Assembly (NCBI GenBank): GCA_017860275.1
Contig: JAFNAQ010000005.1
Location: 1-64,000 of the forward strand
Length of the DNA stretch: 64,000 nt
Origin: Bacteroidota bacterium
GTDB lineage: Bacteria; Bacteroidota; Bacteroidia; Bacteroidales; P3
Direction of reading: 5' to 3'
In this document: piece by piece, positions 1-64,000 of the stretch
Layout: each line of letters begins with the position of its first letter
How positions within the stretch are numbered: position 1 is the stretch's first letter
Position numbers and translations under genes: made by a program
Notes under the pieces: model-generated
The model's database searches: none
What the model was told of the DNA's origin: nothing
Seen by the model: the letters and a program-made list of their open reading frames with translations, nothing else

Positions 1-15
1 ATTTAATGTGCAAAT

Positions 16-84
16 GATGCACATCATTTGATACAAAAGATGCACATCATTTACTATGAAAGATGTGCATCATTTTTATTTAAG
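16..84. repeat. Three 23-bp tandem repeats with a palindromic core
   Basis: The 14-base core GATGCACATCATTT occurs at 16-29 and 39-52, and a variant (GATGTGCATCATTT) at 62-75. The spacing is exactly 23 bp. The first copy extends to a palindrome at 12-29 with 8-bp arms around a CA centre. Nothing codes here. It could be an iterated operator for a gene to the left of the window or a short satellite. Confidence 0.8.
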
Positions 85-106
85 GAATTTTATATTTTGA
101 TTTGTT

Positions 107-130
107 GGGCGCGCGGGCAAGCGGCGCCCG
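107..130. repeat. GC-rich palindrome in AT-rich spacer
   Basis: GGGCGC (107-112) pairs with GCGCCC (124-129); CGGGC (114-118) can alternatively pair with GCCCG (126-130). This short, very GC-rich island stands in strongly AT-rich DNA and resembles a REP-type unit. The rest of 131-255 shows nothing recognisable. Confidence 0.5.
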
Positions 131-255
131 TACGTTCTATTTGTAATGCAAATATAGTAAAAATAATGGAATTATGGGAAGTATTCTATTATAAATTTTG
201 ATTGAATTTAGAAGTATTTATTTTAGAAATGAGCTTGTTTGGTTACATAATTGGA

Positions 256-291
256 TTTGTTTAAATAATTGACGAAAAATCATTAATTTTG
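256..291 (+). promoter_or_regulatory. Candidate promoter of the antiporter gene
   Basis: TAATTTTG at 284-291 fits the Bacteroidota -7 box TAnnTTTG and lies 20 bases before the ATG at 312. A TTTG at 256-259 could be the -33 box, but its 24-base spacing is slightly long. Confidence 0.4.
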
Positions 292-311
292 CATTAATAA
301 AAAATTATCTT

Positions 312-1544
312 ATGGTATTATTATCCTCTTCATACTTAGAGCTTCCTTTCTTTGTAAACCTTTTACTTCTATTGGTTTTTACAAAAGTAATGGGGGAAGT
401 TTTCGAAAGAATTAAACAGCCCGCTATGATTGGAGAAATATTAGCTGGGATTATTCTTGGTCCTACCCTATTTAATATTGTTCAAAGAACGGATAGCATT
501 AATATTATTGCTGAACTTGGGGTATTTCTTTTAGTTATTATTGCTGGGCTTGAGATAAATATCGATGAAATTATTAAATCACTTAAGGGTAAGAGTATTG
601 TTATTTCTCTTTGTGCTTTCTTTATCCCAATGTTTAGTGGACTATTAATAGGTTTGTTTTTTGGGCAAGATATAATGACAACAATATTTATTGGTCTTTG
701 TATTGCAATTACTGCCCTTCCTGTAATTATCCGTATATTAATGGATATGAATAAGATGAATTCAGAGGTTGGTCAAAAGATTATTTCTATTGCTATATTC
801 GATGATGTCCTTTCGCTTGCCTTTCTTGGATTGATAATCAATGCAAAGGGTACTGATTTATCAATAATTTCTATTGTTAAGGTTGCTGGTGTATCTTTAA
901 TAAAGCTTTCATTATTTATTGGAATACTTGCCTTTAGTTATTTCCTTCTTAAGAAGATTTCTAAAAGAAAGAACTATTTGGAAATAAAACTCAACTCTTT
1001 TATCAATCTACTTAAATCCAAGGAATCGCTTTATGCATTAATATTTGTATTTATACTCTTCTTTGCATCAATTACCGAATCGTTAGGTTTCCACTTTATT
1101 ATTGGGGCATTCTTTGCTTCATTGCTACTTAATGAAAATATTCTGGGAAAAGAAAACTTCGATTCATTTCATAATACAACCAATAGTTTAGCAATGGGAT
1201 TTCTCTCACCAATCTTTTTTGCAGGAATAGGTTTAGAGTTTAATATCTCATCTATTCAAAATTATTGGCTACTTACCGTTATTATACTTGTGTCTTGTCT
1301 TTCAAAGGTTATTGGAGGATTTGTTGGAGGAAGAATTGCAGGCTTAAATAATAAGACCTCACTAACAATTGGTATTGGTATTAATGCAAGAGGTATTATG
1401 GAGCTTGTTATTGCAAATATTGCCTATAAGGCAGGGCTTATTAACCTTGAGATTTTCTCAATGCTTGTAATAATGGGAATGGTAACTACAATAATTACTC
1501 CACTAATGCTAAAAAGAAGTTTCATTTATCTTGAAAAAAACTAA
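312..1544 (+). CDS. Cation:proton antiporter, CPA2/Kef type
   Basis: A 410-residue polytopic inner-membrane protein with about 12 hydrophobic segments. The N-terminal stretch GEILAGIILGPTLF, the internal IAITALPVIIRIL and the C-terminal GIGINARGIMELVIA are typical of the monovalent cation:proton antiporter-2 family, which exchanges Na+ or K+ for H+. There is no C-terminal TrkA-N/RCK regulatory domain, so it is the short transport-only form. It is a single gene with its own TAnnTTTG box just upstream. Which cation it moves cannot be told from sequence. Confidence 0.88.
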   Translation: MVLLSSSYLELPFFVNLLLLLVFTKVMGEVFERIKQPAMIGEILAGIILGPTLFNIVQRTDSINIIAELGVFLLVIIAGLEINIDEIIKSLKGKSIVISLCAFFIPMFSGLLIGLFFGQDIMTTIFIGLCIAITALPVIIRILMDMNKMNSEVGQKIISIAIFDDVLSLAFLGLIINAKGTDLSIISIVKVAGVSLIKLSLFIGILAFSYFLLKKISKRKNYLEIKLNSFINLLKSKESLYALIFVFILFFASITESLGFHFIIGAFFASLLLNENILGKENFDSFHNTTNSLAMGFLSPIFFAGIGLEFNISSIQNYWLLTVIILVSCLSKVIGGFVGGRIAGLNNKTSLTIGIGINARGIMELVIANIAYKAGLINLEIFSMLVIMGMVTTIITPLMLKRSFIYLEKN

Positions 1545-1709
1545 AATGATATTTATCTCTTGAAGATATTCTCCCTCCATATCTTCGATAAGCACAATTT
1601 CTGTTTTTAAAAGTGTCTGAATTTGAGTTTATTATTTATTTAATACGCTCAATTTAAATATTTGCTATTGTTTTAACTTAAAATATTAGTATTCTTTACA
1701 TCTTTTAAT

Positions 1710-1717
1710 TATTTTTG
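1710..1717 (+). promoter_or_regulatory. Bacteroidota -7 box upstream of the CrtI-like gene
   Basis: TATTTTTG matches TAnnTTTG and lies 54 bases before the ATG at 1772. No good TTTG -33 box is visible. Apart from this, 1545-1771 holds nothing recognisable. Confidence 0.4.
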
Positions 1718-1771
1718 CATCCTGAAAGATAAGAAGATTTTTTTGACACTTTTTTTGAATTTATAGATTTA

Positions 1772-2992
1772 ATGAGGAAAATAGCAATTATTGGCTCTGG
1801 CTTTTCGAGTTTATCGGCTGCATGCTTTTTGTCTAGCAAAGGACATGAGGTTTCGGTATTTGAAAAAGAAGGAGTTATTGGTGGTAGAGCAAGAAAAAAA
1901 GAAATAAATGGATTTACATTTGATATGTGGCCAACATTTTTTTGCATGTCAGATATCTTTGATAGATTCTTTGATAGATTTAATGTAAAAACATTAGATT
2001 ATTTTAATTTTGAAAGACTCCACCCTAGTTATCAAATATATTTTTCTAATAGCAATAGCATATCCCTACCCTGTTCTAAGGAACAATTATTAAATGCTCT
2101 TGAAGAAAATGGGAAAGGTAATAGTAAGTTTTCAGATTTATTAATTAATGATGCCGATGTTAATCTCCAAACTTTATATGTTAAGGGAGGAATGTTTAAA
2201 ATTATTGAATCAATAAAAAGACTTGCTGAAAGTTTTGGGACTACGTTTTTTGCGAACTCAATGGTTGAAGAAATTGTCGTGGATCAAAAATCGGCAAAAG
2301 GGATTATAGTAAATGGTGATTATAAAGAATTCGATTTAATCCTATCTGGGATTGATTACCAAAGCACAGAAAGCCTATTAAATAATAGGTATAGAAATTA
2401 TAATAATCAAGATAATTATCGTCTTTCATATTCTGCTTTATTGTTTTATGTTGGTTTTGACAAAAAGATTAAGAATGTTTCCCATAATACTATTTTTTTA
2501 GATACTGATTTTGACTTTCATGCAGAAAACATTTATGATCTACCAGAGTGGCCTGAGAATCCAATGTTTTATGCTTCGTTTCCTTCAATTACTGATAACA
2601 CAATAGCTCCACAAGGAAAGGAAACTGGAATATTTCTAATTCCTATAGCTTTGGGTTTAGGTGATAATGACGCTATAAAAAATGTCTATTTTGAGAAAAT
2701 CATTTCGAGAATGGAAAAGATGACTGACCAAAAACTAAGGGACAATATTGAATTCTTTGAATCTTACTACGTAAATAATTTATCATCTGATTATTTTTCA
2801 TCTAAAGAAGATGCTATTGAGCTTGCAAATACTATTGCTCAATCTAGTTCCAATAAAGCCAACATCAAGAATAAAAAAGTTAGAAATTTATTTTATATCG
2901 ATGGGCTTACAATACCCGATTTAGGAATTTCTTCCTCAATGATTTCTGGTGAAATTGTCGCAGAGGAAGCATTGAAATCTATTAGTAAATAA
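1772..2992 (+). CDS. CrtI-like FAD-dependent amine oxidase/desaturase, shortened
   Basis: The N-terminus carries a dinucleotide-binding fold (IGSGFSSLSAACFLSSKGH, residues 5-23), then GGRARKKEINGFTFDMWPTFF, the hallmark of the phytoene desaturase/CrtI family. Residues about 137-150 (YVKGGMFKIIESIK) match the family's GGM...L region, and the C-terminus reads FYIDGLTIPDLGISSSMISG. At 406 residues it is about 80-90 shorter than classic CrtI (~490). The loss is mainly in the middle, where CrtI has its membrane/substrate segment, and the THPGxGIP motif is altered to LTIPDLGISS. No phytoene synthase is nearby. The substrate is unknown; a carotenoid role is only one possibility. Confidence 0.75.
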   Translation: MRKIAIIGSGFSSLSAACFLSSKGHEVSVFEKEGVIGGRARKKEINGFTFDMWPTFFCMSDIFDRFFDRFNVKTLDYFNFERLHPSYQIYFSNSNSISLPCSKEQLLNALEENGKGNSKFSDLLINDADVNLQTLYVKGGMFKIIESIKRLAESFGTTFFANSMVEEIVVDQKSAKGIIVNGDYKEFDLILSGIDYQSTESLLNNRYRNYNNQDNYRLSYSALLFYVGFDKKIKNVSHNTIFLDTDFDFHAENIYDLPEWPENPMFYASFPSITDNTIAPQGKETGIFLIPIALGLGDNDAIKNVYFEKIISRMEKMTDQKLRDNIEFFESYYVNNLSSDYFSSKEDAIELANTIAQSSSNKANIKNKKVRNLFYIDGLTIPDLGISSSMISGEIVAEEALKSISK

Positions 2993-2998
2993 TATTTT

Positions 2999-3523
2999 AT
3001 GAAACGAACCTATATTGCATTATTAAGAGGTGTAAATGTTGGAGGAAAGAATAAAGTTAACATGAAAGAGCTTATCCAATATTTGGATGAAAAAGGTATT
3101 TCTAATTCTAAGTACTATCTCCAAAGTGGAAACATTATCTTTGATAGTCAAGAAATGAAGTCAGAATCTCTTGAAGAGATAATTTCTTGCATTATTAAAG
3201 ATAAGTTTAATCTTGAAATTCCAGTAATTATTATTGATAAAGAGATTATTACCAATGCTCTTACAAATAATCCATTTAAAGATGTAGATACTGAAAGGAT
3301 TTTCTTTATGTTTATTGATAAAAGACCTGATGATACTTTAGTAGAAAGTATTAAATCATTTGAAAGTATTGATAGCTATATTATTGATGAGAGAGTGATT
3401 TATCTTAATATCAATCCTCCTTATCATGAGACAAAGCTCACTAATAATTTTTTTGAAAAGAAACTAAAGGTAAAAGCAACTACTAGAAATTATAATACAA
3501 CTAAGAAACTTATCGATCTATAA
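2999..3523 (+). CDS. DUF1697 family protein
   Basis: A 174-residue cytoplasmic protein with the DUF1697 opening YIALLRGVNVGGKNKVNMKEL and the following QSGNIIF motif. The family is widespread and has no settled function. It starts 6 bases after the CrtI-like stop codon, so the two are probably cotranscribed. Its 3' end overlaps the convergent MBL hydrolase gene by 6 bases. Confidence 0.85.
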   Translation: MKRTYIALLRGVNVGGKNKVNMKELIQYLDEKGISNSKYYLQSGNIIFDSQEMKSESLEEIISCIIKDKFNLEIPVIIIDKEIITNALTNNPFKDVDTERIFFMFIDKRPDDTLVESIKSFESIDSYIIDERVIYLNINPPYHETKLTNNFFEKKLKVKATTRNYNTTKKLIDL

Positions 3524-4297
3524 ACTTACTTGTATTTTTAAGCCATCATATGCAAGAAAAACATTCTCTGGCAACTCGGCTTGAACTTTTGCATGACTAA
3601 TGCTGTGGCTTATATGAATTAAATATGATTTTTTTGGTTTTACTTTATCGATAAGCTCTAAAGCTTCATCAATTGTAAAATGAGAGAAATGCTCTTCTTT
3701 TCTAAGTGCATTTATTACTAATACATCTAAACCAATTAATTTTTGTGTCTCTTTCTCCGAGATTGATTTTGCATCAGTGATATATGCAAGTTTACCAATC
3801 CTATAACCAAGAATAGGCAAACGATAATGAAGCACTTCTATTGGTATTACTTCTATTTCCTTTATTTTAAAACTATTTTCAATATTTACTTCATTTAGTT
3901 CAAAAGAAGGAAGTCCTGGATATTTTGAATCTGCAAAAGCATAAGAATATACTTTCTTTAGTTCATCTAAGGCGAATACATTCCCATAGATAGGCATATC
4001 CATTTGTTGAAGATAATTATATGAACGAACATCATCCAACCCTCCAACGTGATCACGATGAGAATGAGTTATTAGGATTGCATCAATATAAGCAACCTTA
4101 TTTTTTAACATCTGCTCACGAAAATCAGGACCAGAATCAATGACAATTCTTGTTCCTTTGTCGGAAGTTATTAAACAAGATGTTCTTAATCGTTTATCTT
4201 TATGGTCTTTAGACGAACAAACCTCGCAAGCGCACCCAATTACGGGTACTCCTTGCGAGGTTCCAGTTCCTAGAAATACTAAGGTTAGATAGCCCAT
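3518..4297 (-). CDS. MBL-fold metallohydrolase, PhnP-like
   Basis: A 259-residue metallo-beta-lactamase-fold protein. HSHRDH (residues 78-83) is the dinuclear metal motif. FLGTGTSQGVPVIGCACEVC has the CxCxxC cysteines (22, 24, 27) found in PhnP-type cyclic-phosphodiester hydrolases. No phn (phosphonate) genes are present, so the physiological substrate is unclear. It is the last gene of the yceD-rpmF-plsX-fabH operon and its start overlaps the fabH 3' end by 13 bases, which suggests translational coupling. Confidence 0.85.
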   Translation of the reverse strand: MGYLTLVFLGTGTSQGVPVIGCACEVCSSKDHKDKRLRTSCLITSDKGTRIVIDSGPDFREQMLKNKVAYIDAILITHSHRDHVGGLDDVRSYNYLQQMDMPIYGNVFALDELKKVYSYAFADSKYPGLPSFELNEVNIENSFKIKEIEVIPIEVLHYRLPILGYRIGKLAYITDAKSISEKETQKLIGLDVLVINALRKEEHFSHFTIDEALELIDKVKPKKSYLIHISHSISHAKVQAELPENVFLAYDGLKIQVSL

Positions 4298-5274
4298 TTA
4301 ATCCAAATAGCTCCCCATGTAAATCCTGCACCAAAAGCTGTTAATATAAGATTGTCACCTTTCTTAAATTTGCTTTGGTTTTCCCACATTAATAATGGAA
4401 TTGTAGCAGATGTTGTATTTCCATACTTTTCAATATTTCTTAATACCTTTGAAGGATCAACACCCAAGCGTGAGCCTGTTGCATCAATAATCCTTAAATT
4501 AGCTTGGTGAGGTAAAACAAAAGATATATCTTCTGCTTTAAGGTTATTTTTTTGCATTAAAGCCTCTGTTGCCTCAGCCATTTTTGTAACTGCCCATTTA
4601 AACACAGGCTGTCCTTCTTGGTAGATAAAATGTTCTCTTGCATCTATTGTCTCATGAGATGGTGGTCTTACTGATCCTCCAGCTTTTTGATGTAAGTGTA
4701 TTCTTCCTACACCATCACTATATAAACCACTATCCATAAATCCAAACTCTTCTTCTGTAGCTTCTAACAATACAGCTCCTGCTCCATCTCCAAAGATTGG
4801 ACAAGTTGCTCTGTCTTGATAATTAACTATTGAAGACATTTTTTCTGCTCCAACAACAATTACTTTCTTTACAAAACCACTTTCAATATATTTAGCGGCT
4901 GTTGTTAGACCATAAATAAATCCAGAACAGCCAGCATTAATGTCGAAGCCAAAACCATTCTTTATTCCGCATTTGTCAGCAATAATATTTGCTGTAGCAG
5001 GAAATAACATATCTGGTGTAACTGTACAACAAATAACTAATTCTATTTCTGATGGATCTATTGATTTTGATTCAAGAATTTTCTTAACTACTTTTTCTCC
5101 TAAGTCAGATGTTCCTTTTCCTTCTCCTTTTAGTATTCTTCTTTCTTTGATACCGATTCGTGTCATTATCCACTCATCGTTGGTATCAACCATGGTACTT
5201 AACTCATCATTAGTCAAAATATAGTCAGGTAAATAACCCTCTACTGCAGTAATAGCAGCTCTTACTTTTGTCAT
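4285..5274 (-). CDS. fabH: Beta-ketoacyl-ACP synthase III
   Basis: FabH starts fatty-acid synthesis by condensing an acyl-CoA with malonyl-ACP in the cytoplasm. At 329 residues the length is normal. The catalytic triad is visible: Cys116 in NAGCSGFIYG, His256 in LPHQANLRII and Asn286 in YGNTTSATIP. It begins 3 bases after the plsX stop, in the conserved order yceD-rpmF-plsX-fabH. Confidence 0.96.
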   Translation of the reverse strand: MTKVRAAITAVEGYLPDYILTNDELSTMVDTNDEWIMTRIGIKERRILKGEGKGTSDLGEKVVKKILESKSIDPSEIELVICCTVTPDMLFPATANIIADKCGIKNGFGFDINAGCSGFIYGLTTAAKYIESGFVKKVIVVGAEKMSSIVNYQDRATCPIFGDGAGAVLLEATEEEFGFMDSGLYSDGVGRIHLHQKAGGSVRPPSHETIDAREHFIYQEGQPVFKWAVTKMAEATEALMQKNNLKAEDISFVLPHQANLRIIDATGSRLGVDPSKVLRNIEKYGNTTSATIPLLMWENQSKFKKGDNLILTAFGAGFTWGAIWIKWAI

Positions 5275-5277
5275 AAT

Positions 5278-6225
5278 CTAGTTATTATTCAATAAAGTTG
5301 CTTCAATCATTTCATTTATTTTAGAAACAAAAATATTTTTTGATTGAAGTAACATGTTTTTTATTGCTTTCTCATTTGAGATTCCGTGACCAATAATCAC
5401 AGTTCCATTTGCACCAAGTAGAGGTAAGCCTCCATAAATCTCATAGTTGAAACGTTGAATGAAATCATCTACAAAACCTCTTTTAGCAACCGTTCTGGCA
5501 AATGCCTCTGTTTGTTTTAAAATAATATTACCAATAAAACCATCACAAACAATAACATCTACGTTATTCTTAAATAACTCTATTGGTTCAACATTACCAA
5601 CGAAATTAAAATCGTTAGTTGCTTTCATTAGCTGATGTGCATTTTGCACTTGAGCATTACCCTTTTCTTCCTCTTCTCCATTACTAAGAAGTCCTACTTT
5701 TGGATTGTCAATTCCTAAAGCATTTTGAGAATAAACACTTCCAAGTAATCCAAATTGGTAAATTACCTCAGGCTTAGAATCTGGATTTACACCCACATCA
5801 ACTAATACAGAAACTCCTTCCTTATCCTTTGGTAGAACTGCTGCAAGACATGGTCGTAATACACCTTCAATAGTACCAACACTTTGCATTGTGCCAACAA
5901 GCATTGCACCTGTACTACCAGCACTTGCAAATGAGTCTATCTTGCCATCTTTTAGGTATGCAAAACCTACAGCTAAAGAAGAATTAGGTTTCTTCAATAA
6001 AGCCTTTACAGGTTTTTCATTCATATCAATTACATCTTCGGCATGAACTATTTCAAATAATTCCGGATTACCTCCATTTTCAAGAAGATGTTCTAAGATG
6101 ATATCCTTATGACCAAAAAGAACAATCCTATCTTCGGAAGGAAGTTCTTTTTGAGCCAAAATAGCACCTATAATAGCAGCTTTAGGAGCAAAATCGCCAC
6201 CCATTGCATCTAACCCTATTCTCAT
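5278..6225 (-). CDS. plsX: Phosphate acyltransferase PlsX
   Basis: PlsX makes acyl-phosphate from acyl-ACP for phospholipid synthesis; PlsY, which uses that product, is at 32729-33412 in this window. The 315-residue protein opens with MRIGLDAMGGDFAPKAAI, a family signature, and carries ASAGSTGAMLVG and VCDGFIGNIILK. It follows rpmF by 18 bases in the same operon. Confidence 0.95.
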   Translation of the reverse strand: MRIGLDAMGGDFAPKAAIIGAILAQKELPSEDRIVLFGHKDIILEHLLENGGNPELFEIVHAEDVIDMNEKPVKALLKKPNSSLAVGFAYLKDGKIDSFASAGSTGAMLVGTMQSVGTIEGVLRPCLAAVLPKDKEGVSVLVDVGVNPDSKPEVIYQFGLLGSVYSQNALGIDNPKVGLLSNGEEEEKGNAQVQNAHQLMKATNDFNFVGNVEPIELFKNNVDVIVCDGFIGNIILKQTEAFARTVAKRGFVDDFIQRFNYEIYGGLPLLGANGTVIIGHGISNEKAIKNMLLQSKNIFVSKINEMIEATLLNNN

Positions 6226-6243
6226 ATTTTATAAGAATATGGA

Positions 6244-6429
6244 TTATGCTGTTGCGCCTTTTTCGATAGCTAATTTACCTCTGTAATATCCACACTCTGG
6301 ACATACTCTATGGCTTACCATTGCTGCACCACAGTTGCTGCAAGTTGAAACGTTTACACCTTCAACTTTATGATGAGTTCTTCTTTTTGCTGTTCTCGTT
6401 TGAGAAAATCTGTGTTTTGGATTTGGCAT
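6244..6429 (-). CDS. rpmF: 50S ribosomal protein L32
   Basis: A 61-residue basic protein starting MPNPKHRFSQTRTAKRRTHH, the universal bL32 opening. It has a zinc ribbon: CSNC (residues 31-34) and CPEC (44-47). It sits between yceD and plsX, the conserved bacterial arrangement. Confidence 0.97.
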   Translation of the reverse strand: MPNPKHRFSQTRTAKRRTHHKVEGVNVSTCSNCGAAMVSHRVCPECGYYRGKLAIEKGATA

Positions 6430-6454
6430 TTTTTTCTATTTTAAAAAATTATTA

Positions 6455-6970
6455 TTACTCAAATTTTATTGTTTTCAGTGCTTCCCATCTTGGGTCAACA
6501 CTTTCTTCATTATTAGTATCACTATTTATCTCACTAATCCTATCAACCATATCTTTATTACATCCTCCTTTTTTATGCACACACTGCATAGGTTTTTGTA
6601 ATAATATATATTCATATATATAATGTGATAAATCAATTTTATGTTCTTTGTTTGGTATTACTATTATATCATCATCCTCTTCAAGAAACTCTTCCCCAAA
6701 CTTAACATATAAGTTATTCTCTCCCTCAACCTTCAAATCTAGTTTTTCCAAACATCTATCACACAAAACGCTCAAAACGCCTTTAAATACAAAATTGAAG
6801 CTTAACATCCTTTCTTCCTTATCTAGTGTTATTTTCAAAGGAATATTTGAATCTACAATATCTTCGTCCTCATATTGTTCAAATAAAAACTTGTTCACGT
6901 TATACTCAAACTCGTGTTTACCAAAGGACAAACCCGTAAAGTTTATTGTATAATCGTTTTTAGTTCTCAT
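6455..6970 (-). CDS. YceD/DUF177 family protein
   Basis: This is the DUF177 (YceD) protein that commonly precedes rpmF and is linked to 23S rRNA accumulation. It has the CDRCLEKLDLKVEGENNLYVKFGEE motif region (two cysteines of a CxxC) and an acidic stretch. An upstream ATG at 7009 would give a 184-residue protein, but a TATTTTTG promoter box lies at 6999-7006, downstream of that codon. The start at 6970 (MRTKNDYTINF, 171 residues) is therefore preferred. It is the first gene of a five-gene operon. Confidence 0.88.
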   Translation of the reverse strand: MRTKNDYTINFTGLSFGKHEFEYNVNKFLFEQYEDEDIVDSNIPLKITLDKEERMLSFNFVFKGVLSVLCDRCLEKLDLKVEGENNLYVKFGEEFLEEDDDIIVIPNKEHKIDLSHYIYEYILLQKPMQCVHKKGGCNKDMVDRISEINSDTNNEESVDPRWEALKTIKFE

Positions 6971-6998
6971 TATTACCCATTTAAATATTTTGAGCTTG

Positions 6999-7006
6999 CA
7001 AAAATA
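6999..7006 (-). promoter_or_regulatory. -7 box of the yceD-rpmF-plsX-fabH operon
   Basis: The minus strand reads TATTTTTG, an exact TAnnTTTG match, 28 bases upstream of the ATG at 6970. It decides the yceD start. The -33 region is only weakly TTTG-like. Confidence 0.6.
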
Positions 7007-7118
7007 CAATTTTTTTCTTTATTACAATAATTCTATAGCTATTTTTGAATATATATTTGATATTTGAAGCCGCGAAAAGTATATATCATTTTAACTATAA
7101 GTCAAAATATTTTTCATT

Positions 7119-7151
7119 TTTTGGGCATAAGTATTTTTTATCATATCTTTG
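7119..7151 (+). promoter_or_regulatory. Textbook Bacteroidota promoter of the lipoprotein gene
   Basis: TTTG at 7119-7122 is followed after 21 bases by TATCTTTG at 7144-7151, matching both the -33 and -7 consensus. The ATG follows 33 bases later. Confidence 0.75.
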
Positions 7152-7184
7152 CTCAATCAATATCATTTTAAAACTTAATTAATT

Positions 7185-7802
7185 ATGAACAGAAAATTAT
7201 CAATATTCTTTTTAATCCTAATAAGTGTGGTCACATTCTCTTCTTGTGAACGTGAAGAAGATTATAATTATATCGAATACAATAATCTTAATAATAAAGC
7301 TATTGAATTATATGATTATATGGGGCAAGATTTCAATGACTTGATTGATGACCTTGAATATTCTGGATTAATAATAAAAAGCAAAACAAGTTCAAATGCA
7401 AGGCTTGCAAATTCAACAGGATCGATAGTATATTATATTGAATGTAATAGGAATAGCCGCATAGATTATGCAAGAGTTGAATATTTTACAAATAAGACCT
7501 CGCTTGCTCTTGACCGTTATGGATATTGGCATAATGATTGTTTTGATTTAGGCTTTGATATTAACTATTATGGAGAAATCTTCACTTATGATCAAGATTT
7601 ATTCACTTATAATAATGAAGCCGAATTTATTAATGATTATTCTGCAATGAAGTACAATATTCATGATTGTTTTGAAGATTGGATTGGGGTTAGTTATGCA
7701 ACTGGAGTTGATTACTTAGCCTTAAGCACATACGAAAGAAGAATAGGAATTCAAGTATGTGATAAAGATGTTTTAAAAAACACAAAAAAGAGTAGAAAAT
7801 AG
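7185..7802 (+). CDS. Hypothetical lipoprotein
   Basis: A 205-residue protein with a lipoprotein signal peptide (LISVVTFSSC, cleavage before Cys21), so it is probably anchored in the periplasm or outer membrane. The mature part is rich in Tyr, Asn and Asp and ends in a basic tail (KKSRK). No family is recognised. It is a single gene with a strong promoter of its own, convergent with the next gene 15 bases away. Its function is unknown. Confidence 0.7.
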   Translation: MNRKLSIFFLILISVVTFSSCEREEDYNYIEYNNLNNKAIELYDYMGQDFNDLIDDLEYSGLIIKSKTSSNARLANSTGSIVYYIECNRNSRIDYARVEYFTNKTSLALDRYGYWHNDCFDLGFDINYYGEIFTYDQDLFTYNNEAEFINDYSAMKYNIHDCFEDWIGVSYATGVDYLALSTYERRIGIQVCDKDVLKNTKKSRK

Positions 7803-7817
7803 AGGAAGAAAGATACT

Positions 7818-8750
7818 CTAATCTACCAAATATTTCATTGGTATTAATGCTACTAGTTTCTTAATTAGTAGCATTAATATTATTGTATAAATAAATCTTA
7901 TTACAAATACCCCTACCCAATCGGCTCCAACACCTATCATCAATAAGGAGTCCTCAATTATTGAATGAAAAAGACTCAGAAGCGCTAGACTTAGAAAAAT
8001 ATCCTTCTTCGAAATATCTTTTTCCTTCGATTCGGCAATTATCAAACCTCCTCCGTAGGCTAACCCTAAAGTCATTCCTATAAGAGTCAAAGGCATCACC
8101 TTCTCACTTATTCCAAAGAATTTTATTATCGGATAAAGAGCTTTATTTATCAAACTTATTACCCTAATTCTTTCTAAAACATCCAATGTTATTATTAAAC
8201 TCATAACAATTAAGCAAATACTAAAATATTTCTGAACCTCAGAAATTCCCCACTCTACTAATGTTTGGTTTGGTTGAGATATTATTGGCAAATCCACTAT
8301 TGTTTGATTAGTATTTGTAATGGTATAAATCAAATTAATTAGAATTGCATATATGTATCCTCCCACAAAACGGATAATAAAAGTTGGCAAAACCTTCACT
8401 CCAGCCTTCTTACATATTGGAATTTCAATTAAAAAAGTATGGGAAAAAAGAATAAGTGTTGTTAGAGTTGTTATTTGAGCTATAGTTAAAGGATTATTTG
8501 CATAAACACTACTAAGGGCTAATAATCCACCATAAATATTTGATAGCATTGCTGTAACCCAAACCAAACTCATCTCTCCAGGCAAACCCAAAGGATACAT
8601 TAGTGGTTCAAATATATTTCCAATAATAGGCATGAGATTAGTCTCATTTAATATCTTAATCAAGATACTGATTGGTATCATTATCTTAAAAAATATTGAA
8701 CAAGCCTGCCACCACTTCTTGATAATTCTATATATATACTCCTTTACCAT
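7818..8750 (-). CDS. Gate-domain (nucleoside recognition) membrane protein
   Basis: A 310-residue polytopic membrane protein with the two-part Gate/nucleoside-recognition fold. The first half includes VWVTAMLSNIYGGLLAL and FLIEIPICKKAG; the second includes IGMTLGLAYGGGLIIAES. Related proteins are annotated as spore-maturation-like or nucleoside-recognition proteins, and the transported substrate is unknown. A perfect 13-bp inverted repeat (7843-7855 with 7866-7878) lies inside its 3' coding end. Confidence 0.8.
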   Translation of the reverse strand: MVKEYIYRIIKKWWQACSIFFKIMIPISILIKILNETNLMPIIGNIFEPLMYPLGLPGEMSLVWVTAMLSNIYGGLLALSSVYANNPLTIAQITTLTTLILFSHTFLIEIPICKKAGVKVLPTFIIRFVGGYIYAILINLIYTITNTNQTIVDLPIISQPNQTLVEWGISEVQKYFSICLIVMSLIITLDVLERIRVISLINKALYPIIKFFGISEKVMPLTLIGMTLGLAYGGGLIIAESKEKDISKKDIFLSLALLSLFHSIIEDSLLMIGVGADWVGVFVIRFIYTIILMLLIKKLVALIPMKYLVD

Positions 8751-8854
8751 AAATTAAACTCCGTCTTTTTAAATTTAAACGCCGTATCTTTTTATTTATC
8801 TCTGAGAAAAATAAATTTTTGTCTGAGATAAAAATATTTTTCTTTCCTTTATTT

Positions 8855-9787
8855 TTAAATCTTTGTTTTAAGTTTTTTATTATATAGTGGATGATATGCA
8901 AGAATTGTATCCTTGAGGTGTTGAGTATTTAAATGAGTATAAATTTCGGTAGAGCGAACACTTGCATGTCCCATTAACTCTCTTATAACAATTATATCAG
9001 CACCTCCAAGAATAAGCTCAGTTGCAAAACTATGCCTAAGAGTATGAGGATGAATGTTTTTTTCAATTCCAGCTTTTAGTGCAATTTCTTTTATAGCCTG
9101 ATGTGCAGCCATTCTTGTAAGTTTTCCACCTCTTTGATTTAGGAAAATCACATCTTCATTCCCTTTCTTTATCGAAATTTGAGTTCTTGAATTTTCAATA
9201 AACAATTTCATTTGCCTTAATGCTTGTTTATTTAAAGGTATCCATCTTTCTTTATCACCCTTACCTATAACCTTAATAAGTTCTTGCTTCCAATAAATAT
9301 TACTAATTGTCAAATCCAACAATTCACTTATCCTGAGTCCTGCTCCGTAAAGAATTTCAAGCATAAGATTCATCCATTGCCCCCTATATGTTGACTTATC
9401 AATAACACTAAACATTTTTATTATCTCATCATTCGAGAGCACAATAGGTAGCTTTTGATCTAAGCGTGGAAGCTCAATTAGCTCAGTTGGATCTGTTTCT
9501 ACAATATTTTCAATCAAAAGATATTTGTAAAAGGCTCTTATACCTGCAATAAGTCTTTTTTGTGTACTTATTTTTAGCACCTTATCTTCCTTTGGGGCTT
9601 GAATTGTCTTAAGAAAATTCTGTATATGTTTATATTTTAATTCCTTTGGAGTGATATTTGGAAAGGTCTCTTTTAAAAAAAACAAAAGACGCTCACAATC
9701 TCTTATGTAAGCATCTTTTGTATTTTCAGAAAAAGCTCTTTCAATTATTAAGTATGATTTAAATCCCTTTAAATATCCATCCCACAT
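8855..9787 (-). CDS. xerD: Tyrosine recombinase XerD
   Basis: A 310-residue site-specific recombinase that resolves chromosome dimers at dif. The N-terminal SAM-like core-binding domain spans about residues 1-95. The catalytic residues Arg152, Lys176, His248, Arg251, His274 and Tyr283 are all present (motifs GAGLRISELL, HPHTLRHSFAT, LMGHASVRSTEIYTHL). It starts 1 base after the mtgA stop. There is no integrase-type extra domain or att site, so it looks like the housekeeping Xer rather than a mobile-element integrase. Confidence 0.9.
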   Translation of the reverse strand: MWDGYLKGFKSYLIIERAFSENTKDAYIRDCERLLFFLKETFPNITPKELKYKHIQNFLKTIQAPKEDKVLKISTQKRLIAGIRAFYKYLLIENIVETDPTELIELPRLDQKLPIVLSNDEIIKMFSVIDKSTYRGQWMNLMLEILYGAGLRISELLDLTISNIYWKQELIKVIGKGDKERWIPLNKQALRQMKLFIENSRTQISIKKGNEDVIFLNQRGGKLTRMAAHQAIKEIALKAGIEKNIHPHTLRHSFATELILGGADIIVIRELMGHASVRSTEIYTHLNTQHLKDTILAYHPLYNKKLKTKI

Positions 9788-9788
9788 A

Positions 9789-10457
9789 TTAATGTCTTCT
9801 CTTTTTCTTTGGAGTTCGATGAAGAGGGTTTGGTAGTATTCTAGCTAAACTTTTAGCTTCAGAAAAACTTAGGTTCTTTGCTGATTTATGATAATAATGC
9901 CTTGAAGCAGCTTCAATTCCATAAATTCCATCTCCAAATTCAATTACATTTAGATAGACTTCCATAATCCTTTTCTTGCTCCAAAATGTCTCTATAAGAA
10001 CAGTGTAGTAAGCCTCCATACCCTTTCTTACCCAATCTCTTCCTGGCCAAAGAAAAACATTTTTTGCAGTTTGTTGAGAAATTGTACTTGCACCTCTTGT
10101 TTTCTTATGAGTCTTATTATGCTCAACGGCTCTTTCTATTGCTTTCCAATCAAATCCATTATGTATATAAAACATTTGATCCTCTGTGCTAACAACAGCT
10201 CTAACCATATTAGGAGATATATCCTCTATATCAACCCAATCTTTCTTAAAACGAACTTCTCTTTCACTTGAGAAGGTTTGTTCGATAGTTCTTTGAACCA
10301 TCAATATAGTTATCGGTGGGTTAATAAATTTATATGCAAAGCTTAGCAATAATGAAAATGCAAAGAATCCAATGACACAAAACATTGCAATTTTCCAAAA
10401 TCTTTTCCAAAAGTTTTTTTTCGACTTCTTTTTTGAAGTTGTCTTTTCGTTATTCAT
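9789..10457 (-). CDS. mtgA: Monofunctional biosynthetic peptidoglycan transglycosylase
   Basis: A GT51 glycosyltransferase that polymerises lipid II into glycan strands on the periplasmic face of the membrane. The 222-residue protein has a basic N-terminus, one membrane anchor (about 22-45), the catalytic STEDQMFYIHNGFDW region, then GASTISQQTAKNVFLW and the RIMEVYLNVIEFGDGIYGIE motif. There is no transpeptidase domain, which fits MtgA rather than a class A PBP. It is divergent from bamD. Confidence 0.93.
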   Translation of the reverse strand: MNNEKTTSKKKSKKNFWKRFWKIAMFCVIGFFAFSLLLSFAYKFINPPITILMVQRTIEQTFSSEREVRFKKDWVDIEDISPNMVRAVVSTEDQMFYIHNGFDWKAIERAVEHNKTHKKTRGASTISQQTAKNVFLWPGRDWVRKGMEAYYTVLIETFWSKKRIMEVYLNVIEFGDGIYGIEAASRHYYHKSAKNLSFSEAKSLARILPNPLHRTPKKKRRH

Positions 10458-10485
10458 TTGTCTATTTTTTACGTAAACTACGATG

Positions 10486-10493
10486 CAAAATTA
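10486..10493 (-). promoter_or_regulatory. -7 box upstream of mtgA
   Basis: The minus strand reads TAATTTTG, fitting TAnnTTTG, 28 bases from the mtgA ATG. No clear -33 box is visible. Confidence 0.4.
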
Positions 10494-10536
10494 ATAATTT
10501 ATACAATAAATAAATATGTATTTGCAAAATATGTTT

Positions 10537-10544
10537 TATCTTTG
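10537..10544 (+). promoter_or_regulatory. -7 box of the bamD operon
   Basis: TATCTTTG matches TAnnTTTG and lies 36 bases before the bamD ATG at 10581. It falls inside the longest open frame (TTG at 10458), so that longer form would not be transcribed from here. Confidence 0.55.
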
Positions 10545-10580
10545 CACGTTTTGAAGGGAATACTTTCTATAATAAAACCT

Positions 10581-11378
10581 ATGAAAATAAGAAATTTATC
10601 TTTAATTGTTATTGCAATTAGTTTAATATTAACTGGTTGCTCAAGCAAACACAAAAAATTACTTAATAGTAATAATCACGACGCAAAATACGAAGCTGCA
10701 ATTGCTGCATATAATCAAAAAGATTATTTTCATGCTACACAATTATTCGAGAATCTTCTTCTTTACTACAGAGGAAGAGACAAAGCTGAGAGCGTTAATC
10801 TTTATTACGCTAAATCCCTTCTTGGTTCTGGAGATTATTATTCTGCTGGTTATCAATTCCAAAACTTTGTGAAATGGTTTCCTTATTCAAAAGATGCAGA
10901 AGAAGCACTTTTCCAAGCAGCCTATTGTAAGTACTTAGAGTCTCCAAAATATTCTTTGGATCAAACTTTGACAAAAGAATCTCTTAAAGAGTTTCAATCA
11001 TATATTGAGAGATACCCTAAATCAGAAAAAGTAGCTCAAGCTAATAAATTAATGGATGAGCTAAGATTAAAACTTGTAAGAAAAGATTACGAGATTGCTT
11101 ATAATTATTACAAAACGGGGAATTACCAATCTGCTCAATCTGCTTTAAGAACATTTCTAAAGGATTATCCTGATGCAGAATATCGTCAAGATGCAATGTA
11201 TTATTTAGTATTATCTGGATTTACCTTTGCAGAGAATAGTATTGAAGGAAAAAGGAAAGAACGTTTTGAAGTTGTAATTAATGATTTTCAAAAATTTGAA
11301 GCTCTATTCCCAGATTCACCTAGAACTAAGGAATTGAAAAAAATAATGGTACAGTACCAAGAATTAGGAAAAAAATAA
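10581..11378 (+). CDS. bamD: Outer membrane assembly lipoprotein BamD
   Basis: BamD is a TPR lipoprotein of the BAM complex, which folds beta-barrels into the outer membrane. The 265-residue form starting at 10581 has a lipobox (LILTGC, Cys20) and TPR repeats such as YEAAIAAYNQKDYFHATQLFENLLLYY and YNYYKTGNYQSAQSALRTFLKDYPDAEYRQDAMYYL. The open frame extends upstream to a TTG at 10458, but that region holds the promoter box and would bury the signal peptide. It heads the bamD-rpoZ-coaBC-DUF4835 block. Confidence 0.93.
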   Translation: MKIRNLSLIVIAISLILTGCSSKHKKLLNSNNHDAKYEAAIAAYNQKDYFHATQLFENLLLYYRGRDKAESVNLYYAKSLLGSGDYYSAGYQFQNFVKWFPYSKDAEEALFQAAYCKYLESPKYSLDQTLTKESLKEFQSYIERYPKSEKVAQANKLMDELRLKLVRKDYEIAYNYYKTGNYQSAQSALRTFLKDYPDAEYRQDAMYYLVLSGFTFAENSIEGKRKERFEVVINDFQKFEALFPDSPRTKELKKIMVQYQELGKK

Positions 11379-11393
11379 CACATTATATAAATT

Positions 11394-11771
11394 ATGGATT
11401 ACAAAAAAGTAAAAGCAGACACGACGACACAAACACGTAATGTTAATGAGTTTATAGGTTTGACAGACAATGTTTATGAAACAATCAGTATGTTATCAAA
11501 ACGTTCAGATCAAATAGCTCAAGATCTAAAACACGAACTATATCGTAAGATTGAAGAGTTTTCTACAAGCACAGATAATCTTGAAGAAATTTTTGAAAAC
11601 AGAGAACAAATAGAAATTACTCGTTTCTATGAACAATTACCTAAGCCAACTTTGCTTGCTATCTATGAATATTTAAATGACCAATTAGTTTATAGAAATG
11701 AAGCTAATGGAAAAGGAATCGTTGAAGAAATGGTTTCTGATGTTACAAAAGTAATTGAAGCAAAAAAATAA
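11394..11771 (+). CDS. RNA polymerase Rpb6/omega-like subunit
   Basis: A 125-residue protein with the Bacteroidota-type omega signature MDYKKVKA...NVYETISMLSKRSDQIAQDLK, close to the Rpb6 family. Omega supports RNA polymerase assembly. Its place between bamD and coaBC is the usual Bacteroidota context. It starts 15 bases after bamD and ends 3 bases before coaBC. Confidence 0.85.
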   Translation: MDYKKVKADTTTQTRNVNEFIGLTDNVYETISMLSKRSDQIAQDLKHELYRKIEEFSTSTDNLEEIFENREQIEITRFYEQLPKPTLLAIYEYLNDQLVYRNEANGKGIVEEMVSDVTKVIEAKK

Positions 11772-11774
11772 TTA

Positions 11775-12974
11775 ATGCTTAAGGGCAAAAAAATAATAAT
11801 TGGCATTAGTGGTGGTATCGCCGCTTACAAAACTCCTTTATTGATTAGAATGCTAATTAAGGCTGGATGTGAAGTAAAAGTCGTTACCACCAAAAATGCA
11901 CTTGAATTTGTTACACTAACAACACTTAGAACCCTCTCTAATAGTTCTGTTTATTGTGATGTTTTCCCAAAAGACCTAGATTATTCAACTGAACATATTT
12001 CAATAACAGATTGGGCAGACTTATTAGTTCTTGCTCCAGCAACAGCCAATATAATTGGAAAACATGCAAATGGAATAGCTGATGATGCTCTTTCAACAAC
12101 CCTCCTAGCCTTCGATAAGGATATATTCATTGCTCCTGCAATGAATACAAAGATGTATAATAACCCTATTGTAAAAAACAACATTGACTCCCTAAAAAAG
12201 CGGAGAGTGAAATTTATTTCTCCAGCCAAAGGACAATTAGCATGTGGATACGACGGTGATGGAAGAATGGAAGAACCTGAGAACATTTTTGCAGAAATAA
12301 AAAATTATTTTGAAAATAGCCTTCCACTAAAGGACAAAGTAGTTTTGGTAACTGCTGGTCCAACATATGAACAAATAGATGCTGTTCGTTTTATTGGCAA
12401 CTATTCAACAGGTAAAATGGGGTTTTGTATTGCTGAAGAATTAGCGTCTCAAGGAGCTAAAGTAATATTAATCTCTGGGCCAACCGCCCTTAACGTCTCA
12501 AATCACAATATTAAAAGAATTGACGTAAAGTGTGCTGAAGATATGTATAACGCAGCTACAAAACATTTCTTAGAATGTGATGCAGCAATTCTCTCAGCAG
12601 CCGTTGCTGATTATAAACCAACAATCACTGCACCTAACAAAATTAAAAAGACAGAAGACTCTTTAAACATATCTCTTACTCAAACGAAGGATATACTTTC
12701 AAGTTTAGGAGCTCTAAAAAAAGAAAATCAAATCCTAGTTGGTTTTGCCTTAGAGACAGATAATGAAGTAGAGAATGCAAAATTAAAACTAAAGAAAAAA
12801 AATCTTGATTTTATAGTTTTAAATTCATTAAATGACAAGGGAGCTGGCTTTGGCACTCCTACAAATAAAGTATCTCTAATTGACAAAAAAGAGAAAATTG
12901 AATCATTACCTCTTAAATCAAAAGAAGAGGTAGCACAAGATATAGTCAAAAAACTCGTTAGTTTATTAAAGTAA
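11775..12974 (+). CDS. coaBC: Phosphopantothenoylcysteine decarboxylase/synthetase
   Basis: A bifunctional coenzyme A enzyme of 399 residues. The N-terminal CoaC flavoprotein (residues 1-~175) has GISGGIAAYK, His74 in STEHISI, PAMNTKM (121-127) and the ACGYDGDGRM substrate clamp. The C-terminal CoaB domain (from about 183) has VLVTAGPTYEQIDAVRFIGNYSTGKMG and LSAAVADY. It couples 4'-phosphopantothenate to cysteine (CoaB) and decarboxylates the product (CoaC). Confidence 0.96.
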   Translation: MLKGKKIIIGISGGIAAYKTPLLIRMLIKAGCEVKVVTTKNALEFVTLTTLRTLSNSSVYCDVFPKDLDYSTEHISITDWADLLVLAPATANIIGKHANGIADDALSTTLLAFDKDIFIAPAMNTKMYNNPIVKNNIDSLKKRRVKFISPAKGQLACGYDGDGRMEEPENIFAEIKNYFENSLPLKDKVVLVTAGPTYEQIDAVRFIGNYSTGKMGFCIAEELASQGAKVILISGPTALNVSNHNIKRIDVKCAEDMYNAATKHFLECDAAILSAAVADYKPTITAPNKIKKTEDSLNISLTQTKDILSSLGALKKENQILVGFALETDNEVENAKLKLKKKNLDFIVLNSLNDKGAGFGTPTNKVSLIDKKEKIESLPLKSKEEVAQDIVKKLVSLLK

Positions 12975-13017
12975 TTATCAAAAAATTATTACCTTTGCCA
13001 ATAAGCAAACTAACAAG

Positions 13018-13944
13018 ATGAGAAAAACAATCATATTTATATTTCTATCGTTATTTTCAATATCCCTATTCTGTCAAGAATTCAAGGTGAATGTCAATGT
13101 AAGCACCCAAATACAAGGACAAGACAGAAAGATATTTGAGAGTATGCAAAACTCATTAAATGAATTTGTCAACTCTCGAAAATGGACAAAATATAACTAC
13201 AAAACAGAAGAGAAAATAGAAGGTTCAATATCTATTAATGTTAGAGAAAGACCATCTCAAGACGATTTCAAAGCAGATATTAGTGTTCAACTTCGTCGTC
13301 CAGTGCATAATTCTTCTTACACAACAACAATGTTGAATACACAAGAATCTGAATTCTACTTTAAATTTGTAGAGAATGCAAATATTCAGTTCGAAGAAAA
13401 CACGTATTACGATAACCTTACTTCAACAATAGCTTTTTACCTTTACTACTTTTTGGCATTAGATGGTGACTCCTTCTCTCAAAATGGAGGAGCTCAATAC
13501 TTTCAAATTATGCAAAATATAGTTACAGCAGCTCAAAAATGTCCTCAGAAAGGTTGGAAATCTTTCGAAAACACAAAAAATAAGTATTGGATTAGCGAGA
13601 ATTATAATAATTCAGCATATCGCACGATGCACGATGCATGGTACCAATATCATAGATTAGGATTAGATCAAATGGCGACAGATGCTCAATCAGATGCACG
13701 AAATAATATATATTTAGCATTAGAATCTGTTCAAAAAGCCTTTAGAGAAAAATCCTCATTAATAGCAATTCAGCAATTTATTGACGCAAAATCAGATGAG
13801 ATTGTTCAAATATTTAAGGGAGCTCCAGAAAACGAGAAAGAAAGAGTAGTAAAACTTATGAGCGAAATTAATCCTTCAAATATAAGCAAATACGAACAAA
13901 TAAAGAAATCAAACAATCAAAGTACTAATCAACCAATAAAATAG
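13018..13944 (+). CDS. DUF4835 family protein (PorD-like)
   Basis: A 308-residue exported protein with signal peptide MRKTIIFIFLSLFSISLFCQ. The mature opening EFKVNVNVSTQIQGQDRKIFESMQ is characteristic of DUF4835, a Bacteroidota family that some annotations link to type IX secretion as PorD; that link is from memory and not proven here. The gene normally follows coaBC, as it does here. Two type IX secretion cargo proteins are encoded at 16.5-20.1 kb and a PorG-like protein at 62.5 kb. Confidence 0.8.
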   Translation: MRKTIIFIFLSLFSISLFCQEFKVNVNVSTQIQGQDRKIFESMQNSLNEFVNSRKWTKYNYKTEEKIEGSISINVRERPSQDDFKADISVQLRRPVHNSSYTTTMLNTQESEFYFKFVENANIQFEENTYYDNLTSTIAFYLYYFLALDGDSFSQNGGAQYFQIMQNIVTAAQKCPQKGWKSFENTKNKYWISENYNNSAYRTMHDAWYQYHRLGLDQMATDAQSDARNNIYLALESVQKAFREKSSLIAIQQFIDAKSDEIVQIFKGAPENEKERVVKLMSEINPSNISKYEQIKKSNNQSTNQPIK

Positions 13945-13947
13945 TTT

Positions 13948-15270
13948 ATGCAATCAAACATACCATTTAATAGAGAGCTCGTAAACGAGATTATCTCAAA
14001 AAACAAAACTAAAAGTGTAGGAGCTGCATCGATTCGTGAAGTAAAAAAAATCATTGATGATGTAGAATCAGCAACAGGTGGAAAATTTATTCGTATGGAA
14101 ATGGGTATACCAGGTATACCTGCAACACAAGTTGGAGTAGATGCTGAAATTCAAGCATTAAAAGACGGAGTAGCCTCAATCTATCCAGACATATATGGAA
14201 CAAAAGAACTAAAGCATGAAACATCGCGTTTTGTAAAAAACTTTATCAACCTTGATATACCTGAGGATTGTTGTGTACCAACAGTTGGATCTATGCAAGG
14301 AGGCTTTGCAGCATTCTTGACTCTAACAAAAATGCACCCAACAAAGAATAAAGTATTATTTATTGACCCAGGTTTTCCTGTTCAAAAACTTCAATGTCGT
14401 ATTTTAGGAATTGAAACAGAACAATTTGACGTTTATGATTATAGAGGAGAAAAACTAAGAGATAAACTTGAGAGCTATCTTTCAAAAGGAGATATATCAT
14501 GTTTATTATATTCTTCTCCAAACAACCCTGCATGGTTCTGCTTTAATGACGAAGAACTTCAAATAATTGCTGAAGTAGCAAACAAATATGATGTAGTAGT
14601 TATTGAAGACTTGGCATATTTTGCAATGGACTTTAGAAAAGACTATTCTAAACCAGGAGTTGCTCCTTTCCAACCATCAGTTGGGAATTGGGCTAATAAA
14701 TATATGTTATTAATCTCTGGTTCAAAAGCTTTTAGTTATGCAGGACAAAGAATTGCAGTAATGGTAATGAGTCCTGAATTATTTAACTTTGAATCGGATA
14801 TGTTAGAAAAGTACTTTGCTCAAAGAAACTTTGGACGTGCAATGGTATTCGGTTCATTATATGCACTAACATCAGGCACTGCTCACTCTCCACAATACGC
14901 ATTAACTGCAATATTTAAAGCATGTAATGAAGGTAAATTAGATTTTATTGAAGCTCTTAGAGACTATGAGAAAAAAGCTCATATTATGAAGAAAGCCTTC
15001 ACTGATAACGGATTCAATATTGTTTATAATAAAGATTTAAATGTAGATATAGCAGATGGTTTTTATTTCACTTTTAGCTATCCAGGAATGACTGGAGTTG
15101 AGCTTTTAGATGAACTAGTTTACTACGGAGTAAGCGCAATTTCATTAGGAATTACAGGAAGTAAAAGAACAGAAGGTGTTCGTGCTTGTGTATCTTTAGT
15201 TCCTCATGCAATGTTACCAGAGCTTGAAGTACGTTTAAAGAAATTCAACCAAGACCATCCAATAAAATAA
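13948..15270 (+). CDS. PLP-dependent aminotransferase class I/II
   Basis: A 440-residue fold-type I aminotransferase. The PLP contacts visible are SSPNNPAW (189-196), Asp221/Tyr224 in EDLAYFAMD, the Schiff-base Lys260 in SGSKAFSYAG, and Arg268. It begins 3 bases after the DUF4835 stop codon and is 10 bases before the RlmI-like gene. The amino-acid substrate cannot be assigned by eye. Confidence 0.88.
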   Translation: MQSNIPFNRELVNEIISKNKTKSVGAASIREVKKIIDDVESATGGKFIRMEMGIPGIPATQVGVDAEIQALKDGVASIYPDIYGTKELKHETSRFVKNFINLDIPEDCCVPTVGSMQGGFAAFLTLTKMHPTKNKVLFIDPGFPVQKLQCRILGIETEQFDVYDYRGEKLRDKLESYLSKGDISCLLYSSPNNPAWFCFNDEELQIIAEVANKYDVVVIEDLAYFAMDFRKDYSKPGVAPFQPSVGNWANKYMLLISGSKAFSYAGQRIAVMVMSPELFNFESDMLEKYFAQRNFGRAMVFGSLYALTSGTAHSPQYALTAIFKACNEGKLDFIEALRDYEKKAHIMKKAFTDNGFNIVYNKDLNVDIADGFYFTFSYPGMTGVELLDELVYYGVSAISLGITGSKRTEGVRACVSLVPHAMLPELEVRLKKFNQDHPIK

Positions 15271-15280
15271 TAAAAAATAA

Positions 15281-16480
15281 ATGAAAGAACTGTACAAACA
15301 AGTCCTATTAAACGAAGGAAAAGATAAGTCAATAAAAAGAATGCATCCTTGGCTTTTCTCTGGTGCAATAAGAACGAAAGATAATAAGATTGAAGAGGGG
15401 GATATTGTAATTGTATATTCTTCAAAGAATGAATTTTTAGGTCTTGGTTTTTACCAAAACGATACAATAGCTGTTAAGTTTCTAAGTTTTGAAAACATTG
15501 AAATCAACCAAGAATTTTGGAATGAAAAGATTTCAAAAGCCATCGAATACAGAAAAACACTTGGATTTTTCGACAAAAAAGATTCAGATATATTTAGACT
15601 AATCAATGCCGAGGGAGATTTTCTCCCTGGCTTGATTGTCGACTATTATGCAGGTTTATTAGTTGTTCAATTCCACTCTGTTGGAATGTATCACTATAGG
15701 AAAGAAATTGTTAACGCATTAGTTTCATCTCTTGGAGAGGAAAACATTGTAGCAATTTTCAACAAATCATCCTCTACCCTTCCAAAGAAAGGAAAGGTAT
15801 TTTCTAAGGATGAATTCCTATACAAAACAGCTCAGACACCTTGGATGGCTAAAGAAAATGGCAATACCTATCATATTGACTTTTCTGAAGGACAAAAGAC
15901 CGGTTTCTTTATTGACCAAAGAGAAAATAGAGAATTATTAAAGTCAATGTCTAAAGGCAAGAATGTATTAAATGCCTTTGGATATACAGGAGGTTTCTCT
16001 GTAGCTGCACTAAAAGGCGAAGCTAAATATGTTGAGACATTAGATATTTCAAAGAAAGCAATTGAAATTTGCAATCAAAATGTTGAAATGAATTTTGGAG
16101 AAAAAGCACCTCATGAAGCTTTAGCAGTAGATGTTTTAGATTACCTAGATTCAATACCAGAAGATAAGTTCGATATTATCGTTCTTGACCCTCCTGCTTT
16201 TGCAAAGAATATAAAAAGCCTTCAACAAGGACTTAAAGGCTATAGAACAATCAACCAAAAAGCAATAGAAAAAGTAGCAAAGGGAGGTTTTATATTTACC
16301 TTCTCTTGCTCACAAGCCGTATCAAAAGAAGATTTCGGAACAATGCTATTTGCTTCAGCTGCAACAACTGGAAGAAAAGTTAGAATAATCCAACGACTTC
16401 CACACGCAATAGATCACCCACAAAGTATCTATCACCCAGAAGGTGAATACCTAAAAGGAATACTACTTTACGTAGAATAG
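15281..16480 (+). CDS. Class I rRNA methyltransferase, RlmI-like
   Basis: An S-adenosylmethionine-dependent methyltransferase of the RlmI/RlmK family (m5C of 23S rRNA in E. coli RlmI). An N-terminal PUA domain covers about 1-75 (HPWLFSGAI). QKTGFFIDQRENR (206-218) is diagnostic, NAFGYTGGFSVAAL (231-244) binds SAM, and LDPPAFAKN (302-310) is motif IV. At 399 residues it is full length. It is the last gene before a strong terminator. Confidence 0.9.
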   Translation: MKELYKQVLLNEGKDKSIKRMHPWLFSGAIRTKDNKIEEGDIVIVYSSKNEFLGLGFYQNDTIAVKFLSFENIEINQEFWNEKISKAIEYRKTLGFFDKKDSDIFRLINAEGDFLPGLIVDYYAGLLVVQFHSVGMYHYRKEIVNALVSSLGEENIVAIFNKSSSTLPKKGKVFSKDEFLYKTAQTPWMAKENGNTYHIDFSEGQKTGFFIDQRENRELLKSMSKGKNVLNAFGYTGGFSVAALKGEAKYVETLDISKKAIEICNQNVEMNFGEKAPHEALAVDVLDYLDSIPEDKFDIIVLDPPAFAKNIKSLQQGLKGYRTINQKAIEKVAKGGFIFTFSCSQAVSKEDFGTMLFASAATTGRKVRIIQRLPHAIDHPQSIYHPEGEYLKGILLYVE

Positions 16481-16500
16481 AAATCATTATTTCTAAAACA

Positions 16501-16537
16501 AAAATGCTGTCTAATTTAATTTAGGCAGCATTTTTTG
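16501..16537. terminator. Rho-independent terminator, bidirectional
   Basis: AATGCTGTCTAA (16503-16514) pairs with TTAGGCAGCATT (16521-16532) with one G-U pair. It is flanked by a T-run on the plus side and an A-run on the other. It lies between the convergent rlmI-like gene and the T9SS cargo gene. Confidence 0.85.
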
Positions 16538-16542
16538 TTCTA

Positions 16543-17931
16543 TTATTCAATAATCAATTTCCTTGTTAAGTTATATTCCTTATTCCGAATATTTACATAG
16601 TAAATCCCACTTGGCAAATTAGCACAATTAATCTCTAATTGTTTTTGACCTGCATTTATATTGTAAGTATAAAACACCCTTCCAAACAAATCTGAAACAA
16701 TAATATTCGCATCTTGCTTCAACCCATCAATCTCCAATAATGATTTCCCATTTGTTGGGTTTGGATATAGTTTGAATGTCTTTTCGCTATTTAACAAATC
16801 ATTTAAGCCTACAATTTTTTTACATACACTTACACAAGGTTCACTCTTACAATTTTCATTAATAGCAATAATCGAATAGCAATATTCTTTTCCTTCAACA
16901 ATATTGGTATCTAAAAAAATATGATGATTAACCTTTGAAATCAAAGAATCATCTCTGTATATTTCAAACTCTTTTCCATAACCTTGCCAAGTTACTTCTA
17001 AAAACGATGATATTTGTTCTACAATTAAACTATTTGGTGTTGTTGGAGTTGCTTCAACTGTGAGATTTAGATTAATAATGCTATCACAACCACTAATTGT
17101 TTGCATTATTTTAGAATAAAATCCAGCAGAATCAACATTGAATCCATTCTGTGTATAACTATTACCACTACATATATTAGCATTAATAGTATCATTATAC
17201 TCCTTTCCCAAAATTATTGATAAAGATTTTAATGTATAGCAATTTCCTGTATCTTGTGTCAATTTATTATATAATCCTTCTTCAGTTTCATAAAATCCAT
17301 TTTGATTATAAATATCCCCTTTACACATTCTATGATTAATAATAGTATCAAAATTTACTCCAATAATGTTATAGTCACTCCAACAATATTGAACTGAATT
17401 ATATAATGATTTTGACGTACAATTTACGTATATAGGGACATCAGAATAATAATACCAACTATCATATGTTGAAAATACTGGTGGAATTAATGATTTAACA
17501 ATTATAGATTTTAGACTATCACAATCGGTAAAAGCATCGTTACCAATTGCTGTAACATTTTCTGGAATAATAATTGACTTAAGCAACTTGCATGATGTAA
17601 ATGAATTAGTATTAATATAAGTAACAGAATTAGGAATAATAACTGATTTTAGGCGATTACAATAAGAAAATGCATATATCCCTATGGAAGTAACAGAATA
17701 TGTTATGCCATTATTCGTCACTGAATCTGGTATAGATATATATCCAACATAATCATTTCCAGGATGTAAATAATCATATGTCACTTCAACAGTATATGGG
17801 ATAATTGAAGAAGTAATTTTGAAAAATATTGTATCTCCTTCATTATTTTTTGCGAAAAAGCTTTGTGCCTTTGATTGAAAACTTATTAAGATTACAAACA
17901 ATAAACTTAAAAAAGTCAGATATTTTTTCAT
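16543..17931 (-). CDS. T9SS cargo: BspA-like LRR protein with sorting domain
   Basis: A 462-residue secreted protein. Order: signal peptide (1-22); BspA/LRR_5 repeats (about 75-150, SVTSIGIYAFSYCNRLKSVIIP and copies); two Cys-rich repeats of the form CxG..Y.QNGF...GxY (about 199-290); a fibronectin-III-like stretch (about 293-370); and a type IX secretion type A sorting domain (LYPNPTNGKSLLEI to KLIIE). It should be exported through the outer membrane and anchored or released. It is the last gene of the six-gene CsgG-like unit and starts 21 bases after its neighbour. Confidence 0.85.
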   Translation of the reverse strand: MKKYLTFLSLLFVILISFQSKAQSFFAKNNEGDTIFFKITSSIIPYTVEVTYDYLHPGNDYVGYISIPDSVTNNGITYSVTSIGIYAFSYCNRLKSVIIPNSVTYINTNSFTSCKLLKSIIIPENVTAIGNDAFTDCDSLKSIIVKSLIPPVFSTYDSWYYYSDVPIYVNCTSKSLYNSVQYCWSDYNIIGVNFDTIINHRMCKGDIYNQNGFYETEEGLYNKLTQDTGNCYTLKSLSIILGKEYNDTINANICSGNSYTQNGFNVDSAGFYSKIMQTISGCDSIINLNLTVEATPTTPNSLIVEQISSFLEVTWQGYGKEFEIYRDDSLISKVNHHIFLDTNIVEGKEYCYSIIAINENCKSEPCVSVCKKIVGLNDLLNSEKTFKLYPNPTNGKSLLEIDGLKQDANIIVSDLFGRVFYTYNINAGQKQLEINCANLPSGIYYVNIRNKEYNLTRKLIIE

Positions 17932-17952
17932 TATTTTTTAATTAATATATTA

Positions 17953-20109
17953 TTATTCGATTATTAATTGACTGGTAATACTTATTTCCTTATTCATTGC
18001 TTTAATATTGTACACTCCCTTTGTAAAGTTAGATAAATTAATATCAATCTTCTTTTGACTTGCTAAAAGCTTATAACTACCTACCAATCTCCCATTAATA
18101 TCATAAACATAAACATCCGCATCATTTTTTAGAAATTCTAATTCTAGACTAACCATGCCGCTTGATGGATTCGGATATAATTTTAGTTTACCTCCATTTT
18201 TAGAAATATTATCTAATCCAACATAACTTTTGCATACCTCGTTACTTAAGTCACTCAAGCATCCTCCATTTTTTGCCTTTATTTTATAGCAATATGTATT
18301 CAGATCAACAACATTAGTATCAATATAGGTTGTATCATTAACTATAGCAATAAGTGAATTATACCTATATACCTCATAACTTGTAGCATCACCTTGCCAG
18401 TTGATTTCTAAATAAGTAGGTTTTAATTGTACACTTAAATTATTGGGTACGCTTGGATATTGATTAATCTTTAGATTTAATGTAACAATACTGTCACATC
18501 CATTATTTGTTTGAAGTAATTTAGTATAAAGCCCAGAAGAATCTGCATTGAATCCATTTTGATTATAAACTTCACCATCACACAAAACAGAAAATATCGT
18601 ATCGTTATACTTTGGATTGACATTAAGATAAAGATATACAATACTATCACAGCCATTATAAGAAACCAATTTCTTAGTATAAACTCCACTAAAACTCTCT
18701 GCGAAACCATTTAATAAGTATGTGTCTCCTTGACAAATGCTGCCATATATCTTATTGTATATTTTATTGGATGTCAAATTTAATGTAACAATACTATCGC
18801 ATCCATTAGAAGCTTGATAATTTTTAGAATATATTCCTGCAGTATCAACATTAAAACCATTTAATGTATAAAATCCTTTGCATATTGATGCATGGATTGT
18901 ATCGTAAATAGTTTTATCAGAAAGTTTCAAGAAAACAATACTATCATAACCATTTAAGTGAATTACTCTTCTATGAACGCCAAATGAACTAACATTAAAT
19001 CCATTTTGATTATATGTTTGTCCTAAACACATACTTGCTTTAATAATACTATGAGGAAATTTTGCCTTGATATAGAATTCTGATGATGGATTATTACCTA
19101 CTTTTGGTGATGTCAACTTTACTGATACATATTGATTATTGGCAAAAATATCATTGACATTGATATATAATTTATTATTAATTGGATTATTAGGATATAA
19201 GGTATTAATGCTATCTCTATAAATAATTGGACCAATGTTAAATTCACCACTCATATCATAAATATCATTGGCTCTAGTTATCCATTCATATTTATGAAAA
19301 CCTATGGGAGCTTCCACAGATACCAGAGTATCTCCAATATATGAAGTATCTATCAATAAATTAGGAGTTCCCACCTTAGCACTTACATATCCATAAGCAA
19401 AATGACCTGTAGGAGAACAACTCGATAGGATAATATTTATTCTCACCTTAGTTCCTATATACTGACTTAGATTTATTGAAAACTGTTCCCAGTTAAGCCA
19501 TATATCCGGACGGTAAGTACCAGGATAAGTTTCCCAACCATTTGGTATTGGGTTATCATTCGAAATATATTCCATTTTTGCATTAGGGCAAATAAGTCCG
19601 TCCTCTAAGCCTGTTACACTATTCAATTTATTAATTTCTATTCTAAACGTCCCATTCTGATAACCGGGATGACCAGGAGACTCCATAATTAATGCATATG
19701 CAATTGTAAGAAAACTGGATGAAGAAGTTAGGTCAAGATCATATGATAATTTATTCACATTTCCTCCATTCTTTTTCAAATTAATCTGAGAAGAATGAGT
19801 ATAGCCCAAATGTGTTGGCACCTTCTTTATGCTTGGTACTGTAATATCCTTTGCCGTATCAGAAGAATAAATAACAAAACAATTACTTCCTTGCCAATAG
19901 CATGTTGCAGGATCGGAATAAACAGTCCAAAAATTTGCTAAGGATGAGAGCCCATTAGCTTGTCCTTGATATCCTGTCCAATTTTGATAATTATTATTTG
20001 TAAATCCAATATTTTGCCCTGTGATTTGAGCATAATTTTCATTTTGGCTAAAAACTATTATTGTAAGAATAATAATGGCTTTTATTGTGATACAAAATTG
20101 TTTTTTCAT
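17953..20109 (-). CDS. T9SS cargo with Cys-containing repeats and sorting domain
   Basis: A 718-residue secreted protein. A signal peptide (1-28) precedes a jelly-roll-like domain (about 30-245, WTVYSDPATCYWQGSNCF to FAYGYVSAKVG). Four repeats of about 45 residues follow (motif SICxGxxYxxNGF...GxYxK...NGCDSIVxLNL), then a fibronectin-III-like segment and a type IX type A sorting domain (KLYPNPSSGMVSLELEF to QLIIE). The NGCDSIV repeat is common in Bacteroidota surface proteins. It lies 23 bases after the DUF799 gene in the same unit. Its ligand is unknown. Confidence 0.83.
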   Translation of the reverse strand: MKKQFCITIKAIIILTIIVFSQNENYAQITGQNIGFTNNNYQNWTGYQGQANGLSSLANFWTVYSDPATCYWQGSNCFVIYSSDTAKDITVPSIKKVPTHLGYTHSSQINLKKNGGNVNKLSYDLDLTSSSSFLTIAYALIMESPGHPGYQNGTFRIEINKLNSVTGLEDGLICPNAKMEYISNDNPIPNGWETYPGTYRPDIWLNWEQFSINLSQYIGTKVRINIILSSCSPTGHFAYGYVSAKVGTPNLLIDTSYIGDTLVSVEAPIGFHKYEWITRANDIYDMSGEFNIGPIIYRDSINTLYPNNPINNKLYINVNDIFANNQYVSVKLTSPKVGNNPSSEFYIKAKFPHSIIKASMCLGQTYNQNGFNVSSFGVHRRVIHLNGYDSIVFLKLSDKTIYDTIHASICKGFYTLNGFNVDTAGIYSKNYQASNGCDSIVTLNLTSNKIYNKIYGSICQGDTYLLNGFAESFSGVYTKKLVSYNGCDSIVYLYLNVNPKYNDTIFSVLCDGEVYNQNGFNADSSGLYTKLLQTNNGCDSIVTLNLKINQYPSVPNNLSVQLKPTYLEINWQGDATSYEVYRYNSLIAIVNDTTYIDTNVVDLNTYCYKIKAKNGGCLSDLSNEVCKSYVGLDNISKNGGKLKLYPNPSSGMVSLELEFLKNDADVYVYDINGRLVGSYKLLASQKKIDINLSNFTKGVYNIKAMNKEISITSQLIIE

Positions 20110-20132
20110 AATAAAGACTTTGAAGATTAGAT

Positions 20133-20798
20133 TTAATAATTTACTGTTGCTCTAAACTCTTTCTCCCCTGCATACTCAAGTTTGTCTGTACCAAAATCAT
20201 TATGGTATTTTCCTTTTGGAATATCAATTATTGTGTAATTATTGCATGAACGAGCTACAGATATTTCTTTAGTAAATGCTGTTTGAATCATGTTTGATGC
20301 TATATTCAACAAAACACTCCCTGAATTAGTACTAGGGTTAAAAGTAATATCACCTATTCTATTAAATAATACTTGATCAGTTTTTGTCGATTTTAATATA
20401 TACTCAATCCTTACATTAATAGTTGATAGAATAGTAGACTTGCTCCAACTATGAATAATGGTAAATAATACAGCATCAGCTCCAAACAAATCTCCTACCT
20501 TTTGCATTGAATTATTCAAAAACAACTCAGAATCATAAGCACTTTCTTCTTTTAAGATTTCCATTGTTAAAAGTGGAGGCAGAACATAATAACCTTGTTG
20601 AGTAAAAGGAACATTCAAGGAACTATAAAAGATTTCTTTAGCTTCAACGTTAACACTTCTATTGATTGGAGGTAAAACAATTATAGATAAAGGTTTCTCA
20701 TTATATAAATCACTGTATGCTTCTTCTTTTGTCATCATACGAGTATTACATGAAGCAAAGAATGATGTGATGATAATTATTAGAACTAGTTTTTTCAT
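20133..20798 (-). CDS. DUF799 family lipoprotein
   Basis: A 221-residue lipoprotein (lipobox FFASC, Cys17). PLSIIVLPPINRSVNVEAKEIFYSSLNVPFTQQGYYVLP and the following GADAVLF region match DUF799, the family of the meningococcal antigen GNA1162. In many bacteria DUF799, DUF4810 and CsgG-like genes form a trio, as here. It overlaps the DUF4810 gene by 4 bases. The trio probably forms an envelope complex, but its exact role is not established. Confidence 0.85.
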   Translation of the reverse strand: MKKLVLIIIITSFFASCNTRMMTKEEAYSDLYNEKPLSIIVLPPINRSVNVEAKEIFYSSLNVPFTQQGYYVLPPLLTMEILKEESAYDSELFLNNSMQKVGDLFGADAVLFTIIHSWSKSTILSTINVRIEYILKSTKTDQVLFNRIGDITFNPSTNSGSVLLNIASNMIQTAFTKEISVARSCNNYTIIDIPKGKYHNDFGTDKLEYAGEKEFRATVNY

Positions 20799-21133
20799 TT
20801 CTCAAATCTTTTTAATATTTTATCTATAAATGGTTTTGATTCTGGGTAAAGCATTATCTCCTTTTTCAATAAATCTTTACCCTTTGCTATCTCTCCCTTT
20901 TTAAGTAATAAATAGCCTAAATCAGCACAAACCCCTGGAGGTGGAGTATGTCTAGTTCCTTCTGGGTCTTCAATAATTTCTTCATAAAATTCAATCAAGT
21001 CAAGCAAACTCTCCTCATCACCCACTTTGGTATATTTATAGATTGCCTCATCGTATCCCTTCCAATTATATAAAGTTTGAGTTGCACACGAATATAAAAG
21101 TACTGCAACAAAAATTAGAGCTAATTTCCTCAT
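20795..21133 (-). CDS. DUF4810 family lipoprotein
   Basis: A 112-residue lipoprotein (VLLYSC, Cys15). The motif LYNWKGYDEAIYKYTK, then PPPGVCADLGYLLLKKGEIAKGKDLLKKE and YPES, matches DUF4810, a short TPR-like family. It overlaps both neighbours by 4 bases, so the genes are translationally coupled. It is the middle member of the CsgG-DUF4810-DUF799 trio. Confidence 0.85.
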   Translation of the reverse strand: MRKLALIFVAVLLYSCATQTLYNWKGYDEAIYKYTKVGDEESLLDLIEFYEEIIEDPEGTRHTPPPGVCADLGYLLLKKGEIAKGKDLLKKEIMLYPESKPFIDKILKRFEK

Positions 21134-21462
21134 CTTAAAATAATTTTTTTAGTTTCTTGTAATCCAATAAAGATATTTTCTTGAACAATAATTGAATCAT
21201 TAAGCATAACCTTTACAAGATGTTTACCTGGAGTAATAACTAGAGGTTCATTATTGATTTTGTTTTTTACACTATATACATTATCAACAATATATTTTAC
21301 TCCATCGACATCAACATTGACAGATGTATTTTCATATAATATATTATCGCTTAAAACAACAATGTAAGAGACATTATCTTTACCAGAAGAGGATGTATTG
21401 TATGTTTTACAAGCACCTAAGAATATTACAATACAGATAATTATAGGTATAATTTTTTTCAT
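21130..21462 (-). CDS. Small PEGA-like lipoprotein
   Basis: A 110-residue lipoprotein (lipobox FLGAC, Cys18). The mature part is a short beta domain with VDGVKYIV, PLVITPGKHLVKVMLNDS and a closing ETKKIIL, reminiscent of PEGA domains. It is inserted between the CsgG-like and DUF4810 genes, 5 bases after the former and overlapping the latter by 4. It is not part of the usual trio, so it may be a lineage-specific component. Confidence 0.65.
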   Translation of the reverse strand: MKKIIPIIICIVIFLGACKTYNTSSSGKDNVSYIVVLSDNILYENTSVNVDVDGVKYIVDNVYSVKNKINNEPLVITPGKHLVKVMLNDSIIVQENIFIGLQETKKIILR

Positions 21463-21467
21463 GACAA

Positions 21468-22355
21468 TTAATTTTTTATTTCAGTAATATAATACTTATC
21501 GAGTTTAGTAACATCAATATTTCCGTCGACAAAAGTCACTATAGAAATTTCATCATTAATGTTAGTTCCAATAGTTTGTTCAACCTTTATCCTTGCTATT
21601 TTCTTTCCTGGGAGTTCAATTTCTATTCCTGTTTGTGGGTTCTTTACTTTTTTACCATTTTCGAAAACATCAAAAACATCTCCCATTGTAATACCTTGCG
21701 ACTTACCCCCACTTATAAAGAATGTATTATCTTCAGCAGAAAGGAAATATGCCTTCCATTGATTATCCATACACTTATTAATAATATTTTCAACTAACTT
21801 ACTAATTGCAGCCGAAATAGCCTTATCGGATAAAGTAGCGTCAAAATCAGCAGTTTTTCCAATTCCCATTACTTGTTTATTCTCTGCAATAGCCTCTCCC
21901 TTAGCCTCTCCACTGAATATTATTAACCCTGTAGAAACATCAACAAGTCTAATACTCACACCTGCTTCAACAATTTGCTCTTTTTTTGTTGAAAAAACAT
22001 TGTCAGTACCTATTGTTTTTCTTCCGTACTCTGTTATAGAACCAATTATTAAGAAGTCAGCACCAATAGCCTTCAAGGAAGCATTGTTGGTCTTCATCTC
22101 TTCAGTAATCTTATCCATATCTTGTCTCTCGAGCAATAAAAACTTATCGGTTGAGGCTAATCGTGCAGCCAAGATATCTGCTGCCTGTTTACCCATAGGG
22201 TCATTATCCTTATCATAAAATACACTTTTTGCATATTGTGTCTCATTAGAGAATCTACCAATTGCAACTTTTCTTTTAAGCACCTTATTTTGAGCAGATA
22301 GATCAACGCTCGTAAATAGAAGTGAGACAATTAATAAGAAATAGATTTTTTTCAT
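21468..22355 (-). CDS. CsgG-like outer-membrane secretion protein
   Basis: A 295-residue CsgG-family protein. The N-terminal half has VAIGRFSNET, MGKQAADILAARLASTDKFLLLERQDMDKI and ADFLIIGSITEYG, as in curli exporter CsgG and related proteins. The N-terminus is a type I signal peptide (cleavage near LSAQ, residue 22) with no lipobox cysteine, whereas E. coli CsgG is a lipoprotein. A C-terminal extension of about 90 residues (SAEDNTFFISGGKSQGITMGDVFDVF) resembles a small beta domain. No curlin subunit genes are present. It is the first gene of the six-gene unit. Confidence 0.82.
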   Translation of the reverse strand: MKKIYFLLIVSLLFTSVDLSAQNKVLKRKVAIGRFSNETQYAKSVFYDKDNDPMGKQAADILAARLASTDKFLLLERQDMDKITEEMKTNNASLKAIGADFLIIGSITEYGRKTIGTDNVFSTKKEQIVEAGVSIRLVDVSTGLIIFSGEAKGEAIAENKQVMGIGKTADFDATLSDKAISAAISKLVENIINKCMDNQWKAYFLSAEDNTFFISGGKSQGITMGDVFDVFENGKKVKNPQTGIEIELPGKKIARIKVEQTIGTNINDEISIVTFVDGNIDVTKLDKYYITEIKN

Positions 22356-22436
22356 ATCATATAATGTTTAAATAAATATTCATTAAGGAATTTTCTTTCA
22401 AATATAGTATATTTATATATTTTTGGGTTCCATTTG

Positions 22437-22468
22437 CAAATATATAAAATATATTAACTGATAACAAA
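22437..22468 (-). promoter_or_regulatory. Promoter of the CsgG-like operon
   Basis: On the minus strand TTTG (22465-22468) is followed after 20 bases by TATATTTG (22437-22444). A second TATATTTG lies at 22399-22406, nearer the start codon, and may be an alternative -7 box. Confidence 0.65.
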
Positions 22469-22494
22469 TTTGATGCCAAAGTAAAAAATAATTT

Positions 22495-23046
22495 CTATCC
22501 TTTGCTCCACATTGGGCTAAGGGTTATTATTTTTTTATGAATTGGGCAATCTTCGGAGTGGGCTCCTTTTAGATAACCTATGCTCATAAGAAACTCGTTG
22601 ACAATTTCTCCTCCGACAAAACGAAATGTTTTCTTAAAGAGCTTAACCCACTCCTCTTTTGTCTTTGGGTGGTTTGCCTTAAGCCAGTTTTCAAAAGAGC
22701 CATGCTCTTCTTGTAGAGCAAGAATTGTCTTAGCGTTTTCAATAGCGGCATTTATCTTTAACCTATTGCGAATAATACCTGCATCATTCATAAGCCTTTC
22801 CCTATCCTTTTCGGAAAAAGCCGCAACAGCCTTAATATCAAAATTGCAATAAGCCTCTCGAAAAGCCTCCTCTTTCTTCAAAATAGTTTCCCAACTAAGC
22901 CCTGCCTGATTAATCTCCATAATAAGCCTACCGAAAAGTTCATTATCATCACTAAGAGGAAAACCATAATACAAATCATGATATCTCTTATGCAACTCCC
23001 TCCTACTCAAAGGCTCCATAGCCTCAATAACATTACAATACGACAT
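22495..23046 (-). CDS. tag: DNA-3-methyladenine glycosylase I
   Basis: A base-excision repair enzyme that removes 3-methyladenine. The 183-residue protein has YHDLYYGFP, the catalytic Glu44 in MEINQAGLSWETIL, GIIRNRLKI and KTFRFVGGEIVNEFL. The zinc-snap ligands of E. coli Tag have counterparts in Cys4, His23, His163 and Cys167. It is a single gene between the CsgG-like operon and McrBC. Confidence 0.92.
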   Translation of the reverse strand: MSYCNVIEAMEPLSRRELHKRYHDLYYGFPLSDDNELFGRLIMEINQAGLSWETILKKEEAFREAYCNFDIKAVAAFSEKDRERLMNDAGIIRNRLKINAAIENAKTILALQEEHGSFENWLKANHPKTKEEWVKLFKKTFRFVGGEIVNEFLMSIGYLKGAHSEDCPIHKKIITLSPMWSKG

Positions 23047-23085
23047 AATCTTTATTTTTTCCTTTATTCCATTTACTAATTAATT

Positions 23086-23112
23086 GAACTATCCGGAAAT
23101 TCCGGATAGTTC
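23086..23112. repeat. 27-bp perfect palindrome
   Basis: GAACTATCCGGAA (23086-23098) is repeated inverted at 23100-23112 around a single base. It lies between the tag start and the mcrC end. No T-run follows the hairpin in the mcrC direction, so an operator or REP-type unit is as likely as a terminator. Confidence 0.75.
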
Positions 23113-23160
23113 GGTTTTATCCCTCTATAGATACATGACATATCCGCAAAGAATATTTAT

Positions 23161-24489
23161 TTACATTTGAGGTAATCTAATTCCCAATTTATAAAACTCT
23201 ACAAATGATGAAATACAATAAGAAGACTTTTTAATTTGTATATCATATTGACTTTTATCTAGTGGATAAACTATTAAACATGGAACAATTACATTATTTC
23301 CCTTAATCCCTAGTTTTGATAATATTTTTTTATCTCTTGCGTATCCACTAAGTTGTCTAATATCTTCAATTTTAAAACGACCGCTTACAGACTTTTCAAA
23401 TTTTAATTCATCTTCGTCTTCATTTTGAGTAAATATATCACTATAGATTGGTTTATATTTAGCATCAATTATTAGTGGACTATTTTTTCTAATATAGTCA
23501 ACTCTTCCATAATTACCTTTAACTTGATACTCAATTTCATTCTTAAACCTTTTCTGTAGCAGTGTTAAAACATATACTTCAAATAATAAAGGCATATCAA
23601 TCCAGAAAGGAGGAAGTGATTTATCAATCTCATTTGTAGCATTATCAATCGAATAACTAAATCGTTTTAGAATTAATTTAGCAACTTTTAGACTTTCAGA
23701 ATACTCTTTGAATAAAGGATTGACTTTAAATTGTTTTATTTGTTGAATAGTCAAATCATCTGAAACATGTTCAAATACAGCCAAACAAGAATTACAAATT
23801 ACATCCAATTCTTCATGCTTTATTGAAATACTATTATTATCTAAATACTTTTGAACATATCTTAATGTTTTCTTCAATATCCTATTTTCAATACAATCGG
23901 AAGAATAATCTTGATACTTACAATAAAATCTATCTTCTCTACCCTTAAAGACATTATATTTGACATTCTTAGAAAACAATATCTTGCCTTTAATCTTACT
24001 ATTAAAATTCTCTTCAACTTGAATATAATCCTTCTTTAAATTACGCTTGGTAAGAGACTGCATAAGTTTTATAAAATGGATTATCAATAAAGGGGTTAAT
24101 TCAAAAGTATTGTTTTTAACCTTTATTGGATCTCTTCCAAAATCAATATGATAAATATCCTTTAGTTTCTCTTTAGCTATTATATTATCACAATCAAAAC
24201 AATCCATAAACATTTTCAAATAGTTCAACCCTTTTATTTTTGGTTCTACCATTATCGCACTCTCTCCTTCAACTATCCAATCTAGCCCAATATAATAGTT
24301 AGTTTGAAATGTTTTGTTCTTATGATTGCAACAATTTAATCCCAAATACTTATTCGGATTATTTGGATCATAATCATTATAGATTATTTCTAAACAATCA
24401 TTTAAGCTACCGTCACTTATTATCTTATGTTCAATAAAAGAGAATAATTTAGTCTTCTCCATTTTCAGAATCATCTTGATAATTATCAC
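23161..24489 (-). CDS. mcrC: McrC nuclease subunit of a McrBC restriction system
   Basis: McrC is the nuclease and activating partner of McrB. The 442-residue protein has the family's N-terminal DUF region, and the C-terminal PD-(D/E)xK nuclease is visible as FEVYVLTLLQ, GRVDYIRKNSPLIIDAKYKP, with Asp331, Asp342 and Lys344 as likely catalytic residues. Translation could start at 24489 (MIIIKM) or 24462 (MEKTKLF); both overlap the mcrB end, and the second leaves a 14-base overlap typical of coupling. Confidence 0.85.
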   Translation of the reverse strand: MIIIKMILKMEKTKLFSFIEHKIISDGSLNDCLEIIYNDYDPNNPNKYLGLNCCNHKNKTFQTNYYIGLDWIVEGESAIMVEPKIKGLNYLKMFMDCFDCDNIIAKEKLKDIYHIDFGRDPIKVKNNTFELTPLLIIHFIKLMQSLTKRNLKKDYIQVEENFNSKIKGKILFSKNVKYNVFKGREDRFYCKYQDYSSDCIENRILKKTLRYVQKYLDNNSISIKHEELDVICNSCLAVFEHVSDDLTIQQIKQFKVNPLFKEYSESLKVAKLILKRFSYSIDNATNEIDKSLPPFWIDMPLLFEVYVLTLLQKRFKNEIEYQVKGNYGRVDYIRKNSPLIIDAKYKPIYSDIFTQNEDEDELKFEKSVSGRFKIEDIRQLSGYARDKKILSKLGIKGNNVIVPCLIVYPLDKSQYDIQIKKSSYCISSFVEFYKLGIRLPQM

Positions 24490-26686
24490 TAATATTAGAT
24501 ACTTTACCTAAGTTTTCAATTTCTTTATATTTCCCATCTACCTTCTTTAACTTATCTAAAATTCCATCAAAGGCATATTCACGCAATAAAGGCTTTATCT
24601 CATATTCTAATTTTGAATCTAATTCCTCTTCATCTTTTACTAAGAAATAACTATGCCCAATCATTAAATCTTCGGCATTAAACTCAGAAGCAATATTAGT
24701 TGAAATCAAATATTCAACATCTTCAAATAATTTTATAGCTCTATTCCTTAGCACCTCTTTATTTTGGTAATAGTTTTCAATAACAGACTTTTCAGCTTTT
24801 AAAGTATAGAAAGCGAATCTTCTTCTTACTGCGTAATCAATATACCCCAAACTTCTATCCGCAGTATTCATTGTACCAATAATATACAAATTAGAAGGAA
24901 CCGAAAACTTTTCATTTGAATATGGTAATGTAGCTTCTAATTTATTTACGCCACCCACTCTTTTATCTACCTCTAAAAGCGTTATCAACTCTCCAAAAAT
25001 CTTAGATATATTACCCCTATTTATCTCGTCAATAATTAGGACATATGGTTTATCATTTTCTTCAATTGCCTGATTATTATTATATTTTTTTATCAATTCC
25101 AATACCTTATTTATTGATATATTATTTAATCTATAAACAGTAGATAAAGTCATCTTTGTTTTATTATTTAGCTCATAAATATTCTCCTTGATGTTTTTTA
25201 CTATCCAGTTAACCTTCCTCACACGCTTGTATCCATCAGTCAGAGTCTCATCCCATTCATATTCTCCCTCAACAATTCCAATAGCATCAATAACTTTTTC
25301 AGAATAACAACTAAATACAACATCCCCTATCTGCATTTTATTGATAAAAGCATTAAGTACAATTTTACCTTCTTCTAATTCTTCATATTTCAAATTTTCA
25401 CCATAATGATCCCAACCTATCCTTATTCTATTGTTATTCAAACAATCAGTTCTAATTTCGTTTTCCCCTGTCTTTGCTAAAGACACCTTCCAGACTGTAG
25501 CTTTGTCATCAATCTGAAATTTTTCATCTTGAACAATTGGTTTTATTGCTTTTTCGCACATTTTTTTAAACATGCCAGCTTGCGGTTCATAAATCATTTC
25601 GTTTGAAACATTATCAACCTTAGGTTTAATTCCTTCAATAAACTCCTCATAATCCATTGATTGATGAAACGTTGTAAAAGCAATTCTTTCTTCATCTACT
25701 AATTTATTATACCTTTCCATAATATCCTTTCTTGTTGAGAGGATATTATCAACACCATCACAAAGAGCAACAGCTATTTCGGCAGTAATAAATGTTTTTC
25801 CTGTTCCCGGTGCACCTTGGAGAATTATTTGTCTCTTTGAATTAAGAATATTAATTATTGTATTTATATCTTTCATATCATTTTTTTTAATTATTACCTC
25901 ACTACTATTTAAATATTGCTCTGGTATATATATACTATTTACACTATCAAAATTTCTTTCAATACTATACTTACTACATATATCCTTAAACATATCAATA
26001 TATGATGAATGAGTGTCGTTTCCTTTTGCTATTGTTTTATATATTCTTTTAAGTTTAGAATCGGTATACGAACCATGACCTTGATCTTGTATATGACTTT
26101 CATACGAATTCTTTTTATAACCGATAAATCTTGATGGACCGAATAAATATTCTCCATCAATCAATTCTATTGCAAAATTATTTCCATATTTAATTAGGTC
26201 TTTGGCAAATTTTATCTCATCTTCATTTCCATTCCGCATATAAGAAAACAATTTCATTAAATTTTCTTTGACATCTTCCCTATTCTCTACATAAAAAATG
26301 CCTTGTTCCTCTAATGCTTGAACTAGTTCAGGGCGCATAGTCCATTCAAAATTATTATTATCAATATATTTACCTGTCATCGGGATAATCCAATAGGTAG
26401 GTCTGCCTTCTGTACTTATTACTTCAAAACGGTTAAGTATCTTTTGTGTTGCTTTAGCAAAGTTTGTAATTATACTGTTTGGAGTCTGTGGAGATATATT
26501 ATATTTTTCTCCAATTGCCTTGCATGTTGATTTATGTTCTGGTTCACTATAGAACTTTATCAACATATCAATATAGTTCCTTTCAACTATATTTTCATCT
26601 TTAAGAATTTTCTTCCATTCTTCAACAGAAATATCTATATCGCATTCGTAAATGCCATTATTCACTACAACTTGTTTTTGTACCAT
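24449..26686 (-). CDS. mcrB: McrB GTPase with inserted EVE-like domain
   Basis: A 745-residue AAA+ GTPase of a type IV (modification-dependent) restriction system. Residues 1-~130 form an N-terminal domain and ~150-215 a second one (LFGPSRFIGYKKNSYESHI). Walker A is GAPGTGKT (291-298), Walker B YVLIIDEINRG (548-558), and the McrB signature MNTADRS is at 606-612. Between Walker A and B lies an extra block (about 395-530) that reads like an EVE domain: VWKVSLAKTG, RIRIGWDHYGE, MQIGDVVFSCYSEKVIDAIGIVEGEYEW and YKRVRKVNWI. EVE domains bind modified bases, so this may be a target sensor. Confidence 0.83.
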   Translation of the reverse strand: MVQKQVVVNNGIYECDIDISVEEWKKILKDENIVERNYIDMLIKFYSEPEHKSTCKAIGEKYNISPQTPNSIITNFAKATQKILNRFEVISTEGRPTYWIIPMTGKYIDNNNFEWTMRPELVQALEEQGIFYVENREDVKENLMKLFSYMRNGNEDEIKFAKDLIKYGNNFAIELIDGEYLFGPSRFIGYKKNSYESHIQDQGHGSYTDSKLKRIYKTIAKGNDTHSSYIDMFKDICSKYSIERNFDSVNSIYIPEQYLNSSEVIIKKNDMKDINTIINILNSKRQIILQGAPGTGKTFITAEIAVALCDGVDNILSTRKDIMERYNKLVDEERIAFTTFHQSMDYEEFIEGIKPKVDNVSNEMIYEPQAGMFKKMCEKAIKPIVQDEKFQIDDKATVWKVSLAKTGENEIRTDCLNNNRIRIGWDHYGENLKYEELEEGKIVLNAFINKMQIGDVVFSCYSEKVIDAIGIVEGEYEWDETLTDGYKRVRKVNWIVKNIKENIYELNNKTKMTLSTVYRLNNISINKVLELIKKYNNNQAIEENDKPYVLIIDEINRGNISKIFGELITLLEVDKRVGGVNKLEATLPYSNEKFSVPSNLYIIGTMNTADRSLGYIDYAVRRRFAFYTLKAEKSVIENYYQNKEVLRNRAIKLFEDVEYLISTNIASEFNAEDLMIGHSYFLVKDEEELDSKLEYEIKPLLREYAFDGILDKLKKVDGKYKEIENLGKVSNISDNYQDDSENGED

Positions 26687-26721
26687 TGTTTAATGTATAT
26701 TATGTTGTTGTAACCCCATAG

Positions 26722-26743
26722 GGACACTTCACATGTCGTGTCC
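26722..26743. repeat. Inverted repeat upstream of mcrB
   Basis: GGACAC (26722-26727) and GTGTCC (26738-26743) form a short hairpin within the mcrB leader. The right arm region (ACATGTCGTGTCCG) resembles ACATGACATATCCG beyond the mcrC 3' end near 23135-23148, so related sequences flank the operon. Confidence 0.5.
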
Positions 26744-26778
26744 GTGATTGGAATGGTTAAATAATATTTTACTATCTA

Positions 26779-26786
26779 CAAAGGTA
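26779..26786 (-). promoter_or_regulatory. -7 box upstream of mcrB
   Basis: The minus strand reads TACCTTTG, matching TAnnTTTG, about 92 bases before the mcrB ATG. The resulting leader would contain the 26722-26743 hairpin. No -33 box is clear. Confidence 0.45.
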
Positions 26787-27005
26787 CATGAAATTAATAA
26801 ATAAGCGTAATTTATTAAAACTTTTTCTTATTGGTTGATTTTATACTTGCTTTGGTTAGGGCGCTATCCTCAATTCTTAATTTTAAGAAATGGGATTTTG
26901 GTTTTTTTGGGGAAAATCTTCGTTTTTGTAAGAAAATATGAGGATTTTGTGCGCTGGATTTTGATAATAATTCTCTATATCTTGATAATATTTTACTGTC
27001 TCTTT

Positions 27006-27090
27006 ATTCTACTTCCACTAGAATCAAATTCTATTTTACTAGAACCTTATTCTATTTTTCTAGAATAAGATTCTATTTCAATCAAATCGC
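27006..27090. repeat. Four tandem repeats of 21-22 bp
   Basis: Units beginning ATTCTA start at 27006, 27028, 27049 and 27070. The middle two share ATTCTATTTT.CTAGAA. They lie in a gene-free AT-rich spacer (26787-27478). A frame at 26835-27068 crosses them but looks spurious. Confidence 0.65.
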
Positions 27091-27182
27091 ATTATATCTG
27101 AACATTAAATGAATTTTTGCGAGACTTTATTATTGAAAATCGGCGTAAAAAATTAAAAAGAACCTGATTTTCCACAGAAACT

Positions 27183-27217
27183 CCCTGATTTTTCAGAAAA
27201 AATCAGGGATTTTTTTT
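27183..27217 (+). terminator. Strong intrinsic terminator with no assigned upstream gene
   Basis: CCCTGATTTTT (27183-27193) pairs with AAAAATCAGGG (27199-27209), followed by eight Ts (27210-27217) on the plus strand. No plus-strand gene is recognisable upstream in this spacer. An imperfect CCTGATTTTC precedes the stem. Confidence 0.65.
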
Positions 27218-27225
27218 GATTATTC

Positions 27226-27299
27226 GTAGGGGCGAAACATTTTTCGCCCCAAAAAAATAAATTATCATTCTAAAAGTGCGAATAATTATTCGCCCCTAC
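27226..27299. repeat. REP-like nested palindrome (BIME-type)
   Basis: GTAGGGGCGAA (27226-27236) is inverted at 27289-27299. Inside lie two palindromes: GGGGCGAAA with TTTCGCCCC (27229-27250) and GCGAATAATTATTCGC (27278-27293). This looks like a paired REP element, and it could also end the AraC-type transcript coming from the right. Confidence 0.7.
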
Positions 27300-27478
27300 A
27301 GGGATAAACGCCCAAATATTCAATTTTTATTATGAGTAATTAACGTACCGTTTCCATCTGCCCTATCATTGCCCGCAATTTTTCAATTCTCAGCCCCTAA
27401 TAATATTCAGATAATTTAACATCAAAACTTACACAATGTTACAAAAAGTGTTGTTTCTGCCCATTTTAGTTAAAATCA

Positions 27479-28216
27479 TTACTCTTGATGGATGTCTTTG
27501 CTGCTTGACATTATTCTAAAGTCGTTTGGGGTTACGCCTATTTCTTTTTTGAATGACGAATGGAAAACTTGTCTGTTGTTGTATCCACACATGATACCTA
27601 TCGCTTCCATCTTATAGTTACATGTTTTGGCGTCCATCAATAGTCTTACTGCTTCGTTTACTCTGTATTCATTTAATAGGGCTGGGAAATTCTTATTAAA
27701 ATATGAGTTTATTACTTTTGATAATATTGTACGGTTTGTTCCTAGCCTTTTTGCTGTTTCATTAATATTTATTTCGCTATCGAGATATATTTTTTCATTA
27801 TCAAATAGGTTTATTAGTCTTGTTAGCAAATCTTTCTCCTTTTCGTCCAATGCAGAGCTATCCTTCTTTGTGAAATTTTCTAATGGTTCTTTTCTGTTAA
27901 CCCATTCCATATTTTTTTGAACAAGTTTCTTATAGGCTCTTCTTTTTTCTAGATATAGAAATAAGAATAACCCAATAGCATCTAAGAGAAAGAATAAGAA
28001 TATACCTAGGTCTAGCTTAGAGAAATCTACATTTGATTTTGTCTTATTATATTTAATAAAATATTCGCATGCAGTTTTATAATCTCCATTTTTATAATAA
28101 TCCAAGGCTAACTTCTCGTTGTTTTCTATCTTTTGTTTGGCTTTGCCCTGAGCTTGGATTAGATTAGTAGAAATCAATACAAGCAAAACTAAAACTAATA
28201 ATATCTTATTTCTCAT
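27479..28216 (-). CDS. Membrane-anchored AraC-type transcription regulator
   Basis: A 245-residue protein. A signal-like N-terminus (1-22) precedes a short TPR-like helical pair (EKLALDYYKNGDYKTACEYFIKY, 35-57), a transmembrane helix (about 68-90), a linker, and a C-terminal AraC/XylS double helix-turn-helix (about 145-235, NINETAKRLGTNRTILSKVIN and GYNNRQVFHSSFKKEIGVTPNDF). The layout puts the TPR part in the periplasm and the DNA-binding part in the cytoplasm, like a much shortened version of Bacteroidota sensor-regulators. Its target may be the divergent porin-amt genes, but this is only a guess from position. Confidence 0.82.
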   Translation of the reverse strand: MRNKILLVLVLLVLISTNLIQAQGKAKQKIENNEKLALDYYKNGDYKTACEYFIKYNKTKSNVDFSKLDLGIFLFFLLDAIGLFLFLYLEKRRAYKKLVQKNMEWVNRKEPLENFTKKDSSALDEKEKDLLTRLINLFDNEKIYLDSEININETAKRLGTNRTILSKVINSYFNKNFPALLNEYRVNEAVRLLMDAKTCNYKMEAIGIMCGYNNRQVFHSSFKKEIGVTPNDFRIMSSSKDIHQE

Positions 28217-28236
28217 GATTTTTTCTTAGCAAGATG

Positions 28237-28266
28237 CAAATTTACAAAAAAATACTACATTTCAAA
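28237..28266 (-). promoter_or_regulatory. Promoter of the AraC-type regulator gene
   Basis: On the minus strand TTTG (28263-28266) is followed after 18 bases by TAAATTTG (28237-28244), 20 bases before the ATG. Confidence 0.55.
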
Positions 28267-28419
28267 GAAGAAAAGAAATCATCTTAAAATATTGATTGTA
28301 AATAATTTAATTGTAAAATTACAAATCATTACTTGTATCATTGCTAAATACTTACAATAAACATACAATATCCTTACATCTATAATAAAATATGTACATC
28401 AATTATTCATTTACTATTA

Positions 28420-28427
28420 TATATTTG
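28420..28427 (+). promoter_or_regulatory. -7 box upstream of the porin-amt pair
   Basis: TATATTTG matches TAnnTTTG, 46 bases before the porin ATG. No -33 box is obvious. The divergent intergenic region (28217-28473) holds both promoters. Confidence 0.45.
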
Positions 28428-28473
28428 CACAAATTTATTTCCAAATATTAACTAAATAAAAAAATAAAGACGA

Positions 28474-29241
28474 ATGAGAAAACAAGTATTTATTACTGCT
28501 ATTATTATTTTAAGTGCTTTAAATATTATTAAAGCTCAAGGCAATTTTAATATTTCTACTGACATTCAAAGTAGATATATTTGGCGTGGACAAGCCTTAG
28601 GTGGAAATACTCCTAGTATTCAACCTTCGATGAAGTATAATATTAAGGGTTTTGAACTTGGTGCTTGGGGAGCTTTTTCTACCTCGCAACTTACAACACA
28701 AGAACTTGATGTATATTTATCATATACCTTTTTAGATAATATGTTTACTGCAATAATAACCGACTACTCATTTCCAAAAGATTTTACTCAATTTGATTAC
28801 TTTGATTATGGTAAAAATACAACTCATGTATTAGAGGCTGGTATAGTTTTTAATGGGTTGAAGAATCTTCCTATCAATGCATCTATCTATACAAATTTTT
28901 ACGGTGCAGACTCTAAAGATATTAATAATGATAATGTAATGTCTACATATTTCGAAGTATCTTATAATCCTTTTATTGAAAAGATAAACACAAGTCTTAG
29001 CGTCTTTAGTGGATTCGCCTTAAATGGTGGATACACAACTACCAATCCTATTAGTTCTTTAAATAATAAGATATATGGATATTATGGTAATATAGGATTT
29101 GCTTGTGTAAATCTTGGATTAGGAGCAACAAAGAACTTAAAAATAACTGAATCATTTTCATTACCAATAAGTACTAAGCTTATATTTAACCCTGAGGCTA
29201 AAAAGGCTTTTTTTACTGTTAGCACAGGAATTAAAATTTAA
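28474..29241 (+). CDS. TorF-like outer-membrane beta-barrel protein
   Basis: A 255-residue exported protein with signal peptide (1-21, ending IIKAQ). The opening NFNISTDIQSRYIWRGQALGGNTPSIQPSMKYNIKGFELGAWGAFS is typical of the TorF-type putative porins, and the end alternates as an outer-membrane beta-barrel. It lies 41 bases upstream of amt, so it may be the outer-membrane pore for ammonium or another nitrogen source; that is inferred from the context. Confidence 0.78.
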   Translation: MRKQVFITAIIILSALNIIKAQGNFNISTDIQSRYIWRGQALGGNTPSIQPSMKYNIKGFELGAWGAFSTSQLTTQELDVYLSYTFLDNMFTAIITDYSFPKDFTQFDYFDYGKNTTHVLEAGIVFNGLKNLPINASIYTNFYGADSKDINNDNVMSTYFEVSYNPFIEKINTSLSVFSGFALNGGYTTTNPISSLNNKIYGYYGNIGFACVNLGLGATKNLKITESFSLPISTKLIFNPEAKKAFFTVSTGIKI

Positions 29242-29282
29242 ATAAGAAATCAATACAAATTAATCAATTAATATCAAAAATT

Positions 29283-30521
29283 ATGTTTGACTCAGGTTCT
29301 ACTGGATTTATGCTTGTTTGTACAAGCCTCGTTATGCTTATGACCCCAGGGCTAGCCTTTTTCTATGGAGGCTTAGCCTCTAAGAGAAATATTTTGGGGA
29401 TTATGGTTCAAAGTTTTGTGTCATTAGGTTGGACAACGATCCTTTGGTTTGTTATGGGATATTCCCTTTGCTTTAGTGGTTCAATGGCAGATGGAACTGA
29501 TTTTGCTGGAATAATCGGAAACCTAGACAAGGCATTCTTGAATGGTATTACGCATAATAGTCCTTTTGCTGGCAATGGTAAAATACCAGAATATGTATTC
29601 GTTGCCTTTCAAATGATGTTTGCAATTATCACTCCTGCCCTAATTACTGGTGCATTCGTTAATAGAATCACATTTAAGGCTTACTTTATCTTCTTAACGG
29701 TATGGCAAATACTTGTTTACTATCCTTTCTGTCATATGGTTTGGGGAGGTGGAATCCTTGCTGAATGGGGAGTGATTGACTTCGCTGGAGGTATTGTCGT
29801 ACATGCCACTGCTGGTTTTGCTGCCTTAGCTTCTGTTATTTTTGTGGGTGCTAGAACAAACAAAAACTCTACTCCTAATAGTATTCCTCTTGTTGCCATT
29901 GGTAGTGGATTATTATATTTTGGATGGTATGGATTCAATGCAGGAAGTGAGCTTCAAGTTGACGGTATTACTGCAAATGCATTTATTAACACAGACGTTG
30001 CAGCTTCATTTGCTTTGATTACTTGGATGGTTATTGAGTGGTCAAGAGAGAAGAAACCCAAATTGGTTGGTATTCTAACTGGTTCAATCGCTGGTTTGGC
30101 TACTATTACTCCTTGTGCTGGTTTTGTTCCTTTATGGGCAGCACCAATTATTGGGATTTTTGCAGGTGCAGGTTGTTATATCGCTGTACTTTGGAAGAAC
30201 AAACAACAATGGGATGATGCACTTGATGTTTGGGGTGTTCACGGAATAGGTGGCGTTATAGGAACTATCCTCCTTGGCGTTTTTGCTTCATTGAGCGTTA
30301 ACCCTGCTGGTAATGATGGTTTAATATATGGAAATACTACTTTCTTCTTAAAAGAACTTGCTGCAATAACATTAGCATCTGTTTATGGGTTTGTGTTTAC
30401 TTATTTAATCCTTTGGTTGATAAATAAAATTACGCCTGTTAGAGTTTCTGAACAAGATGAAATAGATGGAATAGATATGGCACTTCATGGTGAAAGAGCT
30501 TATGATGAGGGTTGTCTATAA
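29283..30521 (+). CDS. amt: Ammonium transporter Amt
   Basis: A 412-residue inner-membrane channel for ammonium. It has about 11 membrane helices and the conserved twin pore histidines, His174 in IVVHATAGFAAL and His320 in VWGVHGIGG, with Asp166 before the first. The N-terminal TPGLAFFYGGLASKRN is the family signature. No glnB/glnK gene is next to it, so PII control would come from elsewhere. A strong terminator follows. Confidence 0.95.
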   Translation: MFDSGSTGFMLVCTSLVMLMTPGLAFFYGGLASKRNILGIMVQSFVSLGWTTILWFVMGYSLCFSGSMADGTDFAGIIGNLDKAFLNGITHNSPFAGNGKIPEYVFVAFQMMFAIITPALITGAFVNRITFKAYFIFLTVWQILVYYPFCHMVWGGGILAEWGVIDFAGGIVVHATAGFAALASVIFVGARTNKNSTPNSIPLVAIGSGLLYFGWYGFNAGSELQVDGITANAFINTDVAASFALITWMVIEWSREKKPKLVGILTGSIAGLATITPCAGFVPLWAAPIIGIFAGAGCYIAVLWKNKQQWDDALDVWGVHGIGGVIGTILLGVFASLSVNPAGNDGLIYGNTTFFLKELAAITLASVYGFVFTYLILWLINKITPVRVSEQDEIDGIDMALHGERAYDEGCL

Positions 30522-30540
30522 TTTGAAAAAACAAGATACA

Positions 30541-30577
30541 AAAAAAAGAGATACAGAAAACTGTATCTCTTTTTTTA
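30541..30577. terminator. Intrinsic terminator after amt
   Basis: AGAGATACAG (30547-30556) pairs with CTGTATCTCT (30561-30570) over an AAAA loop, with an A-run before and T-run after. It can serve both amt (plus) and the convergent M3 peptidase gene (minus). Confidence 0.9.
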
Positions 30578-30593
30578 TGCAAAATAAAATTGA

Positions 30594-32705
30594 TTATTTC
30601 TTCATTCCACTATTTTTCAAAACAGCATCAATTGATGGTGCTTTACCACGGAAGCGTTTGTACATTTCCATTGCATCATCGGTTGAACCTCTTGAAAGGA
30701 TTTCATTTTTGAACTTATCTGCTGTTGTTTTATCAAAAATATCTCCTGTTTCAACAAAAGCTTGGAAAGCATCGGCATCCATAACTTCTGACCAAACATA
30801 AGAATAATAACCAACTGCATATTCTCCACCAAATACGTGAGAGAAATATGTTGGACGATATCTTGGAGGAATTTGAGATAAAAGACCTATCTTATCCATT
30901 GATTTCTTTTCAAAAGCATTGATGTCTGCAATTTTATCAGTTGATTTAAGCATATGAAACTCCATATCAAGATAAGCTGCTGCAAAACGTTCTGTCATTG
31001 AGAAACCAATATTGAAGTTACCTACTGTTTCCATTTTCTTGATTAAAGCATCTGGGATAACTTCTCCTTTTTCATTCTTAGCATACATTCTTAATACTTG
31101 AGGTTGCGTGCACCAATGTTCTAAGATTTGTGATGGTAATTCAACGAAGTCTCTTGGAACAGAGGTTCCTCCTGTTGATGGATAAACACAATTTGATAAT
31201 AGACTATGAATAGCGTGTCCCATTTCGTGGAATATTGTAGAAGCCTCTTCTGCTGTAAGTGTTGTGCGACCAGATGCTGACTTTGCATAGTTGAAACAAA
31301 CTGTTATGATTGGAGTAACTTTTTTACCTTTTTGAACAAACTGTTCACGGTAACCATTACACCATGCTCCACCAACTTTCGAAGCTCTTGTATATGGGTC
31401 AAAATACATTATACCAACATGTTCATTCTTTTCATTCTTACATTCGTAAACTGTTACGTCTTTTTCATAAACAGGAATATCTTTTCTTTCTGTAAATGTA
31501 AGACCGTAAAGTTTTGTGATTACATCGAAACAACCTTGACGAACATTATTAATTTCAAAATAAGGACGAGTTTCTTCTTCGTTGAAGTTGAATTTTTGTT
31601 GTTTTACTTTTTCAGCATAGTAGAACCAATCCCAAGCCTCAAGCTTAGCACCAGGAACATCTTTAGCTAATAGCTTTTGGAACTCAGATGCATCTTTTGT
31701 TGCTGCTGGAACAGAATATTTTAATAATCCTTCTAATAATTGGTAAACTTGAGAAGGAGTCTTGTTCATTCTATCTTCAAGAACATAATCTGCGAAAGTT
31801 TTGTATCCTAATAATTCTGCCTTAGAAGCTCTTAAAGAAACTAATTTAGAGATAATGTTTTTGTTATCAAATTCATTACCATTATTGTTACGGTTTATTC
31901 TTGCTTTAAAGATTTTTTCTCTAAGAGAACGATTTTCAGCATAGGTAATAAAAGGGAAAACTGATGGATTATCTAAAGTAAATATCCATTTACCGTTTTG
32001 TTTTTCTTCTTTTGCTGTGTTAGCAGCAGCTTCTATCAACCACTCAGGTAATCCTTTTAGGTCTTCTTTCTTATCAACAACAAGCTTAAAAGATTTTGTC
32101 TCTTTTAAAAGATTTGATACGAATTTTGATTGAAGTGTAGTTATTTCTTCGTTAACCTTTCTAAGTTTAGCTTGTTTTTCTGAATCAAGTAATGCACCTG
32201 CACGAACAAATTTCTTATAAGTCTTATCTAATAACATTTTTTGTTCTTGGTTTAGGTTTTCCTTAGCTCTATTGTCCCAAACTTGTTTTACTTTTGCAAA
32301 AAGCTTAGCATTCATCAATACATCATCGCTATGTTTTGCCATCATTGGACCAACCTTTTCTTCAATTGTTTGAAGTTCAGGATTAGTGTTTGCAGATGTC
32401 ATATTGTAGAATACTCCACCTACCTTTGATAATAATTGACCACTATAATCAAATTGAGCAATTGTGTTTTCGAAATTTGGTGCATTCTTCTCATCGATTA
32501 TTGCATCAATCTCAGCATTATGTTGCTTTATTGCTTCTTCGAAGGCTGGCAAATAATGAGTCAATTTGATTTTTTCAAAAGGAACAGTTCCATGAGGAGT
32601 ATTCCAATCTTGTATTAAAGGATTATCTGTTAGATTTGAATCCTTTCTAGAACAGCTTCCTAAAATAATTGCTAAAGAAAGCATGGCTAAAATTGTTTTT
32701 TTCAT
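30594..32705 (-). CDS. M3 family metallopeptidase (Dcp-like lipoprotein)
   Basis: A zinc oligopeptidase of the thimet/Dcp family, 703 residues. The N-terminus is a lipoprotein signal (LAIILGSC, Cys18), so it acts in the envelope, trimming peptides. The zinc motif HEMGH is at 493-497, with Glu522 in RDFVELPSQ as third ligand. The typical C-terminal YSYVWSEVMDADAFQAF is also present. Dipeptidyl carboxypeptidase is the likeliest activity, though oligopeptidase A-like cleavage cannot be excluded. Confidence 0.92.
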   Translation of the reverse strand: MKKTILAMLSLAIILGSCSRKDSNLTDNPLIQDWNTPHGTVPFEKIKLTHYLPAFEEAIKQHNAEIDAIIDEKNAPNFENTIAQFDYSGQLLSKVGGVFYNMTSANTNPELQTIEEKVGPMMAKHSDDVLMNAKLFAKVKQVWDNRAKENLNQEQKMLLDKTYKKFVRAGALLDSEKQAKLRKVNEEITTLQSKFVSNLLKETKSFKLVVDKKEDLKGLPEWLIEAAANTAKEEKQNGKWIFTLDNPSVFPFITYAENRSLREKIFKARINRNNNGNEFDNKNIISKLVSLRASKAELLGYKTFADYVLEDRMNKTPSQVYQLLEGLLKYSVPAATKDASEFQKLLAKDVPGAKLEAWDWFYYAEKVKQQKFNFNEEETRPYFEINNVRQGCFDVITKLYGLTFTERKDIPVYEKDVTVYECKNEKNEHVGIMYFDPYTRASKVGGAWCNGYREQFVQKGKKVTPIITVCFNYAKSASGRTTLTAEEASTIFHEMGHAIHSLLSNCVYPSTGGTSVPRDFVELPSQILEHWCTQPQVLRMYAKNEKGEVIPDALIKKMETVGNFNIGFSMTERFAAAYLDMEFHMLKSTDKIADINAFEKKSMDKIGLLSQIPPRYRPTYFSHVFGGEYAVGYYSYVWSEVMDADAFQAFVETGDIFDKTTADKFKNEILSRGSTDDAMEMYKRFRGKAPSIDAVLKNSGMKK

Positions 32706-32728
32706 TCTAAAAAAATTTATTATTATTG

Positions 32729-33412
32729 TTATTCGTCTACAGTTTTCTTGAACTTAAACTTAGGTTCTTCATTATTTATCATTCTTTTAATATTCTTTCT
32801 ATGGGTATAGATTATAAATAACCCCACCAATATGGTAAATATGATTAATACTGGATACTTTTCGTAGTTTAACCAATGTCCACAGCTTAAATAGAATATT
32901 GGAAAAGAGATTGCAGCAAGTATTGATGAAAGAGATATGAATTTTGAAGAGATAAAGGTTACAATAAATACTCCTAAGATTAAAGGCAGTAATGGGTTAA
33001 ATAAACCTATTATTACGCCAAGCATTGTTGCAACTCCTTTTCCTCCCTTGAAACCAACATAGATTGGAAGAGCATGACCTATTATTGCAATTATTCCTAA
33101 AATCAATTTATAATAAGTAAGATATTCTGCTCCAGAAATCATTCCCCATATATCTGTATAAAAACGTCCGAAGAAGTTTCCAATATAAACAGCAAACCAT
33201 CCCTTAAGAGCATCAACCAATAGAACAAAGAGTCCCGGTAAGAGCCCTAACACTCGAATTGTATTTGTTGCACCAGCATTTTTACTCCCCTTTTCTCGAA
33301 CATCTATCCCATAAAAACGTTTTCCTATCCATACGGCCGAAGGTATTGAACCTATTAAATAAGCAGCAATAACACCAAGCCCAATACCAATATAATCTAC
33401 AATTGTCATCAT
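32729..33412 (-). CDS. plsY: Glycerol-3-phosphate acyltransferase PlsY
   Basis: PlsY transfers the acyl group from acyl-phosphate (made by PlsX) to glycerol-3-phosphate at the inner membrane, making lysophosphatidic acid. The 227-residue protein has the three family motifs: GSIPSAVWIGK, GSKNAGATNTIRVLG and GFKGGKGVATMLG, among about five membrane helices. It starts 13 bases after the 1507-residue protein gene. Confidence 0.95.
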   Translation of the reverse strand: MMTIVDYIGIGLGVIAAYLIGSIPSAVWIGKRFYGIDVREKGSKNAGATNTIRVLGLLPGLFVLLVDALKGWFAVYIGNFFGRFYTDIWGMISGAEYLTYYKLILGIIAIIGHALPIYVGFKGGKGVATMLGVIIGLFNPLLPLILGVFIVTFISSKFISLSSILAAISFPIFYLSCGHWLNYEKYPVLIIFTILVGLFIIYTHRKNIKRMINNEEPKFKFKKTVDE

Positions 33413-33425
33413 ATCTTTTTAATTT

Positions 33426-36400
33426 TTATTCACTTTTTTCTTCTGTTTGCCCTTCTGTTTCTTCAGAACCTATCTGTTGTAATTTCTTGATAAAATTACG
33501 TTTTTCATTAGGAGTTGCTAACCTATAAGTAAACATCTTTCCATCCTTACCTTTAAATTCTCTTTCCTTGTTAGGCACTTCTTTTATATAGTCATTAAAT
33601 ATTTCATTAGAACTAATTGCACTTATTGCAGCACCGTTGTACGTAAAGAAATACCAAGAGTTTATATTTTGTTCCAAATAAATCCTAATCTCACTAGTAA
33701 GTGCTGTCTTTATTAATTCTATTTTAGCTCTAACCTTTTTATTTGGCTGATACTTTCCTACAATTCCTAATTCAACATCTCCATAAGAGACATAAGAACG
33801 AAGTGCTGGGTCCCATTGAAGATTAACATTGGAAAAATAAAGAGTATAATCCATCTCTGAAGGTATAGTTTTCCATTCTCCTGTTACCAATAAATCATCA
33901 TAAAGTTCTTGCCCTTTTTTACCATGAAGAGCAACAAGTTGATCCTGATATTTTGTTTCCTCTAAAACTAGAGTAGAAAGATTCATATCTTCATAAAACT
34001 CAACTCCCATAAAATCAAGAGCCTTTTGGGAGAAAGGGAATTTTATACCAAAACTCATATTTAGTTGAGCTGTTAGAGAAGTATTATTTACTTTTACTTC
34101 TCCATAATTACTCATTTGAACAACACCTTGATTATTAAAACCAATATTTAGAATACCTTGTGCCTTAGCATCGCAAGAAGTCTTATTTAGAGCAATGTAA
34201 TCACCAAGGGCATCCTTCATATCTTCTAGTTTTTCTCTAGAAGCAATTCTATATTCATTGGAAGACTTATCATAAGTTAAGAAACCCTTAAGACTTACAA
34301 AAGCATTATCCGATGCAATATCATTTGTTAAGAAAGCAGATTTTGGTTCTAGGTTCTTTGGATTAAATAATAAAGACGCAGTAATTCTCTCATTATCGAC
34401 AGAAACCGATGACTCATTTATTGGAATAAATATCTCCTTAGGGTCTAGTTTTGAATTAAACTTAAGCCATGCCAAGTTTTCATAACAATTATGTGTAAGT
34501 TGAACACCTCCATCAAACATATAATTAGTGTCTTTAGCATTTACAGTTACATTGCCATAGAAATTGAAATTTGAACTTAATGCTAAAGGATAATCTTTTT
34601 CTATACTTCCAATAGCTTTTGATATCTTCGACTCTGGATGAATATCTTTTAAGAAAATCTTTTGTTTCTTTTTATCCTCATCAACGTAATCAATATAACC
34701 ATTAGCAGAATAAAACTCAGAAGAGAAGATTGCTATTCTTGAATCATATATATCATGAATCTTAGAATCACCATCGAATAGTATCTTAGCATTTTCAATA
34801 GTATCCATTTGCGCTCCTGGGCGAATGACTACCTTTGAATCCATCGGCTTAATTGCTGCATCGGCTGATTTGATAATAAATACCTCTTGCGCCGTTAGCA
34901 TATTAGTCTTAAGATCTAATTTTGGCTTAACAGAATTAAAACTCAATTGTTTTTGAAGGGGATTTGTAGAGGTAAGCTTTACACCAGGTTGTTCTATTTC
35001 CAATAAAGGACGTAATTCTTTTTGAGCTAAGTCTCCTGATTGAAGACTTGACGAATTCATAAATGTTAGCTCCTTAGTATCTATACCCCATGAATATTTA
35101 TCTACATAGCAATTATATTGAAGATATGTAAGTTCACATAGCTTTAAACCTCCATGTGTAACAAAGTCTCCCTTTCGTGAAATAAAATCGACACTAGCCT
35201 TAACTTCATTTGCTTTAAATGCAATATCATTACCATTTAGAGTATTAAGAGTGAAATTGGCAGTATCGGCAGTGAAATTCATTTGTTTATATTTAATATT
35301 TTCACTCTGAACAATCATTTCCCCTGCCTTATTAGTACCATTACCTCTTAGACCTGAAGGACTAACTGTTAGTAATCCACTATGCAAAGCCTCACCACCA
35401 TACATCATAAATGGTTCTGCTTTTTGCTGAACATTCATAAAATCTTGATAAGGATACCATTTTTCAAGTGTCTTCGATACATTTACCTCAGGAAACTCTG
35501 CGCCAGTGGTTGGAGTTGTAGTACAAATAAATTTATCTGTAGTAGCAACCATTGAGTCTGGCATAAATATAAACATCTTTGAATCGGAACGAGATGCAAT
35601 ATATTCTAAATAACCTGCTCCTAATAATCCTTGAAGACTTAAATCTATTCTATTATAGTATTTTCCTTTTCCCCCATATGTTGGATAACCATCATTTGGA
35701 GTATTTGTAATAAAACCAAGTGAGTAATCTCCCATAACCTTCAAAGGTTCATTGATATCAGGGAATATTCCTGAAGATTTCAACGAACCATAGAATCTAA
35801 CACTATCTGTTTTAAATGTCATTAAAGAAGTTAACTTGAATGGCTTAACTTGATAATAGAATTTATTTCTAGAATATACTCCGCTTTGAATTTTTGGGTA
35901 ATCATAGTAAACATAAGAATCATTCAACGAAGCAAGAATTGGATAACCTGGTACATCCTTAATACTACTCTTATTATTAGGGGCATCAATAAGTATTTCA
36001 ACCTTTAGATTATGTATTGGAGTTTGAATTTTAGTAATCTTTGTTGTGTCATTAAACAATGGAACGTAGAAAGATAGAGAGTCTATTGAAGGAAGAGTAA
36101 GTTTAAAATTTTCGTAGTCGAAAAAACAATCTCTACCACCAAGGTCTACCCTACCAGCCATTAGTCTACCATTAAAAGCAAAGCTACGATTCTTCTTCAT
36201 TAGTATCTCTCCCTTTGTTGGAGCAATATTTACAAAATGTTTTTCACTTAAAGCAAATCTTTCAATTCCATTCATCTTAAGGTTCATATCCTTTGTATCT
36301 ATAGTTGCATTTATTGAACCTTTGACCGAAGAAACTAAACGAATATTATCATAATCTTGGCGCTTAGTATTTGCTTTAATATAATCATAAAGTTTAGGCT

Positions 36401-37949
36401 TGACAATTGCCGTTTTTCTATATGCTTCATAAGAAATAAAACCATTAATAGCTAGCTTCATTAAAAGAACCTCTGCTTGTGTTTCATCCACACCCAAATC
36501 TCTTGCAAATTCTTTTACAGGAATAATCTGTTTCTTATATTTATCAGCAAATGCCTTAACTCTATATAGAGGATTGACTTCATCTATTCCTTGAAGTTTT
36601 TCCCATTTAGCAAGAGTATAATAGTTATTAGATTCGAATGAAGCAAATGAAGCTGCATTTGATGGACTCTTTATTGAACCAAACTCAAATATTGTAGTAT
36701 TCATATTTGCATAAACAGCCTCTGTGTAAATATCGATAGAATGATAAGAATCAACCCAAGGACTACCAGAAATACCCTCCTTATTATTAATACACGCAAT
36801 CTCACGAGTCGATTTATTATACTTCATCAAAATACCTGGGTGATAAATTGAATCTGTGTTGATATAATATGTCACTTGGCAATCCAATGTTGAAATACCA
36901 TCACGAGAAAAAGGATGAACTATAGCCTTTGCCTTACAGAATACCTTTCCTTCTCTCTTGAAAACAAGCTGGGCAGGTTCAATTGCATTACCAGTTCCTA
37001 AAAATTTACCTCCCTGTTGAGTAAATCCTCCAACATAGTCTACATCTGGAAAAATATTTTTAATTATCTCTTCTCTTTTATAAGAATAGAAACGAGGGAA
37101 GGTTGGATTACCCACCTTATCAGAACATTGATCTTCTAAGCTACCAACAAGTTTATGTTGAAAATACTCCTTATTTGTAAACTCAACACTATCGGCAACA
37201 ATTGCAGCTCGCTTTAGCGAAACGGTATACTTTTTTAAATCGGCATAAACCATATCACTCTTTAATTCAGCCCTTGTCCAATCAATTTTACCACCATAAC
37301 CTTCAAAAATTTGATCCACAATATAGAATCTACCCTTTGTTTTGTATATTGTATTAAAATCCTTTGGTGAGGAATAAGTTAAATCTACAGATGCAAACTC
37401 AGCATAAGCACCTCTTGCGGTATCAATTCTAATATTATAAGCTCCATTCTTAAATGTCCAATTTACGGTATTTGAAGAATATAAAGAATTTGTTTTAACA
37501 AGGTTCAAGGAAGAACTAATGGCATTATTGAAACCTCCTATTGTTGAATTCTCTAACACCCATTGCATACCTTTAAACCATTGATTAAAACTCTCCTTAG
37601 ACTGATTATACTTTGCAAAATAAACCTGAGTCTCAATAAAATCAAAGAAACCTGGAAGTGGTCTAACTCTTTTCTTTAGCATTTTGTTCGAAAGAGCTAT
37701 CACATCATTTTTCTGTTGAGTTGGAAGAGTATTCCAAACCTCATTATATTTCAAGAGAAGTTGCTCATATTCTTTTTGAGACTCCTTCTTCATATTTACA
37801 TCACTCTTATAAAACTCGCTTAGTTCCGTAATATATGTATCTGAATTTCCAGAAAACTCTGTAAAACGTCCTTGAGCCTTTAGCCCTAAAAGAGAAGAGA
37901 TTGCAATCAAAAAAACTGCAATAAGTATAATCTTTCTATTTTTTTTCAT
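33426..37949 (-). CDS. Large exported protein of unknown function, 1507 residues
   Basis: A very large protein with a signal peptide (1-25, ISSLLGLKAQ). The N-terminal 100 residues are helical, and the rest is mostly beta-rich with repeating patterns of the form D.....V.F......Y. A short helix-rich segment (about 480-540) interrupts it. The C-terminus is charged (SEETEGQTEEKSE) with no type IX sorting domain and no lipobox. It is tightly packed between prmA and plsY (gaps of 2 and 13 bases), which suggests an envelope housekeeping role in Bacteroidales. I recognise no named domain, and a LptD/AsmA-like role is only a thought from the beta-rich look. Confidence 0.7.
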   Translation of the reverse strand: MKKNRKIILIAVFLIAISSLLGLKAQGRFTEFSGNSDTYITELSEFYKSDVNMKKESQKEYEQLLLKYNEVWNTLPTQQKNDVIALSNKMLKKRVRPLPGFFDFIETQVYFAKYNQSKESFNQWFKGMQWVLENSTIGGFNNAISSSLNLVKTNSLYSSNTVNWTFKNGAYNIRIDTARGAYAEFASVDLTYSSPKDFNTIYKTKGRFYIVDQIFEGYGGKIDWTRAELKSDMVYADLKKYTVSLKRAAIVADSVEFTNKEYFQHKLVGSLEDQCSDKVGNPTFPRFYSYKREEIIKNIFPDVDYVGGFTQQGGKFLGTGNAIEPAQLVFKREGKVFCKAKAIVHPFSRDGISTLDCQVTYYINTDSIYHPGILMKYNKSTREIACINNKEGISGSPWVDSYHSIDIYTEAVYANMNTTIFEFGSIKSPSNAASFASFESNNYYTLAKWEKLQGIDEVNPLYRVKAFADKYKKQIIPVKEFARDLGVDETQAEVLLMKLAINGFISYEAYRKTAIVKPKLYDYIKANTKRQDYDNIRLVSSVKGSINATIDTKDMNLKMNGIERFALSEKHFVNIAPTKGEILMKKNRSFAFNGRLMAGRVDLGGRDCFFDYENFKLTLPSIDSLSFYVPLFNDTTKITKIQTPIHNLKVEILIDAPNNKSSIKDVPGYPILASLNDSYVYYDYPKIQSGVYSRNKFYYQVKPFKLTSLMTFKTDSVRFYGSLKSSGIFPDINEPLKVMGDYSLGFITNTPNDGYPTYGGKGKYYNRIDLSLQGLLGAGYLEYIASRSDSKMFIFMPDSMVATTDKFICTTTPTTGAEFPEVNVSKTLEKWYPYQDFMNVQQKAEPFMMYGGEALHSGLLTVSPSGLRGNGTNKAGEMIVQSENIKYKQMNFTADTANFTLNTLNGNDIAFKANEVKASVDFISRKGDFVTHGGLKLCELTYLQYNCYVDKYSWGIDTKELTFMNSSSLQSGDLAQKELRPLLEIEQPGVKLTSTNPLQKQLSFNSVKPKLDLKTNMLTAQEVFIIKSADAAIKPMDSKVVIRPGAQMDTIENAKILFDGDSKIHDIYDSRIAIFSSEFYSANGYIDYVDEDKKKQKIFLKDIHPESKISKAIGSIEKDYPLALSSNFNFYGNVTVNAKDTNYMFDGGVQLTHNCYENLAWLKFNSKLDPKEIFIPINESSVSVDNERITASLLFNPKNLEPKSAFLTNDIASDNAFVSLKGFLTYDKSSNEYRIASREKLEDMKDALGDYIALNKTSCDAKAQGILNIGFNNQGVVQMSNYGEVKVNNTSLTAQLNMSFGIKFPFSQKALDFMGVEFYEDMNLSTLVLEETKYQDQLVALHGKKGQELYDDLLVTGEWKTIPSEMDYTLYFSNVNLQWDPALRSYVSYGDVELGIVGKYQPNKKVRAKIELIKTALTSEIRIYLEQNINSWYFFTYNGAAISAISSNEIFNDYIKEVPNKEREFKGKDGKMFTYRLATPNEKRNFIKKLQQIGSEETEGQTEEKSE

Positions 37950-37951
37950 AA

Positions 37952-38788
37952 TTAGTTTTTAACCAATCTTAATGCTGCCCAATTTTCTTTAGTAAGTTGT
38001 TTCTCCAATACAAAACCATATTTTTTAACCTCATTTACAAGAATATCCACATCCGGAGTATAGAACCCTGAAAGGAATAATACCCCCGAAGGCTTTATAT
38101 GAGAGGAATATTTCTCCATATCTTGTAGAAGAATATTACGATTTATATTAGCAATGAATACATCATAATTTCTATCAAGAGTATTAGCATCTCCAAGTTT
38201 AACTACAACATCTACATTATTTCTCTCTACATTCTCAAGAGCATTTTCATAAGCCCAACTATCATTATCAATAGCTTCAACATAGTTAGCCTCTTTAAGC
38301 TTTGCCAAAATAGCCAACACACCAGTACCAGACCCCATATCCATTACATCCTTTCCCTTAACATCCTCATTTTTTAAAAATTGTAGTATTTGATATGTTG
38401 TTGGATGATGAGCTGTTCCAAAAGACATCTTTGGAGATATCTCTATATTAAAAGGAACATTCTCCATAGGCTCATGAAAAGGAGCATGAACGTAGCAATA
38501 ATCATCGATCAAAACAGCAGGATAAGCCTTCTCCCATTCCTCGTTCCAGTTTTGCTCTTCAATAATGATAGCCTCAGTAGAGATAGTAATATTAGGGTTA
38601 TTATCAATAAAATTAATAACAACGTCCTTAATTTTCATCTCATCATAAAGGTCTTCTTGACAATAAGCTAAGAAACCATCTTCAGTATCTTGAAAACTCT
38701 CAAAACCAATATCACATAAATCAGATTGAAGGATTTCATTCAATCCTTCAATCTCACTAAGTATAAATCTTACTTCAAAATATCTCAT
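37952..38788 (-). CDS. prmA: Ribosomal protein L11 methyltransferase
   Basis: PrmA trimethylates ribosomal protein L11. At 278 residues the length fits the family. The N-terminal substrate domain includes EEQNWNEEWEKAYPAVLIDD, followed by SPKMSFGTAHHPTT and the SAM motif VMDMGSGTGVLAILA, then NINRNILLQDM. It shares one base with the upstream tpiA gene end (38788), so the two are coupled. Confidence 0.94.
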   Translation of the reverse strand: MRYFEVRFILSEIEGLNEILQSDLCDIGFESFQDTEDGFLAYCQEDLYDEMKIKDVVINFIDNNPNITISTEAIIIEEQNWNEEWEKAYPAVLIDDYCYVHAPFHEPMENVPFNIEISPKMSFGTAHHPTTYQILQFLKNEDVKGKDVMDMGSGTGVLAILAKLKEANYVEAIDNDSWAYENALENVERNNVDVVVKLGDANTLDRNYDVFIANINRNILLQDMEKYSSHIKPSGVLFLSGFYTPDVDILVNEVKKYGFVLEKQLTKENWAALRLVKN

Positions 38789-39549
38789 TATAGTGCTTTT
38801 ACAATTTCCACAAAGTCGTCTGCCTTCAATGAAGCACCCCCTATCAAACCTCCATCAATATCTGGATTTGAGAATAGCTCCTTAGCATTCTTAGCATTGC
38901 AAGAACCACCATAAAGAATAGATAACAAATCAGCTCTTTTTTCTCCGAATCTTTCTTTTACTAAAGAACGAATAAAAGCATGCATCTCTTGAGCTTGCTC
39001 ACTTGTTGCTGTTACTCCTGTGCCTATTGCCCAAACAGGTTCGTAAGCAATAATAACTGTCGAGGCATCAATGTCAGATAAATGAAATATTGTTTCCTCT
39101 AATTGTTTTCTAACAACATCAAAATACTTTCCACTTTCTCTCTCTTGAAGGTCTTCTCCAACGCAAAGAATAATATTAAACTCACTTGCAGAAAGTTTTT
39201 GTATTTTTTCTAAGATAATTTGATTAGTCTCTCCAAAGTATTTTCTTCTCTCAGAATGTCCAACAATACAATATTCAACACCCATTGAATCGAGCATAGA
39301 AGCAGACACCTCACCAGTATAAGCTCCATTATCAAAACCGGAAACATTTTGAGCACCACATTGAATACATGTATCAGAAAGACTATCCGTTACAAGTTCA
39401 AGATAAGGAAATGGAGGACAAATGACCACACAGACCTCGTCTCCAAGACTATCCATATCAAGTTTTTCAACTATTTCATTTACTAAATCATCAGCCTCGC
39501 TGAACGATAGATTCATTTTCCAGTTTCCTGCAACAATTTTTGATCTCAT
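38788..39549 (-). CDS. tpiA: Triosephosphate isomerase
   Basis: A glycolytic enzyme that interconverts glyceraldehyde-3-phosphate and dihydroxyacetone phosphate. The 253-residue protein has GNWKMN (Asn11, Lys13 region), the active His in VGHSERR, the catalytic Glu in IIAYEPVWAIGTG and the GGSCNAKNAKELF and GGLIGGASL phosphate loops. It belongs to the DUF1599-BT_3928-permease-tpiA-prmA run. Confidence 0.96.
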   Translation of the reverse strand: MRSKIVAGNWKMNLSFSEADDLVNEIVEKLDMDSLGDEVCVVICPPFPYLELVTDSLSDTCIQCGAQNVSGFDNGAYTGEVSASMLDSMGVEYCIVGHSERRKYFGETNQIILEKIQKLSASEFNIILCVGEDLQERESGKYFDVVRKQLEETIFHLSDIDASTVIIAYEPVWAIGTGVTATSEQAQEMHAFIRSLVKERFGEKRADLLSILYGGSCNAKNAKELFSNPDIDGGLIGGASLKADDFVEIVKAL

Positions 39550-39561
39550 AATTTTTTATTT

Positions 39562-40641
39562 TTATTTATCAATTCGAACCCTTGGATCGAGTACACCATA
39601 AAGTATATCTACTATAATATTAACCAAAACCAAGAGTACACATATTATTAATAATGCTCCCATAACTACAGGGAAATCGTATTTTTCTAAACCATCAACA
39701 ATCACAACACCTACACCCTTCCAATCAAAAATATATTCAACAAATACAGCTCCTGCCAATAGAGAAGCAAACCAACCACTAACAGCAGTAACAACAGAGT
39801 TCATAGAATTCTTTAGAGCATGACGCCTAATTACCTGAATATAACTTAATCCCTTGGCCCTTGCAGTACGAATATAATCTTGAGAAAGAACCTCTAGCAT
39901 AGCGGCTTTTGTCAATTCCGAAACCACAGCCAAAGGTCTAATGCCTAAGGTAAAAGCAGGAAGAATAATATTTTTAAGACTAATATATTCACCATTACCC
40001 ATATCATCCACAGAATAAAGAGAACCAAACATAGAAAGATGAGTATAGTCGGAAAGTACAAATGCAAAAAGCCAAGCAAAGACAATAGCGGCAAAGAAAG
40101 AAGGAAGACTCATACCAATAACGGTGATAAGAAGATTAGCCTTATCGAACCAAGAACCATTCCATATTGCAGAAAGACTCCCAAGAATAACCCCTATTAC
40201 CATAGCAAAACCCATACTCACAACAGCTAGGATTATTGTATTTGGAAAAGCCTCAGCAAGAATATCCGTAACCTGACGTTTCGACTGATAAGAACGCCTT
40301 AAATATGGTTGCTTAAGCACAAGAACATTTTCTTTACCACCAATCAAAGTAACGTAAGAATACTTTGTTGAATCGAGATATAAGCCCGAATTATTATTTT
40401 TCTTATGAAAAGAAATCGGAGAAAGGTCGTTTAAATAATAGCCATACTGAGTAATAAGTGGTTTATCAAGACCAAGGTCTCTCTTAATTATCTCCACACT
40501 TTCTTTGTCAGCCCTTTGCCCAAGCATCATCTGGGCAGGGTCTCCAGGCAATACATTGAAAAGAAAGAACACAAGAGTTATTACACCCAAGAGCACAAGA
40601 AATCCATAGCCAATTCTTTTCAATATAAAATTAAGCATCAA
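39562..40641 (-). CDS. ABC transporter permease, DppB/OppB type
   Basis: A 359-residue inner-membrane permease. It starts like DppB (LGVITLVFFLFNVLPGDPAQMMLGQ) and carries the EAA loop DYIRTARAKGLSYIQVIRRHALKNSMN plus DPRVR near the end. Residues about 75-115 form a longer periplasmic insert than usual. No second permease, ATPase or binding-protein gene is adjacent, so its partners must lie elsewhere. Peptide or nickel-type substrates are possible. Confidence 0.88.
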   Translation of the reverse strand: MMLNFILKRIGYGFLVLLGVITLVFFLFNVLPGDPAQMMLGQRADKESVEIIKRDLGLDKPLITQYGYYLNDLSPISFHKKNNNSGLYLDSTKYSYVTLIGGKENVLVLKQPYLRRSYQSKRQVTDILAEAFPNTIILAVVSMGFAMVIGVILGSLSAIWNGSWFDKANLLITVIGMSLPSFFAAIVFAWLFAFVLSDYTHLSMFGSLYSVDDMGNGEYISLKNIILPAFTLGIRPLAVVSELTKAAMLEVLSQDYIRTARAKGLSYIQVIRRHALKNSMNSVVTAVSGWFASLLAGAVFVEYIFDWKGVGVVIVDGLEKYDFPVVMGALLIICVLLVLVNIIVDILYGVLDPRVRIDK

Positions 40642-40646
40642 TACCT

Positions 40647-41789
40647 TTATTTTTTATCTAATTCAGGAAGATATCTCCAAGACCATTTTTCCAGCACTAC
40701 TCCATCACACATCATTACCACACCAGGACAAGAACGAATCATTGTCTTAAGAGCCTTATCGTCAGAGGAGTATAATGTTGCGGTCTTTAGAGAGTGTTTT
40801 TGTTTCCAAGCCTCCCATTTACTCTGAGCGCTAGAAGTAAGTACAACATATTTATAATTTCCATTAGCTAGTCTAGCCTTAAACTCCTTAACCCTTTTCA
40901 TTGAACGATTGCTAGCCTTGTCAAGGTCTACAACAACAAGCATAAATAAAGTATCCTTTTGTGATAGAATTTCTAGAGCCTCATCCTTAGTTGAACCAAA
41001 ACCTTGCATAGAAAAACCATCGGCATTAATCTTATTAGAATTAATCACTCTTGAATTAACAAAAGTCCAATTAGTAGCAAAAGCAGTATCTTGTTCATAT
41101 GCCTTCATAAGCTCGTCCATATCAAACTCCTTAACCTCACCAGTTGAATTATTCTTATATTCAGCATAGGAAATTGGAGGTTTTTGATCCTCAATTCTTG
41201 GAGCAATACGATTACCCTCCTTCCATGGACGGAAATCAATCAAAGGTTCATAAACAGCATTGAATGTAGAGAAACAAAGTACAAGGACAATCACAACCAT
41301 TTTATAGGTATCGGAATAAAGTAACTCTAAACGATTTCGTCTTTCTTTATTACTAAGAATCAAAACAACAAGCAAAAGACCGTCCAAAATAATATTCTTC
41401 CAAAATGTTTCCCAATTAGTAAGCTTTATTGCATCTCCAAAACATCCACAATCAGAAACCTTATTAGTCATTGCATCAAGAAAAGTAAGAATGGTAAAGA
41501 AAACCATCATAGTAACTGTAATCCAGTTAACCCAAGTCTTGAAAACAAAGCTAACAAGCATAATACCTATAATGAACTCAAGCGAACAAAGTGCAATAGA
41601 GATTACTAAAGGAACCCAATCTCCAATATCCAATAAGAAATTAAACCCAAAAACATTAAGGTATTCCTCAATCTTGAAAGCAGTACCATAAGGGTCAACA
41701 GACTTAACAAACCCACTAAAGATAAATGTAAGCCCAATAATAACCCTAAAAACTATCTCAAAACATCTTTTTACTTTTACACTATCCAT
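40647..41789 (-). CDS. DoxX/MauE-like membrane protein (BT_3928 family)
   Basis: A 380-residue protein. The N-terminal part (about 1-195) has membrane helices and the MauE/DoxX motif FRVIIGLTFIFSGFVKSVDPYGTAFKIEEYL together with DCGCFGDAIKL. The C-terminal part (about 235-380) looks like a periplasmic thioredoxin-like domain but with RSCPG in place of a CxxC pair. This corresponds to the Bacteroidota BT_3928 family, found next to tpiA and DUF1599 genes as here. Its function is not known. Confidence 0.8.
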   Translation of the reverse strand: MDSVKVKRCFEIVFRVIIGLTFIFSGFVKSVDPYGTAFKIEEYLNVFGFNFLLDIGDWVPLVISIALCSLEFIIGIMLVSFVFKTWVNWITVTMMVFFTILTFLDAMTNKVSDCGCFGDAIKLTNWETFWKNIILDGLLLVVLILSNKERRNRLELLYSDTYKMVVIVLVLCFSTFNAVYEPLIDFRPWKEGNRIAPRIEDQKPPISYAEYKNNSTGEVKEFDMDELMKAYEQDTAFATNWTFVNSRVINSNKINADGFSMQGFGSTKDEALEILSQKDTLFMLVVVDLDKASNRSMKRVKEFKARLANGNYKYVVLTSSAQSKWEAWKQKHSLKTATLYSSDDKALKTMIRSCPGVVMMCDGVVLEKWSWRYLPELDKK

Positions 41790-41801
41790 AAATATCTATT
41801 C

Positions 41802-42341
41802 TTAATTTTTTAATTTAATACTTGCAAACACAGCATAGTTAATAATATCATTGTAATTTGCATCCACTCCCTCGCTAACCAATACCTCACCCAAATTATC
41901 CTCAATCTGCTTAAGACGCATAATCTTCACAAGTATTAGATCAACAATAGAAGAAACTCTCATATTCCTCCAAGCCTCACCATAGTCATGGTTCTTATCC
42001 ATCATAAGTCTTTTGGCATTAAGTGCATGCTTATCGTAGAGTTCGAGGACTAAATTAACATCAGTATCCTCTCTAGATGAGATAACACCCATCTCAAGTT
42101 GAATAAGAGCAATGATAGAATAATTGATAATTCCAATAAGTTCCGAAGCAATGCCCTCATCCACCTTCATAACACCCGATTCTTGTATAGAACGTATTCT
42201 ATTCGCTTTTATGTATATTTGATCTGTTAAAGATGGCAGTCTAAGAATTCTCCATGAAGCACCATAATCCTTTAGTTTTGCAGAAAATAAATCCCTACAA
42301 CCACTAATAACTACATCATACTCTTTGCTCGTATTATTCAT
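41802..42341 (-). CDS. DUF1599 protein (duplicated domain)
   Basis: A 179-residue cytoplasmic protein made of two copies of the DUF1599 unit (about 10-85 and 95-175), each with KDYG/HDYG followed by WR..R and a conserved IINY motif (IGIINYSIIALI and DIINYAVFASI). The family is also called nucleotide-modification-associated domain 1, but in Bacteroidota it sits in this housekeeping block. The true function is unclear. It is divergent from folP. Confidence 0.85.
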   Translation of the reverse strand: MNNTSKEYDVVISGCRDLFSAKLKDYGASWRILRLPSLTDQIYIKANRIRSIQESGVMKVDEGIASELIGIINYSIIALIQLEMGVISSREDTDVNLVLELYDKHALNAKRLMMDKNHDYGEAWRNMRVSSIVDLILVKIMRLKQIEDNLGEVLVSEGVDANYNDIINYAVFASIKLKN

Positions 42342-42356
42342 TTTTATCTATCTTTG
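42324..42356 (+). promoter_or_regulatory. Textbook Bacteroidota promoter of folP
   Basis: TTTG at 42324-42327 is followed after 21 bases by TATCTTTG at 42349-42356. The -7 box contains the TTG at 42354 that would open the longest frame, so translation must begin downstream, at 42408. Confidence 0.75.
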
Positions 42357-42407
42357 CAATTAATATTTCAAACGATAAAATTACAAAGAAAAGTTCAAAC
42401 ATTCTAT

Positions 42408-43256
42408 ATGAAAACCACACTAAATTTACAAGGCAGATTAGTATCCATAGATAAGCCATTGATAATGGGAATATTAAACTTAACCGATGACTCATTTTAC
42501 GATGGAGGAAAATACAATACTATAGACTCAGCAATAATAAGAGCGGAGGAAATACTTGAAGAAGGCGGCGACATAATAGATATTGGAGCTTGTTCCACTC
42601 GCCCAGGAGCAATATTAGTACCTAAAGAAGAAGAAATAGAAAGGATAATACCAGTACTAAGAGAGATAAGAAAACGCTTCCCCAATGCAATAATTTCGAT
42701 AGATACTGTTTGGGCAGAAGTAGTGAAGCAAACAATCGACAACGGAGCAAACATAATCAATGACATAAGTGGAGGTCAGTTTGACCAAGAACTCTTCAAA
42801 CAAGTAGCCCTAAGCAAAGCACCTTATGTGTTAATGCATACCCCTTCAACTCCCGACATAATGCAGAAAAATACCACTTACGAAAATCTATACTTAGATA
42901 TTTGTAAATATTTCTCACAAAAAATAAACCTTCTAAAACAAGAGGGAGTAATGGATATAATCCTCGACTTAGGCTTTGGCTTTGGAAAAACAATTGAGCA
43001 GAACTACGAGCTAATGAGAAGAATGGATGAATTCATGGTTTTTGAGATGCCTATACTTACAGGAATATCACGCAAATCAATGATATATAAAGCCCTAAAA
43101 ATCACAGTAGAAGAATCACTCAACTCAACGACAGCTTTAAATACAATAGCTCTAGAGAAAGGCACAAAAATCCTGAGAGTCCACGACGTAAAAGAAGCAG
43201 TACAAACAAGAGATATAATAGAATTAGTAAAAGGAAATATCCAAACTAAGATATAA
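42408..43256 (+). CDS. folP: Dihydropteroate synthase
   Basis: The folate-pathway enzyme that joins p-aminobenzoate to dihydropterin pyrophosphate. Motifs are GILNLTDDSFYDGGKY, DIGACSTRPGA, NDISGG, LDLGFGFGKT and ISRKSMI. The ATG at 42408 gives 282 residues beginning MKTTLNLQGR; the open frame extends to a TTG at 42354, but that overlaps the promoter. It is two genes before cdaA, with a reversed small gene between. Confidence 0.94.
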   Translation: MKTTLNLQGRLVSIDKPLIMGILNLTDDSFYDGGKYNTIDSAIIRAEEILEEGGDIIDIGACSTRPGAILVPKEEEIERIIPVLREIRKRFPNAIISIDTVWAEVVKQTIDNGANIINDISGGQFDQELFKQVALSKAPYVLMHTPSTPDIMQKNTTYENLYLDICKYFSQKINLLKQEGVMDIILDLGFGFGKTIEQNYELMRRMDEFMVFEMPILTGISRKSMIYKALKITVEESLNSTTALNTIALEKGTKILRVHDVKEAVQTRDIIELVKGNIQTKI

Positions 43257-43262
43257 AAAAAA

Positions 43263-43667
43263 CTAATCCTCTTTATCTTTTACCACATAACCAATACCCC
43301 AAGTGGTATGACTATACTCTTTTCTAAAATCACCCAATTCCCAAATAGTAGTCTCACCCTTCTCATTCTTTTCAACAATCTTCTTACTGATATATTCAAA
43401 AAATCGTGTACCCTTATTGGTTTTAGAGCGAACCTTTGCCTCAAGCATCTCTGGAGATGTTGCCTTTAATAATTTAATTAATTTTGGGGTAGGAATAAAA
43501 TTAGAAGTAATATTAAAATCATATTCTGCCTCATCATCCTTTTTAAAAATATCAGGTTTCTTTTGACATTGTTTTTCAAGCTTTAGAATTGCATCCTCAG
43601 CCGAAGTTGCTTTAACTTCAACAATCTTTCTTGTAACCTTCTCCACCTCTACTCTGTAAGTCTTCAT
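43263..43667 (-). CDS. Small protein with DpnD-like N-terminus
   Basis: A 134-residue cytoplasmic protein. The first 30 residues (TYRVEVEKVTRKIVEVKATSAEDAILKLE) resemble the short beta domain of DpnD/PcfM proteins; the rest (about 50-134) shows no known family and is rich in Lys and Glu. It is convergent with folP, only 6 bases away, and divergent from cdaA. Function unknown. Confidence 0.6.
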   Translation of the reverse strand: MKTYRVEVEKVTRKIVEVKATSAEDAILKLEKQCQKKPDIFKKDDEAEYDFNITSNFIPTPKLIKLLKATSPEMLEAKVRSKTNKGTRFFEYISKKIVEKNEKGETTIWELGDFRKEYSHTTWGIGYVVKDKED

Positions 43668-43845
43668 TTGAATAATTTTTTAGTATGAATTATTTATTAA
43701 AATATAATTTATCAATAACTTAACCTATAACAAACAAAGGAAACATTTGTTTTATAGCAATTTACTTTGTCTACTCAGAAATGCAAAAATAATAAATATT
43801 AAGATACAAAACTAATCTACAAATAAACAACTAAACATTTTTTTG

Positions 43846-43853
43846 TACTTTTG
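43846..43853 (+). promoter_or_regulatory. -7 box of cdaA
   Basis: TACTTTTG matches TAnnTTTG and lies 19 bases before the cdaA ATG. No TTTG -33 box is clear. Confidence 0.45.
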
Positions 43854-43872
43854 TAAATAAATTCAGAACACC

Positions 43873-44664
43873 ATGATTTCACTATTTATTGATGGCTTAC
43901 CTAATCTAAGAATAATTGATGCATTAGATATCATACTTTCGGCCTTATTATTTTATTCAATCTATAAACTAATCAGAGGAACAAATGCCATAAGTATATT
44001 TGTAGGCTTCTTTGTTGTATACTTAATTTGGAAGATAGTCAATATCTTAGAAATGCGACTACTCTCCGAAATAATTGGACAATTTATAAGCGTAGGAGTA
44101 ATAGCACTAATAGTAATATTCCAACCAGAGATACGTCGTTTCTTATTACTATTAGGAACAAAGAGCATGAATAACTCAAAGAAAAGGAGATTTTTGTGGT
44201 GGCGAATGGATTCCGAAGAAAAGAAAAATTTCAACTCCACGGCAATTGTTCAAGCCTATCAGCATATGTCAATGCAAAAGATTGGAGCATTAATAGTAAT
44301 TGCCAAGCATAATGAACTAGATACAATAGTACACTCAGGAGAGGTAATAAACTGCGATATAAACTCACAACTAATAGAGACGGTATTCTTTAAAAACACC
44401 CCATTGCACGATGGAGCAATGATAATAAAAGGCAATACAATAATAGCGGCACGTTGCATCTTGCCAGTATCCTCTAATAGAGAAATCCCAGCTAACTTTG
44501 GTCTAAGACACCGTTCAGCGATAGGGATAACCGAACAAACCGATGCCATAGCAATAATAGTATCGGAACAAACAGGACATATCTCCGCAGTAAAAGAAGG
44601 AGTATTAGAAGAAAACATCTCCCCAACCCGCCTACAAGAATTCCTCGACCAAGAACTAAACTAA
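43873..44664 (+). CDS. cdaA: Diadenylate cyclase CdaA
   Basis: Makes cyclic di-AMP from two ATP. The 263-residue protein has three N-terminal membrane helices (about 12-95), then a DAC catalytic domain with DGAMIIKG (Asp180) and LRHRSAIGIT (211-220). The folP-cdaA neighbourhood is typical for Bacteroidota. It gives the cell a cyclic-dinucleotide signal distinct from any made by the CD-NTase at 51.4-52.3 kb. Confidence 0.94.
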   Translation: MISLFIDGLPNLRIIDALDIILSALLFYSIYKLIRGTNAISIFVGFFVVYLIWKIVNILEMRLLSEIIGQFISVGVIALIVIFQPEIRRFLLLLGTKSMNNSKKRRFLWWRMDSEEKKNFNSTAIVQAYQHMSMQKIGALIVIAKHNELDTIVHSGEVINCDINSQLIETVFFKNTPLHDGAMIIKGNTIIAARCILPVSSNREIPANFGLRHRSAIGITEQTDAIAIIVSEQTGHISAVKEGVLEENISPTRLQEFLDQELN

Positions 44665-44668
44665 GAAT

Positions 44669-44687
44669 TGTCAAGTAATCCTTGACA
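44669..44687. terminator. Hairpin between cdaA and the defence locus
   Basis: TGTCAAG (44669-44675) pairs with CTTGACA (44681-44687) over a 5-base loop. It lacks a clear T-run, so it is only a weak terminator candidate for either convergent unit. Confidence 0.35.
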
Positions 44688-44729
44688 GTTGCTTTGCATG
44701 GCGATGAACGTTTATCTTATTATATTACA

Positions 44730-45146
44730 TTATTGTAGACTAGTTTTATAGTCTACAACCTTTTCAATATCTTCAAATTGACTATTATCTCTTATTTCAA
44801 AAATTAATTGACGAAACTTTCCAACAAGTTTAGTGTTTTCAAAATTCCTGATAACCGACTCCTCAAGACCTAAATCATATATACCTAAATAGTTTTTCTC
44901 ATTAAAGTAGAAACCAATCTTAAAATACCCTTCCCAAACAGAAAGCCAAAACACTGTTTTCTTCTTAAATTGAACCTTGCAAAGCCAAGCCTTACCATCA
45001 TTATAGTAGTTCCAAATATAAACCAAATCCTTTGAAACAAGCCTTTGCTCCAAATCCTCAAAAGACAAAAACACATCCCCTAACAAGTTTCGAAGAACAC
45101 CACCATTAGGGTAAATTTCCCTTTCCCGAAGAAGCATATTTTCCAT
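44730..45146 (-). CDS. DUF3788 family protein
   Basis: A small cytoplasmic protein of 138 residues if started at the ATG at 45146 (MENMLLREREIYPNG); an in-frame GTG at 45224 lies inside hsdR. The body VYIWNYYNDGKAWLCKVQFKKKTVFWLSVWEGYFKIGFYF is typical of DUF3788, a family with no fixed function. It begins 22 bases after the hsdR stop on the same strand, so it is the last gene of the defence operon, whether as a functional part or a neighbour. Confidence 0.75.
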   Translation of the reverse strand: MENMLLREREIYPNGGVLRNLLGDVFLSFEDLEQRLVSKDLVYIWNYYNDGKAWLCKVQFKKKTVFWLSVWEGYFKIGFYFNEKNYLGIYDLGLEESVIRNFENTKLVGKFRQLIFEIRDNSQFEDIEKVVDYKTSLQ

Positions 45147-45168
45147 AATCAAGAATATAACTAAGTTA

Positions 45169-48100
45169 TTACCTATCAGCCCACATCTCGCATTGCCTAT
45201 AAACTGTTTCCAAGGCATCGGCACGCTTTTCAGGGGGATAATTATATTTTGCCAAGAGTCGCTTAATCATTTTTCTCATACCTGCTCTAGCGGTTTCCTT
45301 CTTTTGCCAATCAATTGTTTTATTCTTCTGCAATGACTCGGTTAACTCCTTTGTGATAGCAATAAGCTGTTCATTATTGAAGAAATCCTTAACAGCATCT
45401 GGCTTTGTAAGAGCATCATAGAAGGCTTGTTCCTCATCGTCTAAACCAAGACTAGAATTTTCCTCTTTTGCATTTATTATATCATGAGCCATCTTCAATA
45501 ACTCTTCAATAACCTGCTCATTTGTTAGCATACCTTTAAGGTAATTGCTCATAGCTCGAGAAAGAATCTCCGAAAACTTCTCACTCTTTACAACATTTGT
45601 TTTTTGATAGACATAAATCTGTTCTGCAATCAGTTTTTTGAGGAGTTCAACGGCAATATTGCGTTCTTTAATATTAGCAATATCATGTAAGAACTTAGGA
45701 TCGAACAAAGAAAACTCTTCTTTTATATCAGAAAAAAGATTTATCACACCCTCGCTTTTTATACTTTGAGCCAATAAATCATTTATCCTCTTGTTAATCT
45801 CTTTAATTGACACACCACCCTTGCCCTCAATCCTGGTAATAAGTGTTCTTACGGCTTCAAAATAAGCCGCCTCAATTCTTTGGTCATAACCTACAATACT
45901 CTTACAAAGGGAGAAAAAATTATGAAGCAACATAGCCTCTTTGACAAATGTTTGTTTTATGTTTCCCCTAGAAATTTCGGAAAGAAAGTTTACACCACCA
46001 CTAATAAGCCTAGCTCTTTGAAGATCGCTACCCGAAAGAAACTTCTTATATTCAAAACCATGCATCGAGTCCTTGCAAACCTCTAGTTTATTTAGGAATT
46101 CATTATATGCCTTTGATGAAATATCTTGATCCCCGTAGTTTTGTTGGTCCCTAATTGTATAGTCAGACATGGCCTGTTTCAAGGCTGGTGCAATACCTAC
46201 GTAATCCACAACCAAGCCCCCAACCTTGTCCTTATATACTCTATTAACCCTGGCAATTGCTTGCATAAGGTTATGCCCATTCATAGGCTTATATACATAC
46301 ATAGTAGAAAGAGAAGGAACATCAAAACCTGTAAGCCACATATCTACAACAATAACAATCTTCAGACTATCATCATCGTTTTTGAATCTTCTCGATAACT
46401 CATCTTTTTCTTTCTTATTGCCAATAATCTTTCTCCACTCTTCGGGGTCATCGTTCGAAGATGTCATCACAATAGCAAGTTTCTCACCCCACGAGGGTCT
46501 TAACTCAAGCATTCTCTCATAAATCTTCATTGCAATAGTTCGGGAATAAGCTACAATCATAACCTTTCCTGTCTGTTCATACTGACGAAATTCCTCATAG
46601 TGAGAAAGAATATCATCGCATAAGGTATTAATGGTTTGCTCTGAGCCAAGTATGCTTTCAAGCCTTCCCATCTCCCTTTTACTCTTATCTATAATATACT
46701 GGCTTGTATCTTCGCTAGCCTTATCATATTCATTGTCGATTAGGCTCAATAAATCCTCATCAATCTTTAGATTAACAACCCTACTCTCATAATAGACAGG
46801 CTTGGTTGCACCGTCTGCAACGGCTTGGGTCATATCGTAAATATCGATATAATCACCAAAGACCTCTCGTGTCGAGCGATCCTTCTTTGAAATAGGTGTT
46901 CCTGTAAAGCCAATAAATGTTGCATTAGGAAGGGAGTCTCTAATTATCCTTGCTGCTCCTATCTTTATCTGTCCTTCCTTAGAAATTTTCTCCTCTAGTC
47001 CATATTGACTTCTATGTGCCTCATCTGCTATTACAATAATATTTCTACGCTTCGATAATGCTTCGCTCGATTCCTCAAACTTCTGCATGGTCGAGAAGAA
47101 TATTCCGTTTGCCTCTCTACCATCCAAAAGCTCTTTCAAGTTTTTCCTGCTCGTTGCCTGAATAGGACTTTGACGAAGGAAGTTTTGACATTTTGCAAAC
47201 TGACCAAAGAGCTGGTCGTCCAAGTCATTTCTATCGGTTATTACAACTATTGTTGGTGAGTCTAAGTTTTGTTGTAGTAGTTTTGTATAAAAGACCATTG
47301 AAAGCGATTTCCCACTTCCTTGTGTATGCCAAAAAACTCCTCCCTTGCCGTCGGTCTTTACTGCTTGAAGGGTTGATTCTATTGCTTTTTTTACAGCAAA
47401 ATACTGATGATACCCCGATAATATCTTAACCTCTTGTTTATCTTCCTTCGAAAAACAGATAAAGTTATGAATAATATCTATAAGCCTTTTCTTCTCGAAC
47501 ATTCCCTCAAAGAGTGTGTCGAAGCTTGCATGCCTTCTATCTTCATATCCTCCAGTCTTTGTCTTCCACTCCATAAACCTATCCTCCGAAGAGGTTATTG
47601 TCCCTGCCTTAGAATAGGCTTGGTCACTCATTACCATAAATGCATTATACACAAACAAAGACGGTATTTCATGCATATAGTTCTTTAGCTGGCGATAGGC
47701 AGCACTTGCATCGGTTTCTTCTCTTGAGGGTGATTTAAGTTCCACCACAACAAGAGGCATTCCATTTACAAAGACAATTAAATCAGCCCTCTTTGTTGTG
47801 TTTTCCTCAATAGTCCATTGGTTAGCGACCGAGAATATATTATTATCTGTATTCTTATAATCAATAAGGATAACCCTTGTAGACCTTTGATGCTCACCGT
47901 CATAATAATTTACCTCAATACCATTTTGAAGATATTCCATAAAATGAATATTCTTTTCCAAAATCGATCCACTCTCAAAATTCTTCAATTTATATATTGC
48001 CTCATCAATTGCCTCTTTTGGCAGCTTTGGGTTAATCTCGCAAAGCCCGTCAATAAGCAATTCCTCATGCAAGGGCAAATGATAATCCCTTTCAACCTCG

Positions 48101-48183
48101 GGACCATAATAATAATGATAACCTAAAATATCACGAAAAATCTCTAAAACAGCATTCTCAAAACTCGCTTCACTAAAAGACAT
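45169..48183 (-). CDS. hsdR: Type I restriction subunit R
   Basis: The motor-nuclease of a type I restriction-modification system, 1004 residues. The PD-(D/E)xK nuclease is RADLIVFVNG...VVVELKSP (Asp134, Glu148, Lys150). The SF2 translocase has WHTQGSGKS (285-293), DEAH (387-390) and FTGTP. The C-terminus (about 770-1000) is helical and contacts HsdM. It starts 9 bases after the darG stop. The first 17 codons are also found as a fossil copy at 49931-49981, upstream of darT. It looks intact. Confidence 0.95.
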   Translation of the reverse strand: MSFSEASFENAVLEIFRDILGYHYYYGPEVERDYHLPLHEELLIDGLCEINPKLPKEAIDEAIYKLKNFESGSILEKNIHFMEYLQNGIEVNYYDGEHQRSTRVILIDYKNTDNNIFSVANQWTIEENTTKRADLIVFVNGMPLVVVELKSPSREETDASAAYRQLKNYMHEIPSLFVYNAFMVMSDQAYSKAGTITSSEDRFMEWKTKTGGYEDRRHASFDTLFEGMFEKKRLIDIIHNFICFSKEDKQEVKILSGYHQYFAVKKAIESTLQAVKTDGKGGVFWHTQGSGKSLSMVFYTKLLQQNLDSPTIVVITDRNDLDDQLFGQFAKCQNFLRQSPIQATSRKNLKELLDGREANGIFFSTMQKFEESSEALSKRRNIIVIADEAHRSQYGLEEKISKEGQIKIGAARIIRDSLPNATFIGFTGTPISKKDRSTREVFGDYIDIYDMTQAVADGATKPVYYESRVVNLKIDEDLLSLIDNEYDKASEDTSQYIIDKSKREMGRLESILGSEQTINTLCDDILSHYEEFRQYEQTGKVMIVAYSRTIAMKIYERMLELRPSWGEKLAIVMTSSNDDPEEWRKIIGNKKEKDELSRRFKNDDDSLKIVIVVDMWLTGFDVPSLSTMYVYKPMNGHNLMQAIARVNRVYKDKVGGLVVDYVGIAPALKQAMSDYTIRDQQNYGDQDISSKAYNEFLNKLEVCKDSMHGFEYKKFLSGSDLQRARLISGGVNFLSEISRGNIKQTFVKEAMLLHNFFSLCKSIVGYDQRIEAAYFEAVRTLITRIEGKGGVSIKEINKRINDLLAQSIKSEGVINLFSDIKEEFSLFDPKFLHDIANIKERNIAVELLKKLIAEQIYVYQKTNVVKSEKFSEILSRAMSNYLKGMLTNEQVIEELLKMAHDIINAKEENSSLGLDDEEQAFYDALTKPDAVKDFFNNEQLIAITKELTESLQKNKTIDWQKKETARAGMRKMIKRLLAKYNYPPEKRADALETVYRQCEMWADR

Positions 48184-48192
48184 AGGCGGTGG

Positions 48193-49236
48193 TTATTTTA
48201 GCATTTTGTCTGAAAACGAATTGATATGTTCTACTGCAATAGAAATATATTGATCCTTAGAAAACAACTTACTCTTTCTTTGACTCCATTTATTGATAGA
48301 ATCTTTTATGCTTTCTATATCATTTGTTTTATTTTCTCTTATTATGTAATCAATGGATGAAAGTAATTCCAAAGCAAAATTTGAATAAAAACCGGAGAAG
48401 AATTCCTTTGTTTGATCAACAATAGTATTGTATTTTTTATTTTCTTCCTTGTTTAGATACTCAATAACATTTTTTTCTGCATCCATTATTGGCTGCAACT
48501 CTTCAAAGGGCTTAGCATTCATTGAGCTATAACCCATAATATAGCTGCCATTTAAATGATAAAGAACTCTTTTAACCTTACCAGAATAAGGACCGTAATA
48601 ATAGGGTTTATATTCCAATTTAAACTCTTCGAAAGCTCCGAAACGTTGAAGGAAATAAGCAATTTTCTCAGAGGAGAATTCTGAAATAAATTCTCCATTT
48701 CTTACTAAATCATATAAAACAGACAAAAGCATGGCTCTGGCAGGTGTCAGACTTGCCCTCTCTGTTTTCATTTTGTCGATTATTGCCGAATTTGGTTCAT
48801 AAATAATAATCTCGCAATTCAAATCTCCCAAGCAATCAATAATCATTTTCTTTACCCTATTCCATTCTAATCCACCATTACCTGCACCCAAAGGAGGAAT
48901 AGCAATTGATTCTATATTATTTTCTATAATAAAATTCCTAAGTGCTATTAATCCTTTTTCAATATATTCATATTCTGATGGTTTTCTCCAATCTTTTTTA
49001 GTAGGGAAATTAATAATTATTTTCTTCCCATTTAATGTAGATTCTTCGCTAACAAGTATTTGTCCTACATCAAAAGTCTTTTCTTTGCAAGCCTTTTGAT
49101 ATAACTTGAAGTTAAGAGGAAAAGCGTTTTTAAATTGCAAAGCAATACCTTTACCCATAACGCCAACGGTATTTACTGTATTTATTAAAGCCTCAGCCCT
49201 ACTTTCAAGAATATTACCTTCTTTAAAACTTATCAT
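48193..49236 (-). CDS. darG: DarG-like macrodomain antitoxin
   Basis: A 347-residue antitoxin that removes ADP-ribose from DNA and restrains DarT. The macrodomain (1-~155) has EALINTVNTVGVMGKGIALQF, with Lys29 the likely catalytic lysine and Asn20 a contact, and the loop PPLGAGNGGLEW. The C-terminal half (about 160-347) matches the second domain of DarG, which binds the toxin directly (YYYGPYSGKVKRVLYHL). It overlaps darT by 14 bases, so toxin and antitoxin are translationally coupled. Confidence 0.88.
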   Translation of the reverse strand: MISFKEGNILESRAEALINTVNTVGVMGKGIALQFKNAFPLNFKLYQKACKEKTFDVGQILVSEESTLNGKKIIINFPTKKDWRKPSEYEYIEKGLIALRNFIIENNIESIAIPPLGAGNGGLEWNRVKKMIIDCLGDLNCEIIIYEPNSAIIDKMKTERASLTPARAMLLSVLYDLVRNGEFISEFSSEKIAYFLQRFGAFEEFKLEYKPYYYGPYSGKVKRVLYHLNGSYIMGYSSMNAKPFEELQPIMDAEKNVIEYLNKEENKKYNTIVDQTKEFFSGFYSNFALELLSSIDYIIRENKTNDIESIKDSINKWSQRKSKLFSKDQYISIAVEHINSFSDKMLK

Positions 49237-49855
49237 AATAATAATCTTTTTTCACTATTATTTTTTTCTCATTGACTCCAAAGCCAATCAATCTATTTTT
49301 AGCCCTTTCATCATAAACTGCGTATCCGATAATGAAATCAACACCCAAATCACCTATCAATAATAACTCTGCTTCTTTTCTTCTCTTTAAATCCAAATCA
49401 TTTTCATCAGACCATTGATTGCTCTTTATTGCTTTAGTATCAATGATTTCAAATAAATTTTCAATTTCTTCTTTTCTGTGTACTGAAGTAAAGGCATTTA
49501 TAGCGTGACCGTCGGTAAACACAAAATCGTTGCCTGAGTCAATAATTTTCTGAATCGAACTTACACAATAAACAATATTTGAAGGATGAACCTTCTCAAC
49601 CCCATTATATCCTGTTTGAATAACTAACAGCATAGGGGTTCTGAATGCAAAATAAAAAGGGATGAAATCACCTATTTTCTTATCGTCAATTAAAATCTTA
49701 TCCTTTCTTGTCTCAATAATTGTTTGATCTCCAATTCCTATATATTCCCCATTCGCAAATTCAGACTCCGGATGAGTAATCCCATACTTTAAAATATGAG
49801 GGATATTCTCAATATGAGTCATACGAAAAAGATATACCTTATTAAAATCAACCAT
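49223..49855 (-). CDS. darT: DarT-like DNA ADP-ribosyltransferase toxin
   Basis: A 210-residue toxin of the DarT (DUF4433) family, which uses NAD to ADP-ribosylate a base in single-stranded DNA and stops phage or host replication. Motifs: YLFRMTHIENIPHILKYGI (NAD pocket), FIPFYFAFRTPM (Arg72), FTDGHA and RRKEAELLLIGD (Glu161, the probable catalytic residue). All key positions seem intact. The base modified depends on subfamily and was not determined. Confidence 0.88.
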   Translation of the reverse strand: MVDFNKVYLFRMTHIENIPHILKYGITHPESEFANGEYIGIGDQTIIETRKDKILIDDKKIGDFIPFYFAFRTPMLLVIQTGYNGVEKVHPSNIVYCVSSIQKIIDSGNDFVFTDGHAINAFTSVHRKEEIENLFEIIDTKAIKSNQWSDENDLDLKRRKEAELLLIGDLGVDFIIGYAVYDERAKNRLIGFGVNEKKIIVKKDYYYDKF

Positions 49856-49930
49856 AAAACAAAAACTATTTAAATTTCAAGCGATTAATATATGCAAAGA
49901 TAATAATTAAATTAAAAAACGCAATTCAAT

Positions 49931-49981
49931 ACAAAAAATCCCCAAAACAGCATTCTCAAAACCACCTTCACTAAAAGACAT
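49931..49981 (-). pseudogene. Fossil 5' end of a second hsdR copy
   Basis: Reading down from an ATG at 49981-49979, the minus strand codes MSFSEGGFENAVLGIF, nearly the start of the present HsdR (MSFSEASFENAVLEIF). At DNA level 49931-49982 matches 48133-48184 at 46 of 52 positions. Homology then stops and the frame is not continued. It sits 13 bases after the DUF2806 gene and before darT, showing that an hsdR once followed DUF2806 directly. Confidence 0.85.
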
Positions 49982-49994
49982 ATGCGTTATTTAT

Positions 49995-50873
49995 TTATAA
50001 TACTTTTATGGGAATAAAATTTATCATTCCTGTCTGGTCGCAAGAATAACTATTAAGTAGCACTTGACTTATCCCTTGTGACTTTATTATTGCAACAATA
50101 TTATTCAAAGTATCTTCCGAGATTTCTGTTTCAAGCATTTTAAATAATTCTTTCCCTGCTGTAGATAATTTATAACAAGGAATATTTAGCTTTATTATCA
50201 TAGGTGTTTCATTAACTATTGATATGGCCTTTGTCCCATCTAATTTCAATAATACAAATTTCTGCGGTTCAATTTCGAAATTATTATAAATTGATTCTAA
50301 AAGAACAAGACCAATGTCATTAAGCTTAAGAATTCTATCTAAATTATTTTCATTTTTAGCTTTAAAAATCCGTTCGTAATTATATACTTTGGGTGCTATT
50401 TCAACAAATAATTCAGCCTCCTCCTTGGTCATATTCTTTAAAACATCAAGCGTTCTTAAAGAAAATGATTTTGGTTGTTTTACTTCCCCTGCAAGTATTT
50501 TTGCCCAAATATTTTGCATTTCTTCTTCAGAAACTCCCTCTGCACAATCAAAAAATCTATTTAACCAGTCTTTATCAACTGGTTCATTTGAAACCTGCTC
50601 TCCTTCATTGAACTGTTGCTCTGCTTTTGCAATAATATTTGCAACATTCTCAACCTTCTGTATATTTCGTATTTCATTATACTTCTCAACTATTTCATGA
50701 CCATGAAGTTTTTCAATTTCAATTGCAGTATCTGCCTTTGCGTTTTCGATACGTTCATATATCCTTGCATCAGCCATTTTCCTATAACCTTTAGCAGACC
50801 AACCAAAAGCATTGCAAATAGTTTCTCCTAACTTTGCTAATCCATCAGTATTTATTTCAATTAATGCTCCCAT
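49995..50873 (-). CDS. DUF2806 family protein
   Basis: A 292-residue protein of the DUF2806 family (opening IEINTDGLAKLGETICNAFG, then WLNRFFDCAEGVSEEEMQNIWAKILAGEVKQPKSFSLRTLDVLKNM). No membrane segment or catalytic motif is visible. It lies 9 bases after the SLATT gene and 13 bases before the hsdR fossil, all on one strand, so it belongs to the defence locus. Whether it works with the CBASS-like pair, with the R-M system or alone is unknown. Confidence 0.78.
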   Translation of the reverse strand: MGALIEINTDGLAKLGETICNAFGWSAKGYRKMADARIYERIENAKADTAIEIEKLHGHEIVEKYNEIRNIQKVENVANIIAKAEQQFNEGEQVSNEPVDKDWLNRFFDCAEGVSEEEMQNIWAKILAGEVKQPKSFSLRTLDVLKNMTKEEAELFVEIAPKVYNYERIFKAKNENNLDRILKLNDIGLVLLESIYNNFEIEPQKFVLLKLDGTKAISIVNETPMIIKLNIPCYKLSTAGKELFKMLETEISEDTLNNIVAIIKSQGISQVLLNSYSCDQTGMINFIPIKVL

Positions 50874-50882
50874 CTTCTAATT

Positions 50883-51443
50883 TTATTTTTTTCTTAATAC
50901 AACTGGTAGAAAAGCATCTATTTCCGCATCTGAAAAAGTCATTTCTTCATTTTTCTTAAGGGATTTTGTTGCTTCATTGTAAGCTTTTGAAATAGTCCTT
51001 GGCCCACCCTTATATATTTCTTTTAATTCACTTTGTAAATTATCTCTTTTTTCAATAATTTCATCATAGGAGATAATCCCAGCCCTAATATCTGTTAATA
51101 GAGATAAATAACTTTCTCTTATATTCCAAATTTCAACTGCTGAATCAGAATGTTTTTGCATCAGTTGTCCTAAATCATATTGTTTTAGATATGAATTAAT
51201 ACAAACAAGTACTAGAGATAATATCGCAGAAACATATCCCACCCAATTAACTTCGCCAAATATGGTATACAATATTCCACCAGTATTTATAGCTGAAATT
51301 ATTATTTGAGCCCATTTAAATCGAGAATTAATTCTCTTTAATATGTCTGCACATTTTTCTTGTGTTTTGTGAGAATAAACAACTCTACCATAACATTCTC
51401 TAAGTTGTGCCTCTATGTGACTAATTTGGGAATTTGTTTCCAT
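50883..51443 (-). CDS. SLATT-domain membrane effector (CBASS-like)
   Basis: A 186-residue protein with two adjacent membrane helices (about 44-63 and 66-84) between helical flanks, the SLATT arrangement of membrane effectors predicted to make pores when a nucleotide second messenger is made. SLATT_5-type families are typically paired with SMODS nucleotidyltransferases, as here: the CD-NTase gene overlaps it by 23 bases. Activation should depolarise or lyse the infected cell. The subfamily is assigned from pattern, not a search. Confidence 0.8.
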   Translation of the reverse strand: METNSQISHIEAQLRECYGRVVYSHKTQEKCADILKRINSRFKWAQIIISAINTGGILYTIFGEVNWVGYVSAILSLVLVCINSYLKQYDLGQLMQKHSDSAVEIWNIRESYLSLLTDIRAGIISYDEIIEKRDNLQSELKEIYKGGPRTISKAYNEATKSLKKNEEMTFSDAEIDAFLPVVLRKK

Positions 51444-52302
51444 ATATTTCTCTCCATTTATAGTTTGCTGACCATTCGTATTCTTTTACTTCGTATTGAA
51501 TTGCCTCTAAAGCATTATTATATGCTTTTTTTGCTTTTGCAACAAATAATCCATCATTATAAATATATTGATTACTTCCAGCTGCATACCATAAAGCTTG
51601 TTTGTCATTTTGTTCACTTAAAAACTTAAAAAAATCTCTTGTCATATAATCATAAAAAGAATATGAACAATTTTTATATTCCCAATCTTTCAAAAATTTA
51701 TGAGCCATTGTATCAATTAATAAACCACCCATATCAACATTACATGTGTCCTTCCACGCTCTTATCATTCTACATAACCTTTTGAGATTTTTATTGGTAT
51801 TATTGTTTAATGTATTAATAGCATTAATCTCGTGTTCAGGTTTTGTTACTTTCCAACTACCACCATTATTTGAATCGGGGTATGTAAAACTAATTTGGTC
51901 TGTATTTAAAAAGCACGGTACAATTTCATATTTTATTCCATCTGAAAATTCTACAACAACAACTTGACCATCGCCCTTTAATTTTGTTTGAAAATATGTA
52001 TTACTGATTGAGTTCTTTACTGCTTGCAATAATTGAGATTGTCCATTTGTAGTATATTTATCATATTGCCAATAATAACTACATGGCAATGTAAATAACA
52101 TATCAATATCACTTACATGAATAGCTGTTCCTCTTCCATATGATCCAACATAAAGACTGTTATTAATATCAGAATCTGTACCATAAAAATCTTTATTAAG
52201 TCTTTTGGTTATTTGTTTGTATCTGGATGATACATTATCCACCACTGTCTTTTCCATTCTAATATTTTTACAGAATGTCTCAAATTTTACTGATATACTC
52301 AT
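51421..52302 (-). CDS. CD-NTase / SMODS nucleotidyltransferase (CBASS-like)
   Basis: A 293-residue cGAS/DncV-like nucleotidyltransferase. The core is GSYGRGT (53-59) with SDIDML (Asp65, Asp67) as metal ligands, and KYEIVPCF supplies the third acid (Glu126 in place of the usual Asp). The helical C-terminal domain (about 155-293) includes LKRLCRMIRAWKDTC. It should make a cyclic or linear oligonucleotide signal on phage sensing; the product is not predictable by eye. It starts 16 bases after hsdS. Confidence 0.85.
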   Translation of the reverse strand: MSISVKFETFCKNIRMEKTVVDNVSSRYKQITKRLNKDFYGTDSDINNSLYVGSYGRGTAIHVSDIDMLFTLPCSYYWQYDKYTTNGQSQLLQAVKNSISNTYFQTKLKGDGQVVVVEFSDGIKYEIVPCFLNTDQISFTYPDSNNGGSWKVTKPEHEINAINTLNNNTNKNLKRLCRMIRAWKDTCNVDMGGLLIDTMAHKFLKDWEYKNCSYSFYDYMTRDFFKFLSEQNDKQALWYAAGSNQYIYNDGLFVAKAKKAYNNALEAIQYEVKEYEWSANYKWREIYGNKFPN

Positions 52303-52318
52303 AACTTTTATATTTTAA

Positions 52319-53470
52319 TTATACCCTAACCTCCCCATTCATAAGTTTAGGTAACAAACTATCCCTAAGCTCCGATAGGTTTATTTTTTCATATAAGGAA
52401 TCTCGTAAATATGAGATTATTGGTTTTGTTTTTATTGAAAATTCATCTAATATTTCTTCAGATGGAATAATGATTTTCATTTTTGATAATCCATTTTCCC
52501 AAACTGCATAAGGCATTGTTGAACCTTTTGATGTATTTTGAGCATAATCAATTGTTGCATTTTGATTGCAAACTAGCAATGCATATTCGAATAATTCGTA
52601 TTTTATTGGTCTTAAAACAAAACATGTACTTCTTGTCACTCCTTCACAAGGTGATATAGAAACTCTATGAAAATAAACCCTCATTGCACCAATCAATATA
52701 TCATTTTTTTCGAACTTTATTAGGCTTGATTGAGCTTCATTAGAAGGTTTAAACTCAATTAAACCTAATTTATTCATCGGTATAATATCTATTGGAAGAT
52801 AGGGCAACTCATTAACTTCCTCTTTTTTTATAGATATTTTGATATTTTTAATTACATCCCCTAACGTTCCAACTCTCCATCCTTCTGGGATTTTTCCTAG
52901 TTCGGAATCTATGAATTTTCCTCCATTTGTTTTATATGGTTTTCCTTCTTCGTCTGGAAATTCAAAATCCACAAACCACTGCTTAAATATCGCTTGTGCT
53001 TGTGCTTCTAAGTTTTCATTAATCTTATTATTTACCTCTATCTTATCATCCAAAGCACTCAAAACATCGGCAATACGTATCTGTTCATCAATATCAATAG
53101 GGAAAAAGACTTCAATTGGATGGATATGATTTCTATTTAATGTAGGTACCGCACTGCCTCCTGCATAATTACCTAAATTTAAAGTTTTAATAAAGTAATA
53201 AATGAATTTTGGATCATTACCTTTATAATCATCAATATATAAAGCGGTGTTATGAGCCCAACATTTTTCATAATAATATGGAGTGCCAACATTACCACTT
53301 CTGCCAATTGTTATGCAAGGTTCGATATTTGTTTGTTTATCATGATAGCCAATAATACCATTTGAACCTGCAACAGGTATTTCTCCTTCTTGCATATCAT
53401 ATTTTGGCAAATCATGACCTCTTCTAAAGTTGCATATCTCACCTAATGTTGTTGTTTCCCAGTTATTCAT
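52319..53470 (-). CDS. hsdS: Type I restriction specificity subunit S
   Basis: A 383-residue DNA-recognition subunit. Two target-recognition domains (about 1-125 and 190-345) each precede a conserved coiled-coil spacer: ADVLSALDDKIEVNNKINENLEAQAQAIFKQWFVDFEFP (split over about 131-169) and a shorter C-terminal one (YLRDSLYEKINLSELRDSLLPKLMNGEV). No second hsdS or inverted recombination site is present, so phase-variable specificity switching is not supported here. Its start overlaps a 14-codon mini-frame (53463-53507). Confidence 0.9.
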   Translation of the reverse strand: MNNWETTTLGEICNFRRGHDLPKYDMQEGEIPVAGSNGIIGYHDKQTNIEPCITIGRSGNVGTPYYYEKCWAHNTALYIDDYKGNDPKFIYYFIKTLNLGNYAGGSAVPTLNRNHIHPIEVFFPIDIDEQIRIADVLSALDDKIEVNNKINENLEAQAQAIFKQWFVDFEFPDEEGKPYKTNGGKFIDSELGKIPEGWRVGTLGDVIKNIKISIKKEEVNELPYLPIDIIPMNKLGLIEFKPSNEAQSSLIKFEKNDILIGAMRVYFHRVSISPCEGVTRSTCFVLRPIKYELFEYALLVCNQNATIDYAQNTSKGSTMPYAVWENGLSKMKIIIPSEEILDEFSIKTKPIISYLRDSLYEKINLSELRDSLLPKLMNGEVRV

Positions 53471-53499
53471 TCTCTGTTTTCTTATATGGTTTTATTATT

Positions 53500-53663
53500 T
53501 TACTCATATTCTGCTTTTTTACTACCAACTCTTTCTACATATTCTTTTTTCAATTCAGCAATATATCTAATTTCATTTTTAGGAGTTTCCTCTTTATTTA
53601 TTGGAACATTTATAGGGACATTCCAAAAATATCTAACTCTATATATGACTCATTAAATTTCAT
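53500..53663 (-). pseudogene. Small ORF between hsdM and hsdS, one-base frameshift
   Basis: From the ATG at 53663 (MKFNESYIELDIF) the frame stops after 17 codons. If one T is restored in the T-run at 53625-53629, it continues WNVPINVPINKEETPKNEI and on to a stop at 53500, giving 54 residues. The stop overlaps ATGAGTAA, the start of a 14-codon mini-frame running into the hsdS start. No family is recognised; it may be a small R-M accessory protein or chance coding. Confidence 0.4.
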
Positions 53664-55156
53664 ACCCAATCTTTTTTAATTGCACTTTTATCTCTTCTTC
53701 TAACTCATGCGATTTAGAAAATAGTTCTGAAAGGTCGGTGGTTAGGCGTGTCATTTTTTCTTCGAAGGGTTCGGCGTCTTCTTCCTGATCTGCTATTCCT
53801 ACGTAACGGCCTGGAGTTAGGATATGGTCTTGTTTTGTTATGGTTTCAAGATCTGCTATTGCACAGAAGCCCTTTTCATCGGTTAGTGTTCCTTCATGGA
53901 AGGATTCGAAGGTTTGGGCTATCTTGTGTATATCATCCTCGGACAATTGCCTTAGCTTGCGGGTAAACCATTGTGCCGAGATTTCTTGCATCGATAAACA
54001 GGGTCTTGCCCTTTTGTTTCTTGTTCTTGGAAATAAACCAAATAGAGACGGGAATCTGAGTTGTATAGAAAAGCTGTGAAGGCATAGCAATAATACCCTC
54101 AACGATATCAGCCTCAATCATTTTTCTTCTAATCTCACCCTCTCCCGAAGTGTTGGAGCTAAGAGAACCATTGGCAAGCACAATACCAGCCTTTCCGCTT
54201 GGGGAAAGATGATGAACAATGTGTTGTATCCATGCATAATTGGCATTACCATTTGGAGGAAGACCATAAAGCCAACGAACATCCGTCGAAAGCTTGTCCG
54301 CTCCCCAATCGGAAAGATTGAAAGGAGGATTAGCCATAACATAGTCTGCCTTTAGGGTAGGGTGACAGTCGCTAAAGAAAGTATCGGCATTATATTTCCC
54401 AAGGTCAGCCTCAATGCCACGAATGGCAAGATTCATCATCGCCATCTTCCATGTTGTAGGGTTGGAGTCCTGACCATAGATTGAGATATTATTTATATTA
54501 GCCGAATGTGATTCAATAAACTTGGCACTCTGAACAAACATTCCACCGCTACCGCAACAAGGGTCATAAACCCTTCCGCTCAAAGGTTGCAATACTTCAA
54601 CAAGAGTTTGAACAATACATGAAGGAGTATAGAACTCACCAGCCAATTTACCTTCCTGCTCTGCAAATTTCGATAAGCAATATTCATAAACTCTACCAAG
54701 AACATCCTTCGACTCGTCCTTAGAGTGCATACTAAGATTAGTAAACAAGTCCACAACATCGCCAAGACGCCTTTTGTCGAGCTCAGGGCGAGAGAAATTC
54801 TTTGGCAAAATTCCCTTTAGCTTAGGGTTTTCATTTTCAATATGACGCATAGCATCATCAATAACCATTCCAATCTCTGGAGTTCTAGCCCTTGAAGCAA
54901 TAACGCTCCAGCGGGAATCCGTAGGCACATAAAACACATTCTCCGAAGTATATTCATCCCTATCCTCCTCAAAGCCCTCTCCCTCTTCCAAAAGCTCATT
55001 ATATCTGAGTTCAAATCTATCGGATATATACTTCAAAAAAATTAAACCAAGCACAACGGTTTTATACTCCGATGCATCAAGATTACCACGCAAAAGGTCG
55101 GCAGCCTTCCAAATTTTATCCTCAAAACCTATTTCAGCACTATTCAACTCAGCCAT
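53653..55156 (-). pseudogene. hsdM: Type I modification subunit M, frameshifted
   Basis: An N6-adenine methyltransferase split by a +1 frameshift. The first part (55156 down to 53933) contains the N-terminal helical domain, DPCCGSGG (198-205) and the catalytic NPPF (276-279), but after NLGTMV it runs into a wrong frame and stops. The other frame continues TRKLRQLSEDDIHKIAQTF to the stop at 53653. Removing one of three Ts (plus-strand AAA at 53965-53967) restores a 500-residue HsdM of normal length. It may be a true mutation or an assembly error. Confidence 0.88.
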
Positions 55157-55204
55157 ATACTATATTTTTTCAATATTTATTATTTTCTCTTTTTTTCTAC
55201 CCTA

Positions 55205-55212
55205 CAAATCTA
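55205..55212 (-). promoter_or_regulatory. -7 box upstream of hsdM
   Basis: The minus strand reads TAGATTTG, matching TAnnTTTG, about 48 bases before the hsdM ATG. No -33 TTTG is clear. This would be the promoter for the whole defence locus. Confidence 0.4.
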
Positions 55213-55320
55213 CGAATAAAAATTTTAGCTAAGAAATTTATTTTCTTAATTTGATTGTTACTAAGAGATAAAGAAACATAGTTCTAAGATAATCGGATTA
55301 AATAAAGAGATACTTCGGCG

Positions 55321-55396
55321 GATTAAAGAGATAGTAGTACTGTATTTTGATTCCAGTTTATTAGCTCTTTGATCTATTGTTGCTATCTCTTTAATC
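55321..55396. repeat. Inverted repeat of 14 bp
   Basis: GATTAAAGAGATAG (55321-55334) is inverted at 55383-55396, separated by 48 bases. A similar sequence (ATTAAATAAAGAGATAC) precedes it by about 20 bases. It lies in the gene-free spacer 55157-55823. Confidence 0.6.
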
Positions 55397-55472
55397 TATT
55401 TTGGCTATTATTTTATCTATGAGAATATGGTATTAAATTTTTATGCTTAAAACACTGATTAACTGACAATAA

Positions 55473-55636
55473 GAGCGGTTTGGGTTAAGGTAGGTTAAGG
55501 TAAAAACATAAAAATAAAACTTTTCTGTAAAACAGCGAAAGCGAAATTTTTTTTTTGAAAAAAAAATTTCGCTTTCGCTAAAACTAAGATACTTTTTAAA
55601 AATCGATTTTTACCTTAACCCACCTTAACCCAAACC
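55473..55636. repeat. Nested long inverted repeat, about 160 bp
   Basis: Outer arms of 31 bp (55476-55506 and 55606-55636) match with one mismatch, and each contains GGTTAAGG twice. Inside, AGCGAAAGCGAAA (55534-55546) plus a T-run pairs with an A-run plus TTTCGCTTTCGCT (55567-55579), a near-loopless 22-bp stem. Together they could fold into a very tall cruciform or hairpin. No coding frame crosses it. The remaining spacer to 55823 has shorter palindromes such as CGAAATTTCG (55744-55753). Confidence 0.85.
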
Positions 55637-55823
55637 GACTAAACGCTCTTTATATCAATGCTTTAAGCCCTTGTAAAATTCCAGCTCAAAACCACTTCTT
55701 TTTGGTTAATTCCTATTAAATTTAACCCGAAATTTTGAGTGAGCGAAATTTCGAGGTACGATTTTTTCACTCCTTTTTTTGGTCATTTTCGGTTCGCTGA
55801 CAGCCTTAAGCGAAATATTATTT

Positions 55824-56951
55824 TTATAATCCTAAACTCTTTATCCCTCCTGTTTGGGGATTGAATTTTAGGGAGGATTCTTTTGTGTTTAGGTTGGTTA
55901 TTATTCCGTATTGCGTTATTTCTATTGTGTTTTCGAATACCTTATTGTTGAACTCTACGCTTACTCTCACATTCTCTGGTATTGAATAATAGACTCCTGT
56001 TCCTTTCTTTGATAGCTTTTCTTGTTGTTTTAGGTTGTTTTGCTTGGCTTCTTCTAGCTTTTGGATATTCTTTGTTGTGTTGGTTGTTTGGAAACGTGCC
56101 ATAAGTATTGGCATATCGGAGCTTATCTCTGCTGCACTTAAGCCTGCGTTTTCGGAAAAGCGACATAGTTTCATTACTAGGTCTTCTTCTGGTATTATTG
56201 GTTTTTGTGGGTTTAGTGTATAGGTATAAGTTTGTTCTATTGTTGTTTCTACTCCTGTAAATAGTGAAACATATCCGTCGATTATCTCATCTATTTGTTT
56301 GTACATGAAGTCAATTGTGGTATTAATAAATGTTCCGTCTAGGCCACCAGATAGTATATCTATCTGTTTTTCTCTTAGGGCTTCTATCTTCTTAACCACT
56401 TCTTCAGCACTCATATTCACTTTCTCCAATTGTCTCATCTTTAGTAGTCTTGTCTCGTAGATTGGCTTTGTGGCAATTGCTTCAGGTTGTTTATCTTCTT
56501 TTTGTTGAATTTCTTTTGGCGCAAGGTTTGGATAATATGCCTCTCTGATTGATTGAGGGTGAATTTTCGTTCTTGGAGATATTTCACAAAGAGTGCCTAT
56601 CTCGGAGGTCTTTACATTCACTCCTTCTTTTACAAAAAGAGCATAGACTTGGCTTGGGTTGCTAACTGCCTTGGGTTTAATCTTTATATCGGAAATATTA
56701 TATCTTACCTCGTCGCTTGTTATTAAATTCTTTATACCCAACATATAGGCATTTTGACAATATACACCCTTTGTTCTTATTGTCTTTTGAACCTTTACCT
56801 CAAATTCTACCTGTGTTTGTGGTATATTATAGTAGATTACCGCCTTGTCATTATCCTCTTTTACTTGGGATATTGGGAATGAACGATATGTTTGCGCATT
56901 TGCAACAAACCCCATTATTGTCATTGCTGATATTAAAACTAATCTTTTCAT
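55824..56951 (-). CDS. DUF4831 family protein
   Basis: A 375-residue exported protein with signal peptide (1-19, ending VANAQ). The body (IYYNIPQTQVEFEVKVQKTIRTKGVY, KKIEALREKQIDILSGG, and the C-terminal GVYYSIPENVRVSVEFNN) matches DUF4831, found in Bacteroidota. Function unknown. It overlaps the WG-repeat gene by 4 bases and is the last gene of the five-gene polyamine-linked unit. Confidence 0.82.
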   Translation of the reverse strand: MKRLVLISAMTIMGFVANAQTYRSFPISQVKEDNDKAVIYYNIPQTQVEFEVKVQKTIRTKGVYCQNAYMLGIKNLITSDEVRYNISDIKIKPKAVSNPSQVYALFVKEGVNVKTSEIGTLCEISPRTKIHPQSIREAYYPNLAPKEIQQKEDKQPEAIATKPIYETRLLKMRQLEKVNMSAEEVVKKIEALREKQIDILSGGLDGTFINTTIDFMYKQIDEIIDGYVSLFTGVETTIEQTYTYTLNPQKPIIPEEDLVMKLCRFSENAGLSAAEISSDMPILMARFQTTNTTKNIQKLEEAKQNNLKQQEKLSKKGTGVYYSIPENVRVSVEFNNKVFENTIEITQYGIITNLNTKESSLKFNPQTGGIKSLGL

Positions 56952-59014
56952 AATATATCTTTTATTATTTTTAATCTTATTATTCCGTATTTATTCCCGT
57001 TTTTTACTATCTCATAGTCCTTTTGGTTAAGGTATGAGGCATAGAGTATTCTAGCTATGGCTTGAAGCTCAGTATTGGTTGAACCTTTGTCTATAACGCT
57101 AAAAATGGTATTAAAGTTCTTATCTATTACATTTAATTTCTCATTTTCAACAACAAAGGCATATCCATTTACCATTGGGCTTATATAGAAATAGCGTTTT
57201 GTGGTTATTGGTCTAAAGGTGTATTTGTCGGCATAGGTCCAACCTTTTTGGTCTTTTACTAATAATAGGCTATCAAAGACTAATGAGTATTCAAGGTATT
57301 TTGCATCCTTTATTGGCTTAAAGTCTTTGGAAGGCTTGTTGTTTACTATCTTTGTGCTTACTACTCCACTTTGGGTTATAAGTATTAAGGTATTATCCCC
57401 TTGTATATCTAGTACTGGGTTAAGACCGTCGTAGATTATTATCTTTTTGGTGTTAAATACGGTATAGCGATTGTTTACCCTTGCAACAAAGAAAGTGTCC
57501 TTGGCAATAATTACCCTTGCATCGTCATAGACGGGATTAACATATACTCTTCCTTGTGAGTTCATTATTCCCCTACCACCATTTTCTATCTGTGAATAGA
57601 AACCATTGTAGTTTGTAAATTCTATATCGGAATAATAGGGTTGAAATAATAGTTTCCCTGCACTTGTGAAGAGGGAGGTCTTGTTGTCTTTGTTTATTGC
57701 CTTAATATATTGCTTACCTTTGCTTTGAGTGATTGAAATGGTCTCGTATTTTGAATAGGTTAGTATCTTCCCCGTTTTGTCCATCAAACTCCAACCCTCA
57801 TCACTCTTGACCGAATATGTTTCATCGTTAATTACTATTCTTGCATCTTTGAATTGTGGCTCTTTAATTATATTTCCCTCATAGTCTGCCATGCCAATTA
57901 GAGTGTCTTTCTTAAAGAGTATTCTCTGCATATCGAAGGCTATTATGCTCTTAGTGTCGATATTCTTTATCTGCTTGGATTTTATTTCCTTTTGGTTAGA
58001 GTTTAAAAGAAATGCTTTTTCGGCTCTTCTTCCATAATAGGTATCACTTCCTATATGCTTCACAATCTCTGCATTAGGCTCAATTATCCACGCAAAAGGA
58101 TGTGGGGCAATTGTATCAACTTGGTAGATGATTGTGGTATCGTTATCGAAGTATTTTACTAACTTGGAATTGGTATTAAAGACCATATTCTTGTCCTTCA
58201 TTGAGGCTACAAAGAAGGTGTCGTTTTTTATCAAGGTCTTCACCGTGTCGAACTCTGGGTGTAGTATTCCTTTCCCATAGCGTGTGGCTATACCATACTT
58301 TCCCTTTTCTTTTGTTATTATAAAATCTCCCTCAAGCACATAGGCATCCTCATAGTAGGGCTGAAAGACTACCCTGCCCTCTGTGGTTATTATTGCTGTT
58401 TTAGAGTTTTTATACTTACCTTTTACATATATTCCAAAGGGTGACTTATAAATACTTATGCTATCGAAGAGTGCCTCGTAGATTATTTTTCCCTCACCAC
58501 TAATCAAACCACACTTATTATCCTTTGTAAAAAGATATAGGTCGGAGTATAGAAGGTCTTGAATCTTATCGTAAATAAATTCCGTTTTCTTTGACCCAAA
58601 GCATGAATACATGGCATATTTTCCATCCCTCTTTAGGATAACCGTATTATTACTCTTTCCTACAATCTTTACCGTGTCGCCGAATACATATTTCCCCAAT
58701 TTATCCATTAGTCTAAACTCACCATTTACCCATATTATACATGCTCCCCCTGAATACATATAGGGCTGAAAGAGCATTATGTTTTCTATGGTTAGGATAT
58801 TTGATTCAAATTTGATATTTGGTCTAATATGCATTATCTCTGCCCTATCCATATATCCTAACTTACCATCCTTAATTACTCCAATAAACCCTTCGCTCTC
58901 CGAAAGCAGGCTATCGTATTGTATCTTGAGTTTTTGAATAAGTGTGTCCTCTTGTGCCTTTGATATTTGAACAAAGACAATTAGGATTAAGAATATGGAT
59001 AGTATTTTCTTCAT
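56948..59014 (-). CDS. WG-repeat exported protein
   Basis: A 688-residue secreted protein. The ATG at 59014 (MKKILSIFLILIVFVQISKAQ) gives a proper signal peptide and forms TAATG with the aguA stop; an in-frame start at 59044 is less likely. WG repeats run through the body, for example DGKLGYMDR, DNKCGLISGEGK, KGKYGIATRYGK and NGGRGIMNSQGR. These beta-propeller-like repeats are thought to bind ligands. Function unknown. It is translationally coupled to aguA. Confidence 0.82.
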   Translation of the reverse strand: MKKILSIFLILIVFVQISKAQEDTLIQKLKIQYDSLLSESEGFIGVIKDGKLGYMDRAEIMHIRPNIKFESNILTIENIMLFQPYMYSGGACIIWVNGEFRLMDKLGKYVFGDTVKIVGKSNNTVILKRDGKYAMYSCFGSKKTEFIYDKIQDLLYSDLYLFTKDNKCGLISGEGKIIYEALFDSISIYKSPFGIYVKGKYKNSKTAIITTEGRVVFQPYYEDAYVLEGDFIITKEKGKYGIATRYGKGILHPEFDTVKTLIKNDTFFVASMKDKNMVFNTNSKLVKYFDNDTTIIYQVDTIAPHPFAWIIEPNAEIVKHIGSDTYYGRRAEKAFLLNSNQKEIKSKQIKNIDTKSIIAFDMQRILFKKDTLIGMADYEGNIIKEPQFKDARIVINDETYSVKSDEGWSLMDKTGKILTYSKYETISITQSKGKQYIKAINKDNKTSLFTSAGKLLFQPYYSDIEFTNYNGFYSQIENGGRGIMNSQGRVYVNPVYDDARVIIAKDTFFVARVNNRYTVFNTKKIIIYDGLNPVLDIQGDNTLILITQSGVVSTKIVNNKPSKDFKPIKDAKYLEYSLVFDSLLLVKDQKGWTYADKYTFRPITTKRYFYISPMVNGYAFVVENEKLNVIDKNFNTIFSVIDKGSTNTELQAIARILYASYLNQKDYEIVKNGNKYGIIRLKIIKDIL

Positions 59015-60045
59015 TATAGAGCTGGCTCTTGTTGGCTTAGGCAATGAAAGGAACCAAGTCCCCAGATAATATCTGTGGAGTCTATCCCAATAACCTTTCT
59101 ATCTTTGAAACATTCCTCAAGTGTATATATTGCCTTATTATCGTTCTTGCAGTTAAATATTGGAACAATTACCGCCTCATTTGCAATATAGAAATTTGCA
59201 TAAGATGCTGGCAAGCGCTGGTCTTCCCAAATCACTGGCTCAGGCATAATAAGCTCTACAACATTTATCTGCTTACCATTCTCAAGTCTTGCCTTATTCA
59301 ATAGTTTTAGGTTTTCTTGAAGTGGCTCGTAATTATAATCTGATTTATTTTCTTCCACTACTGTAATTACAGTATCCTCATTCACAAAACGAGTTATATC
59401 GTCAACATGACCATCCGTGTCATCTCCCTCTACTCCATCCGCTAGCCATATAACGTTCTCTACTCCATAATAGTTTATTAACTTTTCCTCTATCTGCGAT
59501 TGGTTAAGACTTGGGTTGCGATTTTCATTTAGCAGGCAAGCTGTTGTTGTTAAGAGAGAACCTTTTCCATTAAAGTCTACTGAACCTCCCTCCATTACTA
59601 TCTCAGGGCGAAATACCTCTAAGCCTAAATATTTAGCCATTTGAGATGGTATCATATTGTCTAATTCTGCTGGGTATTTGCCTCCCCAAGCATTATAGTC
59701 CCAATCTACAATTGCACGGCTCTTTCCATCATTATTTAGTAATATTGATGCTCCATGGTCTCTTGCCCAAGCATCATTGGTCTTAAAATCATGAAAGACA
59801 ATCTTTGTCATATCAACTCCAAGAACAATAAGCTCCTTGCTTACTCTTTCCCTCATTTCTTGGTTAAGGATATTGATATTTACTATCTCACCCCTGGCTA
59901 ACTCTTTAATAAACTGATTATAGAAAGGGAAAATAGTTTCAATCTTGTCTGGCCATGAGTTCTCGTTATGTGGGTATGAAAGCCATGTTGAGGCGTGTTT
60001 TACCCATTCTGCTGGGAAATAATATCCTAATTCTTTTGGTGTCAT
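59014..60045 (-). CDS. aguA: Agmatine deiminase
   Basis: Converts agmatine to N-carbamoylputrescine and ammonia. The 343-residue protein has the guanidino-modifying fold: NDAWARDHGASIL, VMEGGSVDFNGKGSLLTT, GDDTDGHVDDITRFV and the catalytic Cys335 in GLGSFHCLSQQEPA. It follows aguB by 1 base. With aguB it completes agmatine to putrescine; the arginine decarboxylase gene is not in this window. Confidence 0.95.
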   Translation of the reverse strand: MTPKELGYYFPAEWVKHASTWLSYPHNENSWPDKIETIFPFYNQFIKELARGEIVNINILNQEMRERVSKELIVLGVDMTKIVFHDFKTNDAWARDHGASILLNNDGKSRAIVDWDYNAWGGKYPAELDNMIPSQMAKYLGLEVFRPEIVMEGGSVDFNGKGSLLTTTACLLNENRNPSLNQSQIEEKLINYYGVENVIWLADGVEGDDTDGHVDDITRFVNEDTVITVVEENKSDYNYEPLQENLKLLNKARLENGKQINVVELIMPEPVIWEDQRLPASYANFYIANEAVIVPIFNCKNDNKAIYTLEECFKDRKVIGIDSTDIIWGLGSFHCLSQQEPAL

Positions 60046-60046
60046 A

Positions 60047-60913
60047 TTAATCGTTGTCTATATATCTTTTTGTAATTGGTTGGTATGAGTCTATTCTTCT
60101 ATCTCTTAGATATGGCCAATGTGTGCGATAATAATCTGTTAGGTTAAGGTCTAATTCAATAACCTTTATCTCTTCTTCTAAATGTGGTGCTTGGTAGAGA
60201 AGTGTTCCAAATGGGTTCGAAACAAAACTTCCTCCCCAAAACTGCATATCTCCCTCTACTCCTGTCCTATTTACACTTACGGTATGCACTCCGTTTGCTA
60301 TGGCATGTGAGCGTTGAATTGTTTGCCAAGCGTTATATTGTTCTGTATTTGTTGCCTCGTCTTGAGTCTTTGCCCAACCTATTGCCGTTGGGTAGAATAA
60401 TATCTCTGCTCCCATTAGGGCTGTGATTCTTGAAGCCTCAGGATACCATTGGTCCCAACATATCAGAACCCCTATCTTTCCAAACTTTGTCTCAAATACC
60501 TTATACCCTGTGTCGCCTGGTGTGAAATAGAATTTCTCGTAATAACCCGGGTCGTCTGGTATATGCATCTTTCTATATTTGCCTAAATACTCTCCATCTG
60601 CATCAATAACGGCTGTGGTATTGAAGTATAGTCCTTGTGCTCTACGTTCGAATAATGAAGCAATTATTACCACTCCCAACTCTTTAGATAGGGCTTGGAA
60701 TATCTCCGTGCTTTCTCCTGGTATTGGTTCTGCTAGTTTAAAATTTTCATGGTCTTCTACATCACAGAAATAAAGCGAGGCAAATAACTCTTGAAGACAT
60801 ATTATATTTGCTCCCTCTTTTGCTGCAAGGCGTATTTTTTCTATTGTCAATCTTATATTCTCTGCCTTTTCCTTAACGCAAGAGGCTTGTATCAATCCTA
60901 CTTTAACTTTCAT
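60047..60913 (-). CDS. aguB: N-carbamoylputrescine amidase
   Basis: A nitrilase-family amidohydrolase that turns N-carbamoylputrescine into putrescine, CO2 and ammonia. The 288-residue protein has the catalytic triad Glu42 (CLQELFAS), Lys115 (KYRKMHIP) and Cys152 (LICWDQWYPE). It overlaps the EamA transporter gene by 11 bases and precedes aguA. The adjacent aguA makes the assignment firm. Confidence 0.95.
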   Translation of the reverse strand: MKVKVGLIQASCVKEKAENIRLTIEKIRLAAKEGANIICLQELFASLYFCDVEDHENFKLAEPIPGESTEIFQALSKELGVVIIASLFERRAQGLYFNTTAVIDADGEYLGKYRKMHIPDDPGYYEKFYFTPGDTGYKVFETKFGKIGVLICWDQWYPEASRITALMGAEILFYPTAIGWAKTQDEATNTEQYNAWQTIQRSHAIANGVHTVSVNRTGVEGDMQFWGGSFVSNPFGTLLYQAPHLEEEIKVIELDLNLTDYYRTHWPYLRDRRIDSYQPITKRYIDND

Positions 60914-61814
60914 ATATCCTTGTATTTGTTTTCTTTTTAAAATTTATCTGACTTAGGAATACTCCTAATAAGACTACTACTATTCCTAATACCTTATTCA
61001 TTGTCAAAAATTCCTTACCTAAGAATACTGCAAATAGTATTGTGATTATAGGCACTGCGTTTGTAAATACTGAGGTTTTTTGTATTGTGAGTCGTTTTGC
61101 TGAATATGAATAACAGATAAAGGCAACGGATGAACATAGTATTGCTAATGCAAATAATGGGTAAAGTGTCTCGAAATTAAATTCCAATGTTTTTAGTGTC
61201 TTGTATTCGAAAACAAAGAAAAAGGGTAGATAGTAAATTGAACCTATAATATTTTGGGTTGTAGTTATTGTAATGGGTTCATATTTTTTTATCACCTTAT
61301 ATAGCACAACACTATAGCTAACTGCCGAAAATACAGCCAAAAACATTAATCCTATCCCCTTACCACTTACTGAGAATGTTGCCGAGGGTGATATACTAAT
61401 AATCATCAACCCAATTATTGTTAGGAATACTCCTATTATTATCTGCCAACGTAAGGCTTCTTTGTGAAAGAAATATAGCCCAAAGGGAACAAAGACTGGT
61501 ATTGTTGAAATAATTATTGAGCCTATGCTTGGGTCGAGGTATTGCAAACCCCAGTTTTCTCCAAAAAAGTATAGGAAAGGTTCGAAGAATGATAGTAATA
61601 GAAAGAGTTTATAATCTTTTTTATCTATCTTATCTAATTTACCTGCCGTCTTGAAAATAACAAAGAGTAGTACAGAGGAAATCAATACTCTTAGCGTGAT
61701 AATAATTATGGGAGTAAAACCGTAATTGAGTAAGTCCTTAGTCCAAATAAAGCTCATACCCCAAAAAAGCATTGAAAAGAATATTGGAATATAAACGTAA
61801 AACTTCTTAAGCAT
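60903..61814 (-). CDS. EamA/DMT-family transporter
   Basis: A 303-residue inner-membrane protein with about ten helices in two EamA halves (FFSMLFWGMSFIWTKDLLNYG at the start; VFTNAVPIITILFAVFLGKEFLTMNKVLGIVVVLLGV in the second). Such proteins export metabolites. As first gene of the aguB-aguA unit it might move agmatine, putrescine or a related compound, but this is only from context. Confidence 0.88.
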   Translation of the reverse strand: MLKKFYVYIPIFFSMLFWGMSFIWTKDLLNYGFTPIIIITLRVLISSVLLFVIFKTAGKLDKIDKKDYKLFLLLSFFEPFLYFFGENWGLQYLDPSIGSIIISTIPVFVPFGLYFFHKEALRWQIIIGVFLTIIGLMIISISPSATFSVSGKGIGLMFLAVFSAVSYSVVLYKVIKKYEPITITTTQNIIGSIYYLPFFFVFEYKTLKTLEFNFETLYPLFALAILCSSVAFICYSYSAKRLTIQKTSVFTNAVPIITILFAVFLGKEFLTMNKVLGIVVVLLGVFLSQINFKKKTNTRIYES

Positions 61815-61868
61815 ATATATTATATTAATTTAGTTTGCAAATATCCGAAAAAAAATACATTTTATTAT

Positions 61869-61876
61869 TACATTTG
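61869..61876 (+). promoter_or_regulatory. -7 box upstream of the YfcE-like gene
   Basis: TACATTTG matches TAnnTTTG, 19 bases before the ATG at 61896. The nearest TTTG (61834-61837) is too far upstream to be a good -33 box. Confidence 0.4.
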
Positions 61877-61895
61877 CATAACTAAACAGCAGAAA

Positions 61896-62387
61896 ATGAC
61901 AAAAATTGGAGTTTTATCGGATACTCATGGCATTTTGCCAAAACAAGTTTATAGTTTTTTTAAGGATGTTGACCTCGTCCTTCATGCTGGGGATATTGGT
62001 TCGATTGATGTTTTAGATGAGCTAAAGCTTTTCAAACCTACAATCGCCGTGTATGGGAATATTGATGGTTATGATATTATTGGGGATATTAATAAGGTTG
62101 AGTATATTGATATTGAAGAGATGAAGATAATGATTACTCATATCGGTGGCTACCCTAATCGTTATGAAAAGGGTATTAAGGAACTTATTGAGACTCATAA
62201 GCCTTCGATATTTATATCTGGTCATTCTCACATTCTAAAGGTAATGTACGACAAGAAATATAATCTACTACATATTAATCCTGGTGCTGCTGGAAGATAT
62301 GGTTTTCATAAGGTAAGCACAATGGTTCGTTTTGCTATCAATGGCAAAAGGGCTGAGGATTTGGAGATAATTGAATATGAGAAATAA
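61896..62387 (+). CDS. Metallophosphoesterase, YfcE/MJ0936 type
   Basis: A 163-residue calcineurin-like phosphodiesterase. The metal motifs are GVLSDTHG (Asp8, His10), HAGDIGS, VYGNIDGYD, ITHIGG and ISGHSHILK. The family hydrolyses phosphodiesters, but the natural substrate is not known. It is a short single-domain enzyme, divergent from the EamA gene and upstream of the porG-like gene. Confidence 0.92.
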   Translation: MTKIGVLSDTHGILPKQVYSFFKDVDLVLHAGDIGSIDVLDELKLFKPTIAVYGNIDGYDIIGDINKVEYIDIEEMKIMITHIGGYPNRYEKGIKELIETHKPSIFISGHSHILKVMYDKKYNLLHINPGAAGRYGFHKVSTMVRFAINGKRAEDLEIIEYEK

Positions 62388-62406
62388 ATATATTAAATAA
62401 AATTCT

Positions 62407-62414
62407 TACTTTTG
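62407..62414 (+). promoter_or_regulatory. -7 box of the porG-like gene
   Basis: TACTTTTG fits TAnnTTTG and lies 37 bases before the ATG at 62452. No -33 TTTG is evident. Confidence 0.45.
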
Positions 62415-62451
62415 CACTAATAAAATTTGATTAACCTTTCAAAATTGACTT

Positions 62452-63294
62452 ATGAAAAAGTTTTTTCTTGCTATATTATTGATCCTAATTTCTTTGACCT
62501 CTTATTCTCAGTTTTTAGAAAAATCGGAACTTGGGGTTATTGTTGGTGGAGGGAATTATATTGGGGATATTAATCCTAAGTATAATTTCTACAATACAAA
62601 ATTTATGATTGGAGGAATATATCGCTACAATTTCAATCCTCGTTGGGTTTTTAAAGGCTCTGCAATGTTTGGAAGAGTTGGTGCTTATGATTCTGACTTT
62701 GAATTTAATATTAGAAACCTTAGCTTTGAATCAAATATTAGTGAGTTTGCTGCAACATGTGAATTCAACTTCTTCGATTACCAAACGGGTAGTAGAAAAC
62801 ATCGCCTTTCTCCTTATCTTTTTGCTGGAGTTGGTGTTTTCCTTATGAATCCAAAAACCGAAATATATAATCCTCTTACTCTTAAGAAAGAATGGGTAGA
62901 ACTTCAACCTCTTCGCACAGAGGGACAGGGTATGGAAGGTTATAATGACCCTTATTCTCTTACTCAAATTTCTATTCCTTTTGGTCTTGGTCTAAAGTTT
63001 AGCGTAAATTCATATGTTTGTCTTGGCTTGGAATGGGGATTAAGATACACTTTCACCGACTATATGGATGATATTAGTGGTAATTATGTTGCAAGAGATG
63101 AGATTGCTTTATGGACAAATGAACTTGCTGCTGCTTGTAGCGACAGAACAAATGAGATTGCTACAGGTGTTTACAACGAAGCAGGAACAATGAGAGGCAA
63201 CCCAAAGAAAAATGACCTTTACCAATTCTTCGGTTTAACAGTAACAACAAAACTTGACTTCTTTAGAACAAGAGTTAAATGTGATACGTTCTAA
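62452..63294 (+). CDS. PorG-like outer-membrane protein (DUF6089)
   Basis: A 280-residue outer-membrane beta-barrel with signal peptide (1-19, ending TSYSQ). The opening ELGVIVGGGNYIGDINPKYNF, then PRWVFKGSAMFGRVGAYDSDF and HRLSPYLFAGVGVFLMNPKTEI, matches the DUF6089/PorG family, a membrane component of the type IX secretion system. That fits the T9SS sorting domains seen at 16.5-20 kb. The usual partners uppS and bamA are not next to it here. Confidence 0.8.
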   Translation: MKKFFLAILLILISLTSYSQFLEKSELGVIVGGGNYIGDINPKYNFYNTKFMIGGIYRYNFNPRWVFKGSAMFGRVGAYDSDFEFNIRNLSFESNISEFAATCEFNFFDYQTGSRKHRLSPYLFAGVGVFLMNPKTEIYNPLTLKKEWVELQPLRTEGQGMEGYNDPYSLTQISIPFGLGLKFSVNSYVCLGLEWGLRYTFTDYMDDISGNYVARDEIALWTNELAAACSDRTNEIATGVYNEAGTMRGNPKKNDLYQFFGLTVTTKLDFFRTRVKCDTF

Positions 63295-63330
63295 GAAAAC
63301 TATTTATTTCGTAAATAATTCTTAGGAACA

Positions 63331-63362
63331 AAAAAAAGGAGGCTAAAACATTGCCTCCTTTT
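63331..63362 (-). terminator. Intrinsic terminator of the DUF4293 transcript
   Basis: AAGGAGGC (63336-63343) pairs with GCCTCCTT (63353-63360). The A-run 63330-63337 gives a T-run on the minus strand, so it mainly serves the DUF4293 gene and can also end the porG-like transcript. Confidence 0.75.
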
Positions 63363-63382
63363 GAAATATGTTTGTTTTGTTT

Positions 63383-63877
63383 CTATCTTAAACGGTCGGA
63401 TGAGCGAACTAAGCGTTCGTCTTTTCTTATTGCTCTTTGTGCAAGAATCATTAATAATAACTGAAGAATTGGAAAATAGCATCCTACCGCGTAAGTTACC
63501 TTTGGTGTTGAATAGATAGCAGCTATCTCTTTTGATAAACCATCTATTCTGTATAGGAATAAGTATCCAACATAGATTGCTAGTAATAGAAATGCTGCTG
63601 AAAGAACCTTTAGTTGTAATGACCTATTCTTGTAAAGAAATATCGCTACTAAAGAAATTAAGGCTATTCCTAACTGCATAAATATTAAACTCCAAGCTGG
63701 TGTTTTCTGAACTAGTGGCATTGCCTCTGGAGTAAGCTTTGTTGGCAATAGGCCATAAATTTCATTAAACTGTAATGACTTAAAGTCAAAACTAAATATT
63801 GCTAATGGGAAAAAGAATGTAGCTACTGTAAGTAAAACTACAAATGCCATCCATAATGTTTGAATTCTTTGTATCAT
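63383..63877 (-). CDS. DUF4293 family membrane protein
   Basis: A 164-residue membrane protein with four hydrophobic helices (about 7-27, 62-80, 86-108 and 128-146). The opening MIQRIQTLWMAFVVLLTVATFFFPLAIF and the closing AQRAIRKDERLVRSSDRLR are hallmarks of DUF4293, a Bacteroidota family of unknown function. It begins 21 bases after the partial gene at the window edge. Confidence 0.88.
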   Translation of the reverse strand: MIQRIQTLWMAFVVLLTVATFFFPLAIFSFDFKSLQFNEIYGLLPTKLTPEAMPLVQKTPAWSLIFMQLGIALISLVAIFLYKNRSLQLKVLSAAFLLLAIYVGYLFLYRIDGLSKEIAAIYSTPKVTYAVGCYFPILQLLLMILAQRAIRKDERLVRSSDRLR

Positions 63878-63898
63878 ATCAATTATTATTATTCTAAG

Positions 63899-64000
63899 TT
63901 ATTTCTTTAAAAAACAAGTCTTTAAAACTATGCTACTTCCATCTATCTTACAGTCTACCTGCTCTGGATTCTCGGTTAAACGAATACTCTTTACCTTTGT
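63899..64000 (-). CDS. 3' end of an unidentified gene (partial)
   Basis: The last 33 codons of a minus-strand gene that enters from the right edge. It ends IDGSSIVLKTCFLKK and then TAA at 63899-63901. No family can be named from so little. It is upstream of DUF4293 on the same strand and may be cotranscribed with it. Confidence 0.55.
   Translation of the reverse strand, partial: TKVKSIRLTENPEQVDCKIDGSSIVLKTCFLKK

Follow-up and report, generated by a model that had tools for sequence, protein, structure and literature searches.

In E. coli, darTG2 is located between hsdS and hsdR of a type I restriction locus (the RRDM island), and the site has been suggested to be a potential recombination hotspot (PMC12255303), i.e. 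the hsdS-hsdR interval is already known as a site for defence genes. Two further described systems are relevant here. In long target duplication (Nobusato et al. 2000, as far as covered in PMC1643837) direct repeats of the target flank an insert that is often linked to restriction-modification genes, and in Vibrio cholerae the effector genes of the T6SS undergo serial displacement, proposed to occur via homology-facilitated illegitimate recombination (PMC5361080). Both one-sided homologous recombination and insertion with target duplication are known processes (PMC3240628, PMC5361080, PMC1643837).

The locus analysed here lies in a stretch of 64,000 nucleotides from a Bacteroidota bacterium (contig JAFNAQ010000005.1, positions 1 to 64,000; "the window") and combines the same type of cassette, darTG, with the same type I restriction slot as E. 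coli darTG2. It additionally contains a truncated copy (stub) of the hsdR 5' end. This stub is probably a scar left by recombination at the start codon of hsdR, the point between hsdS and hsdR at which defence cassettes would be added and swapped.

The hsdR stub in the window

On the minus strand the gene order is hsdM, hsdS, a CBASS-like module (SMODS CD-NTase, SLATT_4 effector, DUF2806), stub, darT, darG, hsdR and DUF3788 (Table 1). According to Pfam and PADLOC DarT adjoins a macrodomain DarG, as in DarTG toxin-antitoxin systems, and the CD-NTase is linked to a transmembrane effector, as in CBASS with a two-TM effector. The stub and the start of the present hsdR constitute the top direct repeat within an 18 kb region (66 nt, 85% identity, 56 of 66 bases equal including the leader). 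The first-pass annotation had reported 46 matching bases out of 52 at 49931-49982, including the ATG, and the repeat search agrees, with the homology extending 14 nt farther upstream into the hsdR leader. The spacing it gave is also borne out by the coordinates, i.e. the ATG of the stub (49981, minus strand) is located 13 nt past the DUF2806 stop and the present hsdR starts 9 nt past darG. The reading frame of the stub (49981-49907) is a dead-end ORF of 24 aa, MSFSEGGFENAVLGIFCIELRFLI, that runs into a stop codon.

The alignment score of the stub is 41, about 25 standard deviations over the mean of 300 Markov-1 shuffles of the 12 kb upstream (mean 11.0, maximum 16), and control windows from the same hsdR (n = 37) score 16 at most, ruling out a chance match as origin of the stub. 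Apart from hsdR itself, a search of the genome yielded no further copy.

Two other features were observed at the upstream end of the locus. At 53967 hsdM reads GGTTTAC as compared to GGTTAC in the related locus L024, and the resulting frameshift reflects either an assembly error or a real loss of methylation. Upstream of hsdM, at 55476-55637, there is a 31-nt inverted repeat (97%) with its arms 100 nt apart.

Table 1. Coordinates of features in the restriction locus of the window.
Feature	Position	Strand	Basis or remark
hsdR, type I restriction subunit	45169..48183	-	HSDR_N, SWI2_SNF2, T1RH-like_C
Leader and 5' end of present hsdR, homologous to stub	48133..48198	-	direct repeat
darG antitoxin	48193..49236	-	Pfam Macro 4.4e-21; PADLOC DarG E 3.8e-117
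darT toxin	49223..49855	-	Pfam DarT 2.6e-40; PADLOC DarT 1.2e-49
TAnnTTTG promoter-like motif (TATCTTTG) between stub and darT, also in L024	49895..49902	-	motif match only
hsdR 5'-end stub	49931..49996	-	leader and ~51 bp coding start
DUF2806 gene, closing gene of upstream CBASS-like module	49995..50873	-	domain match
SLATT_4 two-TM effector	50883..51443	-	SLATT_4 1.2e-68; PADLOC CBASS 2TM effector
SMODS CD-NTase	51421..52302	-	SMODS 5.1e-52; PADLOC oligonucleotide cyclase
hsdS specificity subunit	52319..53470	-	domain match
hsdM	53653..55156	-	frameshifted vs L024, extra T near 53967

Recurrence in the genus and beyond

Within the genus, the order in L024 is hsdS, OLD-family gene, stub, darTG and hsdR, in L023 it is hsdS, a large gene with a PADLOC match to PD-Lambda-4_A, stub, an AbiE pair (DUF6088/AbiEii) and hsdR, and in L027 hsdS is followed by a 301-aa ORF, a copy of the hsdS 3' end, a 241-aa ORF, a shortened hsdR stub, an AbiE pair and hsdR. 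From 13 bp before the ATG onwards hsdR is 99.5-99.8% identical in L023 and L024, whereas it is preceded by AbiE in the former and by darTG in the latter. L025, by contrast with L023, has a full hsdR behind the PD-Lambda-4-like gene, with a 5-nt gap equal to that before the L023 stub, and the alignment of the two loci is unbroken through the PD-Lambda-4-like gene, the leader and about 38 bases of hsdR, at which point L023 continues into AbiE. In relatives outside the genus that have the same HsdR type and sufficient upstream DNA no stub is found, and therefore the stub is not a fixed feature of this HsdR family.

Three local peculiarities of these loci are recorded here. The hsdS 3'-end copy in L027 (11630-11679, 40-50 bp) lies between two cargo ORFs and mirrors the hsdR stub; the promoter-like stretch ahead of AbiE occurs in two copies in L023 (13472-13640); and hsdR of L025 is a mosaic (7170-8200), with an initial, diverged part of about 80 bp, a stretch to about +450 that is up to 100% like L023/L024, and a later part like L026.

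The survey comprised 201 hsdR loci from the genus together with a collection search with the HsdR type of the window, from the family, and from order and phylum, the latter three sets being drawn by the Pfam HSDR_N model. Each locus was queried with its own hsdR 5' end (-15 to +60), and an upstream duplicate was called at a score of at least 25. Eleven of the 201 loci (the window, L024, L023, L027, L151, L148, L165, L169, L136, L190 and L269) contain such a duplicate, directly behind one cargo gene and ahead of another, a recurrence that rules out a one-off fossil. The duplicates are about 41-87 bp long, and 155 bp in one locus. The loci span several hsdR types and several types of cargo, the cassettes between stub and hsdR including darTG, AbiE, a DUF1016/YhcG nuclease, an AAA_15 ATPase pair and a DUF3800 gene and, judged by eye from sequence, a Fic remnant, an IS200-like transposase, an ATPase-HNH pair and a RelE-like gene. 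L162 and L255, which carry decayed stub copies, were left out of the 11. L158 was not counted either, having only 28 bp in common, at the start of a RhuM-like gene, and the repeat in L241 was discarded as low-complexity.

Control windows within hsdR reach 20.5 at most in the first two batches and a single 23 in the third, the latter in L255 with its long decayed copy. Of the control gene starts from the same regions, 6 of 729 reach a score of 25; by N-terminal sequence these are four hsdM/hsdS starts, one hsdS (palindromic repeat) and one repeat-protein paralogue. When kinship is taken into account, the 11 loci represent about 7 independent founding events, and 7 events compared to 6 controls correspond to p 0.01, or to p 0.0005 if the four hsd-type starts are removed from the controls. 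With 5 of about 45 family loci, besides the four in the genus, and 2 of 92 loci outside the family, the stub frequency looks higher within the family than outside. The 5' ends of hsdM in L177 and L090 and of hsdS in L188 and L243 are likewise duplicated, 0.66-1.2 kb upstream, suggesting that the scar may extend beyond hsdR.

Proposed founding of the scar and exchange of cargo

Cargo-hsdR and cargo-stub-cassette-hsdR arrangements both exist, and four pairs of them can be aligned (empty/filled: L025/L023, L159/L165, L160/L162, L138/L136). L023 and L025 are 90.6% identical over 1,539 bp, ending at about hsdR +37, and in the other pairs the similarity reaches hsdR +51 (L165/L159, 84.9%), +27 (L162/L160, 88.5%) and +43 (L136/L138, 84.2%). 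Together with the recurrence, these pairs uphold the proposal of the first-pass annotation that the stub is the start of an hsdR and marks a recombination joint. The four filled loci have single-copy counterparts, but these are not strain-level alleles. The upstream cargo is more similar (84-89%) than hsdM (80-83%) and hsdR (73-82%), and therefore the pairs do not simply show one lineage before and after the event, and the cargo itself has travelled.

The stub-darTG-hsdR unit is common to the window and L024 (5.3 kb, 78% identity throughout, hsdM 80%), but in L024 it is preceded by the unrelated OLD-family gene instead of CBASS. As the unit has the divergence of hsdM and the upstream gene is unrelated, the scar is older than at least one of these upstream modules, and the CBASS genes of the window may be the newcomer. 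This does not support the order of events in the first-pass annotation, in which CBASS/DUF2806-hsdR came first and darTG-hsdR later; the scar was rather inherited. A DUF1016 unit is shared in a similar way by L165 and L162, being 83% identical from stub to hsdR, with the Fic genes at merely 66%.

Taken as a whole, we regard it as likely that a scar at the hsdR start arose and that stub and hsdR start act as homology arms for the exchange of cargo. The upstream cargo gene would once have been located directly before an hsdR. A cassette (in the window darTG with its own promoter-like motif) would then have been joined to hsdR, with about 50 bp of an hsdR 5' end left on its far side, and stub and hsdR start would from then on be direct repeats, usable as short homology arms. 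Homologous recombination at these arms might exchange the upstream cargo while stub, cassette and hsdR are retained, and the inner cassette might be gained, lost or swapped there as well. For the founding event two processes come into question, one-sided homologous recombination and insertion with target duplication; we infer that the former is most likely, with hsdR as its anchor and an illegitimate joint on the left. The left joints vary from +41 to about +155, as expected under homology-facilitated illegitimate recombination. The repeat, its recurrence, the four cargo-hsdR pairs and the stub-cassette-hsdR units behind differing upstream genes are direct observations, whereas the repeats' role as homology arms is deduced from them; reuse of the hsdR-start joint as homology arm is a well-supported pattern but a putative process.

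The first-pass annotation had suggested that a diverged darTG-hsdR' entered a locus with a resident DUF2806-hsdR and replaced the old hsdR, the stub being left over. The geometry agrees with this, as the stub lies 13 nt behind DUF2806. Moreover, outside the window codon-wise differences between stub and resident hsdR amount to 18 synonymous to 4 nonsynonymous (L151 being restricted by hand to the first 84 bp, where homology holds), as compared to a neutral expectation of 15-20% synonymous, which would fit either a meeting of two functional alleles or a stub repaired from hsdR. For the window by itself, however, the suggestion of a diverged incoming allele fails, its 2 synonymous to 4 nonsynonymous changes fitting plain decay. 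Replacement by darTG-hsdR' is also at odds with L024, where the unit stands at hsdM's divergence behind a different gene, and DUF2806 or the other CBASS genes of the window were not found directly before an hsdR in any allele, DUF2806 having no relative in 188 other genomes of the family. We consider this replacement rather unlikely.

The synonymous differences also bear on insertion with long target duplication, in which a cassette entered the hsdR 5' end and duplicated 40-90 bp without any foreign hsdR. In L136, L024 and L151 they predominate to an extent exceeding plain decay of a dead copy. On the other hand, long direct repeats do lie on both sides of the insert, not only in the window but also in L148, where about 74 bp are 100% identical with the ATG as boundary on one side, L165 and L169 are 97.5-100% identical across the first 40 bp, and the pattern is known for restriction-modification genes of Helicobacter pylori in the account given in PMC1643837. 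On balance such an origin of the stub appears doubtful. Site-specific integration that restores the gene, of the kind known for integrative elements at certain gene ends, would account for the right joint, which always falls on the start codon or close to it, but is highly improbable, as Pfam/PADLOC recognise no integrase in the window, L023, L024 and L027 cassettes, the cassettes are unrelated and the variable stub lengths (about 41 to 155 bp) leave no fixed core. A functional role of the stub as leader peptide or regulatory element of the cassette downstream is hardly credible either, since the encoded peptides vary in length and ending, the L162 copy contains a frameshift and L027 has no start codon, even though short open frames exist and promoter-like motifs stand directly behind the stub in both the darTG and the abiE cassettes.

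The loci are mosaic and mobile in other respects, too. In WIN/L024 (WIN being the window) and L165/L169 a handful of sites pair the stub with its own hsdR and not with the other stub (alignments read by the author); such genome-specific bases hint, from few sites, at conversion between the repeats, or can mean repeated insertion. The protein of a core gene of the window (43873-44664) is merely 63-65% identical to the G003 and G010 relatives, as compared to 76-81% for HsdR and 87-91% for HsdM in relatives, which suggests that restriction loci themselves move between species. The differences at fourfold sites between the window and L024 are 0.225 for darT (49223-49855) and 0.49-0.57 for darG, hsdR and hsdM, a further sign of mosaicism, and part of darT was probably exchanged recently.

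Going beyond the scar at hsdR, it is possible, though less likely than not, that the ends of hsd genes (hsdR 5', sometimes hsdS 3' and hsdM/hsdS 5') serve as a general homology-based docking site, that cassettes spread with a short hsd end piece and that the scars give the order of acquisition.

Comparison with known systems

The E. coli darTG2 copy examined has hsdS, 12 bp and darT, with neither a second cargo nor an hsdR stub, i.e. embedding neither requires nor always leaves a stub. Most of the E. coli hsdS-darTG-hsdR stretch is present in 242 of 5,426 genomes, and among the matches listed none combines the same hsdS and hsdR with a lack of darTG. No published account of hsdR 5'-end scars was found in the open-licence literature, and both the scar with its recurrence and the empty/filled pairs appear to be new. 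The scars record how, and partly in which order, bacteria stacked immune genes, and they touch on the open question of how small transposase-free defence systems enter shared hotspots. A scar with unrelated cassettes and cassette-free cargo-hsdR counterparts is a sequence signature searchable in any genome, which may serve to detect new embedded defence genes, to help establish the sequence of acquisitions in a defence locus and to test gene-end repeats as drivers of exchange.

The stub loci share the flanking direct duplication and the link to restriction-modification with the inserts of Nobusato et al. (2000). Relative to those cases as covered in PMC1643837, however, the duplicate is always the hsdR 5' end, the flanks are cargo or restriction genes, and stub and resident gene often resemble different alleles. 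Like the T6SS loci of V. cholerae, the stub loci would have a conserved gene as anchor, an illegitimate opposite joint, leftovers of earlier states and later spread through ordinary recombination, but their cargo consists of defence modules in a restriction locus and the leftover is a dead 5' end, with no immunity gene retained. Finally, with hsd gene ends as docking sites, the order of acquisition would be legible in the scars as it is in integron arrays, albeit without an integrase.
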